64,000 nt of DNA from Rhodoferax sp. GTDB taxonomy: Bacteria; Pseudomonadota; Gammaproteobacteria; Burkholderiales; Burkholderiaceae_C. The notes under the pieces are model-generated. The model worked only from the letters and a program-made list of their open reading frames with translations, searched no databases and was not told where the DNA came from. A program made the position numbers and the translations under genes. Numbering within the stretch: the first letter of the stretch is position 1; every line of letters begins with the position of its first letter. Location: positions 272,127 to 336,126 of the forward strand of contig NZ_JAURYQ010000036.1 of the NCBI RefSeq assembly GCF_030653815.1. Direction: 5' to 3'. Positions 1 through 64,000 of the stretch are shown piece after piece.

Positions 1-2088
1 GCGTTCCTGTTTGGTGTGCTCTACCACGTGTTTCAAAACGGCTGGGAAGACAAGCAGTACATCAATGACCGTGTCTATGGCATGGAAAAGGTCAAGGACG
101 AGGTCATGGCCCAGTGGACGCCCGACAAGGTCGAAGAGGTCTGTGGTGTCAAGGAAGACCAAGTGCTGCGCGTGGCCCGCATGATGGCCGAGAACCGCCC
201 CAGCACACTGGTGTGGTGCATGGGCCAGACCCAGCACACCATCGGCAACGCCATGGTGCGCGCCTCGTGCATTTTGCAGCTTGCCCTGGGCAACGTGGGC
301 AAGAGCGGTGGCGGCACCAACATTTTCCGCGGTCACGACAACGTGCAGGGCGCCACCGACGTGGGCCCCAACCCCGATTCACTGCCGGGTTACTACGGCA
401 TCGCCGAAGGCTCCTGGAAACACTTCGCCAAGGTTTGGGGTGTTGACTTCGAGTGGATCAAAAAGCAGTTCGCCTCACCTGCCATGATGACCAAGCCCGG
501 CATCACGGTGTCGCGCTGGATTGATGGCGTGCTCGAGAACAACGAGCTCATCGATCAGGACAGCAACCTGCGCGGTGTTTTTTACTGGGGCCATGCGCCC
601 AACTCGCAAACCCGTGGCCTGGAAATGAAGCGCGCCATGGACAAGCTGGACTTGCTGGTGGTGGTAGACCCCTATCCGTCCGCCACCGCGGCCATGGCCG
701 CCATGCCGGGCAAGCCCGAAGACCTCAACCCCAACCGCGCCGTCTACCTGCTGCCGGCGGCCACACAGTTCGAGACCAGCGGTTCGTGTACCGCGTCCAA
801 CCGCTCCATCCAATGGCGCGAAAAAGTGATCGAGCCGCTGTGGGAAAGCCGCTCCGACCACATGATCATGCAGCAGTTTGCCGACAAGCTGGGCTTTGGC
901 AAGGAGCTCTCAGTCAACTACAAAATGCAGAAAGTCAACGGCATGGACGAGCCGGTGCCGGAAGACATCCTGCGCGAAATCAACAAGGGCACCTGGACCA
1001 TTGGCTACACCGGCCAGAGCCCGGAGCGCCTGAAAGCGCACATGCGCAACATGCACGTGTTTGACATCAAAACCCTGCGCGCCAAAGGTGGCAAGGACAA
1101 GGAAACCGGTTACGACTTTACGGGTGACTATTTTGGCTTGCCATGGCCGTGCTACGGCACGCCCGAGCTCAAGCATCCGGGTTCGCCCAACCTGTACGAC
1201 ACCTCCAAACACGTGATGGACGGCGGCGGTAACTTCCGCGCCAACTTCGGCGTGGAAAAAGACGGCGTCAACCTGCTCGCAGAAGACGGCTCGCATTCTT
1301 TGGGCGCCGACATCACCACCGGGTACCCCGAGTTCGACCACGTGCTGCTCAAGAAACTCGGCTGGTGGGACGACTTGACCGACGCTGAAAAAGTCGCCGC
1401 CGAAGGCAAGAACTGGAAGACCGACCTCTCCGGCGGTATCCAGCGTGTGGTGCTCAAGGTGCATGGTTGCCATGTGTTCGGCAACGCCAAGGCGCGTGCC
1501 GTGGTGTGGAACTTCCCTGACGCCATCCCGAAACACCGCGAGCCTTTGTATGGTATTCGGCCCGACCTGGTCGCCAAGTACCCGACGCACGACGACAAGA
1601 AAGCGTTCTGGCGTCTGCCCACGCTGTACAAGACGGTGCAGGACAAGGCGGTGACCGACAAGGTGCACGAGAAGTTCCCGTTCATCATGACTTCCGGCCG
1701 CCTGACCGAGTACGAGGGTGGTGGCGAGGAAACCCGCTCCAACCCGTGGCTGGCCGAGTTGCAACAGGAAATGTTCATTGAGATCAACCCCAAGGTCGCG
1801 GCTGACAAGGGCATTCGCAACGGCGAGCGTGCCTGGGTGTCCACACCCACTGGCGCACGCCTGAATGTGCAGGCACTGGTGACCGAGCGCGTCGGCCCCG
1901 ACACGGTGTTCTTGCCCTTCCACTTCTCCGGTCGCTGGCAGGGTGCCGACATGTTGTCTCATTACCCGGCCGGGGCGGCGCCCATTGTGCGCGGCGAGGC
2001 CGTCAACACGGCCACCACCTATGGTTACGACAGCGTGACCATGATGCAGGAAACCAAGACCACGGTCTGTAACGTCGAGAAAGCATAA
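1..2088 (+). CDS. fdhA: Formate dehydrogenase major (alpha, molybdopterin) subunit, 5' truncated by window start
   Basis: Frame open from base 1; molybdopterin oxidoreductase-type sequence (MGQTQHTIGNAMVRASCILQLALGNVGKSGGGTNIFRGHDNVQG); followed by FeS and cytochrome b subunits. Confidence 0.93.
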   Translation, partial: AFLFGVLYHVFQNGWEDKQYINDRVYGMEKVKDEVMAQWTPDKVEEVCGVKEDQVLRVARMMAENRPSTLVWCMGQTQHTIGNAMVRASCILQLALGNVGKSGGGTNIFRGHDNVQGATDVGPNPDSLPGYYGIAEGSWKHFAKVWGVDFEWIKKQFASPAMMTKPGITVSRWIDGVLENNELIDQDSNLRGVFYWGHAPNSQTRGLEMKRAMDKLDLLVVVDPYPSATAAMAAMPGKPEDLNPNRAVYLLPAATQFETSGSCTASNRSIQWREKVIEPLWESRSDHMIMQQFADKLGFGKELSVNYKMQKVNGMDEPVPEDILREINKGTWTIGYTGQSPERLKAHMRNMHVFDIKTLRAKGGKDKETGYDFTGDYFGLPWPCYGTPELKHPGSPNLYDTSKHVMDGGGNFRANFGVEKDGVNLLAEDGSHSLGADITTGYPEFDHVLLKKLGWWDDLTDAEKVAAEGKNWKTDLSGGIQRVVLKVHGCHVFGNAKARAVVWNFPDAIPKHREPLYGIRPDLVAKYPTHDDKKAFWRLPTLYKTVQDKAVTDKVHEKFPFIMTSGRLTEYEGGGEETRSNPWLAELQQEMFIEINPKVAADKGIRNGERAWVSTPTGARLNVQALVTERVGPDTVFLPFHFSGRWQGADMLSHYPAGAAPIVRGEAVNTATTYGYDSVTMMQETKTTVCNVEKA

Positions 2089-2098
2089 GGAGAACAAC

Positions 2099-2755
2099 AT
2101 GGCCCGTATGAAATTTGTCTGCGATGCAGAGCGCTGTATTGAATGCAACGGTTGTGTCACCGCGTGCAAAAACGAGCACGAAGTGCCCTGGGGCGTCAAC
2201 CGCCGCCGCGTGGTCACCCTGAACGACGGTGTGCCCGGTGAAAAATCGATCTCGGTGGCCTGCATGCACTGCAGCGACGCGCCCTGCATGGCGGTGTGCC
2301 CGGTCAACTGCTTCTACCGCACCGACGAAGGTGTGGTGCTGCATGACAAGGACGTGTGCATTGGTTGCGGTTACTGCTCTTATGCCTGCCCCTTTGGCGC
2401 ACCCCAGTTTCCTTCGCAAGGCACCTTTGGTGTGCGCGGCAAGATGGACAAGTGCACTTTTTGCGCCGGCGGCCCCGAGGCCAATGGCAGCCAGGCCGAG
2501 TTCGAAAAATATGGTCGCAACCGCTTGGCCGAGGGCAAGCTGCCGGCCTGCGCCGAAATGTGCTCGACCAAGGCCTTGATTGGCGGCGACGGTGACGTGG
2601 TGGCCGACATCTTCCGCAACCGCGTGCTGCGCCGTGGCAAGGGCGCCGAGGTCTGGGGCTGGGGAACAGCGTATGGCAGCGGCGGCAAGGAGCGCGAGCG
2701 CACGCGCGAACAGCAGCGCCAAGGCCAAGGTCAAACCGAGGGAGCGAAATCATGA
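2099..2755 (+). CDS. fdhB: Formate dehydrogenase beta (4Fe-4S ferredoxin-type) subunit
   Basis: Multiple CxxCxxC..C clusters (CIECNGCVTAC, CMHCSDAPCMAVCP, CIGCGYCSYACP); directly follows alpha subunit. Confidence 0.93.
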   Translation: MARMKFVCDAERCIECNGCVTACKNEHEVPWGVNRRRVVTLNDGVPGEKSISVACMHCSDAPCMAVCPVNCFYRTDEGVVLHDKDVCIGCGYCSYACPFGAPQFPSQGTFGVRGKMDKCTFCAGGPEANGSQAEFEKYGRNRLAEGKLPACAEMCSTKALIGGDGDVVADIFRNRVLRRGKGAEVWGWGTAYGSGGKERERTREQQRQGQGQTEGAKS

Positions 2756-2973
2756 AAAAAGTCATTTTTGCCGTCGTTTGTGCAGCCGGCTTGAGTGCCT
2801 GCGGCGACCAGCCCCAGGAGCTGACCGCCAGCAAGCAAGACGGCGCCGCCTATACCGGAACCGGCAAGCCCTATGTCAACCCCGACTGGAAGCCGGGTGA
2901 CAAGGCGAGCTGGGAGGCGCAGCTGAAGGCGCGCAACCAGTACGGTCAAAACGATTACACCCGCATGAACTGA
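2752..2973 (+). CDS. Small putative lipoprotein (73 aa) inside the formate dehydrogenase operon
   Basis: ATGA overlap with fdhB; N-terminal signal plus lipobox-like LSAC. Confidence 0.75.
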   Translation: MKKVIFAVVCAAGLSACGDQPQELTASKQDGAAYTGTGKPYVNPDWKPGDKASWEAQLKARNQYGQNDYTRMN

Positions 2974-2986
2974 GCAGGAGGTCACC

Positions 2987-4165
2987 ATGATCAAAGCCTT
3001 TTCAGTCCTTGCTGCGCTGGCCTTGTGCTGGAGCAGTGCCGTGGCGCAAACAACACCTGCAACCGCCCCAGCACCTGACGCAGCACCCGCTGCGGTCATG
3101 CCCGGTATCCAGGGTCAGAACATCTTGGATGTCAAGCCTGATGCCAGTGAGGAACCTGGTTATGCCAATCAGACCAATGGTGAGCGCGTCCGTGTGCAGC
3201 CTGGCAACAACGCGCCCATGTGGCGCCAGGTGAATTCGGGCGTGGCGGGCTATAGCAGCTTGCCCAAATCCGAGGCGCCCGAAGCCGGGGTGTTGATCCA
3301 GCCTTTTGTCCAGTACCCGGGCTCGCGCCTGACCAATGCCGGCGAAGCCTGGCGCCAGGTACGCAACAACTGGCTGATCCCCTACGGCGGCTCGCTGCTG
3401 CTGATCGTGCTGGGGGCCATTGCGCTGTTTCACTTCAAGATCGGTCCCATCAAGGTCAAGGAGGAACTGACCGGGCGTGTGATCGAGCGTTTCTCGGCCT
3501 TCGAGCGCTCAGCGCACTGGGCCAATGTGGCTGCCTTCCTGGTGCTGGCGGTCTCGGGCGTCGTGATGGCCTTCGGCAAATTCTTCCTGTTGCCCATCAT
3601 GGGCACGACACTGTTCGGCTGGCTGAGTTATGTGCTCAAGAATGCGCACAATTTTGCCGGCCCGCTGTTTGCGGTGTCCTTGCTGGTGGTGATCGTGACC
3701 TTCATGCGTGACAACCTGCCGGCCAAGGGCGACCTGGCCTGGCTGCTCAAGGGTGGGGGCATTTTTTCCGGCCATGAAATTGACTCGGGCCGTTACAACG
3801 CTGGCGAGAAGGTGGTGTTCTGGGGCGGTGTCTTTTTCCTGGGGATCACGGTGGTGGTGTCGGGCCTGGCCATGGACAAACTGTTGCCGGGGCTGAGCTA
3901 CGACCGCAGCACCATGCAGATCGCCCACATGATCCATTCAGTGTCCAACTTGCTCATGCTCGTCATGATGATGGGCCACATCTACCTTGGCACACTCGGA
4001 ACCAAGGGCGCTTACCAGGGCATGAGAACCGGCTACGTGGATGAAACCTGGGCTGAGCAACACCACAAGCTCTGGTTTGATGACATCAAGGCTGGCCGGA
4101 TTCCGGCGCAGCGTACCCCCTCGGCCACGCCTGCAGCCCAGTCGGGCAAAGTGGTTCAAGTTTGA
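2987..4165 (+). CDS. Formate dehydrogenase gamma subunit (cytochrome b556)
   Basis: Signal peptide, several TM helices, FSAFERSAHWANVAAFLVLAVSGVVMAFGKF and IAHMIHSV motifs typical of the FDH gamma family. Confidence 0.9.
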   Translation: MIKAFSVLAALALCWSSAVAQTTPATAPAPDAAPAAVMPGIQGQNILDVKPDASEEPGYANQTNGERVRVQPGNNAPMWRQVNSGVAGYSSLPKSEAPEAGVLIQPFVQYPGSRLTNAGEAWRQVRNNWLIPYGGSLLLIVLGAIALFHFKIGPIKVKEELTGRVIERFSAFERSAHWANVAAFLVLAVSGVVMAFGKFFLLPIMGTTLFGWLSYVLKNAHNFAGPLFAVSLLVVIVTFMRDNLPAKGDLAWLLKGGGIFSGHEIDSGRYNAGEKVVFWGGVFFLGITVVVSGLAMDKLLPGLSYDRSTMQIAHMIHSVSNLLMLVMMMGHIYLGTLGTKGAYQGMRTGYVDETWAEQHHKLWFDDIKAGRIPAQRTPSATPAAQSGKVVQV

Positions 4166-4185
4166 GACGGATGGAGAACAACCCC

Positions 4186-4518
4186 ATGAAGAAAAAGATG
4201 ATGAAATCCTTGTGTGTGGCAGGCGTGCTGGCCGTGCTGGGCTCCGTGGCGTCCGCCAAGTTGCCAGCGCCGTCCGATGAAGCCAAGGCCAAGGCGGCCG
4301 AGGCTGCAGCCAAGGCGGCCTGGGCTGGCAAGGTGGATGCCTTCAAGCTGTGCCAATCGCAAGACAGGGTGGTAGCCCATTACAAGAAAGCAGCCGTGGC
4401 CAAAGGAGCTGCTCCGGCCAGCGCTTGTGTTGACCCCGGGCCGTTTGTCGCTGCCCCAGCAGGTGCCGCATCTGCTGCACCTGCTGCCGCTGCGGCAGTC
4501 CCAGCCAAAAAATCCTGA
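4186..4518 (+). CDS. Small secreted Ala-rich protein downstream of FDH gamma
   Basis: Signal peptide MKKKMMKSLCVAGVLAVLGSVASA; DAFKLCQSQDRVVAHY; Ala/Pro-rich tail; 20 bp after the gamma stop. Start chosen at ATG 4186 rather than 4162. Confidence 0.65.
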   Translation: MKKKMMKSLCVAGVLAVLGSVASAKLPAPSDEAKAKAAEAAAKAAWAGKVDAFKLCQSQDRVVAHYKKAAVAKGAAPASACVDPGPFVAAPAGAASAAPAAAAAVPAKKS

Positions 4519-4520
4519 TC

Positions 4521-5366
4521 TTGCTGCCACGTCTTACCCAGGCGCGCGCGCCACTGACGCGCGAGGTGTTGGTCGTCAACGAGTTGGGCGACACCGACAC
4601 TGTGTCTATTCCCGCTGAGCGCGCGCTCACGGTGTACGTCGACAAGCGTGAGTTGGTTACGCTCATGACCCTCGGTGCGCACCCTGAACTGCTGGTGCTG
4701 GGCTTTCTGCGCAACCAGCGTCTGGTCGCCAGCGTGGCCGAGGTCGAGTCCATCACGGTGGATTGGGAGGTGGGTGCCGCGGCTGTCAAAACCCGCCAGG
4801 GTATTTCGGACATCGAGGCGCGCACCGCCAAGCGCGTGGTCACCACCGGCTGCGGCCAGGGCAGTGTCTTTGGCGACCTGATGGCCGAGGTGGACAACAT
4901 TACGCTGCCCGCGGCCACGCTGTCGCAAGCCGAGTTGTACGGCATCGTCAACGCCATTCGTCTGCAGGAAACCACCTACAAATCGTCGGGCTCGGTGCAT
5001 GGCTGCGCGCTGTTTCAAGGCGCAGAGATGCTGGTCTTTGTCGAAGACGTGGGCCGCCACAATGCCATCGACACCATTGCTGGCTGGATGTGGATGGACC
5101 CGGAAGAAAGGATGTCTGGCGCCGACAAGGTGTTCTACACCACGGGTCGCCTGACCAGCGAAATGGTCATCAAGTCCGCACAAATGGGTGTGCCCATTGT
5201 GGTGTCGCGCAGCGGCATCACCCAAATGGGGCTGGACGTGGCCCAGCGCCTGGGCCTGTGCGCCATCGGCCGCGCCACCAACAAGCGCTTCCTGTGCTAC
5301 AGCGGGGCCAGCCGCCTGGTGTTGCTGCCAGAACTGGCAGGCGCGCGCGCTACTGCGTTGGTCTGA
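4521..5366 (+). CDS. fdhD: Formate dehydrogenase accessory sulfurtransferase FdhD
   Basis: FdhD family features (VEDVGRHNAIDTIAG, FYTTGRLTSEMVIKSAQMGVPIVVSRSG); FDH operon context. Confidence 0.93.
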   Translation: MLPRLTQARAPLTREVLVVNELGDTDTVSIPAERALTVYVDKRELVTLMTLGAHPELLVLGFLRNQRLVASVAEVESITVDWEVGAAAVKTRQGISDIEARTAKRVVTTGCGQGSVFGDLMAEVDNITLPAATLSQAELYGIVNAIRLQETTYKSSGSVHGCALFQGAEMLVFVEDVGRHNAIDTIAGWMWMDPEERMSGADKVFYTTGRLTSEMVIKSAQMGVPIVVSRSGITQMGLDVAQRLGLCAIGRATNKRFLCYSGASRLVLLPELAGARATALV

Positions 5367-5446
5367 TCGACCCAAACACACCCGCCGCGTCGGGTTGCTG
5401 AACCCGTCGGGCGCCGGTTTCGGCCCGAGTGCGCTATCGTCGCAGC

Positions 5447-7966
5447 ATGAAAATTTCATTTTTGCAATTGGGTTGGCGCTCGCTGACGCGTGATCTGCGT
5501 GCCGGTGAATTGCGCTTGCTGATGGTGGCTGTGACGCTGGCGGTGGCCGCACTCACTGCCGTAGGTTTTTTTGCCGACCGGCTCAAGGGTGGTTTGCAGC
5601 GCGATGCGCGCCAGTTGCTGGGGGGCGATGCCGTGGTGGTCAGTGACAACCCGATTCCGGCCGCCTTCCTGGCGCAGGTCAAGGCACTGGGTTTGCAGCA
5701 GACCATCAACCTGACTTTCCCGACCATGGCGCGTGCGCCCGACGAGACTGGTGGCAGCATCAAGCTGGTTTCCCTGAAGGTCGTGACCGACGGCTATCCC
5801 TTGCGTGGACGTTTGCGCGTGGCCGAGAAAGCCGATGCCACTGGCGACTTGACCCGTGACATTCCCCAGCCCGGTCAGGCCTGGGTTGACGCAGCGCTGC
5901 TGGATGCGCTCGGGCTGCCTGTGGGCGGCGACTTGCTGCTGGGTGACAACAGTTTCAAGGTGGGCCGCATCATCGTCAATGAGCCCGACCGGGGCGCGGG
6001 CTTCATGAATTTTGCGCCGCGCGTCATGATCAACCAGGCCGATGTGCAGGCCACAGGGCTGATCCAGCCCGCCAGTCGCCTGCGTTACCGGCTGGCGGTG
6101 GCAGGCGAGGACCGCGCCGTCAAAAGCTTTGTCGATTGGGCGCAAGCGCAAGTCGACGCCAATGCCGTGCGCGGTGCCCGCGTCGAGGCGCTGGAAGGCG
6201 GCCGCCCCGAGCTCAGCACCACGCTGGCCCGGGCTGAAAAGTTTTTGAACCTGGTGGCGCTGCTGGCGGCGCTGCTGAGCGCGGTGGCAGTGGCCCTGGC
6301 CGCGCGCAGCTTTGCCGCCAACCATCTGGACGACTGCGCCATGCTGCGTGTGCTGGGCCTGCCCCAGCGCACCATTGCCGCGGCCTACACCTTTGAATTT
6401 GTGCTGATCGGCCTGCTCGCCAGCGCGTTGGGTGTGCTGCTGGGTTTTGCGGTGCACTACGGTTTTGTCGCGTTGCTCGCGGGTCTGGTGGACTCGGCCT
6501 TGCCCGGGGCCGGCATCTGGCCGGTGCTGTTTGGCATGGGCATGGGGCTGACGCTGTTGCTGGCCTTTGGCCTGCCGCCCGTGCTGCAGTTGGCCCAGGT
6601 GCCGCCGCTGCGGGTCATTCGCCGGGACGTGGGGGGCCTCAAACCGGCCTCCCTCATGGTGCTGGGCGTGGGGGTGGCCGGCTTCGCCGCTTTGTTGCTC
6701 GCGGCCAGCAGCGACCTTAAGTTGGGCCTGATTGCGGTTGGCGGTTTTGCCGTGGCTACGCTGCTGTTCGCGTCCTTGAGCTGGCTGGCCGTCAAACTGC
6801 TGCGCGCCGTGGTCAATGACACCACGGCACCCACCGCCGTGGTGCTGGCCACGCGCCAGATAGCTGCCCGCCCAGCCTTTGCCGTGGTGCAGGTCAGCAG
6901 CCTGGCCGTGGGTTTGCTGGCGCTGGTGCTGCTGGTGCTGCTGCGCACCGACCTGATCAGCAGTTGGCGCGCGGCCTCGCCGCCGGGCGCCCCGAACCGC
7001 TTTGTCATCAACGTCATGCCGGATCAGGGTCCGGACTTCACGCAGGCCCTCAAAAGTGCGGGGGTGGCTGAGTTTGACTGGTTCCCCATGATTCGCGGCC
7101 GTCTGGTGGCCATCAATGGGCGCAGCGTGAGCCCCGAGGACTACACCGATGATCGCGCCCAGCGCCTGGTGGACCGCGAGTTCAACCTCTCGCACAGCGC
7201 CACCCAGCCTGAACAGAATGTGGTGGTGGCCGGGCGCTGGCAGCCCGATGAAGCTGGCACCATCAGCGTCGAAGAAGGCATTGCCGAGACTTTGGGCGTG
7301 AAATTGGGCGACAGCCTGACTTTTGATGTGGGCGGCGTGCAAACCGTGTCCAAGATCACCTCGTTGCGCAAAGTCGACTGGGCTTCGATGCGGGCCAACT
7401 TCTTTGTCATGTACCCGGTGGACAAGCTCGAAGGCGTGCCCGCCACCTACATGAGCGCCTTCAAGGCGCCCGACAGCCCGGGCTTCGATGCCGCGCTGGT
7501 GCGCCAGTTCCCCAACATCACCAGCGTCAACATGACCGCCACCATCGCCCAGATCCAGCGCGTGCTTGACCAGGTGATTGGCGCGGTGGAGTTTTTGTTT
7601 GCCTTTGCCCTGGCCGCCGGCCTGGTGGTGTTGTTTGCCGCCGTGACCGCCACGCGCGAAGAGCGCGCCCGCGAATTCGCCATCATGCGCGCGGTGGGCG
7701 CACGCGCCAGCCTGTTGCGCCAAGTGCAGCGCATCGAGCTGGCCGGGGTTGGCTTGCTGGCCGGCTTTCTGGCCTCCATTGTGGCCAGTGCGGTGGGCTG
7801 GGCACTGGCGCGTTACGTGTTTGAATTTGACTGGGTGGTGTCGCTGTGGGTGCCGCTGCTGGGCTCGCTGGCCGGTGCCGTGCTGGCGCTGGCCGCCGGT
7901 TGGTGGGGCCTGCGCGAGGTCTTGAATCGCCCGGTGGTGCAGACGCTGCGCAATGCGGCGCAGTGA
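5447..7966 (+). CDS. FtsX-like ABC transporter permease (YbbP-like), ~840 aa
   Basis: Long ORF with FtsX-type TM segments near both N- and C-terminal halves (RSFAANHLDDCAMLRVLGLPQRT; EERAREFAIMRAVGARASLLRQVQRIEL). Confidence 0.88.
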   Translation: MKISFLQLGWRSLTRDLRAGELRLLMVAVTLAVAALTAVGFFADRLKGGLQRDARQLLGGDAVVVSDNPIPAAFLAQVKALGLQQTINLTFPTMARAPDETGGSIKLVSLKVVTDGYPLRGRLRVAEKADATGDLTRDIPQPGQAWVDAALLDALGLPVGGDLLLGDNSFKVGRIIVNEPDRGAGFMNFAPRVMINQADVQATGLIQPASRLRYRLAVAGEDRAVKSFVDWAQAQVDANAVRGARVEALEGGRPELSTTLARAEKFLNLVALLAALLSAVAVALAARSFAANHLDDCAMLRVLGLPQRTIAAAYTFEFVLIGLLASALGVLLGFAVHYGFVALLAGLVDSALPGAGIWPVLFGMGMGLTLLLAFGLPPVLQLAQVPPLRVIRRDVGGLKPASLMVLGVGVAGFAALLLAASSDLKLGLIAVGGFAVATLLFASLSWLAVKLLRAVVNDTTAPTAVVLATRQIAARPAFAVVQVSSLAVGLLALVLLVLLRTDLISSWRAASPPGAPNRFVINVMPDQGPDFTQALKSAGVAEFDWFPMIRGRLVAINGRSVSPEDYTDDRAQRLVDREFNLSHSATQPEQNVVVAGRWQPDEAGTISVEEGIAETLGVKLGDSLTFDVGGVQTVSKITSLRKVDWASMRANFFVMYPVDKLEGVPATYMSAFKAPDSPGFDAALVRQFPNITSVNMTATIAQIQRVLDQVIGAVEFLFAFALAAGLVVLFAAVTATREERAREFAIMRAVGARASLLRQVQRIELAGVGLLAGFLASIVASAVGWALARYVFEFDWVVSLWVPLLGSLAGAVLALAAGWWGLREVLNRPVVQTLRNAAQ

Positions 7967-7991
7967 GCAGATGCCTGAATTAACCTAAATC

Positions 7992-8009
7992 AGACCATTT
8001 AAATGGTCT
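7992..8009. promoter_or_regulatory. Perfect 18-bp palindrome AGACCATTTAAATGGTCT, candidate toxin-antitoxin operator
   Basis: Read directly from sequence; lies ~47 bp upstream of the antitoxin ATG. Confidence 0.7.
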
Positions 8010-8055
8010 TTTGTTAACATCGGGATCCAAACATACCCCGCACAGGAGCCCGGAC

Positions 8056-8382
8056 ATGGACGTTGTACTCGCTGAAACCTCGATAGGCATCACCGAACTC
8101 AAAAAAAATCCGTCGGCCGTGATCCGCGATGCCGGTGCTGACACGGTCGTGATCCTGCATCACAACAAGCCCTCGGCCTACCTGGTGCCCGCCCGCAGCT
8201 ACGAAGCACTGATGGACGTGTTGGACGATTTGCAATTGCTGCCGGTGGTGCGAGAGCGCATGGCGAGCTGGCAAGTCGATCAGGGCAATGTCATCGGCAT
8301 GAGTCGTGAGGAACTGGAACAAATTGCGTTGTCTGTACCCAAAAAAACGGCCCGGGTGGCCGTCAAAACATCCCGGTCATGA
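8056..8382 (+). CDS. Phd/YefM-family type II antitoxin
   Basis: ITELKKNPSAVIRDAGADTVVILHHNKPSAYLVPARSYEALMD motif; ATGA overlap with downstream toxin. Confidence 0.85.
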   Translation: MDVVLAETSIGITELKKNPSAVIRDAGADTVVILHHNKPSAYLVPARSYEALMDVLDDLQLLPVVRERMASWQVDQGNVIGMSREELEQIALSVPKKTARVAVKTSRS

Positions 8383-8675
8383 CCAGCTACCGCCTGCAGT
8401 TTCTGCCCGAGGCCAAGGCGGAATGGGACAAGCTCGACGGCAGTATTCGCCAGCAATTTGCCAAGGTCTTGTTGCGCCGCCTCGACAACCCGCGTGTGCA
8501 GGCGGCGGCGCTCACCGCCATGCCAGACTGCTACAAAATCAAACTGCGCAGCGCGGGCTTCAGGCTGGTGTACCAAGTCATGGACGACAAATTGCTGTTG
8601 CTGACAATTGCCGTGGGCAGGCGCGACAAGAGCACCGTCTATGATTTGGCCAAGCTGCGCATGACGGCGAAATAA
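8379..8675 (+). CDS. RelE/ParE-family toxin
   Basis: 98 aa; YRLQFLPEAKAEWDKLD...YKIKLRSAGFRLVYQVMDDKLLLLTIAVGRRD typical RelE. Confidence 0.88.
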   Translation: MTSYRLQFLPEAKAEWDKLDGSIRQQFAKVLLRRLDNPRVQAAALTAMPDCYKIKLRSAGFRLVYQVMDDKLLLLTIAVGRRDKSTVYDLAKLRMTAK

Positions 8676-8738
8676 CCAGGGACTCCAAGCCGATCAATCG
8701 GATCTTTTGGGCTGAATTGGGTTCAATCTAAATTAAAC

Positions 8739-9173
8739 ATGAACATTGAAGAAAAAACCGCTTTTGAGACACCATTCGCGTGGATCGGTGGCGAAGCACG
8801 CGTGCAGGCCTTGGTCGACCGTTTTTACGACCTGATGGACCTGGAGCCCCAGTACGCCGAGTTGCGACTGGTGCATGGCTCGGTGCTGGACGACGCGCGG
8901 CAAAAGCTGTTCTGGTTTTTGTGCGGCTGGTTGGGCGGCCCGCAGTATTTCACCGACCGTTTTGGTCACCCGCGCCTCAAAGCTCGCCACATGCCGTTCA
9001 GGATTGGCGTGGTCGAGCGCGATCAGTGGCTGGCGTGCATGGATCAGGCCATGCGTGAGACCGGTGTTCCTGCCGAGTTGCACGAGCGTCTGAACAAGTC
9101 GTTTTTTCAGACGGCCGATTGGATGCGCAATCAGACTGAAGCGCAAAAAATGCCAAATTTTTCTGCTTCGTGA
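8739..9173 (+). CDS. Group II truncated haemoglobin
   Basis: VDRFYDLMD...FWFLCGWLGGPQYFTDRFGHPRLKARHMPFRIG. Confidence 0.88.
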   Translation: MNIEEKTAFETPFAWIGGEARVQALVDRFYDLMDLEPQYAELRLVHGSVLDDARQKLFWFLCGWLGGPQYFTDRFGHPRLKARHMPFRIGVVERDQWLACMDQAMRETGVPAELHERLNKSFFQTADWMRNQTEAQKMPNFSAS

Positions 9174-9224
9174 ACATGGAAACCGGCGAAACAGTCATTT
9201 TTCCTTGCTAGAATACGTAGCTTA

Positions 9225-9301
9225 GCGGCTGTAGCTCAGTTGGATAGAGTATCTGGCTACGAACCAGAGGGTCGTGGGTTCAATTCCTGCCAGCCGCACC
9301 A
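9225..9301 (+). tRNA. tRNA-Arg(ACG)
   Basis: GCGGCTG/CAGCCGC acceptor stem with encoded CCA; TCTGG-CTACGAA-CCAGA anticodon arm; anticodon ACG at 9259-9261; GGTTCAATTC T-arm. Confidence 0.97.
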
Positions 9302-9310
9302 AACGAATCG

Positions 9311-9350
9311 AGGACTTAGAGTAGAAATGCTCTAAGTCCTTTCTTCTTTC
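9311..9350 (+). terminator. Rho-independent terminator downstream of tRNA-Arg
   Basis: Perfect 11-bp inverted repeat AGGACTTAGAG / CTCTAAGTCCT (9311-9321, 9330-9340) followed by TTCTTCTTTC. Confidence 0.85.
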
Positions 9351-9492
9351 TGGCGTTTGTCCTGGCTCTGGTTGCCGTTTCTTGGCGCCGGAGTACGTGA
9401 CGCATTCTGTAGACGCTCATGCAAGTGCCTAAGTTGCTGGGGATAACACCACCCTCAACGGATAAGTTGATTTTCTATTGGAGATGATTTAA

Positions 9493-10209
9493 ATGACGAA
9501 TGCGCCGTCTTCAAGGCCCAGAGCTGTCGTCTTGCTCAGTGGCGGGCTTGACTCGACAACGGTTCTGGCCATCGCAAGAGAGCAGGGTTTTGAGCCTTAT
9601 GCACTGAGTTTTCATTATGGCCAACGCCATATCCAGGAATTGGTTGCTGCTGAATCTGTCGCGCGTTCTCAAGGAGTGGTTAAGCATGTGGTGGCTCAAA
9701 TCGATCTTCGCGAGTTTGGTGGCTCGGCGCTTACGGCAGATATAGCCGTGCCCAAGGGTCGGACCGCAGTCGACATGTCAGACGGCATACCGATTACCTA
9801 TGTTCCGGCTCGAAATACGGTTTTCTTGAGCTTTGCATTGGCTTGGGCTGAGACCTTGGGGGCCTCGGATATCTTTATCGGCGTCAATGCGCTTGACTAT
9901 TCTGGTTACCCTGACTGCCGCCCGGAATACATTGCTGCTTACGAAACCATGGCCAATCTGGCAACCAAGGCGGGCGTTGAGGGTATTCAAAAATTAAAGA
10001 TACACACACCACTGATCAGCCTGACCAAGGCGCAGATCGTGCAAGAGGGCATGCGTCTTGGCGTTGATTATGCAGAAACCAGCAGTTGTTATGACCCGGG
10101 CGAGGATGGCAAGCCTTGCGCTGCCTGCGATTCTTGCGTTCTGCGCGCCAAAGGCTTTGCCGAAGCCGGTCTGAAAGACCCGCTGTACATTCGTTTTGGG
10201 ATGGTTTGA
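9493..10209 (+). CDS. queC: 7-cyano-7-deazaguanine synthase QueC
   Basis: [12 protein letters not shown]-loop and C-terminal Cys cluster [20 protein letters not shown]. Confidence 0.95.
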
Positions 10210-10211
10210 AA

Positions 10212-11306
10212 ATGCAAGTCAAGACCCTCTTCACTGCCTCCGCCGGATTTGAGGCTGCAAGACATGTCGATGTCCTGCCAGTAGGTCACCGCTCCCGGCG
10301 TTTACATGGGCACAGTTTTTTGGCAACGGTGCGGTGCGCGCCTCCCGAAGGATGGGCGCATTTCCCGGGGGGTGAAGTTGACCGGCTTCGCGCCGAGCTT
10401 GAATTGGTCATTTCGCAACTGGATTACCGTTTGCTCAATGAGCAGGTTCAGCAACCCACTGACGAAAACCTGGCACGCTGGGTTCGTCAAAATCTGCATG
10501 TTCCCGGGATTGAGCGGATTGGCATTCAAAGCACGGCGCATGAAGGTGTCGATCTTGACCTCGCTGGTAACGCGCACGTTTGGCGGCGCTACATTTTCCA
10601 GTCAGCGCACCGATTGCCCAATGTGCCTGCCGGGCATCAATGTGGACGCATGCATGGGCATGGATTTGAAGTCATCGTTCATGCGAATCAGGACCTCGGC
10701 AGCCGTGATCTGAGCATTGATTACGACCGGCTTGACGAGGTGTGGGCGCCGTTTCAAAAGCAGCTTGATTTTGCCTGCTTGAACGACTTGCCGGGCTTGC
10801 AGAATCCGACGAGCGAAATGCTGTCGAGCTGGTTTTGGGAACGCATCAAGCCTGAGTTGCCGGAACTTTCCTGGATCACCGTTTTTGAAACGGGTTCATG
10901 TGGTGCCAACTTTGATGGAAAAAGTTACCGGATCTGGAAAGATCTGACCCTTGACAGTGCTTTGCAGCTCAAACGTGCGCCGGATGGCAGCCCATTGCGG
11001 CGGATTCATGGGCACACCTACACCCTGCGTCTTCACCTTTCGGCGCCGTTGGACCAAGTCATGGGTTGGACGGTCGACTTCGGGGACGTGAAAGAGTTGT
11101 TCAATCCAATTTTCAAGTCCCTGGACCATCGTCCCTTGCATGAGATTGCTGACCTTGCTGATTGCGACACAGCCAGTATTGCCGCATGGATCCTCAAAAA
11201 GGCGCGCATTCAACTCCCGCAACTCGACCGCGTGGACCTTTACGAAACACGGGGTTGCGGCGCCATTGTTTCTGTGGGCGGTGAGGGGCCGGCATTGCCG
11301 TTGTGA
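10212..11306 (+). CDS. queD: Three-domain QueD-like (6-carboxytetrahydropterin synthase / PTPS family) protein, 364 aa
   Basis: Three copies of the QueD core, each with an HGH motif: FEAARHVDVLPVGHRSRRLHGHSF, FQSAHRLPNVPAGHQCGRMHGHGF, LDSALQLKRAPDGSPLRRIHGHTY; between queC and queE. Confidence 0.9.
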   Translation: MQVKTLFTASAGFEAARHVDVLPVGHRSRRLHGHSFLATVRCAPPEGWAHFPGGEVDRLRAELELVISQLDYRLLNEQVQQPTDENLARWVRQNLHVPGIERIGIQSTAHEGVDLDLAGNAHVWRRYIFQSAHRLPNVPAGHQCGRMHGHGFEVIVHANQDLGSRDLSIDYDRLDEVWAPFQKQLDFACLNDLPGLQNPTSEMLSSWFWERIKPELPELSWITVFETGSCGANFDGKSYRIWKDLTLDSALQLKRAPDGSPLRRIHGHTYTLRLHLSAPLDQVMGWTVDFGDVKELFNPIFKSLDHRPLHEIADLADCDTASIAAWILKKARIQLPQLDRVDLYETRGCGAIVSVGGEGPALPL

Positions 11307-11309
11307 CGC

Positions 11310-11945
11310 ATGACCTATACAGTCAAAGAAATTTATTACACCTTGCAAGGCGAGGGCGGCCAAGCGGGTCGCGCCGCCGTCTTTTGCAGATTCACGGGTT
11401 GCAATTTGTGGACGGGTCGCGAAGAGGACCGGTCCAAAGCGGTGTGTCAATTTTGTGACACCGACTTTATTGGAGCGGATGGTCCAGGCGGCGGGAAGTT
11501 TGCCTCCGCTGAGGCGTTGGCGCAGGCGGTCCTCAAGCATTGGCCCACAGGTTCAGGTGGCAAGCCACTGGTTGTTTTCACCGGTGGTGAACCGCTGCTG
11601 CAACTGGATGAAGCCTTGGTGGACGCGCTGCATGCGGCAGGTTTTGAGATCGCGGTTGAAACCAACGGTACCCAACCCGCACCTGAAGGGCTCGACTGGA
11701 TCTGCGTCAGCCCCAAGGCCGACGCCGAGCTGGTGTTGAAGCGCGGCACTGAACTCAAGTTGGTGTTCCCACAACTCAGCGCGATGCCGGAACGCTTTGC
11801 TGAACTCGATTTTCAGCATTTCTTTCTACAACCCATGGATGGGATTGAAGGCAAGAAGAATACGCAAAAAGCCATCGCCTACTGCTTGCAGCACCCCCAA
11901 TGGCGTTTGAGCATCCAAACCCATAAAGTTATCGGCATTGCCTGA
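11310..11945 (+). CDS. queE: 7-carboxy-7-deazaguanine synthase QueE (radical SAM)
   Basis: YYTLQGEGGQAGRAAVFCRFTGCNLW...CQFCDTDF; FTGGEPLLQ. Confidence 0.93.
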   Translation: MTYTVKEIYYTLQGEGGQAGRAAVFCRFTGCNLWTGREEDRSKAVCQFCDTDFIGADGPGGGKFASAEALAQAVLKHWPTGSGGKPLVVFTGGEPLLQLDEALVDALHAAGFEIAVETNGTQPAPEGLDWICVSPKADAELVLKRGTELKLVFPQLSAMPERFAELDFQHFFLQPMDGIEGKKNTQKAIAYCLQHPQWRLSIQTHKVIGIA

Positions 11946-11984
11946 CCGAAAGAAAAATCATTCTGGAAAAGTGAAGCCCGCTCT

Positions 11985-12638
11985 TTAGCGCGCCCTCGAA
12001 GCCATCAACAGCACCACCAGCGCCCCGGCGCCGCCATCGGCCGGCTTGGCTTGCACAAAGGCCAGCACCTCGTTTTTTTGCACCAGCCAGCTGTGCACCC
12101 GGCTTTTCAGAATGGGCGCCTTGCCCGGTGAACCCAGGCCCTTGCCGTGCACCACGCGTACGCAGCGAATGCCCTGCTTGTGCGCTTCGCGGATGAAGAT
12201 GCTCAGGGCTTCGCGCGCGTCGTCGCGGCGCAGGCCGTGCAGGTCCAACTGGCGCTGGATGGACCAGTCGCCACGGCGCAGCTTGCGCGTCACATCAGTG
12301 CCGATGCCGGGGCGGCGAAAGCTCAGGTGCTCGTCGGTTTCGAGCAGCGTCGAGACGTCAAACTCGTCGCTGATGGCTTCTTTCAACACCGCTTTTTCAT
12401 CACGCTGGTATTGCATCGCCTGCGGCATTTTGGGCGCGGGCTTGTGGTGCAGTTTGCGCTTGTCGGGCAGCGGCTTGACGGCACCCGCGGCCCGCACGAA
12501 CAAGTCCTTGTCGCTGGCGGCCTGCTGGACCGCCTTGACCTGCTGGCTGGCCTGCAGGATGCGTTGTTGGGCTTGCGCGGCGATGGCCCGCTTGACCACT
12601 TTCAGGTCACTCAGGGCCTTGACTTTGACTGCTGTCAC
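11985..12638 (-). CDS. Smr domain protein
   Basis: [55 protein letters not shown]. Confidence 0.9.
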
Positions 12639-13336
12639 AGCAAGCCCCGCTCGGCCATGCTCAGCGCCTCGCCCGGGGCCACGATGACGTGGTCGAGCAC
12701 CCGCACATCGATGAGCGCCAGCGTGGTTTTGAGGGTTTGTGTCAGCATCTCGTCGGCGCGTGAGGGCTGCACCGAACCGCTCGGGTGATTGTGCGCCAGC
12801 ACCACGGCGGCGGCTTGGTGTTTGAGCGCACGCAACACCACTTCACGCGGGTACACGCTGGTTTGGGTCAAGGTGCCCTGAAACATTTCGTCATAAGACA
12901 ACAGCCGATTCTGCACGTCCAGGAACAGCACCGTAAACACCTCCTGCTGCCGAGCAGCGAGCTTCAGTTGTAAAAACTGCTTGACCGCGTCGGGTGTGGC
13001 AAAAACGGTGCGCTCCTGCAGCCGCTGCGACAGGGCGCGGCGGGCCAGCTCCAGCACCGCCAACAGTTCGGAACGCTTGGCCGGGCCCAGGCCCTTGACC
13101 GGTTTGAGGTCTTCGGCGGTGGCGTTAAGTAGCCCGGCAATGCCGTCAAAGCCATTCTGGCCGTCGGCGCCAGGCTTGATGTCGAGCAGTTCGCGCGCCA
13201 ACTGAAACACGCCCTTGCCCTTGATGCCGGTACGCAGCAGCAGCGCCAGCAACTCCACGTCGCTCAAAGCGCCAGGGCCGCGCGCCAGCATCTTTTCGCG
13301 CGGGCGGGCATCGGGGGGCAGGTCTTTGAGGGGCAT
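12635..13336 (-). CDS. radC: RadC/JAB-domain DNA repair-type protein
   Basis: [24 protein letters not shown] motif AHNHPSG. Start placed at 13336; the upstream extension in the ORF track is antisense to the FKBP gene. Confidence 0.92.
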
Positions 13337-13423
13337 GGTGCAGGCTTTTACAATTGTCTGCAGTTTATGCCAGCCCCTCACCGGTTTCGACTTCGGGGGC
13401 ATTACAGAATTCACAGGAACTTC

Positions 13424-13884
13424 ATGACGACCTCTTGCCCTACCGTTCAAACCGGTTCTTTCCTGACCCTGCATTACCGCCTGAGCGGCCCGGCCGGTGA
13501 CGTGGTCAATACCTTTGCATCGGCCCCGGCCACGCTGACCCTGGGCACCGGTGAGCTCTCGCCGGCGCTGGAGGCGCACCTGATGGGCCTGGCCGAAGGT
13601 AGCCGCACCCGCTTTGAATTGGCAGCGGGTGAGGCTTTCGGTCCACGCAGCCCCGACATGATGCAGTGGATGGCGCGCAAGGAGTTGCTGGACCTGGGCG
13701 GCGCCAATGAGAGCTACGCCGTGGGCGATGTGGTCAAGTTCCCCACGCCCGACGGCCAGGGCGAATTTGCCGGCGTGATCGTGGACTTTCGCAGCGACCA
13801 CAAGGGCGAGGCCGTGCTGTTTGACTTCAACCACCCGCTGGCGGGCCAGCCGGTGACGTTTGAAGTCCAGCTGATCGGGGTGCT

Positions 13885-13888
<4 letters not shown>
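13424..13888 (+). CDS. FKBP-type peptidyl-prolyl isomerase (SlpA/FkpB-like)
   Basis: [21 protein letters not shown]...[19 protein letters not shown]; overlaps ispH start. Confidence 0.87.
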
Positions 13889-16731
<2,843 letters not shown>

Positions 16732-16760
16732 GCCTCGACCCCGCCTCATTACAATGGCCG

Positions 16761-16843
16761 CTTCACCGGGGGTGTCCGTTGCAAGACGGTCTGAGACAGT
16801 CCCCTTACCTGATCTGGATCATGCCAGCGTAGGGAGCGTGAAG
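16761..16843 (+). ncRNA. TPP (THI-element) riboswitch
   Basis: CTTCAC/GTGAAG closing stem; GGGGTG...CTGAGA...ACCTGATCTGGATCATGCCAGCGTAGGGA core; upstream of thiB. Confidence 0.95.
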
Positions 16844-16917
16844 GCTTGAAGGTCTGCTGCCAGCCGGTTCGCCTCGTGCCCGGCGCCCCTTGCGTTGGCG
16901 CATTGAAAGGCTTTGCC

Positions 16918-17940
16918 ATGAACCGTCGTTTGTTTACCCTGGCCGCCACTGTGCTGGCCGCTGTGTCTGTGTCAACCCCAACGCTTGCCGCTGATGAACT
17001 CCGCGTGATGGTGCACAGCTCGTTTGCCTTGCCCAAACCCCTGCTGGCGCAGTTCGAGGCGCAAAACGGCATCAAGCTGGCCATCATCAAGGGCGGTGAT
17101 GCGGGTGAGATGCTCAACAAGCTCATTCTGACGCGGGCCCAGCCTGTGGCCGATGCGGTGTTTGGCATCGACAACACCCTGGTTGGCAAGGCCTTGGCGG
17201 CCGGCGTGCTGGAACCCACATTGCCGCAAACCACAACTGCCCCTGACGCCAATCTGGGCCCGGCGCTGGCCGCTGTGGACTATGGTTTTGTCACCCTGAA
17301 CTACGACAAGGCGGCAGTGGCCAAGGGCGGCGTGGCCTTGCCCAAGACCTTGCAGGACTTGACCCTGCCCGCTTACAAGGGCTGGCTGGTCACGCCCAAC
17401 CCGGCCACCAGCAGCACCGGTTATGCCTTTTTGCTGGCCACCATCTCTGCAATGGGTGAAGAGAGCGCCTTTGCTTGGTGGGCGCAGATGCGTGGCAACG
17501 GTCTGAAAGTGGTGAAGGGCTGGAGCGAAGCCTATTACACCGACTTTGCCCGCAACAAGGGCGCTTACCCGTTGGTGGTGAGCTACGCCACCAGCCCGGC
17601 AGCTGAAGTCTTTTACAGCAAGGACAAGATCACCGAGGCGCCCACAGCCAGCCTGAACCTGCCCGGCGGTGTTTTCCGCCAGGTGGAAGGCGTGGGCCTG
17701 GTCAAGGGCGGCAGCCAGCGTCAAGCCGCGCTGAAGTTTGTCGACTTCATGCGCTCCGGGCCGGTGCAGCAAGCGCTGCAGACCGAGATGTGGATGTACC
17801 CGGCGCAGGTCGGCACCGCCCGCGCCGAGGTGATGCGCCACGCCGCCGAGCCTGTCGCCTTCGAAGCGCCGGCCGCGCAGGTGATCGTCAGCCAGGGCGC
17901 CGCGTGGGTGGCGCGCTGGACCAAGGTGGTGTTGAAGTAG
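16918..17940 (+). CDS. thiB: Thiamine ABC transporter substrate-binding protein
   Basis: Signal peptide, ThiB-like sequence, downstream of TPP riboswitch and upstream of thiP/thiQ. Confidence 0.93.
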   Translation: MNRRLFTLAATVLAAVSVSTPTLAADELRVMVHSSFALPKPLLAQFEAQNGIKLAIIKGGDAGEMLNKLILTRAQPVADAVFGIDNTLVGKALAAGVLEPTLPQTTTAPDANLGPALAAVDYGFVTLNYDKAAVAKGGVALPKTLQDLTLPAYKGWLVTPNPATSSTGYAFLLATISAMGEESAFAWWAQMRGNGLKVVKGWSEAYYTDFARNKGAYPLVVSYATSPAAEVFYSKDKITEAPTASLNLPGGVFRQVEGVGLVKGGSQRQAALKFVDFMRSGPVQQALQTEMWMYPAQVGTARAEVMRHAAEPVAFEAPAAQVIVSQGAAWVARWTKVVLK

Positions 17941-17961
17941 GCACGTTTTCCGTGCTTTGAA

Positions 17962-19617
17962 GTGCCTCAATTGATCTCTTTTGTACGTGGTCGCTCACAA
18001 GGCAGCCTGTGGCTCGCCTTGCTCCCCGCTGCGGCGTTGCTGCTGTTGCTGATCGCCCCCCTGGCCCGGCTGGCGGTGACCGGCTTCACTGGTGAGGCCA
18101 GCTGGCCGGGTGCTACCAGCAGCAACTGGTCAGTCTGGGCTCCGTGGCAAGACGACTACCTGCGCTGGCGCGTGTTGTGGTCGCTGGCGCAGGCGGGCAT
18201 CACCTGTGTGCTGGCCTTTGGGCTGGGCCTGCCGCTGGCCTGGGTGCTGGCGCGGTTCGAGTTTGCCGGGCGCACCCTGGTGCTGCGCCTGCTGATGCTG
18301 CCCTTTGTGGTGCCGACGCTGGTGGCTGCCTTGGGTGTGCTGGCGTTGTGGGGGCCACGCGGCCTGCTCAGTGGCTGGCTTGGCGTTAATTTGCAGGACA
18401 CGCCCTGGCTGCTGCTGTACGGCAACCTGTTTTTTAACCTGTGCCTGGTGGTGCGCGCCGGCGTTGACGCGCTGGGCCAGGTCAACGCGCGCCAGGTGGC
18501 GGCGGCGCGGTCCTTGGGGGCCACGCCGTGGCGCGCCTTTTGGCGCATCGAGTGGCCGGCCATTGCGCCGTGGCTGATGTCGAGCCTGTGCCTGGTGTTC
18601 TTGTACTGCTTTGCCGGTTTCGGCCTGGCCCTGGTGCTGGGTGGCCAGCGTTTTGCCACGGTGGAGGTCGAAATCTACACCCTGGTGGCGCACGAGCTGC
18701 AACTGGGGCAGGCCAGTGTGCTGGCGCTGTGGATGCTGGTGCTCACCGGCGGTGTGGCGCTGCTCTACGCGCTGCTGGAAAAACGCCTGGCCGCGCCCAG
18801 TCGGGTGCAGCCGCTGGCACGCAGGCGACCACAAGGGGTGGCGCAGTGGTTGGCGTTGACGGCGGCATTGGCGATGTTGTTCGTTATTTGTGCCTTGCCG
18901 ATTCTGGCGATTGTGTGGCGGGCGCTGGAGGCTGGCTGGGTGATTTGGGCCACGCTGCTGGACGCTGAAGTTGCAGCAGCACTATGGAACACACTGCGGT
19001 TTTCCAGCATCGCCTTGTTGCTGGCCACCCTGCTGGGTGTGTTACACGCGCTGGCAGCGCAGCGTTCGGTGGCGTGGCGCGCGGCTGCTTTTTTGCCCTT
19101 TGTGGTGTCGCCGGTGACGGTGGCATTTGGTTTGCTGCTGTTGTACCCGGGCTGGACCGCCAGCCTGCCACTGCTGCTGGCGGCTTATGCCGTGCTGGCT
19201 TACCCGTTTGTGGCCAAGTCCATGGCCGCCGGGCTGGACAGTCTGCCGCCCCATGTGCTCCAAGCATCCCGCACGCTGGGCGCCAGTCCGCTGCGCACCT
19301 TTTGGCGTGTGACCCTGCCGCTGTTGCGCCCGGCCCTGCGCCGCGGCATGGCGTTCGCCGCCGCCACGGCGTTGGGCGAGTTTGCCGTGACCTTGTTTTT
19401 GTCGCGTCCCGAGTGGGCCACGCTGACCACCCTGATCTACCGGCGCCTGGGCCATCCGGGGGCCAGCAGCCTGGATCAGGCGTTTGTGCTGGCCAGTGTG
19501 TTGATGGGGTTGGCGCTGCTGGTTTTTTTGCTGATCGAGTGGCCGGTGAGGGATGGCCATGAGCGCAGGCGCCCGCCTGTCGGGGCCTTACCCGTGGGGA
19601 CTTTGCGCCATGCTTGA
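17962..19617 (+). CDS. thiP: Thiamine ABC transporter permease
   Basis: Two BPD-type permease halves; between thiB and thiQ. Confidence 0.92.
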   Translation: MPQLISFVRGRSQGSLWLALLPAAALLLLLIAPLARLAVTGFTGEASWPGATSSNWSVWAPWQDDYLRWRVLWSLAQAGITCVLAFGLGLPLAWVLARFEFAGRTLVLRLLMLPFVVPTLVAALGVLALWGPRGLLSGWLGVNLQDTPWLLLYGNLFFNLCLVVRAGVDALGQVNARQVAAARSLGATPWRAFWRIEWPAIAPWLMSSLCLVFLYCFAGFGLALVLGGQRFATVEVEIYTLVAHELQLGQASVLALWMLVLTGGVALLYALLEKRLAAPSRVQPLARRRPQGVAQWLALTAALAMLFVICALPILAIVWRALEAGWVIWATLLDAEVAAALWNTLRFSSIALLLATLLGVLHALAAQRSVAWRAAAFLPFVVSPVTVAFGLLLLYPGWTASLPLLLAAYAVLAYPFVAKSMAAGLDSLPPHVLQASRTLGASPLRTFWRVTLPLLRPALRRGMAFAAATALGEFAVTLFLSRPEWATLTTLIYRRLGHPGASSLDQAFVLASVLMGLALLVFLLIEWPVRDGHERRRPPVGALPVGTLRHA

Positions 19618-20254
19618 ACTGCGCCACATCAGCCAGAATTATGGCGACCGCGCCTTGCTGCAAGACATCATGCTGTCGGTGGTAGCCGGTGAAATTGTGG
19701 CGCTGCTGGGGCCGTCCGGAAGCGGTAAAAGCACGCTGCTGGCCATTGTGGCGGGCTTGCAGCAGCCCTTGAGTGGCAGTGTCTGGTTTGGCGGCCAGGA
19801 CATCACCAAGTTGCCCCCCGAGGAGCGCCGGTTCGCTTTGATGTTTCAGGACTTTGCCTTGTTTCCGCACCTCAATGTGCTCGATAACGTGGCCTTTGGT
19901 CTGATCGAGCAGCGGCTGAACAAGTCCAGGGCCAGGGCCAAAGCGCTGGAGATGCTGGTGCTGTTTGGCTTGGCCGACCATGCACGGCACAAGGTCTGGC
20001 ATTTGTCGGGTGGCGAGCAGCAGCGTGTGGCGCTGGCCCGCGCGCTGATCACCCAGCCGCGCGCACTGTTGCTGGACGAGCCCTTTTCTGCGCTGGACGC
20101 CGACCTGCGCACCAGCCTGCGCGACGAGTTCAAGGCCCGCATCCAGGCCGCCGGCATGCCGACGCTGCTGGTCACCCACGATGAACAGGAAGCCCGTGCC
20201 ATGGCTGCGCGCGCGGTGCGCCTGAGCGATGGCCATCTTGAGGCCTTGTGGTGA
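19610..20254 (+). CDS. thiQ: Thiamine ABC transporter ATP-binding protein
   Basis: Walker A GPSGSGKST, LSGGEQQRVALARAL; start overlaps thiP stop. Confidence 0.92.
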   Translation: MLELRHISQNYGDRALLQDIMLSVVAGEIVALLGPSGSGKSTLLAIVAGLQQPLSGSVWFGGQDITKLPPEERRFALMFQDFALFPHLNVLDNVAFGLIEQRLNKSRARAKALEMLVLFGLADHARHKVWHLSGGEQQRVALARALITQPRALLLDEPFSALDADLRTSLRDEFKARIQAAGMPTLLVTHDEQEARAMAARAVRLSDGHLEALW

Positions 20255-20299
20255 GCCTGCGCAAAACCCATGGCAGAGGTGTCAATTTGGATGTCTTGC

Positions 20300-20335
20300 G
20301 GGTCAGACCACTCGCGCAGCGACGTGCTCTGACCC
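20300..20335. repeat. Solitary REP-like imperfect hairpin
   Basis: GGGTCAGA-C-CAC-TCGC-gca-GCGA-C-GTG-C-TCTGACCC; outer 8-bp stem perfect, inner CAC/GTG and TCGC/GCGA pair. Confidence 0.45.
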
Positions 20336-20414
20336 CAACTGATTAGAGGCCTGAGTTCAATCGGATCATGCGGCGCGCCCGGTTCAAGGCTTCCAGCATA
20401 AACTTCTCTGCACC

Positions 20415-21830
20415 ATGAACCAGACCCTTACCCCGAGCCCGCTCGACACTGCGCTTGCGCTGCAGCGCCAGGCCTATTTGGCCCACCCTGTGCCCACGCT
20501 GGCCGAGCGCAAGGCGGATTTGCGCACCCTGCAACGCTTCGTGCGCGAGCACAAGGAGGCCCTGTGTGATGCCATCAGCGCCGACTATGGCCACCGCTCG
20601 CGTCACGAGACCCTGCTGGCCGAGGTGTTCCCGGTGGTGGACGGCATTGACCACGTTATCAAGCACCTGCCAGGCTGGATGAAGACACAGCGGCGTAACG
20701 TCGACCTGCGCACCTTCTTCGGCGCCAGCAACCGCGTGATACCGCAGCCGCTGGGCGTGGTGGGCGTGATCGTGCCGTGGAACTTTCCGCTCAACCTGAG
20801 CCTGGTGCCGCTGACGTCGATCTTCGCCGCGGGCAACCGCGCCATGGTCAAGATGAGTGAAAACTCACGCCACCTGGCGGCCTACCTGATAGCGCACATG
20901 CCGGCTTACTTCCCGCCGGAAAAGCTGCAGTTTTTTGATGAAACCGGGGGTGTGGGTATTGCCTTCTCACAGCTCAAATTCGACCATCTGCTGTTCACCG
21001 GCTCGGGCGCCACCGGGCGACTGGTGATGAGCGCTGCGGCGCAGAATCTGTGTCCGGTGACGCTGGAACTGGGAGGACGTTCGCCGGCCATCGTCTGCGA
21101 AGACTTCCCGGTGCGCGTGGCAGCCGAGCGCATCCTGTTCGTCAAATTCCTCAATGCCGGGCAGATCTGCACCACGGTCGACCACCTGTGGCTGCCGCAG
21201 GCCAAGGTGGAAGCCTTCGTGCAGGCGGCGCGCGAGATCGTGCCGGCGCGCTACCCGACGCTCGATTCACCCGACTACACATCGATCATCGACCAGCGTT
21301 CGTTCGATCGCCTGCTGGCCGCACTGGACGATGCGCGCGAGCGTGGCGCCACGTTGCTGCCGCTGCTGCCCGGCCCGGCCTTCGACGCCTCCGTGCGCAA
21401 GATCAACCCGCACATCGTGCTGGATGCACCGCCGGAGAGCGTGCTTTGGCAGCGCGAGATCTTCGGCCCCATCCTGCCGATCCGCGGTTACCGCTCGCTC
21501 GAAGAGGTGATTGACGCCGTCAACGCCGGCCCGCGGCCGCTGGCGGTCTATCCCTTCAGCCACGACCGAGGTACGGTGCGCGTGCTGCTGGAGCGCGTCA
21601 TGTCCGGCGGCGTGTCGGTCAACGATGCGCTGTTCCACGTCGGCCAGCACGACCTGCCCTTCGGCGGAGTGGGCGAATCGGGCATGGGCCACTACCACGG
21701 CCACGATGGCTTCAACACCTTCTCCAAGCTGAGGCCGGTGTTCTATCAGGGGCGCTTTCCGACGCTGAAATTCCTGATGCCGCCCTACGGCAAGCTGGCC
21801 GACCGCGTGCTGGCGTTTTTGATCCGCTAA
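20415..21830 (+). CDS. NAD(P)-dependent aldehyde dehydrogenase, coniferyl aldehyde dehydrogenase-like
   Basis: VIVPWNFPLNL, FTGSGATGRLV, LELGGRSP, FLNAGQICTTVD. Confidence 0.88.
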   Translation: MNQTLTPSPLDTALALQRQAYLAHPVPTLAERKADLRTLQRFVREHKEALCDAISADYGHRSRHETLLAEVFPVVDGIDHVIKHLPGWMKTQRRNVDLRTFFGASNRVIPQPLGVVGVIVPWNFPLNLSLVPLTSIFAAGNRAMVKMSENSRHLAAYLIAHMPAYFPPEKLQFFDETGGVGIAFSQLKFDHLLFTGSGATGRLVMSAAAQNLCPVTLELGGRSPAIVCEDFPVRVAAERILFVKFLNAGQICTTVDHLWLPQAKVEAFVQAAREIVPARYPTLDSPDYTSIIDQRSFDRLLAALDDARERGATLLPLLPGPAFDASVRKINPHIVLDAPPESVLWQREIFGPILPIRGYRSLEEVIDAVNAGPRPLAVYPFSHDRGTVRVLLERVMSGGVSVNDALFHVGQHDLPFGGVGESGMGHYHGHDGFNTFSKLRPVFYQGRFPTLKFLMPPYGKLADRVLAFLIR

Positions 21831-21838
21831 ATTTTCCG

Positions 21839-23275
21839 TTACCCGAGCCGCATCACCCGGCCCGGGTTCATGAGGTTGTGAGGGTCCAGCGCCTGTTTAA
21901 TGGCGCGCATGGTGTGCAGGGCCACCGGCGATTTGTAGTGGGTCAGGTGGTCCACTTTGAGGCTACCCACGCCATGTTCGGCAGAAATGGAGCCGCCATG
22001 CGCCAGCACCGCGTCGAACACGATGCTGTTCACGCGCGTCTCCTGCTCAGCTAAAAACACCGCAGCATCCTGGCCTTCAGGGGCTTGCACGTTGTAGTGC
22101 AGGTTGCCGTCGCCCAGGTGACCAAAGTTGACCAGCCGCACACCGGCAATGGCCTGTGCCAGCAGCTTATCGGTACTGGCGACAAAGGCCGCCATGCCAG
22201 ACACCGGCACTGAAATGTCATGCTTGATGTTGAGACCCTCCAGCGCTTGCGCCAGCGGGATGCTTTCGCGAATCTGCCACAGGTTGTGCGCCTGGGTGAG
22301 GTTCTCGGCCACCACGGCGTCGGTCACGCAGCCCTCTTCCAGGGCGGCTTCGAGCAAGCCCTCCAACTGGGCTCGGGCATGGGCCTCGGATTCAGCATCG
22401 GCGTTTTCCAGCAGCACGCAAAAGGCGCTGCTCTGGTACAGCGGCACGCGCAGATTCGCAAAGTGCCGGGCCACCAGGCTCAGGGCAAATTGGCCCATCA
22501 TCTCGAAGCCGGTCAGGCTGGCGCTCAGGTGCTGCTGCGCCAGCCCCAGCAGTTGCACCGCCGCCTCAACCGAGGGCACGGCAGCCCACGCGGTGAGTTG
22601 CGCTTTGGGTTGCGGATAGAGCTTGAGCGTGGCGGCGGTGATGATGCCCAGCGTGCCTTCGGCGCCGATGTAGAGATTTTTCAGGTCGTAGCCGGTGTTG
22701 TCCTTGCGCAGGCCGCTCAGGCCCGGCCAAATATCGCCTTGCGGCGTCACGACCTCCAGCCCCAGGCACAGGTCGCGCGCATTGCCAAAGCGCAGCACCT
22801 GGGTGCCGCCGGCGTTGGTGCCCAGATTGCCGCCAATGGTGCACGAGCCCTCGGCCGCCAGACTGAGCGGAAACCAAAAACCTGCTGCCTCGGCCTGTTC
22901 TTGCACCGTTTGCAAGATGCAACCGGCTTCCACCGTCAGGGTCAGGTTGGCCGCATCAATATGGCGCACCGCGTTCAGGCGCTGCAGGCTCAGCACGATT
23001 TGTCGGCCCGTGTCGTCGGGGGTTGATCCCACCACCAGTCCGGTGTTGCCACCTTGCGGCACGATGCTCAAGCCGCTGTCCGGGTACTGCGTCAAATAAT
23101 CTGCGCAGGCCTTCACCACTTGTGCCACCTCGTCGGTACTGGCCGGGCGCACCACGGCCAGGGCCTTGCCCGAGCTGCGTTTGCGCCAATCCTGGGTCCA
23201 GGCGCTGAGGTCGCCTTCGGTCAGCACATGGGCGGCACCGACGATGGCTTTGAGTTCAGAGAGCAGGGTTTGCAT
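21839..23275 (-). CDS. FAD-binding oxidase (GlcD/D-2-hydroxyacid dehydrogenase family)
   Basis: IVPQGGNTGLVVGSTP FAD-binding motif; GHLGDGNLHYNV; SAEHGVG. Confidence 0.88.
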   Translation of the reverse strand: MQTLLSELKAIVGAAHVLTEGDLSAWTQDWRKRSSGKALAVVRPASTDEVAQVVKACADYLTQYPDSGLSIVPQGGNTGLVVGSTPDDTGRQIVLSLQRLNAVRHIDAANLTLTVEAGCILQTVQEQAEAAGFWFPLSLAAEGSCTIGGNLGTNAGGTQVLRFGNARDLCLGLEVVTPQGDIWPGLSGLRKDNTGYDLKNLYIGAEGTLGIITAATLKLYPQPKAQLTAWAAVPSVEAAVQLLGLAQQHLSASLTGFEMMGQFALSLVARHFANLRVPLYQSSAFCVLLENADAESEAHARAQLEGLLEAALEEGCVTDAVVAENLTQAHNLWQIRESIPLAQALEGLNIKHDISVPVSGMAAFVASTDKLLAQAIAGVRLVNFGHLGDGNLHYNVQAPEGQDAAVFLAEQETRVNSIVFDAVLAHGGSISAEHGVGSLKVDHLTHYKSPVALHTMRAIKQALDPHNLMNPGRVMRLG

Positions 23276-23672
23276 GGCTGGCTGCCGTGGCGGCGTTTTT
23301 CAAGCGCAAGCGCACATGCAGCGCGCAGGCGGTAAAGAGGGTGAGGCAAAGAAAGACTTCCACCATCGCGAGATAGTTGCCGGGTGGCTTGTCGCTGTAG
23401 GCGCGCACTGCGCCTTCGGTGAAGTACAGCCACACCAGCAGGCTGACCCAGCGGTAGGTGTACATGCGGTTTTTCAGCAAGCCCGCCAGCGGCAGGCACA
23501 GCGGCAGCACCTTGAGCGCCAGCCAGGAGCCGCCCGGACGCAGCGGCGCCAGCAGCAGTTCCCAGGCCAGGCCCAGCACAATGAGGCCCAGCAGGCTGCC
23601 CACCGCCAGAATTCGGGTCAGGGCCACGCTGGGGGTGGCAGATGTTGGGGGAGCGTTGGGAATCGTGTTCAT
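23256..23672 (-). CDS. DUF2069 family membrane protein
   Basis: Four hydrophobic segments; RMYTYRWVSLLVWLYFTEGAVRAYSD. Confidence 0.8.
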   Translation of the reverse strand: MNTIPNAPPTSATPSVALTRILAVGSLLGLIVLGLAWELLLAPLRPGGSWLALKVLPLCLPLAGLLKNRMYTYRWVSLLVWLYFTEGAVRAYSDKPPGNYLAMVEVFLCLTLFTACALHVRLRLKNAATAASHANPAL

Positions 23673-23693
23673 GACGGTGGCATCATAGCGGCC

Positions 23694-24932
23694 ATGAGCT
23701 TAACCCCCACAACACGCATGAGCTGGCCCCAGAGGCTGGATGTCTTTTTAAGCGACCTGTCCAATTTTCCCTGGAAAAACACCGCTTACACCTTGCGTGA
23801 GCGCTTTCGGGAAGATCGTTTGGGGCTCACTGCCAGCAGCCTGACCTTTACCACCACGATTGCGCTGGTGCCGCTGGTCACGGTGTTGCTGGCCGTGTTC
23901 ACCGCGTTCCCGATGTTTGCCAAGTTCCAGGGCGTGCTGCAGCAGTGGTTGATCGAGAGCCTGATTCCAGACACCATCGCGCGCCAGGTGTTGGGCTACC
24001 TGACGCAGTTCGCCGGCAAGGCGAGCAAGCTTGGCGGCGTCGGCCTGGCGGTGCTGTTCATCACCGCGCTGGCGCTGATTTTGACCATCGACCGCACCCT
24101 GAACGCCATCTGGCGGGTGCGCAAGCCACGCCCGCTGGGGCAACGGGTGCTGGTGTACTGGGCGGTGATGACACTCGGGCCCATCTTGCTGGCGTTGAGC
24201 CTGAGCCTGACGTCTTATGCCTTGTCGGCTTCCAAAGGCCTGGTGGGGGGCTTGCCGGGCGGCCTTGAACTGCTGCTGGACAGCCTGCAATTTGTGTTGC
24301 TGGCTTGGGGCATGGCCGCGCTGTACCGCTATGTTCCCAACACCCATGTGCGCTGGTCCCACGCCTGGGTGGGTGGCCTGTTTGTTTCGGTGGGCTTTGA
24401 AGCGGCCAAAAAACTGCTGGTCCTTTACCTGGGCCAGGTGCCGACCTATTCGGTGCTGTACGGCGCCTTTGCCACGCTGCCCATCATGTTGATCTGGATT
24501 TATGTCGGCTGGGTCATTGTGCTGCTGGGCGCGGTCATTGCCGCCTACTTGCCCAGCTTGCTCAGTGGCGTGCAGCGCCGTGCCACGGCCCAGGGCTGGC
24601 AGTTTTTGCTGGCCATTGAGGTGCTGCAGCAGTTGGCACCCTTGCGGGACGCCCCGGCCAGGGGATTGACCATGACCGGGTTGACGCAGTTGCTCAAGGT
24701 CGACGCCCTGCAACTCGAGCCTGTGCTGGAGACGCTGGTGGAACTGGACTGGATCGGTGAGTTGCAGGAGGAAGGTGCCGACGACGAGGCGCGCTACGTG
24801 CTGCTGGCCGACCCCGACAGCACGCCGCTGCAGGCCTTGTTGCACGCCTTGCTGCTGCCCTGCGAGCCCAGCACCCTGCATTTATGGGAAAACGGACGCT
24901 GGCAGGAATTGACGCTGCGTCAGGCGCTGTGA
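23694..24932 (+). CDS. YihY family inner membrane protein
   Basis: LTASSLTFTTTIALVPLVTVLLAVFTAFPMF; TLPIMLIWIYVGWVIVLLGAVIAAYLP. ORF-track start at 23166 is too far upstream. Confidence 0.88.
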   Translation: MSLTPTTRMSWPQRLDVFLSDLSNFPWKNTAYTLRERFREDRLGLTASSLTFTTTIALVPLVTVLLAVFTAFPMFAKFQGVLQQWLIESLIPDTIARQVLGYLTQFAGKASKLGGVGLAVLFITALALILTIDRTLNAIWRVRKPRPLGQRVLVYWAVMTLGPILLALSLSLTSYALSASKGLVGGLPGGLELLLDSLQFVLLAWGMAALYRYVPNTHVRWSHAWVGGLFVSVGFEAAKKLLVLYLGQVPTYSVLYGAFATLPIMLIWIYVGWVIVLLGAVIAAYLPSLLSGVQRRATAQGWQFLLAIEVLQQLAPLRDAPARGLTMTGLTQLLKVDALQLEPVLETLVELDWIGELQEEGADDEARYVLLADPDSTPLQALLHALLLPCEPSTLHLWENGRWQELTLRQAL

Positions 24933-25005
24933 CGCACCTGGAAATTCTCGCTGCCGAATGTTGGAAAATCGGTTCCTTTCATTTTGATATCCAAAGAAGT
25001 ACCTC

Positions 25006-25254
25006 ATGACCGACATCCCACAAAAGCCTGAACTGCCCGATCACCTGTCCACCGACGCGCGCAGCCCGCATCACCTGGCTGCCGTGTTTGAGCACGACAT
25101 TGGCATCCGGCTCAACGACAAGGAATTGTTCAATGTGGACGAATACTGCGTCAGCGAAGGCTGGGTCAAGGTGCCTGCCGGCAAGACGCGCGACCGCAAG
25201 GGCAACCCGCTGCTGATCAAGCTCAAGGGCAAGGTCGAGGCGTTTTACAAGTGA
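25006..25254 (+). CDS. DUF3297 family protein
   Basis: 82 aa, LPDHLSTDARSPHHLAAVFEHDIGIRLNDKELFNVDEYCVSEGWVKVPAGKTRDRKGNPL. Confidence 0.8.
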   Translation: MTDIPQKPELPDHLSTDARSPHHLAAVFEHDIGIRLNDKELFNVDEYCVSEGWVKVPAGKTRDRKGNPLLIKLKGKVEAFYK

Positions 25255-25402
25255 CATGAAAATGCGCAGGCCGTGATCCCACCGGTCGGCTGAAAGGGCG
25301 CTACATCGGTCTCAACAGTCGCTTTGAAATCACGGCGCTGCGCGATGCCTTGGACATCATCATCGCAGCCACTGACCTGTGGCCGGCATCAAGGAGCGAA
25401 AG

Positions 25403-27340
25403 TCACGGTACTTCAATCGCCATCGGCGATTGGGTTCGCGCAAAGGCCATCGCCGAGTCCAGCACTTTCAAGAACTCCTTTACCTTGAAAGGTTTTGTAA
25501 GATACTGGAAAAATCCGGCAGACAAACCCTTGAGGATATGCTCAGACATGGCATTGGCACTGATGGCCAAGACGGGAATGTGCTTGGTCAGCGGATCCTG
25601 GCGCAATATCTTCAGCACCTCCACGCCGCTCAGACCTGGGAGGTTGATGTCCATCAAAATGACCCTTGGAAGGTGGGTGCGTGCCATTTCTATGCCCTGA
25701 ATTCCATTGCTGGCCCTCAGCAATTGAATGTTGGGACGAGCGGCAAGGATTTGCTCCACCAGTTCCATATTGGCCGGGTTGTCTTCCACATACATCACGA
25801 TGCAAGGCGATTGGTTCAGCGCGGCATTGGCGGGGTCCATATCCACATGAACCTGCTCTGCGTCCGCACGTTGCGCCTGTGTCCGGGTGAGATCGACCCA
25901 GAACACACTGCCAACATCAACCGTACTTTGTACGCCGATTTTGCCGCCCATCATTTCAGTCAGGCGCTTTGCAACCACCAAACCGAGACCGGTTCCTTCG
26001 ATCATGCCGCCTTCCTGGCCAAGTCGATTGAAGGGCTCAAATAGATGGGAAAGCTTTTCGGGCGACAAACCTTGCCCGGTATCCCGAACGTTGACTCGCA
26101 AAACTTCGGGTATCGTGTCGTCAATGGTCACATCGACGGTTCCACCAGGGTGGTTGTATTTAATGGCGTTGGTTAGCAAGTTGACGATCAACTGTTTGAG
26201 GCGCACCGCGTCCGCAATGACCAGAAACGGACTGGTGAACTGCGCGAAATTGACGTCGATGCCGCTTGTTTGAACTTGTGGTTCGATCATGCGTTGACAA
26301 TCCAGTAATACTTCGGTGAGCGACAGCGGTTCGAGCGACAAGGCATTCTGGCCCGACTCGATCAAGGACAGATCCAGAATTTCGTTCACGAGGGTCAGCA
26401 GATACCAACCCCCGCGCAGAATTTGATCAATTCTGCTTTGTTGAGCTGATGTAAGTGCAGGCGTACTCGATTCCAGCAATTGGGCAAATCCCAGGACAGA
26501 ATTAAGGGGGGAGCGCAGTTCATGGCTCATGCTGGATAGAAAATCGGATTTCGCCCGATTGGCCATTTCCGCGACTTTTCTGGCGTTTTCGAGTTCCAGA
26601 TTTCTTTCCTCCAGAGACCGATCCAGAAGTTTGCGCTCGGAAATATTGGACAGGACGACGCGATGCAGCGACGCGCCATCGGCATTCTGCGCGATGGATG
26701 CCTCCAGATGGGCCCAGAACGGCGTGCCGTCATGAGCCTTCATTCGCAATTCGCACCATTGCGTCAGACCGGAGTCAACAAGTTTGTCGCGATGTTGGTG
26801 ATAGATGTCCTGGTCTTCATGGACGACGAAGCGACTGAAAGCTTGCTGAATCAGGTCGCTTCGGGCCACACCGAGCAGCTTCGCCGCCGTCAGGTTGACC
26901 TCCAGGATCAAGCCCTGCTCACTCAAAGTGCAATAGCCCACGGGCGCCAAATCATAGAGATCACAATAGCGCGCACGCTCGTCGTCCAGCGCGAGCTGTG
27001 CATGACGTAGCTTTTCATTTTGCAACTCCAACTCAGCCTGATGCACGCGCAGCCCGTGAAGCAGTCGTCGCGCAACGTCAGGGGCAATGGTCTGCCGACG
27101 TTCAGGCGCCTCAGCCCATTTGCCTTTTGCGGTAGCACATAGCCGTTGTCTCGATGCGATTGCGGTGCGTCGGCTCAGTTTTCCACTTAGCATTTTGCTC
27201 TCCACAGATTGACTAGGATCAATGCCCTTCCGCTTCGGGGTGGCCGGCTCTGCCTTGGTTGGGCGTGGCGCTCTGGGACTGATTGATGACAAACGGCGCT
27301 GACCGTATGAGCTCCATTGGAGCGCGCACCTTAACACCAA
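25403..27340 (-). CDS. PAS-containing hybrid sensor histidine kinase with C-terminal REC domain; no obvious TM segments
   Basis: PAS; FLSSMSHELRSPLNSVLGFAQLL HisKA; NLLTNAIKYN and GTGLGLVVAKRL; REC with VMYVEDNPAN and ILMDINLPG. True start may be downstream of 27340. Confidence 0.88.
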   Translation of the reverse strand: MVLRCALQWSSYGQRRLSSISPRAPRPTKAEPATPKRKGIDPSQSVESKMLSGKLSRRTAIASRQRLCATAKGKWAEAPERRQTIAPDVARRLLHGLRVHQAELELQNEKLRHAQLALDDERARYCDLYDLAPVGYCTLSEQGLILEVNLTAAKLLGVARSDLIQQAFSRFVVHEDQDIYHQHRDKLVDSGLTQWCELRMKAHDGTPFWAHLEASIAQNADGASLHRVVLSNISERKLLDRSLEERNLELENARKVAEMANRAKSDFLSSMSHELRSPLNSVLGFAQLLESSTPALTSAQQSRIDQILRGGWYLLTLVNEILDLSLIESGQNALSLEPLSLTEVLLDCQRMIEPQVQTSGIDVNFAQFTSPFLVIADAVRLKQLIVNLLTNAIKYNHPGGTVDVTIDDTIPEVLRVNVRDTGQGLSPEKLSHLFEPFNRLGQEGGMIEGTGLGLVVAKRLTEMMGGKIGVQSTVDVGSVFWVDLTRTQAQRADAEQVHVDMDPANAALNQSPCIVMYVEDNPANMELVEQILAARPNIQLLRASNGIQGIEMARTHLPRVILMDINLPGLSGVEVLKILRQDPLTKHIPVLAISANAMSEHILKGLSAGFFQYLTKPFKVKEFLKVLDSAMAFARTQSPMAIEVP

Positions 27341-27436
27341 GATCGCTCGTCAACTTGTGAATTGTCAAACAAACAACAAAATTTGACACGTAGATTCAGG
27401 TTCATCATGGAGCCTGGAATCTTTTGTGATTCCTCC

Positions 27437-28255
27437 TCACCCCATTTCGTGCTTGGTCAAAAACCCGCGCAACGCCGCCAGCATCTCCTCAGGCGTTTCA
27501 TTCATCTGCTGGTGTCCACCAGGCAAATAGACCACCCGGCCATCGCGGGCCAGTTTGATCAACGCTTGGGCCGCTTTGGGCGGCGTCATCTGGTCCAGCT
27601 GGCCCAGTACGAAAAGCACCGGGCAAGTGACCCGGGCCATGGCCTGCAGGCCATTCTGGTAGCTGTCGCAGGCTTTGAAGCCGGTGTAAAACACGTTGCT
27701 CTTTGAATTGCTCGCGATGACCCGCCGGCCCAGCGCCATCGACGCGCCATAAACCCAGGTGCCCGGCCCCAGGGCCGAGGGCGGTGGCGCCAGCGTGGAA
27801 CGTGAAAACACATTGACCATTTCCAGCGCCTTCATCGGCGCACTGACGGAAGCCTCCAACAGGGCAGGGGACACGCGCATGGGGAAGGCAATGCCCACCA
27901 ACACCAGCTGGCTCACGCGCTGCGGTGCTTGGGCCGCCGCCTCCAGCGCAATCAGCGCGCCAAAGCTGTGGCCGACCAGCGCGGCTTGCGCCAGTCCTGC
28001 CGCGTCCATCAGCGCGAGCACAAAGTCGGCGGCCTCTTCCACAGTGGCCGGTGGCTCGCCGCCGCTTCGGCAATGGCCGGGCAGATCCAGCGCCAGCACA
28101 TTCCAGCCGTGGTGCGCCAGGTAGCGTGTTTGCAGGATCCAGACGCTGTGGTCATTGAGTACGCCGTGGATGAAGATGGCGGTGGGTTGGGCGGCATCGA
28201 AGGCTTTGCCGCCGGTGTAGCAGTAAGTGGGTGTGCCGTTGACGTTGAAGATCAT
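27437..28255 (-). CDS. Alpha/beta hydrolase
   Basis: IFIHGVLNDHSVW, LVGHSFGALIALEAA, GGHQQMNE. Confidence 0.9.
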   Translation of the reverse strand: MIFNVNGTPTYCYTGGKAFDAAQPTAIFIHGVLNDHSVWILQTRYLAHHGWNVLALDLPGHCRSGGEPPATVEEAADFVLALMDAAGLAQAALVGHSFGALIALEAAAQAPQRVSQLVLVGIAFPMRVSPALLEASVSAPMKALEMVNVFSRSTLAPPPSALGPGTWVYGASMALGRRVIASNSKSNVFYTGFKACDSYQNGLQAMARVTCPVLFVLGQLDQMTPPKAAQALIKLARDGRVVYLPGGHQQMNETPEEMLAALRGFLTKHEMG

Positions 28256-29550
28256 GCTGCTTTCTCCGCGGTTTTCAAGGCACGTTTCAGGTCGTCAATC
28301 AGATCATCCGGGTCTTCCAGGCCAATGCTCAGGCGGATCGTGCCCTGCGTGATGCCGCCCGCTGCCAGCGCTGCGTCATCCATGCGGAAGTGGGTGGTGC
28401 TGGCCGGGTGAATCACCAGGCTGCGGCAGTCGCCCACATTGGCCAGGTGGCTGAACAGTTTGAGACCTTCCACAAACGCCTTGCCTTGGTTGCGGCTGCC
28501 TTTGAGGTCGAAACTGAACACCGAGCCCGCACCGCGTGGCAGCAGCTTTGCGGCAAGCGCGTGGCTGGGGTGGCTGGGCAGCATGGGGTGGCCGACCCGC
28601 GCCACCAAGGCTTGGCTGGCCAAAAATTCGACCACTTTCTGGGTGTTGCTCATGTGGCGGGCCATGCGCAGCGGCAGCGTTTCCATGCCTTGCAAGATGA
28701 GCCAGGCCGAATGCGGGCTAAGGCAGGCGCCAAAGTCGCGCAGGCCTTCACGTCGCGCCCGCAGCAAGAACGCGCCCACGGTGGACTCTTCGGAAAACAC
28801 CATGTTGTGAAAACCGTCGTAGGGCTGGCACAGCTCGGGGAATTGGCCTGAGGCGTCCCAGTCAAAACTGCCGCCATCCACCACCAGCCCGCCGATCACG
28901 GTGCCGTGCCCGCTAAGGAACTTGGTGGCCGAGTGGTAGATCAGGTCGGCGCCGTGCTCGAACGGCTTCATGAGCCAGGGCGTGGTCAGGGTTGCGTCGA
29001 CCAGCAGCGGCACGCCGGCCTCATGGGCTATTGCCGAGACCGTGGGGATGTCGAGCACGTCAAGCCCCGGGTTGCCCACGGCCTCGCCAAAGAAGAGCCG
29101 GGTGTTGGGCCGCACGGCGGCGCGCCAGCCGTCGACGTCGCCGGGCTTGACAAAGGTGGTGTCGATGCCAAAGCGGCGCAGCGTGTAGTGCAGCAGGTTC
29201 TGGCTGCCGCCATACAGCGCGGTGCTGGCCACGATGTGGCTGCCAGCGCCCATCAGCGTCGCGATGCTCAGGTGTAGCGCGGCCTGGCCGCTGGCCACGG
29301 CTATGGCGCCAATGCCGCCTTCCAGGGCGCTGATGCGCTGCTCCAGCACCGCGTTGGTCGGGTTGCTGATGCGGCTATAGACATGGCCGGCGCGCTCCAG
29401 GTTGAACAGCGACTGGGCGTGGTCGCTGGACTCGAAAACAAACGAGGTGGTCAGGTAAATGGGCAGCGCGCGGGCGCCGGTGGCGGGGTCGGGCGCTGCG
29501 CCCGCGTGCAGGGCGAGGGTGTCAAAACCTGGGTCGGAATAACCGGGCAT
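28252..29550 (-). CDS. PLP-dependent O-acyl-homoserine sulfhydrylase (Cys/Met metabolism family)
   Basis: FDTLALHAGAAPDPATGARALPIYLTTSFVF; SATKFLSGHGTVIGG. Confidence 0.88.
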   Translation of the reverse strand: MPGYSDPGFDTLALHAGAAPDPATGARALPIYLTTSFVFESSDHAQSLFNLERAGHVYSRISNPTNAVLEQRISALEGGIGAIAVASGQAALHLSIATLMGAGSHIVASTALYGGSQNLLHYTLRRFGIDTTFVKPGDVDGWRAAVRPNTRLFFGEAVGNPGLDVLDIPTVSAIAHEAGVPLLVDATLTTPWLMKPFEHGADLIYHSATKFLSGHGTVIGGLVVDGGSFDWDASGQFPELCQPYDGFHNMVFSEESTVGAFLLRARREGLRDFGACLSPHSAWLILQGMETLPLRMARHMSNTQKVVEFLASQALVARVGHPMLPSHPSHALAAKLLPRGAGSVFSFDLKGSRNQGKAFVEGLKLFSHLANVGDCRSLVIHPASTTHFRMDDAALAAGGITQGTIRLSIGLEDPDDLIDDLKRALKTAEKAA

Positions 29551-29704
29551 GGGAACCTTTCAGGGTAACAAGGGGTTTGCCACCGCAATTTTTGAACAAA
29601 TAACCGCAAGCTGATGGAAATCACTGATGGCGACGACTGAATTGTGGGCTATATTTCAGTTAACTTAGTCGGTCAACTGTGACCTATCCAACACGAGGAG
29701 CACC

Positions 29705-30169
29705 ATGAAAGTCAGTGATATCTTGCGCATCAAGGGCAGTACGCTTTACACGGTTACACCTGAAGAGCCCCTGGTCAGCGCGCTCAAGCTCATGGCGGAA
29801 CGTGACATTGGTTCGCTGGTGGTCATGGACCACGGTGACTTGGTGGGCATGCTCACGGTGCGCGAACTGACTCAGGTGCTGGTGAAAACCGGCGGGGTGA
29901 TCGACAAGACCATTGTGCGTACCGCCATGGACGACCACCCCCTGACCTGTACCATGGAAACCGACATGGACGAAGTGCGCCGCATGATGCTGGACCGCCA
30001 CGCGCGCTACATGCCGGTCATGAACAAGAAAATGCTGATGGGTGTGATCAGTTTTCATGACGTGGCCCGCGCTGTGGTGGACAGCCAGAACTTTGAGAAC
30101 AAGATGCTCAAGGCCTACATTCACGACTGGCCCGAAGGCCAGGCGCCTGACGACGCGCCCAAGCTGTAA
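29705..30169 (+). CDS. CBS domain-containing protein
   Basis: Two CBS motifs (RDIGSLVVMDHGDLVGMLTVREL; RHARYMPVMNKKMLMGVISFHDVAR). Confidence 0.9.
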   Translation: MKVSDILRIKGSTLYTVTPEEPLVSALKLMAERDIGSLVVMDHGDLVGMLTVRELTQVLVKTGGVIDKTIVRTAMDDHPLTCTMETDMDEVRRMMLDRHARYMPVMNKKMLMGVISFHDVARAVVDSQNFENKMLKAYIHDWPEGQAPDDAPKL

Positions 30170-30222
30170 TTCTTGCCCTGATGCGCCCGGGTTCGGGCCC
30201 CGCTCTGGGATAATCGCGCCCC

Positions 30223-31317
30223 ATGAGCGGCAATACCTTTGGAAATTTATTCGCAGTCACCAACTTTGGTGAATCCCACGGCCCGGCCATTGGCTGCGTG
30301 ATCGACGGCTGCCCGCCAGGGCTGGCGCTGTCCGAGGCTGACATCCAGCCCGACCTGGACCGGCGCCGGCCGGGCACCAGCAAGTTCGTCACCCAGCGCA
30401 ACGAGCCCGATGCGGTGCAGATTTTGTCGGGCGTGTATGAGGGTAAAACCACCGGCACGCCAATTTGCCTGCTGATCAAAAACACCGACCAGCGCAGCAA
30501 GGACTATGGCAATATCGTCCAGACCTTTCGCCCCGGCCACGCCGACTACAGCTATTTTCAGAAATACGGCATTCGCGACCCACGCGGCGGTGGCCGCTCC
30601 AGTGCGCGCCTGACGGCGCCCATGGTGGCGGCCGGCGCGGTGGCCAAGAAATGGCTGTTTGAGAAATACGGCACTGTGTTTCGCGGCTGCATGACGCAAG
30701 TTGGCGAATTGCCGATTGCCTTTGAGTCGTGGGAGCATGTGCCCAACAACCCGTTTTTTGCGCCAGTGGCCGATGTCTCAGCGCTTGAAGCCTACATGAG
30801 TGAATTGCGCAAGGGCGGCGATTCGTGTGGTGCACGGCTGCGCGTGTCGGCGTCGAACGTGCCGGTGGGCTTGGGTGAGCCGCTGTTCGACAAGATGGAC
30901 GCTGACATTGCTTACGCCATGATGGGCGTCAATGCCGTCAAGGGCGTGGAAATTGGCGCCGGTTTTGCCAGTGTGACGCAACGTGGCAGCATGCACGGTG
31001 ATTCGCTATCCCCCCTGGGTTTCATGGGCAACAACGCCGGTGGTGTGCTCGGTGGCATCACCAGCGGGCAGGACCTGGAGGTGTCGGTGGCGATCAAGCC
31101 GACCAGTTCCATCTTGACGCCGCGCACCTCGATCGACATGGCGGGCCAGCCCACCGAAGTGGTCACCAAGGGCCGCCACGACCCCTGCGTGGGTATTCGC
31201 GCCACACCCATCCTGGAAGCCATGCTGGCGTTGGTGGTGATGGAGCACGCGTTGCGCCAGCGCGCCCAGTGCGGTGATGTGCGGCCCGGGCTGGCCCCCA
31301 TTGCAGCGCAGGCCTGA
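30223..31317 (+). CDS. aroC: Chorismate synthase
   Basis: [60 protein letters not shown]. Confidence 0.97.
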
Positions 31318-31330
31318 GTTGACACACGCC

Positions 31331-32731
31331 ATGAAAACCCCTGAACTGCTGGCCCCGGCCGGGTCACTGGCCATGCTGGAAACCGCGCTGGCCTTTGGTG
31401 CCACGGCCATTTATGCCGGCCAGCCGCGCTACTCCTTGCGCGTGCGCAACAACGACTTTGGCGACATTGAGGTCTTGAAGCAGGGCATTGACACCGCGCA
31501 CGCCAAGGGTGCCAGGTTTTTTCTGGTGTCCAACATCTTTCCGCACGGCAACAAAGTCAGGCACTACATTGACAACATGGCGCCGGTGATCGCGCTCAAA
31601 CCCGACGCCATGATCATGTCCGACCCCGGCCTGATCATGATGGTGCGCGAGACCTGGCCCGAGATGGAAATCCATCTGTCGGTGCAGGCCAACACGGTGA
31701 ATTCCGCCGCGGTCAGGTTCTGGAAAACCGTGGGCATCCACCGCGTGATTTTGTCGCGCGAGCTGTCGCTGGACCAGGTGGCCGAAATCCGCCAGGCTTG
31801 TCCCGACACCGAGCTCGAAGTCTTTGTGCACGGCGCCTTGTGTATTGCCTATTCGGGTCGCTGCCTGCTGTCGGGCTATTTCAACCACCGCGACGCCAAT
31901 CAGGGCAGTTGTACCAATTCCTGCCGCTGGGACTACAAAACGCAAAAAGGCGTGGTCGATGCCTCGGGCGATGTGCTGACCCGCCAGGCGGCCATGGCAC
32001 GCGAACGCGAACAGGACGAGCGCACCGGCGCTGGCGTGTTGCCAGGTCAGGGTGACATTGAGCGTTCACCCGAGGCCGATCAGGTTTACATGCTGGAGGA
32101 AAGCCAGCGCGAGGGCAGCTACATGCCGATCGAGGAAGACGAGCATGGCACCTATGTCATGAATTCGAAGGACCTGCGCGCCATCGAGCACGTCAAACGC
32201 CTGGTGGAGATTGGCGTCGATTCTCTCAAGATCGAGGGCCGCACCAAGAGCCCGTATTACGTGGCGCGCACGGTGCAAAGCTACCGCCGCGCCATTGACG
32301 ACGCAGTGGCCGGGCGCGAGCTCGACCCTGCCTTGCTCGGGCAGTTGGAGGGCCTGGCCAACCGGGGCTATACCTCGGGCTTTTTCCAGCGCCACACGCC
32401 CGAGGCCACACAAAATTACCTGCGCGGGTACTCCGAGTCGGGTCGCAGCCTGTATGTGGGTGACGCGGTGGCGTTTGATGCGTCGCGCGGCCTGATGCAA
32501 GTCAACGTGCGCAACCGCTTTGCGGTGGGCGACTGGCTCGAGATCATCCACCCGGATGGCAATGCTGATGTGCAGATCAGCCGCATGGAAAGCTTTGACG
32601 GTGCCGCCGTGGCGGTCGCCCCCGGCAGTGGCCACACGGTGTGGCTGCAACTGCCCGAGCGCGCCGTGGGTGCGTTTGTGGCGCGTTATGTCCACGCGCC
32701 AGAGACCGAACCCACAGTTTCGATGGTGTGA
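31331..32731 (+). CDS. Peptidase U32 family protein (TrhP/YegQ-like tRNA hydroxylation protein)
   Basis: ELLAPAGSLAMLETALAFGATAIYAG; EVFVHGALCIAYSGRCLLSGY; DEHGTYVMNSKDLRAI. Confidence 0.9.
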   Translation: MKTPELLAPAGSLAMLETALAFGATAIYAGQPRYSLRVRNNDFGDIEVLKQGIDTAHAKGARFFLVSNIFPHGNKVRHYIDNMAPVIALKPDAMIMSDPGLIMMVRETWPEMEIHLSVQANTVNSAAVRFWKTVGIHRVILSRELSLDQVAEIRQACPDTELEVFVHGALCIAYSGRCLLSGYFNHRDANQGSCTNSCRWDYKTQKGVVDASGDVLTRQAAMAREREQDERTGAGVLPGQGDIERSPEADQVYMLEESQREGSYMPIEEDEHGTYVMNSKDLRAIEHVKRLVEIGVDSLKIEGRTKSPYYVARTVQSYRRAIDDAVAGRELDPALLGQLEGLANRGYTSGFFQRHTPEATQNYLRGYSESGRSLYVGDAVAFDASRGLMQVNVRNRFAVGDWLEIIHPDGNADVQISRMESFDGAAVAVAPGSGHTVWLQLPERAVGAFVARYVHAPETEPTVSMV

Positions 32732-32736
32732 CAGCG

Positions 32737-33156
32737 ATGACTGTGATTGTCGAGCCCTTGCACGTGCCCGAGGACGAGGTTGAGCTCACAGCCATCCGGG
32801 CGCAGGGCGCGGGTGGCCAGAACGTCAACAAGGTCTCCAGCGCGATTCATCTGCGCTTTGACATCATGGCTTCCAGCCTGCCGGACGATGTCAAGGAACG
32901 ACTGCTGGCCCTGCATGACAGTCGCATCACCCGGGACGGCGTGCTGGTGCTCAAGGCGCAGCAGCACCGCACCCAGGAAATGAACCGCTTTGACGCGCTG
33001 ATCCGCCTGCACGAGCTGGTCAACAGTGTGGCGCAGCCGCCCAAAACGCGCAAGCCGACCAAACCGACGCGGGCCTCGGTCAGGCGGGTGCGCCAAGCCA
33101 AGACGCAGCGCTCCGAAGTCAAGGCCGCGCGCGCGCCGGTTCGGTCAGAACATTGA
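32737..33156 (+). CDS. arfB: Alternative ribosome-rescue factor ArfB (YaeJ)
   Basis: GAGGQNVNKVSSAIHLRFDI GGQ motif; basic C-terminal tail. Confidence 0.92.
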   Translation: MTVIVEPLHVPEDEVELTAIRAQGAGGQNVNKVSSAIHLRFDIMASSLPDDVKERLLALHDSRITRDGVLVLKAQQHRTQEMNRFDALIRLHELVNSVAQPPKTRKPTKPTRASVRRVRQAKTQRSEVKAARAPVRSEH

Positions 33157-33188
33157 CAGGCTTGAGGCCTCTACTGGATCAATCAAAC

Positions 33189-34148
33189 ATGGCAATTCAA
33201 TGGTTCCCCGGGCACATGCACCTGACGCAAAAGGCAATTGCCGAGCGCATCAAAAACATCGATGTCGTGATCGAACTGCTCGACGCGCGCCTGCCCGCCT
33301 CCAGCGCCAACCCGATGCTGGCCGAACTGACCCAGGGTAAGCCGACACTCAAGGTGCTCAACAAACAGGACCTGGCCGACCCCGAGCGCACGGCCCAGTG
33401 GCTGGCGCATTACAACAGCCAGAGCGGTACCCGCGCCATCGGCCTGGACGCCAGTATGGCCGCGCCCGCCAAGGCGTTGATCAAGGCCTGTTTTGAGCTG
33501 GCGCCCAACCGTGGCGGCATGGTCAAGCCGATGCGGGTGCTGATTTGCGGCATCCCCAACGTGGGCAAATCCACCCTGATCAACACGCTGACCGCCAAGC
33601 GCGCGGCCAAAACCGGCGACGAGGCTGGTGTGACCAAGCTGGAGCAGCGCATCAGCCTGGCGGACGACTTTTACCTCTATGACACGCCCGGCATGCTGTG
33701 GCCGCGCATCATCGTGGCCAAGAGCGGTTACAACCTGGCCGCCAGCGGTGCGGTCGGGCGCAACGCCTTTGATGAACAAGAAGTGGCGCTGGAACTGCTG
33801 GACTATTTAAAGACGCATTACCCGGCTTTACTTGAAGCCCGTTTCAAGCTTGCCGATGTGGCCGACCTGACCGACGAGCAGTTGCTGGAGGCCATTGGGC
33901 GCCAGCGTGGAGCCCTGCAAGGCGGCAAAAAGATCAATTTGCAAAAGGCCGCCGAGATTGCGATTTACGACTTTCGCTCAGGCGTCATTGGTCGCATGAC
34001 GCTGGAAACACCCGAAGAATTTGCCCAATGGCTGGCTGTAGGCAAAACGCTGGATGCCGAGCGTCAGGTGAAAAAGGATGCGATCGAGTTGGACCGAAAA
34101 ATCAGGTTCAAAAAAATCCCGCGACCCGACTTACGCCCATCGCGGTGA
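33189..34148 (+). CDS. Ribosome biogenesis GTPase YlqF/RbgA
   Basis: MAIQWFPGHMHLTQKAI; circularly permuted G motifs (NKQDL before GIPNVGKST, DTPG). Confidence 0.93.
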   Translation: MAIQWFPGHMHLTQKAIAERIKNIDVVIELLDARLPASSANPMLAELTQGKPTLKVLNKQDLADPERTAQWLAHYNSQSGTRAIGLDASMAAPAKALIKACFELAPNRGGMVKPMRVLICGIPNVGKSTLINTLTAKRAAKTGDEAGVTKLEQRISLADDFYLYDTPGMLWPRIIVAKSGYNLAASGAVGRNAFDEQEVALELLDYLKTHYPALLEARFKLADVADLTDEQLLEAIGRQRGALQGGKKINLQKAAEIAIYDFRSGVIGRMTLETPEEFAQWLAVGKTLDAERQVKKDAIELDRKIRFKKIPRPDLRPSR

Positions 34149-34153
34149 TTTAT

Positions 34154-34450
34154 TCAAAAGCTTTGGTGTTGCAGCACCACATCCGAGCAAGGGTAGGCGA
34201 CGCAGGGCAGCACATAGCCTTCTTCCTTTTCTTCGGCGCTCAAGCCTGGCCAGTCGATCTCGTAGCGCACCTGGCCGCGTTCCAATTTGCTGAAACAGGT
34301 GCGGCAGGTGCCGTTGCGGCAGGAACTGGGCCAGTCAATGCCGCCTTGCTCGATGGAAACCAGCAGCGGCTGGTGCGACCAGGCATCAAACTGGGTGGCA
34401 TCGGGCTCGGCGATGCCTATGAAAATCGTCGGGTTATTGTCTACACTCAT
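34154..34450 (-). CDS. Plant-type 2Fe-2S ferredoxin
   Basis: CRNGTCRTCFSKL...CVAYPCSD. Confidence 0.9.
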   Translation of the reverse strand: MSVDNNPTIFIGIAEPDATQFDAWSHQPLLVSIEQGGIDWPSSCRNGTCRTCFSKLERGQVRYEIDWPGLSAEEKEEGYVLPCVAYPCSDVVLQHQSF

Positions 34451-34470
34451 TGATCAATTATATTTATCCC

Positions 34471-35406
34471 ATGAAATCCATATTGCCCCTGAGCTTGCTG
34501 GTCAAGCCCGATCACAACGACCCCCGGCCCCTCGTGATCTACCACGGCCACACCTGCCCCGACGGTTTTGCCGCAGCGCTGGCGGCCTGGATTTATTACC
34601 AGGGCAAGGCTGAATTTCTGGCCCTGGACCATGGTGATGTCCGTTCGGTGGACGACTTGCCACCGCTGGACGGGCGCGCGGTCTACATTCTCGATTTTTC
34701 TTTCGGCGAGGTGATCCTGCGCGCCATGGAAGAGCGCGCTGCCAAGCTGGTCATGTTGGACCACCACCTGAGCGCGGCCGAGAAACTCACCGGCTTTGTT
34801 TGCCGCTGCGGGGTGGTGCATTTCGACATGAATAAGTCGGGTGCGCGCCTGGCCTGGGAGTTTTTCCATCCGGAGCAGCCGGTGCCGGACCTGGTGCGTT
34901 TCGTCGAGGACCGTGACATCTGGGTCTGGCAATACCCTGAAAGTGCCAGCTTTCTGGCGGCGCTGGATATGGAGCCGTTTGACTTTGCGCGTTGGCAGCA
35001 CATTACCCGGATGGACGACGCGCACCTGGCTGCCTTCATTGAACGTGGCCATGCCATGGACGAGAAGTTCCAGAAATTGGCCGAGTTGATCGCGGAGTCG
35101 GCGAGCCCGGTGGTCTTCAACGGCGTGACGGGCTTGATGGTCAACGCGCCCGGTGTGTTTCACAGCCTGGTGGGTGACTTGCTGAGCAAGAAATCGGGCA
35201 CCTTCGCCTTGCTCTGGAGTGTCGACAAAAAAGTGGCGATCAAGTGTGGCCTGCGCTCCAGGTCTGATTTCAATTGCATTCCGCTGGCCGCCAGCATGGG
35301 CGGCGGTGGTCATGCGCAGGCCAGTGGCTTCAAGATGCCAATGGCGCGTCTGCCCGAGTTGCTCGGTGGCAGCTTGACCGGAACCATCACGGATGCACCG
35401 ACCTGA
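34471..35406 (+). CDS. DHH/DHHA1-family phosphoesterase-like protein
   Basis: YHGHTCPDGFAAALAA, MLDHHLSAAE, SMGGGGHAQASGFK. Confidence 0.87.
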   Translation: MKSILPLSLLVKPDHNDPRPLVIYHGHTCPDGFAAALAAWIYYQGKAEFLALDHGDVRSVDDLPPLDGRAVYILDFSFGEVILRAMEERAAKLVMLDHHLSAAEKLTGFVCRCGVVHFDMNKSGARLAWEFFHPEQPVPDLVRFVEDRDIWVWQYPESASFLAALDMEPFDFARWQHITRMDDAHLAAFIERGHAMDEKFQKLAELIAESASPVVFNGVTGLMVNAPGVFHSLVGDLLSKKSGTFALLWSVDKKVAIKCGLRSRSDFNCIPLAASMGGGGHAQASGFKMPMARLPELLGGSLTGTITDAPT

Positions 35407-35412
35407 TCCGGA

Positions 35413-35449
35413 AAAATAAAAAAAAGGGTTGGTCTTGCGACCAACCCTT
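35413..35449 (-). terminator. Rho-independent terminator oriented for the minus-strand phasin transcript
   Basis: Perfect 11-bp stem AAGGGTTGGTC/GACCAACCCTT, TTGC loop; U-tract (TTTTTTATTTTTC) occurs only on the minus strand. Confidence 0.85.
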
Positions 35450-35615
35450 AAGGAGTCCCTGAACCTGAAGGTTTCGAAAGGACCCGAGGAGACAACGGTT
35501 GGAAAACTTTCGTTTTCAATGTTTCAAATCATACCAAGCAAGTCAGGGTTTCCCCTTGGTTTTAGGCGCTAAGCCCTAAAAAAATAGTGTCAGACGACTT
35601 GCCGGGCTGTATCAA

Positions 35616-36158
35616 TTAACGCTTTTTGGCAGCTGGCTTGGCCGTTGCAGTGGAAGCCACAGCGTTGAAGTTGGCTTCGGCCACTTCAGTCGCTTGCTTG
35701 ACCGCTTTTTGCACAGATTCCAGGGCGTTGGTGGCAGCAGCCACCGAGCTCTTCATCACAGCCACGGCGGTTTCGGAACCAGCAGGTGCATTTTTGGCGG
35801 CGGCTTCAACCATGCCAGCAAATTGTTGCTGGGCTTCAGCAGCCTGGCTCTCGAAAGCCTTGGTGAACTCGCTGGAAGCGCCCGTGGCGATTTCGTACAG
35901 GTGACGGCTGTAAGCAGCGGTTTTTTCAGCCAGAGGTTGCAGCAGGCTGGATTGCAGTGCCATCAATTCCTGGGCATCCTTCACGCTCAACATGGCCTTG
36001 GTGGTGTCACCGGTCTCAGCCAGAGCAGCTTTGGAGGCGCTCATGTTGAGTTCGACAATCTTTTCCACGCCTTCGAAGGCCTTGGCGGTCAGGCCCAACA
36101 GGGTTTCAACATTGGCTTTTTGTGAGGCCATCACTTGTTCTACGGTCAGCATATTCAA
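35616..36158 (-). CDS. Phasin family protein (PHB granule-associated)
   Basis: [32 protein letters not shown]-terminal Ala/Lys-rich tail. Confidence 0.92.
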
Positions 36159-36216
36159 TTCTCCAGAAGGTTAGTAAAAAGGTATCTGCGCCGAAACTGA
36201 GTGAGACCCGGTTTAT

Positions 36217-36290
36217 GTTGCAGTGCAGCATGGGATGAATTATAGGGTTATCCCGTGTCTGCGCAAGCTTTTTTTGTTGCATTGCAGCAA
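36217..36290. promoter_or_regulatory. Two copies of GTTGCA(G/T)TGCAGCA, candidate PhaR-type operators
   Basis: GTTGCAGTGCAGCA at 36217-36230 and GTTGCATTGCAGCA at 36276-36289, upstream of the phasin gene. Confidence 0.5.
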
Positions 36291-36344
36291 ATTAGAGACG
36301 AGTTTCTAAAAATGCCGATGTTGTCATCAAGACAAAATGAGACC

Positions 36345-37280
36345 ATGCAAGCTTTTTATTCAGACCATTTCGTTTTGCCCTTGCCGCCGGGGCATCGGTT
36401 CCCAATGGCCAAGTACGCCATGCTGCGTGAAGCCATCACGCAGCAGTTGCCAGCAGTGAGCTTGCTGGAGGCGCCGGTTGCCAGTGATGGCCAGCTGGCG
36501 CTGGTTCACACACCCGATTACATCGACAGTTTGGTGAGCGGTCAGATCAGTGCCGCGGCCATGCGCGAGATTGGCTTTCCCTGGAGCGAATTCATGGTGG
36601 AGCGGGCGCGGCGTTCGGTCGGCGCCACCGTGGCGGCGGTGCGCTCGGCACTCCGGAGCGGCATTGCCGCCAACCTGGCGGGCGGTACGCACCATGCCTA
36701 TGCGGCCAAGGGCGGCGGGTTTTGCGTGTTCAATGATGTGGCAGTCGCCGCCCGGCTGGCGCAGTCTGAATGGCACAGGCAACACCGCCAACTGCTGAAG
36801 GTGGCGGTGATCGACCTCGACGTGCATCAGGGCAATGGCACGGCACATATTTTTCAGCAGGACGACAGCGTCTTCACGCTGTCACTGCATGGCGACAAGA
36901 ACTTTCCTTTTCGCAAGGAAGCCAGTGACCTTGATGTCGCGCTGCCGGACGGTTGCCAGGATGCGGACTACCTGGCGGCGCTGGAGCTGGCGCTGCAAGC
37001 GCTGGACCAGCGCTTTGCCCCCGGCCTGGTGCTGTACCTGGCCGGCGCCGACCCCTATGCGGGGGATCGGCTGGGGCGCCTGGCTCTGACCCCCGACGGA
37101 CTGGAAGCGCGCGATCGGCGTGTGTTTGACTGGTGCCACCAGCGCAGGATTCCTGTGGCCTTTGTGATGGCGGGCGGTTATGGCCGGCAGATTGACGAAA
37201 CGGTCCGGATCCAAAGCCGCACTTTCCGTGCGGGCCTGTCCTATGCGCAGCGCTGGGGTACCGACCACCGCGGGCATTGA
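36345..37280 (+). CDS. Histone deacetylase / acetoin utilisation family protein
   Basis: [51 protein letters not shown]. Confidence 0.9.
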
Positions 37281-37387
37281 AATTATTGAATAACCGGTGG
37301 TGCGAATATCACAAGAAGAATCGCCTGAAATGTTTCACAATTCGCCATGGCACGCCAAACGCGTGTGACAACAAGGAGACTGATTTC

Positions 37388-38206
37388 ATGGCGTTGACCC
37401 CTTTTGAAGCGCGAAGCTACCCACAAAAACCGACCGATGTTTACCTGTTTGCCACTTGCCTGATTGACCAGTTCACGCCCGAGGCCGGGCTGGACACGGT
37501 GCGTCTGCTGGAGCGCGAGGGCATCCGGGTGCATTACCTGGAAGCGCAAACCTGCTGTGGTCAGCCCGCCCACAGCAGCGGTTTTCCGGACGAGGCCCGC
37601 GCCGTGGCCTTGCAACAATTGAATCTGTTTGTCGAACCCTGGCCGGTGGTGATTCCGTCGGGTTCGTGTGGCGGCATGATCCGCAAGCATTACCCGCATC
37701 TGTTTGCCGACGACCCGGTGCTGCACGCCAAGGCCGTCGACCTGTCCGGGCGGGTTTATGAACTCAGTGAATTCCTGGTGCACGTGGTCAATTTCAGCCA
37801 GCCCGACCTGGGCGCACCGTGCACCATCGCGCTGCATACCTCGTGCCATGCACGCCGTGAGATGGGTGTGCACGAGACCAGCGTGGCGCTGTTGGACAGC
37901 ATGGCGCAGGTGAGCGTGGTGGTGCAGGCGCGCATTGAGGAATGTTGCGGCTTTGGTGGTACCTTTGCCATGCGCTACCCCGACATCTCCGAGGCCATCG
38001 TCAGCGACAAGGTGGCCGCCATCCGTGACACCGGCGCCGCGTCGCTGGTCAGCGCCGACTGCGGTTGCCTGCTCAACATCACCGGCCGCGCCGCCAAGCA
38101 GGATGAGCTGGCCGGGCTGCCCCAAGCCACGCTGCCGGGTGAGCATCTGGCAAGCTTTTTGTGGCGGCGAACGACCGAAGCAGCCAATCAGGGAGACGCC
38201 GCATGA
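37388..38206 (+). CDS. lutA: LutA/YkgE-like (Fe-S)-binding lactate utilisation protein
   Basis: TCCGQPAHSSG and ECCGFGGTFAMRYPDIS CCG motifs. Confidence 0.9.
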   Translation: MALTPFEARSYPQKPTDVYLFATCLIDQFTPEAGLDTVRLLEREGIRVHYLEAQTCCGQPAHSSGFPDEARAVALQQLNLFVEPWPVVIPSGSCGGMIRKHYPHLFADDPVLHAKAVDLSGRVYELSEFLVHVVNFSQPDLGAPCTIALHTSCHARREMGVHETSVALLDSMAQVSVVVQARIEECCGFGGTFAMRYPDISEAIVSDKVAAIRDTGAASLVSADCGCLLNITGRAAKQDELAGLPQATLPGEHLASFLWRRTTEAANQGDAA

Positions 38207-38925
38207 ACGCCACCATGAACCCCACTGCTGCGGCTGAAGCCAACGCGCGCAGCAGTATTCTGGCGCGCCTGCGTGCGCCCGCCACACCTGCGCCGCTGCC
38301 ACTGCCCGACGTCAGCGCCTGGTTTGCCGCGCACCAGCGCCACGAGGACAACGCCCAGCGCGTCAGCCGCATGCGTGCTGCACTGGAAGCCGTCAAGACG
38401 GAGGTGCACGACACCACGGTAGCCGACTGGCCTGAACTTTTGTTGCGCCTGATCGCCGCCAAGGGGCTGCGCAACCTGCTGATTGGGACCGACACACCGC
38501 ACGGCGCTGAACTGGAGGCGCGTCAGCCTGCCAATCTGGAGCTCAAGCGTTATGCCGAGTCCATCGATTCCTGGCGTGACGTGCTGTTTGATGAGGTGGA
38601 TGCCTCGCTGACGCTGGCCAAAAGCGCCATTGCCGAGATTGGCAGCCTGATTGTGTGGCCCACGCCACAAGAGCCGCGGCTGATGTCGCTGGTGCCCTCG
38701 GTGCACTTTGTGCTGCTCGACGTGGCCAACATTCATGCTGATTTTTACTCCGCCATGACCAGTGAGGGCTGGAAAGACAGCCTGCCCACCAATGCCTTGC
38801 TGATTTGCGGCCCGTCCAAGACCGCCGACATTCAGCAGACGCTGGCTTATGGTGCCCATGGCCCGCGTGAACTGGTGGTGCTGTTGCGCCACGCTCAAGC
38901 CCTCACACCAGGAGCCGCCGCATGA
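38203..38925 (+). CDS. lutC: LutC/YkgG-family protein
   Basis: LVPSVHFVLLDVANI and GPSKTADIQQTLAYGAHGPRELVVLL; ATGA overlaps with neighbours. Confidence 0.88.
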   Translation: MNATMNPTAAAEANARSSILARLRAPATPAPLPLPDVSAWFAAHQRHEDNAQRVSRMRAALEAVKTEVHDTTVADWPELLLRLIAAKGLRNLLIGTDTPHGAELEARQPANLELKRYAESIDSWRDVLFDEVDASLTLAKSAIAEIGSLIVWPTPQEPRLMSLVPSVHFVLLDVANIHADFYSAMTSEGWKDSLPTNALLICGPSKTADIQQTLAYGAHGPRELVVLLRHAQALTPGAAA

Positions 38926-40352
38926 GCCAGGTCATCAAAATCCACCCGATGGAAGACTTCAAGGCGCGCAGCCGCGATGTGCTCAACGACCCGGGCCAAC
39001 GCAAGAATTTTCGTGGTGCCATGGACTTCCTGCAGGCCAAAAGGCGCGCCCAGTTTCCGGACCAAGAGGAGCTGCAGGGGCTGCGTGAACTCGGTTCGCA
39101 GATCCGCCGCTACAGCCTGGCCAACCTGCCGCGTTTGCTGGAGCAGCTCGAAGCCCGACTCACCGCCAACGGTATTCAGGTGCACTGGGCGCAAAACCCC
39201 GATGAAGCCAACGCCATTGCGCTGGGCATTGCCCAACGGGTCAAGGCCAAGCGTGTCATCAAGGGCAAGTCGATGGTGAGCGAGGAGGTGGGCTTCAACC
39301 ACGCCATGGAGGCGGCCGGCATCGAAGCCCTGGAATCCGACATGGGCGAGTACATTGTGCAACTGGCCGGTGAAGCGCCGTCGCACATCATCATGCCGGC
39401 GATCCACAAGACCAAGCAGGCCATTGCCGAGTTGTTTGCCAAGGAAATCCCGGGTGTGGCCTATACCGAAGACGTCGACGCGCTGATCCGTATTGGCCGC
39501 AAGGTGCTGCGGCGCAAGTTTGCCGATGCCGACATCGGCCTCTCGGGCGTCAACTTCTGTGTGGCCGAAACCGGTACCCTGTGCCTGGTGGAAAACGAAG
39601 GCAATGGCCGCATGTGCACCACCGTGCCCAAGGTTCACATTGCCATCACCGGCATTGAAAAAGTGGTGGAGAAGCTCGAACACGTGCCCCCGCTGTACAG
39701 CTTGCTGGCGCGCTCGGCGACCGGCCAGGCGGTCACCACCTATTTCAACCTGATCAGCGGCCCGCGCAAGCCCGGCGAAAAAGATGGCCCCGAAGAGGTG
39801 CACCTGATCCTGCTCGACAACGGCCGCACCCAGGCCTATGCCGACGAAGAACTGCGCGAAACCCTCAAGTGCATCCGCTGCGGCGCCTGCATGAACCATT
39901 GCCCGGTGTACGCGCGCATTGGCGGCCACGCCTACGGCACCACCTACCCGGGCCCGATCGGGGCCATCATCTCGCCGCACATGCTGGGCCTGGACGCCAC
40001 CTATCCGCTGGCTTTTGCCTCGACGCTGTGCGGTGCCTGTGTTGAGGTGTGCCCGGTCAAGATCCCGATCACCGACATCCTGGTGCGCCTGCGCAATGAA
40101 TCACAGGCCAAGCCTGAAAGCGAAGACGCCACCTTGCGTGGCAGTGGTGCCGGACGCACCGTGGCCAGCAGCGCGGTCTGGAACGTCTGGGCGCAGGTCT
40201 ACGGCCGCACCGGCCTGTACAAGCTGGCGTCGTGGTTCATGAGCCGGGGCCGCGCCTTGTCGCCGTCCGAGCAGGGCGCCTGGACGCGCAGTCGGACACC
40301 GCTGGTGCCGGCGCCCAAGCGCCTGCGCGACCTTTTGAAAGAGAGAAAATAG
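38922..40352 (+). CDS. lutB: LutB/YkgF-family iron-sulfur protein
   Basis: KGKSMVSEEVGFNHAMEAAG; CIRCGACMNHCPVYARIGGHAYG; CGACVEVCPVKIPI. Confidence 0.93.
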   Translation: MSQVIKIHPMEDFKARSRDVLNDPGQRKNFRGAMDFLQAKRRAQFPDQEELQGLRELGSQIRRYSLANLPRLLEQLEARLTANGIQVHWAQNPDEANAIALGIAQRVKAKRVIKGKSMVSEEVGFNHAMEAAGIEALESDMGEYIVQLAGEAPSHIIMPAIHKTKQAIAELFAKEIPGVAYTEDVDALIRIGRKVLRRKFADADIGLSGVNFCVAETGTLCLVENEGNGRMCTTVPKVHIAITGIEKVVEKLEHVPPLYSLLARSATGQAVTTYFNLISGPRKPGEKDGPEEVHLILLDNGRTQAYADEELRETLKCIRCGACMNHCPVYARIGGHAYGTTYPGPIGAIISPHMLGLDATYPLAFASTLCGACVEVCPVKIPITDILVRLRNESQAKPESEDATLRGSGAGRTVASSAVWNVWAQVYGRTGLYKLASWFMSRGRALSPSEQGAWTRSRTPLVPAPKRLRDLLKERK

Positions 40353-40391
40353 CGACCCCTGACACCTCAAAACCAATTTGGAGAAACGCTT

Positions 40392-41117
40392 TTGACCACC
40401 GAAGACTTACCCGGTGCCGACCTGCATGTCGCCACCATTGACACGGCCATCACCTCGCGCATGTCCACCCGCGCCTTTTCCCAACAAGCCGTGCCACACC
40501 AGACCCTGCATGACATCCTGCAGGTGGCCAGCCGGGCGCCGTCGGGTACCAACACCCAGCCCTGGAAGGTTTACGTGCTGCAGGGCCAGAGCCGTGACAG
40601 CCTGGTGGCCAAGGTCTGCGCCGCCCATGACGCACTGCGCGCCGACCCGGCATTGGCTGCCCAGTACCGGGAAGAATATGACTATTACCCGGAAAAATGG
40701 GTGAGTCCCTACATCGACCGTCGTCGCGAAAATGGCTGGGGTTTGTACAACTTGCTGGGCATTGGCAAGGGCGACAAGGACAAGATGCACGCGCAACACC
40801 AGCGCAACTACCGGTTTTTTGATGCACCGGTGGGCTTGATGTTCACCATTGATCGGGTCATGGGGCGCGGTTCCTTGCTTGACTATGGCATGTTTCTGCA
40901 AAACATCATGGTGGCGGCCCGCGCCCGTGGCCTGCACACCTGCCCGCAGGCGGCCTGGAACGGCTACGCCAGCCTCATCATGCCGCACCTTGGTGCGGGT
41001 GCCGATGAAATGCTGGTGTGCGGCATGGCGCTGGGTTACGCCGATGAGACCGAGCCGGTGAACAGCTTCCACACGCCGCGCGTGGCGGTGTCAGAGTTCA
41101 CCCACTTTCTTACTTGA
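40392..41117 (+). CDS. Nitroreductase family protein
   Basis: SRMSTRAFSQQAVPHQTLHDILQVASRAPSGTNTQPWKVYVLQG. Confidence 0.9.
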   Translation: MTTEDLPGADLHVATIDTAITSRMSTRAFSQQAVPHQTLHDILQVASRAPSGTNTQPWKVYVLQGQSRDSLVAKVCAAHDALRADPALAAQYREEYDYYPEKWVSPYIDRRRENGWGLYNLLGIGKGDKDKMHAQHQRNYRFFDAPVGLMFTIDRVMGRGSLLDYGMFLQNIMVAARARGLHTCPQAAWNGYASLIMPHLGAGADEMLVCGMALGYADETEPVNSFHTPRVAVSEFTHFLT

Positions 41118-42192
41118 GGTCGTCTGCCAGGACTTTCACGATGCGCTGTGCGTCTGCTGTTGCAGCTGCGCTGCCATCGGCGTTTTGCACCGACACCGTG
41201 CTGTTCTTGCCCTGACTCAGCACCGAAATCCTGAATTTTTGCGGTGCGCTGTCGGGCTTGGACGAGCCGAAGAGCTTGCCGAAGAAACCGGGTTCGGCTT
41301 TTTCTGCATTGGGAGCCACGTAGCGCACAAAGTAAATGCCTTTGCTGCGGTCACGGTCTTCCACCGTGAAGTTGGTGCGGTCCAGCGACAGACCGACGCG
41401 GCGCCAGGCGCGATCAAACTCGTCATCCAGGCGCACCACGGGCTGACCGTTGACCGAGTCAATCCGGGCCACCTGGCTCACTGGCCCGGCAGCGACCAGG
41501 GCTTTGGATTGCTCTTCGGAAATGCCCAGCTTGACCATCAGGCGGCGCAAGAATTCGGCTTCGAGCTCGGGGTCGGCTGCGCGGGGTTGCCACACGGTCT
41601 GGTCCTTGCTGGTGCTGCTGTACACCTCGACCATGCCGCGGTGGCTGATGAAGATGTCGGTGCCGCCGCTGGCGTTGCGCTCCAGGCGGGTGCGGAACTT
41701 GTCGCGCTCACCCGTGGAGTACAGCGAATCAAACACCTTGCCAATGGTGCTGCGAATGATGTCCTGTGGAATCTTGGCCCGGTTTTCAGCCCAGTCGGTT
41801 TCCATGATGCCCAGATTGGCCTGGTCCATCACCAGCAAAAAGCCGCTCTCGATCCAGAAGTCTTTCACCGGGTCCCACAATTTGTCGGCCGGGCGGCTGA
41901 TCACCAGCCAGCGCTGGTTGCCGGCGCGCTCGATGCGCACATCGCCCAGCGACGTGGCCGCAGTGGGTGTGCTCTGGGTTGCAAGCTGACCAATTTGAAA
42001 GCTCGAGGCGGTGACGGCGGTACCTGGCACGGCATAACGCGTTTCGCGCGACAGTTGGGTCAGGTCGGGCGGCACTTCAAGCGTCGGCGCCTTGCCGGCG
42101 CTTTTGTAGTCCACCTTGTCGGTCTCCAGCACCGAGCAGGCGCCCAGTGTCAGGGTCAGGCCAAGGATTGCAAGTCTGGAAATAGGGTTCAC
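41110..42192 (-). CDS. bamC: Outer membrane assembly lipoprotein BamC (NlpB)-like
   Basis: Lipobox LTLGACS; immediately downstream of dapA; PPDLTQLSRETRYAVPG. Confidence 0.85.
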   Translation of the reverse strand: MNPISRLAILGLTLTLGACSVLETDKVDYKSAGKAPTLEVPPDLTQLSRETRYAVPGTAVTASSFQIGQLATQSTPTAATSLGDVRIERAGNQRWLVISRPADKLWDPVKDFWIESGFLLVMDQANLGIMETDWAENRAKIPQDIIRSTIGKVFDSLYSTGERDKFRTRLERNASGGTDIFISHRGMVEVYSSTSKDQTVWQPRAADPELEAEFLRRLMVKLGISEEQSKALVAAGPVSQVARIDSVNGQPVVRLDDEFDRAWRRVGLSLDRTNFTVEDRDRSKGIYFVRYVAPNAEKAEPGFFGKLFGSSKPDSAPQKFRISVLSQGKNSTVSVQNADGSAAATADAQRIVKVLADDLK

Positions 42193-42249
42193 AAAAGTTC
42201 CTTCGGGTCAAAGATCGGGTCAGCAGGTGAAAAAAGGGTCAACCTGGCG

Positions 42250-43143
42250 TTAAATCAGGCCAACATCGCGCAGGGCGGCTTCCACCACCGGCACGTTGGC
42301 CGGGGTCAGGTCGGTCATCGGAAGGCGCAGCGTGCCCCCACAACGGTTCATGCGCGCCACGGCCCATTTCACCGGAATGGGGTTGGCTTCGACAAACAGG
42401 GTCTTGTGCAACGGCATCAACTTGAATTGGATTTCCATGGCATGTTTGGCATCGCCGGCAAGGGCGGCCATGCACAGCTCGTGCATCAGGCGCGGCGCCA
42501 CGTTGGCCGTGACGCTGATGTTGCCGTGACCACCACACAGCATCAAGGCCACTGCGGTGGGGTCATCACCCGAATAAATGGCAAAGTTTTCCGGCGCTTC
42601 GCGAACCAGCCATTGGGCCCGGTCGATGTTGCCGGTGGCCTCCTTGATACCCACGATGCCGGGCACCTGGGCCAGGCGCAGTGCGGTTTCGACGGTCATG
42701 TCCGCTACCGTGCGTCCGGGCACGTTGTACAGCACCATGGGCAGGTCAACGGCTTCGGCGATGGCCTTGAAGTGCTGGTATTGGCCTTCCTGGGTGGGCT
42801 TGTTGTAGTAGGGCACAACCTGCAATTGGTAATCTGCGCCTACTTTTTTGGCGAACTTGGCGAGTTCAATGGCCTCTGCAGTGCAGTTGGAGCCGCAGCC
42901 CGCCATGATGGGCACGCGCTTGTTGGCCTGTTCGACCGACACCCGGATGATTTCGCAGTGTTCCTGCACGCTGACCGTGGGCGATTCGCCGGTGGTGCCC
43001 ACCACGCCAATGCAATCCGTGCCCTCGGCAATGTGCCAGTCGATCAGTTTGCGCAGTGCCGGGTAGTCGACGCTGCCGTCAGGGTGCATGGGGGTGACCA
43101 GGGCAACGATACTGCCGGTGAGTTGGGGCTTTGAATGTGGCAT
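42250..43143 (-). CDS. dapA: 4-hydroxy-tetrahydrodipicolinate synthase
   Basis: [40 protein letters not shown]. Confidence 0.96.
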
Positions 43144-43171
43144 CTTGTCTTGTCGTAATTGGATTAACGTG

Positions 43172-43747
43172 TCATTTTAGCGAGAGCGGGTAACGCGCGG
43201 GTGGCTGAGTCGCGTCAAAGCCGTGCAAGGGCCTGAAAGCCGCAATGCGCTGCACAAAGCGTTCGGGGTTCGCCAGATAGCCGTCTTCAAAGGCCACGGT
43301 GCGCAGGCTGTGGCACAACTGCAGCAATTCGCCGGTTTGCAGCAGGAAGTCGGGCCGGGACGGCTTGCCCACGGTCTCGTTGCCCTGGGCAAAAGTTTCA
43401 TACAGCAGCAAGCCACCCGGGGCCAGGCTTTGCAGCAGCACCGGAAACAGCGGTCGCCACAGGTAATTGGTGACCAGGACCACGTCGAATGGCTGCGGCA
43501 AGCCGTTTTGCAGCAACGGCCAGGGGCCGCCTTCGATGTCGGCCTGGACCGTGTCGCCGTAACGACTGGCCCCGGCCAGTGCCTCGGCCGAGCGGTCGAT
43601 GCCGGTGCAATGGCAAGCCCGTTGGCTCAGCCATGCCATGTGGCGCCCCGAGCCGCAAGCGACGTCCAACACCCGTGCGCCTTCCGGTATCAGGTGTTGC
43701 CAACGATTGACCCAGTCAGAGGGTTCGCCCACGTTATGGCCTGACAT
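43172..43747 (-). CDS. Class I SAM-dependent methyltransferase
   Basis: [33 protein letters not shown] overlaps the preceding small ORF stop (TAATG). Confidence 0.85.
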
Positions 43748-43872
43748 TAAAAACACCCCCAGACCTGGTTGGCCAGCGTCATCGTGAAATCAGGCCGGGT
43801 GTACAGGGCAAACACCAGGCCCAGCACCACCAGCAGCGCGGCGTAGATCAGGGCTTTGTGCAGCGGCTTCAT
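43747..43872 (-). CDS. Small (41 aa) single-TM membrane protein
   Basis: MKPLHKALIYAALLVVLGLVFALYTRPDFTMTLANQVWGCF: one hydrophobic helix, 4 bp after MFS stop and coupled to the methyltransferase. Confidence 0.6.
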   Translation of the reverse strand: MKPLHKALIYAALLVVLGLVFALYTRPDFTMTLANQVWGCF

Positions 43873-43876
43873 GGCT

Positions 43877-45097
43877 TCAGGCCCCTTGCGGCAAGGGCGT
43901 GCGCGCGATGGCAGCTTCCTTGATCGGCAAATTGACCAGTGCTGCCAATACGCCGAGTGCGATCGCGATGTACCAGACGATGTCGTAACTGCCGGTGCGG
44001 TCATACAAAAATCCGCCCAGCCAGACCCCCAGGAAGGAGCCGATCTGGTGGCTGAAGAAGACAAAGCCGCCAAGCATCGACAAGTGCGCCACGCCAAAAA
44101 TCTGGGCCACCATGGCGTTGGTGGGCGGCACCGTGGACAACCACAGCAGGCCCATGACAGCAGAGAATACATAGACGCTCATGGGCGTCAGGGGTACCAG
44201 TAAAAACACGCTGATGATCACAGCGCGTGTCAGATAAATGAAGGCCAGAATGTTCTTTTTCTGCATGCGCTGGCCCAGCACGCCGGCCGCGTAGGTGCCA
44301 AACACGTTGAACAGGCCAATCAGCGCCAGCGAGGTGCTGGCCACGTTGGCGGCCAGGCCCTGGTCTTTCAAGTAACTGGGCATGTGCACACCAATGAACA
44401 CCACCTGGAAGCCACAGACAAAGTAGCCGGCCATCAGCAGCTGGAAGCTGCGGTAGCGAAACGCCTCGCGCAGCGCCTGCATGATGGACTGTTCGCGAAA
44501 ATGCCCGGCACCACCGCGGAAATGGGGTTCGCGCAAGCCCCAGGCCAGCGGCATGATCAACAACGCCGCCAGCGCCAGCGCCACCAGCGCTTGCTGCCAA
44601 CCGAGAAAATCGATCAGAAAACCTTCGGTGGGCACCATCAAAAACTGGCCAAAGGAGCCCGCTGCAGCGGCCACGCCCATGGCCCAGGAGCGCTTGCTGG
44701 CGCTGATGTTGCGGCCGATCACGCCATAAATGACGGCGTAGGTGGTGCCAGCCTGGGCGGTGCCAATCAGCACGCCCGCGCTCAAGCTCAACTGCAGCGC
44801 CGTGGTGGCGTAAGCCATGCCCCCCAGCCCCAGAGCGTAGAGCAGTGCACCGCCCACGATGACGCGGAAGGCACCAAAGCGGTCGGCCAACATGCCGGCA
44901 AAAATGCCGGTCACGCCCCAGGTCAAGTTTTGAATGGCCAGCGCAAAAGCAAAGGTTTCACGGTTCCAGTCCAGGCTCTGTGTCATGGGCTGCAGCCACA
45001 GGCCGAAGCCGTGACGGATGCCCATGGACAGGGTGACGATGGCGGCACCGCACACCAGCACCTGGGTCATGGAAAGCGTCTTGGAGGAATGCGACAT
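43877..45097 (-). CDS. MFS transporter (OFA/monocarboxylate-like)
   Basis: 12-TM-like hydrophobic pattern; SMGIRHGFGLWLQPMTQSLDWNRETFAFALAIQNLTWG. Confidence 0.88.
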   Translation of the reverse strand: MSHSSKTLSMTQVLVCGAAIVTLSMGIRHGFGLWLQPMTQSLDWNRETFAFALAIQNLTWGVTGIFAGMLADRFGAFRVIVGGALLYALGLGGMAYATTALQLSLSAGVLIGTAQAGTTYAVIYGVIGRNISASKRSWAMGVAAAAGSFGQFLMVPTEGFLIDFLGWQQALVALALAALLIMPLAWGLREPHFRGGAGHFREQSIMQALREAFRYRSFQLLMAGYFVCGFQVVFIGVHMPSYLKDQGLAANVASTSLALIGLFNVFGTYAAGVLGQRMQKKNILAFIYLTRAVIISVFLLVPLTPMSVYVFSAVMGLLWLSTVPPTNAMVAQIFGVAHLSMLGGFVFFSHQIGSFLGVWLGGFLYDRTGSYDIVWYIAIALGVLAALVNLPIKEAAIARTPLPQGA

Positions 45098-45149
45098 GCG
45101 TCAAATATACCGGACTATGCCCGTGCCGCGCCCGCCAAGCCTTGCCGCA

Positions 45150-46115
45150 TCAGTTCATTTCAGCGCGCACGTTGTTCTTGAACTCGTACAGCGTCACAGC
45201 CGGCACGGTCAACTCGCCTTTGGGGGTGAATGCGATGTTGGCGGTGATGCCCTTGAGCTTGGTTTTTCCGATGAACGGCACGTAGACGACGGGGTCAACC
45301 GAATTGGCGCGCTTCATGGCGTCCACCAAGACGAAGGTGGCGTCATAGGCGTAGGGGCTGTAAATCTGGAACTGGCCCGGAAAGCGGGCATCGTACTTAT
45401 TCTTCCAGGCTGCGCCGCCCTGCATCTTCTCCACCGAGGCACCACCGGTGGCGCAGGTGACGTTTTTCATGGTGGTCGCCTTGCTGGACAGTTCGCCCAG
45501 CTTCTCGGTGCACAGACCGTCACCGCCAAAGAACTTGACATTGGTCATGCCCAACTGCTCCATCTGGCGCAGCATGGGACCCGCCTGGGAGTCAAGGCCG
45601 CCATAAAAAACCGCATCGGGCTTCTTGCTCTTGATGTTGGTCAGGATGGCCATGAAGTCGGTGGCCTTGTCGGTGGTGAATTCTTCAGCCAGGACTTGCA
45701 TGCCCTTTTGCTTGGCGGTGGCCTTGAACACATTGGCCAGGCCCTGGCCATAAGCCGTGCGGTCATCGATCACGGCGACCGTTTTGAGTTTCAGCTTGTC
45801 ATTGGCATACACAGCCAGCGCCGAGCCCAGCGCGTTGTCGTCGGCAATCAGACGGAAGGTGGTGGCGTAGCCGCGTTTGGTGACGTCGGGGTTGGTGGCT
45901 GCGACCGTGATGTGCGGTAAATCGCATTTGTTGTACACCGAAGAAGCCGGGATGGTGGTGCCCGATTGCAGGTGACCGACCACACCGGCCACCTTGGAGT
46001 CGCACAGCTTTTGCGCCACGGCGGTCGCCTGACGCGGATCGCCTGCGTCGTCCTCGGCTGCCAGCTCAAACTTGCCCCTTGGCTTGATAAAACCGGATGG
46101 CATTGCGGCCAGCAT
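45150..46115 (-). pseudogene. LivJ-type branched-chain amino acid ABC substrate-binding protein, N-terminally truncated
   Basis: Clear LivJ-like sequence from GKFELAAEDDAGDPRQATAVAQKL to the C-terminus, but no signal peptide or first beta-alpha units; start overlaps the 3' end of the GGDEF gene. Confidence 0.75.
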
Positions 46116-47037
46116 TTTTGGCCTGGTACATCGCGGTATCAGCCCACTTCAGCAGGTCGCTGACAGAGGCCTGCTGGCCGCAGAACATCACCACGCCCAG
46201 ACTGGCGGAGCATTGGTGTTCGATCAGGTGTTCAGCTTGACCGTTCTGGCTGATCGTCAGAGCGTAGGCCTGGGTGAGGGCGGAGCGAATTTTCTCTGCA
46301 ATGACCGATGCGCGCTTCAGAGAAGTGGCCTGGTCTGCAAACAGGTCGCTGAGCAGGATGACAAATTCGTCGCCGCCAAAGCGGGACACCGTGTCCGTCT
46401 CGCGCACGCACTTTTTCAGCTGCGCCGCGACCTGGCACAACAGTGCATCGCCGACGTCGTGTCCATGGCTGTCGTTCACCAATTTGAAATTGTCCAGGTC
46501 CAGGAAAATCAGCGCGCCATGACGGCCACTGCGTTTGCTGGCCGCCAGGGCCTGGCTCAAGCGGTCGTTCATCAGTCTGCGATTGGGCAGGTGGGTGAGC
46601 GGGTCATAGAAAGCGAGTTGGTGCACCCGTTCTTCCATCTGCTTGCGCTCGGTGGTGTCACGCTGCACCGACACCCAGTGGGTGAACCAGCCCTGCTCAT
46701 TGGCCACGGGAACAATCTCGAATTCATTCCAGTACGACGTTCCGTCCTTGCGGTAATTCAGCAGTTCCGCGCGGATCGGCCGCCATTGGGTCATTGCCTC
46801 GCGCACCCGGTCAAGCGTGGCACGGTCGGTACCCGGCCCCTGCAACATGCGCGGGGTATTGCCAATGACTTCTTCCGGGCTGTAGCCGTTGCGTTCGTAA
46901 AAAATCTTGTTGACCCAGACGATGCGTGGTCCGGGTTGGCTGAAGGGTTCCGCTTCGGTGATCACAACAGCATCATTCATGTGGTCGATGCACACCTCAA
47001 GCAATTTTGGCAGGTCGGGAATGGAAGGGATCAACAT
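46066..47037 (-). CDS. PAS (LOV-like)-GGDEF diguanylate cyclase
   Basis: GNTPRMLQGPGTDRATL...NYRKDGTSYWNEFEIVPV PAS; DPLTHLPNRRL, RFGGDEFVILL. Confidence 0.92.
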   Translation of the reverse strand: MLIPSIPDLPKLLEVCIDHMNDAVVITEAEPFSQPGPRIVWVNKIFYERNGYSPEEVIGNTPRMLQGPGTDRATLDRVREAMTQWRPIRAELLNYRKDGTSYWNEFEIVPVANEQGWFTHWVSVQRDTTERKQMEERVHQLAFYDPLTHLPNRRLMNDRLSQALAASKRSGRHGALIFLDLDNFKLVNDSHGHDVGDALLCQVAAQLKKCVRETDTVSRFGGDEFVILLSDLFADQATSLKRASVIAEKIRSALTQAYALTISQNGQAEHLIEHQCSASLGVVMFCGQQASVSDLLKWADTAMYQAKNAGRNAIRFYQAKGQV

Positions 47038-47092
47038 GAGGTCCCATTCTCAGCCAGAAGTGGGCGCCAGTAGCGTCGCGGAAAAAAAGTTC

Positions 47093-49069
47093 TCAAGCCT
47101 CGTACTGTGCGAGTTTTTGCGCAAATTCATCCAGGGAAGCAATACAGGTGGTGTTGGGGTAGGTTTGCAGGGTCTCCATTCCGGCCCAGCGGAACGCCTG
47201 CCCGCCCACCAGAATCGGCAGTTCGGGGTGGTGGTGGTTGACAGCGTCGATGGTTTTGATCAGTGAAGCCAGGTTGGATGGCAGGCTCAATGACAAGCCC
47301 AGCAGGGTCGGATGAAGCGTCTCGATGATGCGCAGCAAATCCGGGATGCTTGTGTTGGCCCCGTGAAAGTGACTGTCCCATCCGTGGATTTGACAAAAAT
47401 CAGCCATCATGCGCGCGCCAAGTTGGTGAAACTCATCCGCAACACAAGCAATGACCATGTTTTTGTTTTTCTTGCGTTCCTTGCTGGCCAGAGGCAGTAT
47501 CAGGCTCAGCATCTGCCCCGTGATGGCCGTGGCCAGGTGTTCCGACGCGACCGTCATTTGCTCGTGCTCCCAGCACTCTCCCACGTCGTACATGGCGCGC
47601 TGAAGCAGCCCGATGTACAAGTCCTGGACGCTGGCCCCCTGGGCCATCAACGCTTGAACCATCCCGGCGCAAAGCTCACGCTTGCCAGCCAATAATGCTG
47701 CCAGGTAGGGTTGATACACAGACTCATCAATGCCGCGATGCCTGGGTATCGCCTCATGATGCCACTGGGCATGGGCTTGAGGGAAGGCCATTTGAATGGC
47801 TTGCGCCAGCGTGTGATAAACCGCAGAGATCCATTCGTCCGGAAAGCGCGATGCGTCGGTGAGCCAGCGCCGCAGGTTCTGAATCGCATGGACACTGCCA
47901 TTCAGATCATCGGTGATGGCACAGCCGATCAACAAGCCAATGTCTGGCAGGTGAGCGCGCCATTGTTCCCCCACCGTCTGGTCAAAGCCATCGGCCAGGC
48001 TTTGGAGTTGCACATCGCTCAAATATTTGCGCCGAGACGCCTGCAGGTCGGCTGCTCCGATCAACAATTTCTCATAGCTGGATTGCCGTTCAGGAATGGC
48101 CGCCACGAGTTCGGTGACCAGAATTTCGAGTTGTTTTTCAAGTAAATAACTCGGCATGCCACGGCCTGCCAGAACGCGTCCGAGCCAGCGCACCTGTTGC
48201 AGGATTTGCGTGGCTGGGTATTGGTGCAGCGTCGCCTGCCAGGCGGCATCGCTGCGGGCAAAACGCCTGCCGCGCTCCCCATATCGCCGCTCGAAATATG
48301 GAAAACGCTGCCAACACAGGTCGCCAGCACGCAGGGCGGCCTGTAGCTCGCGGGCATCGGTTGGTACGGCGTGGTAGCCGGCCTCCGGGTTGATGGAGGT
48401 GACCAGAAAGACCCTGGATTCAGGCGTAAACGGGTACAAGGCCAGGAAGATGGTTTCCAGTTGCTGAAAGAAGGCAATCGCCGCGTCGGCCACTTGCTGG
48501 CGTTGCGCCGCATCAAGCACCAGCGCGTTCATGGCCTGTTTGAACCTGCGCCAACGACGTTGCATGTGATCCGCGTTTCCGCCAAGATAGGCCAGACCGA
48601 GCCCCTCTTCGAGCAACAAGGCGCGCGCAAGCATGGGCCGCACGACCATGGCACCCAACATGGATCCCTCCAGCACATAAAGACAGGCCAAAAGGGTCAG
48701 CGGCTGCTCGATGGATTGCAGGCGAAGTTGTTGCGCAACAAGCTGGGCTGCTGCCACCGATTCCTTCAGGTCGGCCACTTGGCGTGGCTCAAAGTAATGC
48801 AGATCTTGTGCGATCAGGGGCAGTTTGCGCATGTCCTTGTGCCAGACTTGGGCGACGTGCTGATTGGCACTGTCGGTCAGCGCTTGCTCCAGCACACCGT
48901 GAATCATCGCCAAGGCGCGCAGTTGTCCGACATACGATTCCAGCGGCAGTTGGCCGGCCGCCAGCGCCACAAAAAAAGGCGCGCGCTGCAATTGGCGATG
49001 CACGGCGAAGCTGGCCGTCTTGAGTTGTTCCATGAGCGTGAGTCGCTGCTTGACCATTCCTGATTCCAT
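47093..49069 (-). CDS. Heme-oxygenase-like / uncharacterised middle region / B12-binding (CarH-type) fusion protein, 658 aa
   Basis: N-term LKTASFAVHRQL and YVLEGSMLGAMVV (HO-like); C-term WEHEQMTVASEH (Wx9EH) and EFHQLG (ExHxxG) B12-binding signatures. Confidence 0.75.
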   Translation of the reverse strand: MESGMVKQRLTLMEQLKTASFAVHRQLQRAPFFVALAAGQLPLESYVGQLRALAMIHGVLEQALTDSANQHVAQVWHKDMRKLPLIAQDLHYFEPRQVADLKESVAAAQLVAQQLRLQSIEQPLTLLACLYVLEGSMLGAMVVRPMLARALLLEEGLGLAYLGGNADHMQRRWRRFKQAMNALVLDAAQRQQVADAAIAFFQQLETIFLALYPFTPESRVFLVTSINPEAGYHAVPTDARELQAALRAGDLCWQRFPYFERRYGERGRRFARSDAAWQATLHQYPATQILQQVRWLGRVLAGRGMPSYLLEKQLEILVTELVAAIPERQSSYEKLLIGAADLQASRRKYLSDVQLQSLADGFDQTVGEQWRAHLPDIGLLIGCAITDDLNGSVHAIQNLRRWLTDASRFPDEWISAVYHTLAQAIQMAFPQAHAQWHHEAIPRHRGIDESVYQPYLAALLAGKRELCAGMVQALMAQGASVQDLYIGLLQRAMYDVGECWEHEQMTVASEHLATAITGQMLSLILPLASKERKKNKNMVIACVADEFHQLGARMMADFCQIHGWDSHFHGANTSIPDLLRIIETLHPTLLGLSLSLPSNLASLIKTIDAVNHHHPELPILVGGQAFRWAGMETLQTYPNTTCIASLDEFAQKLAQYEA

Positions 49070-49240
49070 TGCCGTCGCTGTAACTGAGTGTATTTATTTT
49101 TGGTTTGCACACGACAACCTTTTGCCAGGCTGGCGACAGCAGTGGCAAATGTAGCAATGATTTCGCAGAATCAATTGACTGAGGTAATTACTGTTTTTGT
49201 ATCCAGCTGTTTGAGCGCTGGCTGATTACAATGCGCCGCT

Positions 49241-51220
49241 ATGGCATCCAAACCCTCCACCGCAAACCCCGAATATTCCGAAAACTCGATCCGTGTCCTG
49301 AAAGGGCTGGAGCCGGTCAAGCAGCGCCCGGGCATGTACACCCGCACTGACAGCCCGATGCACATCATTCAGGAAGTGCTGGACAACGCTGCCGACGAAG
49401 CGCTGGCCGGGCATGGCAAAAAGATCAAGACCATCGTGCACGCTGACGGCTCCATCACCGTCGAAGACGACGGCCGTGGCATCCCGTTTGGCATGCACCC
49501 CACCGAGCACGCGCCGGTGATTGAACTGGTGTTCACCCAACTGCACGCCGGTGGCAAGTTCGACAAGGGCCAGGGCGGCGCCTACAGTTTTTCCGGCGGC
49601 CTGCATGGCGTCGGTGTGAGCGTGACCAACGCGTTGTCGCTCAAACTGGAAGCCACCACCTACCGCGAAGGCCAGGTGGCACGGCTGGTATTTGCCGGTG
49701 GCGACGTAATCGAACCCCTGAGCGTGCGTCCGGCAGGCGAGGGCGACCGCAAGTCGGGCACCACGGTGCGGGTCTGGCCCGACGGCAAATATTTTGAGTC
49801 GATGGTACTGCCCATGGCGCATCTGGAGCACCTGTTGCGAAGCAAGGCGGTGCTGATGCCGGGGGTTTCGGTGACCTTGGTTCAGGAGAAGAACAAGGAG
49901 ACCCAGACCTGGCTTTTCAAAGGGGGCCTGCGTGATTATTTGACCCAAACCCTGACCGGCGAGCCCGTCATTCCGCTGTTTGAAGGCGAGGGTTTTGCCG
50001 ATGCCCAGCATGACAGTTTTGCCGAAGGCGAGGGCGCGGCCTGGTGTGTGGCGTTTACCGAGGACGGTCAGCCGGTGCGCGAAAGTTATGTCAACCTGAT
50101 CCCGACGCCTGCCGGTGGCACCCACGAGTCCGGCTTGCGCGATGGCCTGTACACGGCGGTCAAGAGTTTCGTGGAAATGCATTCGCTGTTGCCCAAGGGC
50201 GTCAAGCTGCTGCCCGACGACGTGTTTGCGCGCGCCAGCTATGTGTTGTCCACCAAGGTGCTCGACCCGCAGTTCCAGGGCCAGATCAAGGAGCGCTTGA
50301 ACTCGCGCGATGCGGTGCGCCTGGTGTCGGGTTTTGTCCGGCCGGCGCTGGAACTGTGGTTGAACCAGAACGTTGAATACGGCAAGAAGCTGGCCGAGAT
50401 CGCCATCAAGGCCGCGCAATCGCGCCAGAAAGCCGGACAGAAGGTCGAAAAGCGCAAGGGTTCGGGCGTGGCGGTGTTGCCGGGCAAGCTGACCGACTGC
50501 GAGAGCCGCGACATCTTGGAAAACGAGGTGTTTTTGGTCGAAGGCGACTCGGCCGGTGGCAGCGCCAAGATGGGCCGCAACAAGGAAAGCCAGGCGGTGT
50601 TGCCCTTGCGCGGCAAGGTCCTGAACACCTGGGAAGTCGAGCGTGACCGCCTGTTTGCCAACAACGAAATCCACGATATTGCCGTGGCCATTGGCGTCGA
50701 CCCGCATGGCGTGCATGACTCCCCCGATCTGAGCGGCCTGCGCTACGGCAAGATTTGCATCCTGAGCGATGCCGACGTGGATGGTTCGCACATCCAGGTG
50801 CTGCTGCTGACGCTGTTTTTCAAGCACTTCCCCAAGCTGATCGACACCGGCCATGTCTTTGTGGCCCGCCCGCCGCTGTTTCGCGTGGATGCGCCGGCAC
50901 GTGGCAAAAAGCCGGCGTCCAAGGCCTATGCGCTCGACGAGGGCGAACTTACCGCCATTCTGGACAAGCTGCGCAAGGAAGGGGTGCGCGAGGGCGCCTG
51001 GACCATCAGCCGTTTCAAGGGTCTGGGTGAGATGAACGCCGAGCAGCTGTGGGACACCACGCTGAACCCCGACACCCGCCGCTTGCTGCCGGTGCATCTG
51101 GGCAGCTTGAGTGTGTTGCAAACGTCGGAGCTCATGACCAAGTTGATGGGCAAGGGTGAGGCGGCGGCACGCCGGGAACTGATGGAGTTGCATGGGGACT
51201 CGGTGGAGATTGATGTTTAG
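49241..51220 (+). CDS. parE: DNA topoisomerase IV subunit B
   Basis: RPGMYTRTDSPMHIIQEVLDNAADEALAGH; EGDSAGGSAKMGR; SDADVDGSHI. Confidence 0.95.
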   Translation: MASKPSTANPEYSENSIRVLKGLEPVKQRPGMYTRTDSPMHIIQEVLDNAADEALAGHGKKIKTIVHADGSITVEDDGRGIPFGMHPTEHAPVIELVFTQLHAGGKFDKGQGGAYSFSGGLHGVGVSVTNALSLKLEATTYREGQVARLVFAGGDVIEPLSVRPAGEGDRKSGTTVRVWPDGKYFESMVLPMAHLEHLLRSKAVLMPGVSVTLVQEKNKETQTWLFKGGLRDYLTQTLTGEPVIPLFEGEGFADAQHDSFAEGEGAAWCVAFTEDGQPVRESYVNLIPTPAGGTHESGLRDGLYTAVKSFVEMHSLLPKGVKLLPDDVFARASYVLSTKVLDPQFQGQIKERLNSRDAVRLVSGFVRPALELWLNQNVEYGKKLAEIAIKAAQSRQKAGQKVEKRKGSGVAVLPGKLTDCESRDILENEVFLVEGDSAGGSAKMGRNKESQAVLPLRGKVLNTWEVERDRLFANNEIHDIAVAIGVDPHGVHDSPDLSGLRYGKICILSDADVDGSHIQVLLLTLFFKHFPKLIDTGHVFVARPPLFRVDAPARGKKPASKAYALDEGELTAILDKLRKEGVREGAWTISRFKGLGEMNAEQLWDTTLNPDTRRLLPVHLGSLSVLQTSELMTKLMGKGEAAARRELMELHGDSVEIDV

Positions 51221-51294
51221 GTGTTGGAAAAACTGCCTGCCTCGCGGGTTACTTGGCGCAACGTTGTGTATTTTGAATTTTTGAAACTGGTTTT

Positions 51295-53664
51295 ATGACT
51301 GATCAACTCATTATTGAACCCCCAGCACCGCAACCCGAGGGCGACGACGCGCTGAACCTGGCCACCTACGCCCAGCAGGCCTACCTGGAATACGCCCTGA
51401 GCGTGGTCAAGGGGCGGGCCTTGCCGGACGTGTGCGACGGCCAGAAGCCGGTGCAGCGGCGTATCCTGTATTCGATGAGCCGCATGGGCCTGGGGTTTGG
51501 CGGCGCCAATGGCAACACCGGGGCCAAGCCGGTCAAGTGTGCCCGCGTGGTGGGTGACGTTCTGGGCCGTTACCACCCGCACGGAGACAGTGCCGCCTAC
51601 GACGCGCTGGTGCGCATGGCGCAGGACTTTTCGCAGCGTTATCCGCTGATCGACGGCCAGGGCAACTTTGGCAGTCGCGACGGTGACGGCGCTGCCGCCA
51701 TGCGTTACACCGAGGCCCGGCTGGCCAAGATCACCAGCCTGCTGCTCGACGAAATCGACGAAGGCACGGTCGACTTTTCACCCAACTACGACGGCTCCAC
51801 CGAAGAACCCAAGCAACTGCCGGCACGCCTGCCCTTTGCCCTGCTCAACGGCGCCAGCGGCATTGCCGTGGGCCTGGCCACCGAGATCCCGAGCCACAAC
51901 CTGCGCGAGGTGGCGGATGCCTGCGTGGCGCTGATCAAGACGCCGAACCTGCCGGACGATGAATTGTTTGCGCTGCTTCCCGGCCCGGACTTTCCGGGTG
52001 GCGGCCAGATCATCAGCAGCGCCACCGAGATTGCCGAGGCCTATCGCACCGGCCGTGGCTCACTGAAATGCCGGGCGCGCTGGAAGATCGAGGAACTGGC
52101 GCGCGGCCAGTGGCAACTGGTGGTCACCGAGCTGCCGCCCGGCGTGAGCACCCAGCGCGTTCTGGAAGAAATTGAAGAGCTGACCAACCCCAAGATCAAG
52201 ACCGGCAAAAAAGCCCTGTCGCTGGAGCAAAACCAGCTCAAGGCCACCGTGCTGTCGGTGCTCGACGGGGTGCGCGACGAGTCCAGCAAGGACGCCGCAG
52301 TGCGCCTGGTGTGCGAGCCCAAGACCAGCAAGATCGGCCAGCAGGAGCTCATCAACACCTTGCTGGCGCACACCAGCCTGGAAACGTCCAGCCCGATCAA
52401 CCTGACCATGATCGGGCTCGATGGCCGGCCCACGCTCAAGTCGCTGCGCCAGATGTTCACCGAGTGGATTGCCTTCCGGCAGACCACCATCGAGCGCCGC
52501 ACGCGGCATCGCTTGAACAAGGTGATGGACCGCATCCACATCCTGGAGGGCCGGGCGCTGGTGCTGCTCAACATCGACGAGGTGATCGCCATCATTCGCC
52601 AGGCCGACGAGCCCAGGGCGGCCTTGATCGCACGCTTCAATTTGTCGGAGCGACAAGCCGAGGACATTCTGGAAATCCGACTGCGCCAATTGGCCCGCTT
52701 GGAGGCCATCAAGATCGAGCAGGAACTGGCGGGGCTGCGTGAGGAGCAGAACAAGCTGGAAGAAATTCTGGGTAGCCCGGCGGCACTGCGTCGCCTGATG
52801 GTGAAGGAAATCGAGGCGGACGCCAAGACCTTTGCCGATGCCCGCCGCACCCTGATCCAGGCCGAGAAAAAAGTGGTGCTCGAAGTCAAGGTGGTGGACG
52901 AGCCCGTGACCGTGGTGGTGAGTCAGAAAGGCTGGGTGCGCACACAAAAGGGCTGGGCGCGTGACCGCCTCAATGGCTCCTCCGCACCGGAGTACGCGTT
53001 CAAGGCCGGTGATGCGCTGTATGGCACCTTTGAGTGCCGCAGCGTCGACACCTTGCTGGCCTTCGGTTCCAACGGCCGGGTTTATTCCGTGGCGGTGGCG
53101 CTGCTGCCTGGCGGGCGGGGCGACGGTCAGCCCATCACCAGCCTGATCGAACTGGAGGCGGGTACCCAGTTGCTGGCTTACTTTGCCGGACCGATGGAAG
53201 CCACTTTGTTGCTGAGCAGTTCGGCGGCGTACGGTTTTACCGCCACGGTGGCCAACATGGTCTCGCGGCAAAAAGCAGGCAAGGCCTTTGTCACCGTCAA
53301 TGAGGGGGAAACCCTGTGCCAGCCCTCGCTGGTGGCCAATGCCGCCACGGCCGTCGCGCCGGCCACCCATGTCGCTTGTGCCTCCACAGGCGGGCGCATT
53401 CTGACCTTCGAGGTCAGCGAACTCAAGGCCATGACCAATGGCGGCCGTGGCCTGATGCTGATGGATTTGGAGGCCAAGGACACGCTGGCCGGGGCGGCCG
53501 CCTACACCCGCAGCGTGCGCATCGAGGGCATTGGCCGCGGTGGCAAGGCGCGTGAGGAGACGCTGGAGATCCGCAGCCTCAACAACGCCCGCGCGGCGCG
53601 TGCGCGCAAGGGCAAGGTGGCCGACCTGGGCTTCAAACCGGTGTCGATCACGCGGGTGGAATAA
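51295..53664 (+). CDS. parC: DNA topoisomerase IV subunit A
   Basis: [69 protein letters not shown]. Confidence 0.95.
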
Positions 53665-53785
53665 GGGCAGTCGCATGACCCGGGTCTGGTCATGAATTGA
53701 CGAATGGTTGTTGGAAATAACCGACACCACGCCCCATTGGGCGGTGCTACCTTCAGATTCTTTAGAAATCCTGCAAGGAAACACC

Positions 53786-55156
53786 ATGCCCAAAACCCTG
53801 ATCGAGCCGTTTCGCATCAAGAGTGTCGAGCCCATCCGCATGACCACGCGGCCTGAGCGCGAGCAACTGCTCGAAGCCGCCAAACTCAACGTGTTCAAGC
53901 TGCACGCCGAAGACGTGCTGATCGACTGGCTGACCGATTCCGGCACCGGCGCCATGTCCTCAAAACAATGGGGCGCCATCATGGAAGGGGATGAGAGTTA
54001 TGCCGGGGCGCGCAGCTTTTACCGGCTGGAGCGTGTCATCCAGGAGATCACCGGCATGCAGTTTTTTGTGCCCACGCACCAGGGCCGCGCCGCCGAAAAA
54101 GTGCTGTTCACGGCGGTGTGCAAAAAGGGCGATGTGGTGCCCAACAACTGCCACTTCGACACCACCCGTGCCAACCTGGAATACCTGGGCGTGCAAGCAC
54201 TGGACCTGGTGATCCCCGAGGGCCTGCAGCCCGCCACCCTGCATCCGTTCAAGGGCAATATTGACCTGGCGCGGGTCGAGGCCTTGCTCAAGGACCAGGC
54301 CGACCAGATTCCGTTTGGCATGATCACCGTGACCAACAACACCGGCGGCGGTCAGCCGGTGTCGATGGCCAACATCCGCGCCTACGCCAAGCTGCTTAAA
54401 GCCCATGGCAAGCCCTTCATCATGGATGTCTGCCGCTTTTCCGAAAACGCCATGTTCATCAAGATGCGCGAGCCGGGCTACGAGAACACGCCCATCAAGC
54501 AAATCGTGCAAGAGATGTTTTCTTACGCCGACGGTGCCACCATGAGCGCCAAAAAGGACGGCATGGTCAACATGGGCGGCTTCATTGTGTTGCGCAGCGA
54601 GGAATGGATGGACGCGGTGCGCAACGTGCTGATCATGACCGAGGGCTTTCCCACCTACGGCGGCCTGGCCGGGCGCGACCTCGAAGCGCTGGCCGTGGGC
54701 CTGGAGGAGGGCATGCAGGAAGACTACCTGCGCTACCGCCTGCGCACCGCCGAATACCTGGGCGAGCGCCTGGAGGCGGCCGGTGTGAGTTTTGTCAAAC
54801 CCACCGGCGGCCATGCGGTCTACATCGACGCGCGCACCGTGCTGCCCGACATGCCCGTGGCCCATTACCCGGCCTGGGCGCTGTGCAACGCGCTGTACCT
54901 GGAAGGTGGCATTCGTGGTGTGGAAATCGGCTCGGTGATGTTCGGCAAGCGCCTGGCCGATGGCACGGAAACGTTTCACAGCATGGAGCTGGTGCGCCTG
55001 GCTTTTCCAAGGCGCATGTACACCCAGAGTCACTTTGACTATGCGGCCGAGGTGATCGACGAGGTCAAGCAAAAAGCGGCCAGCATCCGGGGTGTGCGCA
55101 TCACCAAGCAGCCGCAATTTTTGCGGCACTTTACCTGCGAGTGTGCGTGGGTGTGA
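53786..55156 (+). CDS. Beta-eliminating lyase, tryptophanase-like
   Basis: TDSGTGAMSSKQWGAIMEGDESYAGARSFYRLE; SAKKDGMVNMGGF; tryptophanase-type residues at three specificity positions (FDTT, VEIGS, LRHFT). Confidence 0.88.
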   Translation: MPKTLIEPFRIKSVEPIRMTTRPEREQLLEAAKLNVFKLHAEDVLIDWLTDSGTGAMSSKQWGAIMEGDESYAGARSFYRLERVIQEITGMQFFVPTHQGRAAEKVLFTAVCKKGDVVPNNCHFDTTRANLEYLGVQALDLVIPEGLQPATLHPFKGNIDLARVEALLKDQADQIPFGMITVTNNTGGGQPVSMANIRAYAKLLKAHGKPFIMDVCRFSENAMFIKMREPGYENTPIKQIVQEMFSYADGATMSAKKDGMVNMGGFIVLRSEEWMDAVRNVLIMTEGFPTYGGLAGRDLEALAVGLEEGMQEDYLRYRLRTAEYLGERLEAAGVSFVKPTGGHAVYIDARTVLPDMPVAHYPAWALCNALYLEGGIRGVEIGSVMFGKRLADGTETFHSMELVRLAFPRRMYTQSHFDYAAEVIDEVKQKAASIRGVRITKQPQFLRHFTCECAWV

Positions 55157-55168
55157 TGTGGGGAACCG

Positions 55169-56791
55169 TTATTTGGCCGCATTCAGCCGCTTCACCCCTG
55201 CCACAAATCGCGCCAGTGTGTTGGAGAGAACGCCCCGTGGAATGGTGATTTCAATCAATTGGAACTTGCCACGCGTGGCCACGGCTTTGTCCAGCGCCCG
55301 TTTGAGTTCGCCCCGCGTGCCCACGCGCACACCGTCGCCGCCCAGGCCGGCGGCCATCTCGGCAAAACCCCAGTGGCCGAGGTCGTTGAAGTGCGACTCG
55401 GGTTGGAAGGTGCGCAGCATTTCCCAGCTGGCGTTGTTGAACAGCAGCACGATCGGGTCCCAGCCATAACGCTTGCAGTTGCCCAGCTCCCAGCCGGTCA
55501 TCTGGAACGCGCCGTCGCCCACCAGAATCAGCGGGCGCTCGCCGGTGGCGGCTTGCAGGCCCAGCCCGGCGGGTACGCCAAAACCCATGGTGGCGTAGTA
55601 GCCGGGCGCCACCAACGCGGTGTGGCTGATCTCCATGGCGGTGAACAGGCAGTCGCCCATGTCGGAGGCCATCGGCATCTTGCCGTGTTGGGCCATGAGG
55701 TCGTTGACTGCGGTGGCGATGTCGGTGGGTGTGATGCTTTGGGCGTCCTCGGCCAAGCCGATGGGAAAGCTTTGCGGCGTCACGCTGAAGGCCTTGTCGG
55801 GCCCCGGCACACGTTCCAGCATGTGGTTCACCACCGCGGCCAGCGGCAGATTGGCATAGGTGTGGTAGCCAATGTTGACCTGGCCGTTCAAGGCCTGGAT
55901 GGTCTTGCGCATGTCGATCTTGGTCTCCGACACGGCAAAGTTGGTGTCACAGATGATTTCGCCCAGCAAAAACAGGCCGTCCGAGCTTTCCACCAGTTGC
56001 GTCACTTCGGGGAATCCCGCCACGCCCATGTAGGTGCCCACCAAAGGGGCGTCCTGGTCCGCCAGCAGGCCGCGGCCCATGAAACTGGTCACCACCGGCA
56101 GCCCCAGACGGCGCGACAGGGTGGCCACCTTGTCCTCCAGACCATAGCGGCGCACTTCCACGCCGGCCATCAAGACCGGTGATTTCGCTTGCTGCAGGCG
56201 TTCCAGGACTTCATCGACACACGCATTGAGCGCGTCCGGGTCCACTTGGAATGCGGCTTCTGGCACCACGTCGGCACAGGGCACGGCCACCATGTCGCGC
56301 GGAATCTCGATGTACACCGGCTCGGAGTGGCGCAGGCAACTGGCCAGCACGCGGGCAATGTCGGCCGGGGCGCGCTCGGCATCGTCCAGGCGCACCTGGT
56401 CGCAGGTAATTTCCTTGAAAATCTGAAACTGGCTGTCGAGCGTCTTGGCCTGGTGGTGCAGCAGCAGGCCCGAGCGTGACTCGTTCTTGCCCGGTCCGCC
56501 CGAGAGCACCACCAGCGGCGACTTTTCGGCAAAGGCGGCCGCCACGGAGTTGATCATGTTCAGCGCGCCTGCGCCATAGGTGACCGCGGCCACGCCCAGG
56601 CTGCCATTGATGCGTGCTGCGGCATCGGCGGCAAAACCTACGCCGGGCTCGTGCGACAGGGTGTAGAGCGGCAGGATCTGCGACTCTTCAATGATGCGGA
56701 AGTAGGGCAGGGCAAAGTCGCCCGGGATGCCAAAAATCTGCCGCGCACCGTGCTTTTTGAGCGCGGTCAGCAGTTGTTCGGTGAGATTCAT
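55169..56791 (-). CDS. ThDP-dependent indolepyruvate/phenylpyruvate decarboxylase-like enzyme
   Basis: ARQIFGIPGDFALPYF; LSHEPGVGFAADAAARINGSLGVAAVTYGAGALNMINSVAAAFAEKSPLVVLSG; GDGAFQMTGWELGNCKRYGWDPIVLLFNN ThDP motif. Confidence 0.87.
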   Translation of the reverse strand: MNLTEQLLTALKKHGARQIFGIPGDFALPYFRIIEESQILPLYTLSHEPGVGFAADAAARINGSLGVAAVTYGAGALNMINSVAAAFAEKSPLVVLSGGPGKNESRSGLLLHHQAKTLDSQFQIFKEITCDQVRLDDAERAPADIARVLASCLRHSEPVYIEIPRDMVAVPCADVVPEAAFQVDPDALNACVDEVLERLQQAKSPVLMAGVEVRRYGLEDKVATLSRRLGLPVVTSFMGRGLLADQDAPLVGTYMGVAGFPEVTQLVESSDGLFLLGEIICDTNFAVSETKIDMRKTIQALNGQVNIGYHTYANLPLAAVVNHMLERVPGPDKAFSVTPQSFPIGLAEDAQSITPTDIATAVNDLMAQHGKMPMASDMGDCLFTAMEISHTALVAPGYYATMGFGVPAGLGLQAATGERPLILVGDGAFQMTGWELGNCKRYGWDPIVLLFNNASWEMLRTFQPESHFNDLGHWGFAEMAAGLGGDGVRVGTRGELKRALDKAVATRGKFQLIEITIPRGVLSNTLARFVAGVKRLNAAK

Positions 56792-56919
56792 GTGGAATGT
56801 CTCCTGGGTTGAGGTGGGCGGATTATCACAGCCAGCGGTCTGCAAGGCCGCTTGTGTGTCAGGCTATGCGGGGGTTCATGCCGTTACCATTGCAGCCTAA
56901 ATTTTCTGGAGTTTTCAAT

Positions 56920-57768
56920 ATGGATATCACAACAGTTGGCATCATTGGCGCGGGCACCATGGGTAACGGCATTGCACAGGCGTGCGCCGTGTCGGGCATC
57001 AACGTGGTGATGGTCGACATCTCAGACGCCGCAGTGGCCAAGGGCATCGCCACGGTGTCGGGCAGCCTGGACCGCTTGATCAAGAAGGAAAAAATTACCG
57101 CCGACGACAAGGCCGCGGCCATGGCGCGCATCCAGGTCAGCACCCGCTATGACGACCTCAAGGGCGCCCAATTGGTGATTGAAGCCGCCACTGAAAACTA
57201 CGATCTGAAGGTCAAAATCGTCAAGCAGCTCGATGCCATGCTGGCCCCGGAGGTGATCATTGCCTCCAATACCTCGTCGATTTCCATTACCAAGCTGGCG
57301 GCCGTGACCGGTCGCGCCGACAAATTCATCGGTATGCATTTCTTCAACCCGGTTCCGATGATGGCGCTGGTGGAAATTATCCGCGGCCTGCAAACCAGCG
57401 ATGCCACCCACGCTGCCGTGCACGCCATGGCCACCGCTTTGGGCAAAACCCCGATCACGGTGAAGAACGCACCCGGTTTTGTGGTCAACCGCATTCTGGT
57501 GCCGATGATCAATGAGGCCTTTTTTGTGCTGGCCGAGGGCCTGGCCACGCCAGAGGACATTGACGCCGGCATGAAACTGGGCTGCAACCAGCCGATTGGC
57601 CCGCTGGCGCTGGCCGACATGGTGGGTCTCGACGTGTGTCTGGCGGTGATGGAGGTTTACTTGAGCGAGTTTGGCGACAGCAAGTACCGCGCCTGCCCCT
57701 TGCTGAAAGAAATGGTGGCTGCCGGCCGCCTGGGACGTAAAACGGGGCAGGGCGTGTACACCTACTGA
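56920..57768 (+). CDS. 3-hydroxybutyryl-CoA dehydrogenase
   Basis: VGIIGAGTMGNGIAQACA; FIGMHFFNPVPMMALVEII; APGFVVNRILVPMINEA. Confidence 0.95.
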   Translation: MDITTVGIIGAGTMGNGIAQACAVSGINVVMVDISDAAVAKGIATVSGSLDRLIKKEKITADDKAAAMARIQVSTRYDDLKGAQLVIEAATENYDLKVKIVKQLDAMLAPEVIIASNTSSISITKLAAVTGRADKFIGMHFFNPVPMMALVEIIRGLQTSDATHAAVHAMATALGKTPITVKNAPGFVVNRILVPMINEAFFVLAEGLATPEDIDAGMKLGCNQPIGPLALADMVGLDVCLAVMEVYLSEFGDSKYRACPLLKEMVAAGRLGRKTGQGVYTY

Positions 57769-57854
57769 TTGCCAGGAATCACCGTCTTGTCGTCTTGCGG
57801 CGACAATCACCTGCTTACTTTGATTGATGGCCGGGCTGGTCCCCGGCGCTTGTT

Positions 57855-58385
57855 ATGTCCCTGATTACGCCTACCGAAGTGCGCCCCGCGATTTTGCGTG
57901 ACGCCAAAGCCATTGCCGAAATTCGGACCCGTTCCAGCCAGGCCGCCTTCAAGGCGGTTTTTCCTGGCGAAGCCGTGCCCGTGGGCGGCACCCCCGAACA
58001 CAGCCTGGTGTACTGGCGCGAGGCCATTGAGTACAGCGAACCCCAGGTGCTGGTGGCCGTGCAAGGCGGCAAGGTCGTGGGTTTTGTCGGTTTCGACCGC
58101 TCACGCGACCCCAAGACGCCCAACACCATGGGCGAGATCTGGGCGCTTTACGTCGAGGCTGAGCAATGGGGTCAGGGCGTAGGGTTGGCGCTGTGGGACG
58201 CTGCCCGAGAAGGTCTGATTTATGAAGGCTGCACCAAGGTCAGCGCCTGGGTGCCGCTGGGTTTCGAGCGCGCACTGCGCTTTTTTGACATGGCCGGCTT
58301 CAAGCGTGAAATGACCAGTATCAAGACGGTGCCGATGGGAAATACCCGGGTCGAGGAAATCCGCTTCAAACGCGACCTGAACTGA
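57855..58385 (+). CDS. GNAT family N-acetyltransferase
   Basis: [25 protein letters not shown]...[22 protein letters not shown]. Confidence 0.88.
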
Positions 58386-58392
58386 GCCCGCC

Positions 58393-59301
58393 ATGGCCAC
58401 CAGTCTTTTGATGTTGCTCGACGACATCGCCACGGTGCTCGACGACGTGGCCCTGCTGACCAAGGTGGCCGCCAAAAAGACCGCCGGGGTGCTGGGTGAC
58501 GACCTGGCTCTGAACGCCCAACAGGTGGCCGGTGTCCGGGCCGAGCGCGAACTGCCGGTGGTGTGGGCCGTGGCCAAGGGGTCGTTCATGAACAAGGCCA
58601 TCCTGGTCCCCGGCGCGCTGTTGCTCAGCGCCGTGGCACCCTGGGCCATCACCCCGCTGCTGATGGCGGGCGGCCTGTTTCTGTGTTTTGAAGGCTTCGA
58701 AAAAGTGGCGCACAAGCTGTTGCACAAGCCAGATGCCGCCGAGCACGCCCAACTGGTGAATGCCTTGCTGGACCCGGAGGTGGACCTGGTGGCGGTGGAA
58801 AAAGACAAGATCAAGGGCGCCGTGCGCACGGACTTCATCTTGTCCACCGAAATCATCGTCATTACCCTCGGCACAGTGGCCGCCAGCCCATTCATGACGC
58901 AGTTCACCGTGCTGGCCGGGGTGGCGCTGCTGATGACAGTGGGCGTGTATGGCCTGGTGGCCGGCATTGTCAAGATTGACGACCTGGGTCTGTACCTGAG
59001 CCAGCGCAAAACTTCCCTGGCCGAAGCGCTGCAACAAAAGCTGGGGCGCGGCTTGCTGCTGGCTGCGCCTTGGCTGATGAAAAGCCTGAGCGTGCTTGGC
59101 ACCTTGGCCATGTTTCTGGTGGGCGGCGGCATTCTGGCGCACGGCTGGCATGACCTGGGGCAGGGCATCGACCAGCTCAGTGCGGTGGCGGGCAGCCTGC
59201 TGCAACCCGGCTTGGGGGTGCTGCTCAATATGCTGCTGGGCGTGTTGGCCGGTGGCGCAGCGCTGTTGGTGGTGACGCTGGGGCCGCGCTTGCGACGGTA
59301 A
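58393..59301 (+). CDS. DUF808 family inner membrane protein (YedI-like)
   Basis: [45 protein letters not shown]. Confidence 0.92.
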
Positions 59302-59486
59302 GCTTCAACCGCCAAGGTCGGCCGCAGCGGTGCACGGCACAGACGAACACGCGTGGCATGACGGTCGTTCTGTTTCGCTTTTTGTGTGGCTGAGCTGATT
59401 TAGATCATTTGCGGGTCAGTCAACTTGGGCTAGCCTGCATGGCACCAGCCGGTTTTCGGTATACACCATCGCTTCTGGAGCCCATC

Positions 59487-59804
59487 ATGATTTACAAATT
59501 CAAATCCCAAGCCGCCGCAGAGGTCATCATGCTTCAGGCCAATGGGGAGCAAATGCTCAGCATCATTGGCAAAGAGCCCTCAGTCCAGGGCATCGTCACC
59601 GTGGACCAAATTCCAGCTGCCATTGCGGCGCTGGACGCCGCCATCGAGGTTCACGAGGCGGCTGTAGCCAAGCGCCGCGAGCATCCAGAGCTCGTGGTTG
59701 AGGTGGAGGGCGACAGCGTCAGGTTGCGCGATCGCGCTGCGCCCTTCATCGATTTGCTCAAAACCAGCGCGCAGGCGGGGAAGGATGTTGTCTGGGGTGT
59801 GTGA
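59487..59804 (+). CDS. DUF1840 family protein
   Basis: MIYKFKSQAAAEVIMLQANGEQMLSIIGKEPSVQGIVTVDQIPAAIAAL. Confidence 0.85.
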   Translation: MIYKFKSQAAAEVIMLQANGEQMLSIIGKEPSVQGIVTVDQIPAAIAALDAAIEVHEAAVAKRREHPELVVEVEGDSVRLRDRAAPFIDLLKTSAQAGKDVVWGV

Positions 59805-59837
59805 ATCCGGGCAGCTCCTGGCTGCGCGTTTTGAACT

Positions 59838-60461
59838 TCAGCCGCGCGGGCGGAGCATCTTGAACAATTGCTCCGGTCCTACCGAGAAATAGTCTGCCGC
59901 GCCACCGCCGCGCAGCACATGGTCGGCGCGGGCGGTGTCATAGATGCCGTTGACCAGCAGGCGCTGCGCAATGTGCACCGCCACCACCTCGCCCAGCACC
60001 AGCCAGGTGGGCAATATTTGGCCGTTGACATCCTGCAGCTGCAGCAGTTGTGTCAGGCGGCATTCAAAAGACACCGGACTCTCGGCAATGCGCGGCGGTG
60101 CCACCAGACGTGAGGCCAGCGGCGTCAGGCTGGCCAGCTCGAATTCACTGACTTCGGGCGCCACGGCGGCACTGGTCTGGTTCATGGCCTCGGCCAGCGG
60201 TCGCGTCACCAGATTCCAGACAAATTCGCCGCTTGCTTCAATGTTGCGCACCGAATCCTTGTAACCAATGCTGGAAAACCCGACGATGGGCGGCGTGTAG
60301 TTGAAGGCGGTGAAAAAGCTGTAGGGCGCAAGGTTGAGCAAACCGTCGGCGCTGTGTGTCGAGATCCAGCCAATCGGGCGCGGCCCGACGATGGCGTTGA
60401 ACGGGTCATGCGGCAAGCCATGGCCCAGGCGCGGTTCGTAAAAGTGGCTGGTCTCCATCAT
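59838..60461 (-). CDS. Flavin reductase family protein
   Basis: FNAIVGPRPIGWISTHSADGLLNLAPYSFFTAFNYTPPIVGFS. Confidence 0.92.
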   Translation of the reverse strand: MMETSHFYEPRLGHGLPHDPFNAIVGPRPIGWISTHSADGLLNLAPYSFFTAFNYTPPIVGFSSIGYKDSVRNIEASGEFVWNLVTRPLAEAMNQTSAAVAPEVSEFELASLTPLASRLVAPPRIAESPVSFECRLTQLLQLQDVNGQILPTWLVLGEVVAVHIAQRLLVNGIYDTARADHVLRGGGAADYFSVGPEQLFKMLRPRG

Positions 60462-60484
60462 GCTTGTATCCGGGCTGAATGGGC

Positions 60485-61732
60485 TTAAAGCACCTTGAAG
60501 CCGTGCGTGCCGTCGCGTGCCAGTTGCGCGACCAAGCCATATTCCCAGTCCAGATAGGCTTGCATCGCCTCATGCGGGTTGTCGGTGCCTTCGTAGGGTC
60601 GGCGATAGCGGTGCGGTGACGGCGGAACCGGCGCAGGCGGCTGACTGGTTTCGCTGAAATCGGTGGCTTGCAGGTCGTCAAGCACCCACACTTCCCAGCC
60701 CATTTGTGCCAGCCAGGAAGCCGTCATGTTGGCGCACACACCGTCCAGGTCGGCCAATACCGCGCGTGCGCCGCGCACCGGCATCGTGACATCGGTTTCC
60801 TGCACCAGTTGGCCGCCGGGCGCGCTGGCAAAACCGGGCAAGTGGCCAGCGGAAAATTCCGCGGGCGTGCGCACATCCAGGCAGTAGCCGGTGCGCGTTG
60901 TTTCACTGCGAAAGCGCAGCACATCGGCCAGTCGTCCTCGCTTGACCCCGGCACGGTCCGCCACAGCGCGGGCCTGCCGTGCGGCAGCCAGGCGCTGTGC
61001 CTCAGGTACGGGTGTGGCTCGCCGCCCGGCACCGTGTTCGAGCGTCTGCCCGGCCAGCGTCCAGCCAATGGTGCCGTTGCGCAGGGCGGCCACCGGGTTG
61101 GTGATGCCCGCGTTTACCAGCGACTGCGTGCCGATGATGCTGCGGGTGCGCCCGGCGCAGTTGACGATGATGCGGGTGCCGGGGTCGGGCACCAATGCGG
61201 CGGCACGCAGCACCAGTTCGGCACCGGGCACGCTGATGCTGGTGGGGATGTTCATGGTCTGGTATTCGTCAAAGCGCCGGGCATCCAGCACGACCACATT
61301 GGCTTGCTTGTCGAGCAAGGCCTTGACTTCCTGCGCCGACAGCATGGGGGTGTGGCGCTGCGCGTCAACCAGCTCGCCAAACGCCTTGCTCGGCACATTG
61401 ACGTCCTGGAACACTTCGCCACCGGCTTGCAGCCAGCCTTGCAGGCCACCGTCTAACAGGTGGACCTGGCTGTAGCCGAGTCCTTGCAGGGTTTGCGCAG
61501 CGAGCTGGGCCAGACCTTCGCCTTCGTCATAGACCACGATCAGGGTGTCCAGGCGCGGGATGCGGCGGCGCGCATCTGCGGTCACGCGATTCAGCGGCAG
61601 ATTGGCGGCGAACAGCGGATGCGCCTGGGCAAAAACATCTTCTTCGCGCACGTCGAGCAGGGCAATTTCCTGCTTGTCCAGCAGGGTCTGGCGCACCTGG
61701 GCGCAGGTTTTGAAGGGGAAGGGTGTTGACAT
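60485..61732 (-). CDS. Three-domain rhodanese-like sulfurtransferase
   Basis: Three rhodanese repeats; only the middle one has a CxGxxRS-type active site (IVNCAGRTRS). Confidence 0.88.
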   Translation of the reverse strand: MSTPFPFKTCAQVRQTLLDKQEIALLDVREEDVFAQAHPLFAANLPLNRVTADARRRIPRLDTLIVVYDEGEGLAQLAAQTLQGLGYSQVHLLDGGLQGWLQAGGEVFQDVNVPSKAFGELVDAQRHTPMLSAQEVKALLDKQANVVVLDARRFDEYQTMNIPTSISVPGAELVLRAAALVPDPGTRIIVNCAGRTRSIIGTQSLVNAGITNPVAALRNGTIGWTLAGQTLEHGAGRRATPVPEAQRLAAARQARAVADRAGVKRGRLADVLRFRSETTRTGYCLDVRTPAEFSAGHLPGFASAPGGQLVQETDVTMPVRGARAVLADLDGVCANMTASWLAQMGWEVWVLDDLQATDFSETSQPPAPVPPSPHRYRRPYEGTDNPHEAMQAYLDWEYGLVAQLARDGTHGFKVL

Positions 61733-61750
61733 CGCGTTGGCTTGTAGAGA

Positions 61751-62413
61751 TCAGGTCTGCGCCGGCATGGCCAGTTCAGCCAGTGACGCCAGCAGGTCGC
61801 CAAAGCGCTCACCTTGCACCACCACGTGATCATGCAGGGCGGTGGCAGCGGCTGCTGCATCGCCTGCAAGAATGGCGCGCACAACGGTGTCGTGCTCGAC
61901 AAATGAGGTGCTGATGCGGTTGCGCACGCGCAACTGCAGGCGCCGGTAAGGGCGTAAGCGCCGCTGCAGCTGCTGCGCCTGCTCACCCAGAAAGACGTTG
62001 TGGCTGCCGGCGTAAATGGCCGCGTGGAAGCGTTCGTTGCAGTAAAAATATTCGTCAGAGTCCTGTGCGTCGCGCGCGGCTTCGCAGGCCTGATGAGCAG
62101 CCTGTAACGCGCTGCGTTCGGCGTCACTCATGCGCCGCGCGGCCAGCCGTGCGCACATGGCTTCAAGCTCGGCCATCACCTCAAACATTTCCAGCAGGCG
62201 ACCCGGGCCGATGCTGGTGACCACGGCGCCGCGGCGCGGCCGGATCTCGATCAAACCCTCGGCGGCCAATTGAATCAAGGCTTCCCTGACCGGCGTGCGC
62301 GACACCCCGTGCTGCTCGGCGAGCGTGGCCTCATCGAGCGCGCAGCCGGGTGGCAACTCGCCGGTGGCGATTTGCTCTTCAATTTTTTCGCACACTTGGT
62401 CAGAGATTTTCAT
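61751..62413 (-). CDS. GntR-family (FCD) transcriptional regulator
   Basis: AEQHGVSRTPVREALIQLAAEGLIEIRPRRGAVV wHTH; FCD C-terminal domain. Confidence 0.95.
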   Translation of the reverse strand: MKISDQVCEKIEEQIATGELPPGCALDEATLAEQHGVSRTPVREALIQLAAEGLIEIRPRRGAVVTSIGPGRLLEMFEVMAELEAMCARLAARRMSDAERSALQAAHQACEAARDAQDSDEYFYCNERFHAAIYAGSHNVFLGEQAQQLQRRLRPYRRLQLRVRNRISTSFVEHDTVVRAILAGDAAAAATALHDHVVVQGERFGDLLASLAELAMPAQT

Positions 62414-62472
62414 CGTTCAATTCTCGCACTTCTGTTTTTACTGGATTCAATAAATTGCTTAGGGTATTCACT

Positions 62473-62532
62473 AATGCATTTAAAAAATACAAAAACTACA
62501 TTAACGAACACATTCAATGCATTGGTTGAATG
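62473..62532. promoter_or_regulatory. Candidate GntR operator pair: two AATGCATT palindromes, one embedded in a CATTCAA-N8-TTGAATG inverted repeat
   Basis: AATGCATT at 62473-62480 and 62516-62523 (43 bp apart); CATTCAATGCATTGGTTGAATG at 62511-62532. Confidence 0.5.
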
Positions 62533-62585
62533 CGTTTGAAGCCCAAGAAATTGTTTATTGACATCCAAATCCAGGAGACAAACCT

Positions 62586-63590
62586 ATGAAATGCCCCGCC
62601 CTTGCCAAATCCCTGACCGGCTTGCTGGTCGCAGCCCTGCCCTTGACGGCAGCGTTGGCCGACAGCATCACGCTCAAGGCCTCCCACCAGTTCCCCGGCG
62701 GCAAAGGCGATGTGCGCGACGAAATGGTGCAGATGATTGCCAAGGAGGTTGCCGCTGCCAACGTCGATCTCACCATCAAGGTGTTTCCCGGTTCCAGCCT
62801 GGTGAAGGCGCAAGATCAGTGGAAGGCCATGCAGACCGGTCAGATCGACATGACCTCGCTGCCGCTGGACTACGCCTCGGGCATTCACCCGCAGTTTGGC
62901 GCCACGCTGATGCCGGGCCTGGTCAAGAACCATGCCCACGCGCTGCGCATCAATACCTCGCCTTTCATGCAGGACATCAAGGCCATCATTGCGCAGGGTG
63001 GCGCCCACGTGCTGGCCGATGCCTGGCTGGCCGGTGCCTTCGCTGGCAAGGACAAGTGCATTCTCAAGCCCGAAGATGCCGCCGGCATGAAAGTTCGTTC
63101 AGCTGGTGCCACTTTCTCGCAGATGTGGGCCGGCGCGGGCGCGTCAGTCGTGTCGATCCCGTCCAACGAGGTGTACAACGCGATGCAGCAGGGCGTGATC
63201 CAGGGGACGGACACCTCCACCGGCAGTTTTGTGTCATTCCGCCTGTACGAGCAGGTCAAGTGCATCACGGCGCCCGGTGACAACGCGATGTGGTTCATGT
63301 ACGAGCCGGTGCTGATTTCCAAGCGCAGTTGGGACAAGCTCAACGACGCGCAAAAGAAGGCGTTGACAACAGCCTCCAAAAAAGCCGAAGACTACTTCAA
63401 CGTCGAGTCCAAAAAGCTGGACGACGAGATGGTCGAGACCTTCAAGAAGAACAATGTCAAAGTGGTCACCATGAGCAGTGCCGATGCCGAAGCCTGGCGT
63501 GCCGTGGCCAACAAGACCTCGTACAAGGTGTTTGCAGAAAAAGTACCTGGCGGCAAGGAGCTGATCGAGAAGGCGCTCAGTGTTAAATAA
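62586..63590 (+). CDS. TRAP transporter substrate-binding protein (DctP family)
   Basis: Signal peptide; LKASHQFPGGKGDVRDEMVQMIAKEV; VYNAMQQGVIQGTDTS. Confidence 0.93.
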   Translation: MKCPALAKSLTGLLVAALPLTAALADSITLKASHQFPGGKGDVRDEMVQMIAKEVAAANVDLTIKVFPGSSLVKAQDQWKAMQTGQIDMTSLPLDYASGIHPQFGATLMPGLVKNHAHALRINTSPFMQDIKAIIAQGGAHVLADAWLAGAFAGKDKCILKPEDAAGMKVRSAGATFSQMWAGAGASVVSIPSNEVYNAMQQGVIQGTDTSTGSFVSFRLYEQVKCITAPGDNAMWFMYEPVLISKRSWDKLNDAQKKALTTASKKAEDYFNVESKKLDDEMVETFKKNNVKVVTMSSADAEAWRAVANKTSYKVFAEKVPGGKELIEKALSVK

Positions 63591-64000
63591 GGAAAAAGAA
63601 CAGAACTTGCCCCTGTGGGTGCAGGCGGTTTACGCCGTTTCGCGCGCGCTGGGGGTGTTTTCTGCGGGCCTGATCGTGCTGGCGATTGTGGTGGTGTGCC
63701 AGATGGTGTTTGTCCGGGCGGTGCTCGGTGAGTCGTCCATCTGGCAGACCGAGTTTTCCACTTTCTCCATCCTGGCGGCCACTTTTCTGGGTGCCCCCTA
63801 CATCTTGCTGACGCGCGGCCATGTGGGCGTGGACATTTTGCCGATGGTGGTGGCCGGCAACAAACGTCGCGCGCTTTATTTTGCGGGTAGCTTTATTGCG
63901 CTCGCCTTCTGTGGATTGTTTTTTTATGCCTCGCTGTCGTGGTGGTATGAAACCTGGACCTCGGGCCACACCACCTCGTCGATGTGGCGCGCCAGACTGT
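63580..64000 (+). CDS. TRAP transporter small permease (DctQ), truncated by window end
   Basis: GTG start overlapping dctP stop; TM segments; TEFSTFSILAATFLGAPYILLTRGHVGVDIL. Confidence 0.85.
   Translation, partial: MLNKEKEQNLPLWVQAVYAVSRALGVFSAGLIVLAIVVVCQMVFVRAVLGESSIWQTEFSTFSILAATFLGAPYILLTRGHVGVDILPMVVAGNKRRALYFAGSFIALAFCGLFFYASLSWWYETWTSGHTTSSMWRARL

Follow-up and report, generated by a model that had tools for sequence, protein, structure and literature searches.

An open reading frame of 658 amino acids without stops (47093..49069, minus strand), located in the window, i.e., the whole 64,000-nucleotide stretch of a Rhodoferax sp. contig that was analysed, probably encodes a photocobilin-type photoreceptor carrying its own biliverdin-making enzyme; from its sequence, we put the probability of this reading at about two in three. 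Photocobilins are B12- and bilin-dependent photoreceptors in which a CarH-like B12 module is combined with a biliverdin-binding photoglobin (Zhang 2024, PMC10979010), and they are recognized by adenosylcobalamin and biliverdin being bound side by side and by a response to both green and red light. The predicted protein consists of a heme oxygenase (HO) domain, a photoglobin, a conserved tail of ~85 residues standing between the globin and the B12 module, and the CarH-like B12 module itself. An initial annotation had described the protein as a soluble sensor of bilin or heme plus B12. Its reading frame and all motif positions were correct when the translation was rechecked, and its view of a soluble protein with bilin and B12 as likely cofactors is judged right; its assignment of the sensing part to the HO domain is not, and the photoglobin had been missed. 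The fused frame was also continuous in an independent Rhodoferax metagenome-assembled genome (MAG; L002, 76% identical), and a sequencing error is hence unlikely. The AlphaFold model of the full-length protein was only moderate (pLDDT 75, pTM 0.44), so that the domain arrangement, a close packing of the two chromophores, and their coupling can be regarded only as possible.

The CarH-like adenosylcobalamin module (residues 446-658; 47096..47734, minus strand), composed of a four-helix cap and a Rossmann fold, was assigned by Pfam, PDB matches, and motifs. PF02607 (B12-binding_2, residues 453-522) matched at 45 bits against a curated cut-off of 23, and PF02310 (B12-binding, residues 538-636) at 56 bits against a curated cut-off of 32, as expected from the CarH-type module that had been proposed for the C-terminus. 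Of the motifs named previously, W500-x9-E510-H511 and E546-F-H548-Q-L-G (ExHxxG) were confirmed, with W, EH, and ExH being invariant in seven B12 modules. The best solved sequence relatives were the photocobilin structures 8J2W, 8J2X, and 8J2Y and not CarH; of the leading structural matches, photocobilins likewise superposed with the smallest RMSD (2.3 Å, about 200 columns). The signature of light-responsive B12 proteins used by SignatureFinder comprises GxxW, EH, GxxH, and GxxxP (PMC11796333), of which the first two were found (G497-E-C-W500 and E510-H511) and the last two were altered (D545xxH548, with the lower His itself present, and G570xxxS574). GxxxP is retained in the relatives L003, L004, L006, and L007. 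According to the study that defined the signature (PMC11796333), the Gly that is changed here touches the corrin through its backbone, and the changed Pro, as part of the adjacent monomer, touches the cofactor; photochemistry or dimerisation may therefore differ in the window protein. With its altered GxxH and GxxxP, the protein could have been overlooked by searches relying strictly on the signature. CarH/LitR proteins likewise have an adenosylcobalamin module with Wx9EH and the lower-ligand His; unlike them, the window protein combines this module with HO and globin domains, has a kinase or a cyclase as the likely output in its gene cassettes, and contains no N-terminal MerR helix-turn-helix (no MerR match in Pfam, in line with the absence of such a domain noted before). 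The host genome encodes a corrinoid adenosyltransferase; a cobalamin riboswitch was not found near the gene.

As photocobilins pair the B12 module with a globin, their match to this module led to the middle of the protein being tested as a photoglobin. The region had been described as unrecognised, which holds insofar as no Pfam family scored above its cut-off and nothing significant was returned by Pfam and PDB sequence searches (best 1sg7, ChaB, E 0.13), but it could be resolved into a photoglobin and the conserved tail. A profile of residues 216-435, aligned from nine proteins and searched against 399 genomes of the order, gave a sole non-self match (L011, E 7e-5). The 352-aa open reading frame of L011 encodes a globin and, C-terminal to it, a B12 module, and is clearly related to SasPcob (E 1e-31). 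Comparison with photoglobins using hhalign yielded a probability of 94-96% and a score of 51 over 89 columns, compared to a maximum of 21 in 100 column-shuffled controls and 12.6 for a reversed photoglobin profile. In the AlphaFold (AF2) model of the middle domain (pLDDT 91), five globin-length helices were placed at residues 239-347. Foldseek ranked SasPcob highest by probability for the isolated domain (8j2x, 0.57, RMSD 4.2 Å), followed by allophycocyanin and haemoglobins; since none of the E-values was significant, the fold search by itself is no proof of a photoglobin. Based on these comparisons, residues ~239-347 (48029..48355, minus strand) are assigned as a photoglobin, i.e., a bilin-binding globin, and as a better candidate bilin site than the HO domain.

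In SasPcob, Asp270 touches rings A-C of biliverdin and Trp296 packs onto the corrin and ring D (PMC10979010). Aligned through L011, these residues correspond to D274 and W295, which are invariant in ten aligned HO-globin proteins; across 15 aligned members, W295 is conserved in all and D274 in 14, being replaced only in L043, a stand-alone globin. Conservation in the HO-globin protein is highest in the block CWQRFPYFExRYGERGxRFA.SD..W.ATL. Non-covalent bilin binding is expected, because the Cys of the phycobiliprotein CxRD motif is replaced by Ala271. Another Cys, C252 (48314-48316), which is located early in the globin core, is present in 14/15 members and is a possible covalent bilin or redox site. 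W-x(9-10)-EH, E/DxH, a photoglobin on the same chain, and counterparts of Asp270 and Trp296, which together mark a photocobilin, can all be recognized in the predicted protein. It should be considered that photoglobins may lose biliverdin binding, as the occupancy in AbDPcob was ~20% (PMC10979010).

The helical tail of the globin unit (residues ~348-435; 47765..48028, minus strand) contains five residues (D387, W402, R408, F409, and W413) that are invariant in 15 relatives, stand-alone globin proteins among them. No recognisable relative of residues 348-435 was found. A second half-globin repeat was considered for the tail and rejected, with hhalign comparisons to globins and to the first half remaining at chance level.

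The HO domain comprises residues 1-215 (48425..49069, minus strand). PF01126 (Heme_oxygenase) matched residues 11-208 at 71 bits and 1.4e-19, i.e., far above the curated cut-off of 23 bits, and the domain matched solved bacterial and human heme oxygenases in the PDB over its whole length, so that the HO fold suggested earlier for the N-terminus was borne out. The candidate proximal H24 and the distal helix G135-S-M-L-G139-A140 were located as described, with H24, G135, and G139 being invariant in nine HO-globin proteins; the previously noted Gly-to-Ala exchange after G139 recurred in all aligned HO-globin fusions except L008 (Val). Because they are conserved among relatives, these residues and the motifs of the B12 module are not chance occurrences. 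H24, G135, and G139 align with H25, G139, and G143 of human HO-1. In the same alignment, which also included a phytochrome-linked BphO, Asp140 of the human enzyme is replaced by Ser and Gly144 by Ala.

These exchanges, together with the fusion of the HO to a signalling module, would fit a degenerate, non-catalytic HO that senses heme or bilin, with the photoglobin and the B12 module as further ligand inputs. We consider such a protein rather improbable, as the proximal His and the distal GxxxG, both kept in working heme oxygenases, are invariant. The Ser is no argument against activity, because it also occurs in the BphO beside a phytochrome in Azonexus (L034); the Ala next to the distal GxxxG does count as a caveat. 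Moreover, the HO is the only one in most carrier genomes: of nine such genomes, seven have a single HO and eight lack a phytochrome. The host encodes this HO only and has no phytochrome (no PF00360 match), for which reason a role of the HO in serving one was rejected. Azonexus, the sole carrier of the nine with phytochromes, has a second, separate HO adjoining one of them. This pattern is consistent with the HO serving the photoglobin specifically. A redox partner for the HO was not encoded beside the gene. Judged by its conserved residues, the HO is therefore more likely a bilin-making enzyme than a sensor, with biliverdin supply as the simpler role, and the sensing function ascribed to it in the initial annotation is probably wrong.

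The full HO-globin-B12 fusion was seen only in the window and in the Rhodoferax MAG L002. Elsewhere, an HO-globin gene was adjacent to a separate B12 gene (L003, L006, L007, and L013), or the B12 gene was followed in turn by genes for a histidine kinase, HO-globin, and a response regulator (L004 and L009-like loci, with L008 being similar); in L009 itself, the HO-globin gene was not seen to be followed by a response regulator, and L005 lies on a partial contig. In L040 and L041, a stand-alone globin is accompanied by a B12 gene and a kinase or a GGDEF-EAL protein, without an HO. HO-globin, B12 module, and kinase or diguanylate cyclase output recur, fused or adjacent, in MAGs of proteobacteria and Verrucomicrobia. 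The functional linkage of globin, HO, and B12 module is well supported, because the globin repeatedly adjoins HO and B12 modules in both fused and unfused form. The cassette was sporadic, being detected in 1/301 genomes of the family, in 2/338 of a Verrucomicrobia sample, and in 5/200 of the Azonexus family, the last figure including weak and stand-alone matches. This spread suggests horizontal transfer; single placements could be binning errors, since most of the named carriers are MAGs. The full architecture was not found on plasmids, which yielded only globin-B12 or B12 proteins.

The gene arrangements also bear on whether the HO could itself be the output, with the globin-B12 part switching heme breakdown, and thereby iron, CO, and biliverdin, according to light or B12 status. 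Known photocobilins do regulate a fused enzyme domain as their output (PMC10979010). Nevertheless, this is unlikely here: the cassettes consistently carry a histidine kinase, a response regulator, or a diguanylate cyclase, the HO and the B12 module are separate proteins at several loci, and globin-B12-output cassettes exist without any HO (L040, L041). Very unlikely is a B12 module acting as a corrinoid methyl-transfer protein or sensor of B12 levels without light chemistry, since, despite distant matches to MetH and corrinoid proteins and the altered GxxH and GxxxP, 7/7 aligned B12 modules of the family keep ExH and the adenosyl-capping W-x9-EH, and no methyltransferase was seen beside the genes, except that L004 has a separate pair of corrinoid-protein/methyltransferase-like genes downstream.

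For the preferred photocobilin-type receptor with its own HO, the likely output is encoded by a PAS-GGDEF diguanylate cyclase gene located 55 bp downstream (46066..47037, minus strand; RFGGDEF and RETD (I-site)). In its GGDEF part, the encoded protein shares 61% identity with the RR-PAS-GGDEF (response regulator-PAS-GGDEF) protein of the Rhodoferax cassette L003. Judging from gene order, this likeness, and the fusion in AbDPcob, light-controlled c-di-GMP would be the likeliest output here. The PAS domain was compared by eye with Cys-type LOV domains and rejected as such, as the Cys of GxNCRFLQ corresponds to a Pro in GNTPRMLQG.

Whereas the identities of the domains and the repeated association of the genes were computed, all of the chemistry outlined in the following is inferred. 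The N-terminal HO, with its conserved residues, would oxidise heme to biliverdin. Biliverdin would then be bound by the photoglobin, probably without a Cys link, held by D274 and with W295 nearby as in the SasPcob alignment. Going by motif identity, adenosylcobalamin would be bound base-off/His-on via H548, and its adenosyl group would be capped by W500 and E510-H511. When B12 absorbs green or UV light, or when biliverdin absorbs red light in a process coupled to B12, the Co-C bond would be cleaved and the oligomeric state would change, as was demonstrated for SasPcob and AbDPcob (PMC10979010). This change may be relayed to a separate output, here probably the downstream PAS-GGDEF protein and in relatives a histidine kinase, and, according to gene order, light would set c-di-GMP or phosphorelay signalling. 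That one chain integrates light, O2/heme, and cobalamin, with bilin being handed over directly from HO to globin and light sensing hence gated by heme and oxygen in addition to B12, is proposed only tentatively.

Photoglobins, photocobilins, and the association of HO, B12, and globin genes are already known (PMC10979010, PMC10151467, PMC11796333). The photocobilins SasPcob and AbDPcob (8J2W, 8J2X, 8J2Y) resemble the window protein in the CarH-like B12 module, the five-helix globin, W-EH, ExH, and the Asp270 and Trp296 counterparts. AbDPcob also shares the diguanylate cyclase output, which is fused in AbDPcob and a separate neighbouring gene here. Unlike both, the window protein has an N-terminal HO and the conserved ~85-aa tail after the globin, and its globin lies N-terminal of the B12 module, as is also reported for other photocobilins (PMC10979010). 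BBAG-2 globins are associated with HO and B12 proteins, and their biliverdin binding was demonstrated (Rockwell et al. 2023, PMC10151467); in contrast to the window protein, the three parts are encoded separately, in some cases together with a pre-PcyA reductase, and no fusion is described in the sections of that paper that were consulted. As in BphO-BphP pairs, the HO would supply biliverdin to a neighbouring photoreceptor; unlike there, the host has no phytochrome, the bilin site would be a globin, and the HO is covalently joined. A built-in HO fusion was not reported in the literature searched; one may nevertheless be mentioned in the founding photoglobin paper (Schneider 2022, PMC8717448) or in supplements. 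The new element, of which we found no report, is hence a photocobilin-like receptor with built-in HO and conserved tail. Photocobilins took up biliverdin supplied by the experimenter, and the natural ligand of photoglobins and the biliverdin source of the hosts have been little explored; the HO-photoglobin(-B12) fusion is genetic evidence for biliverdin as the intended ligand. A single-gene, possibly self-loading red/green photoreceptor may serve optogenetics, and B12/bilin photobiology reaches further than was known, as the globin-B12-output cassette recurs in MAGs of beta- and gammaproteobacteria and of Verrucomicrobia.

Several further loci were observed. A stand-alone photoglobin gene overlaps a diverged HO gene at L035:4230-5482, constituting a second HO-photoglobin pairing, and another photoglobin gene lies beside a MerR-B12 (CarH-like) regulator and an HO at L042:269-2952, a possible three-gene light regulator. 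In Azonexus (L034:2642-8215), a phytochrome-GGDEF, BphO, and a MerR-B12 regulator are encoded in a row. On a plasmid of Ilyobacter polytropus, a divergent photoglobin-B12 protein overlaps a GGDEF gene (L026:2863-4906); this organism is an anaerobe, in which an O2-dependent HO would be unexpected. In the window, a LivJ-type substrate-binding open reading frame (45150-46115, minus strand) overlaps with its 5′ end the end of the PAS-GGDEF gene. Compared with its same-genus homologue L052 (83% identical), it lacks ~80 N-terminal residues and the signal peptide, which suggests that sequence was inserted or deleted on arrival of the photoreceptor cassette. A TPP riboswitch was detected above the gathering score at 16758-16853 (plus strand).
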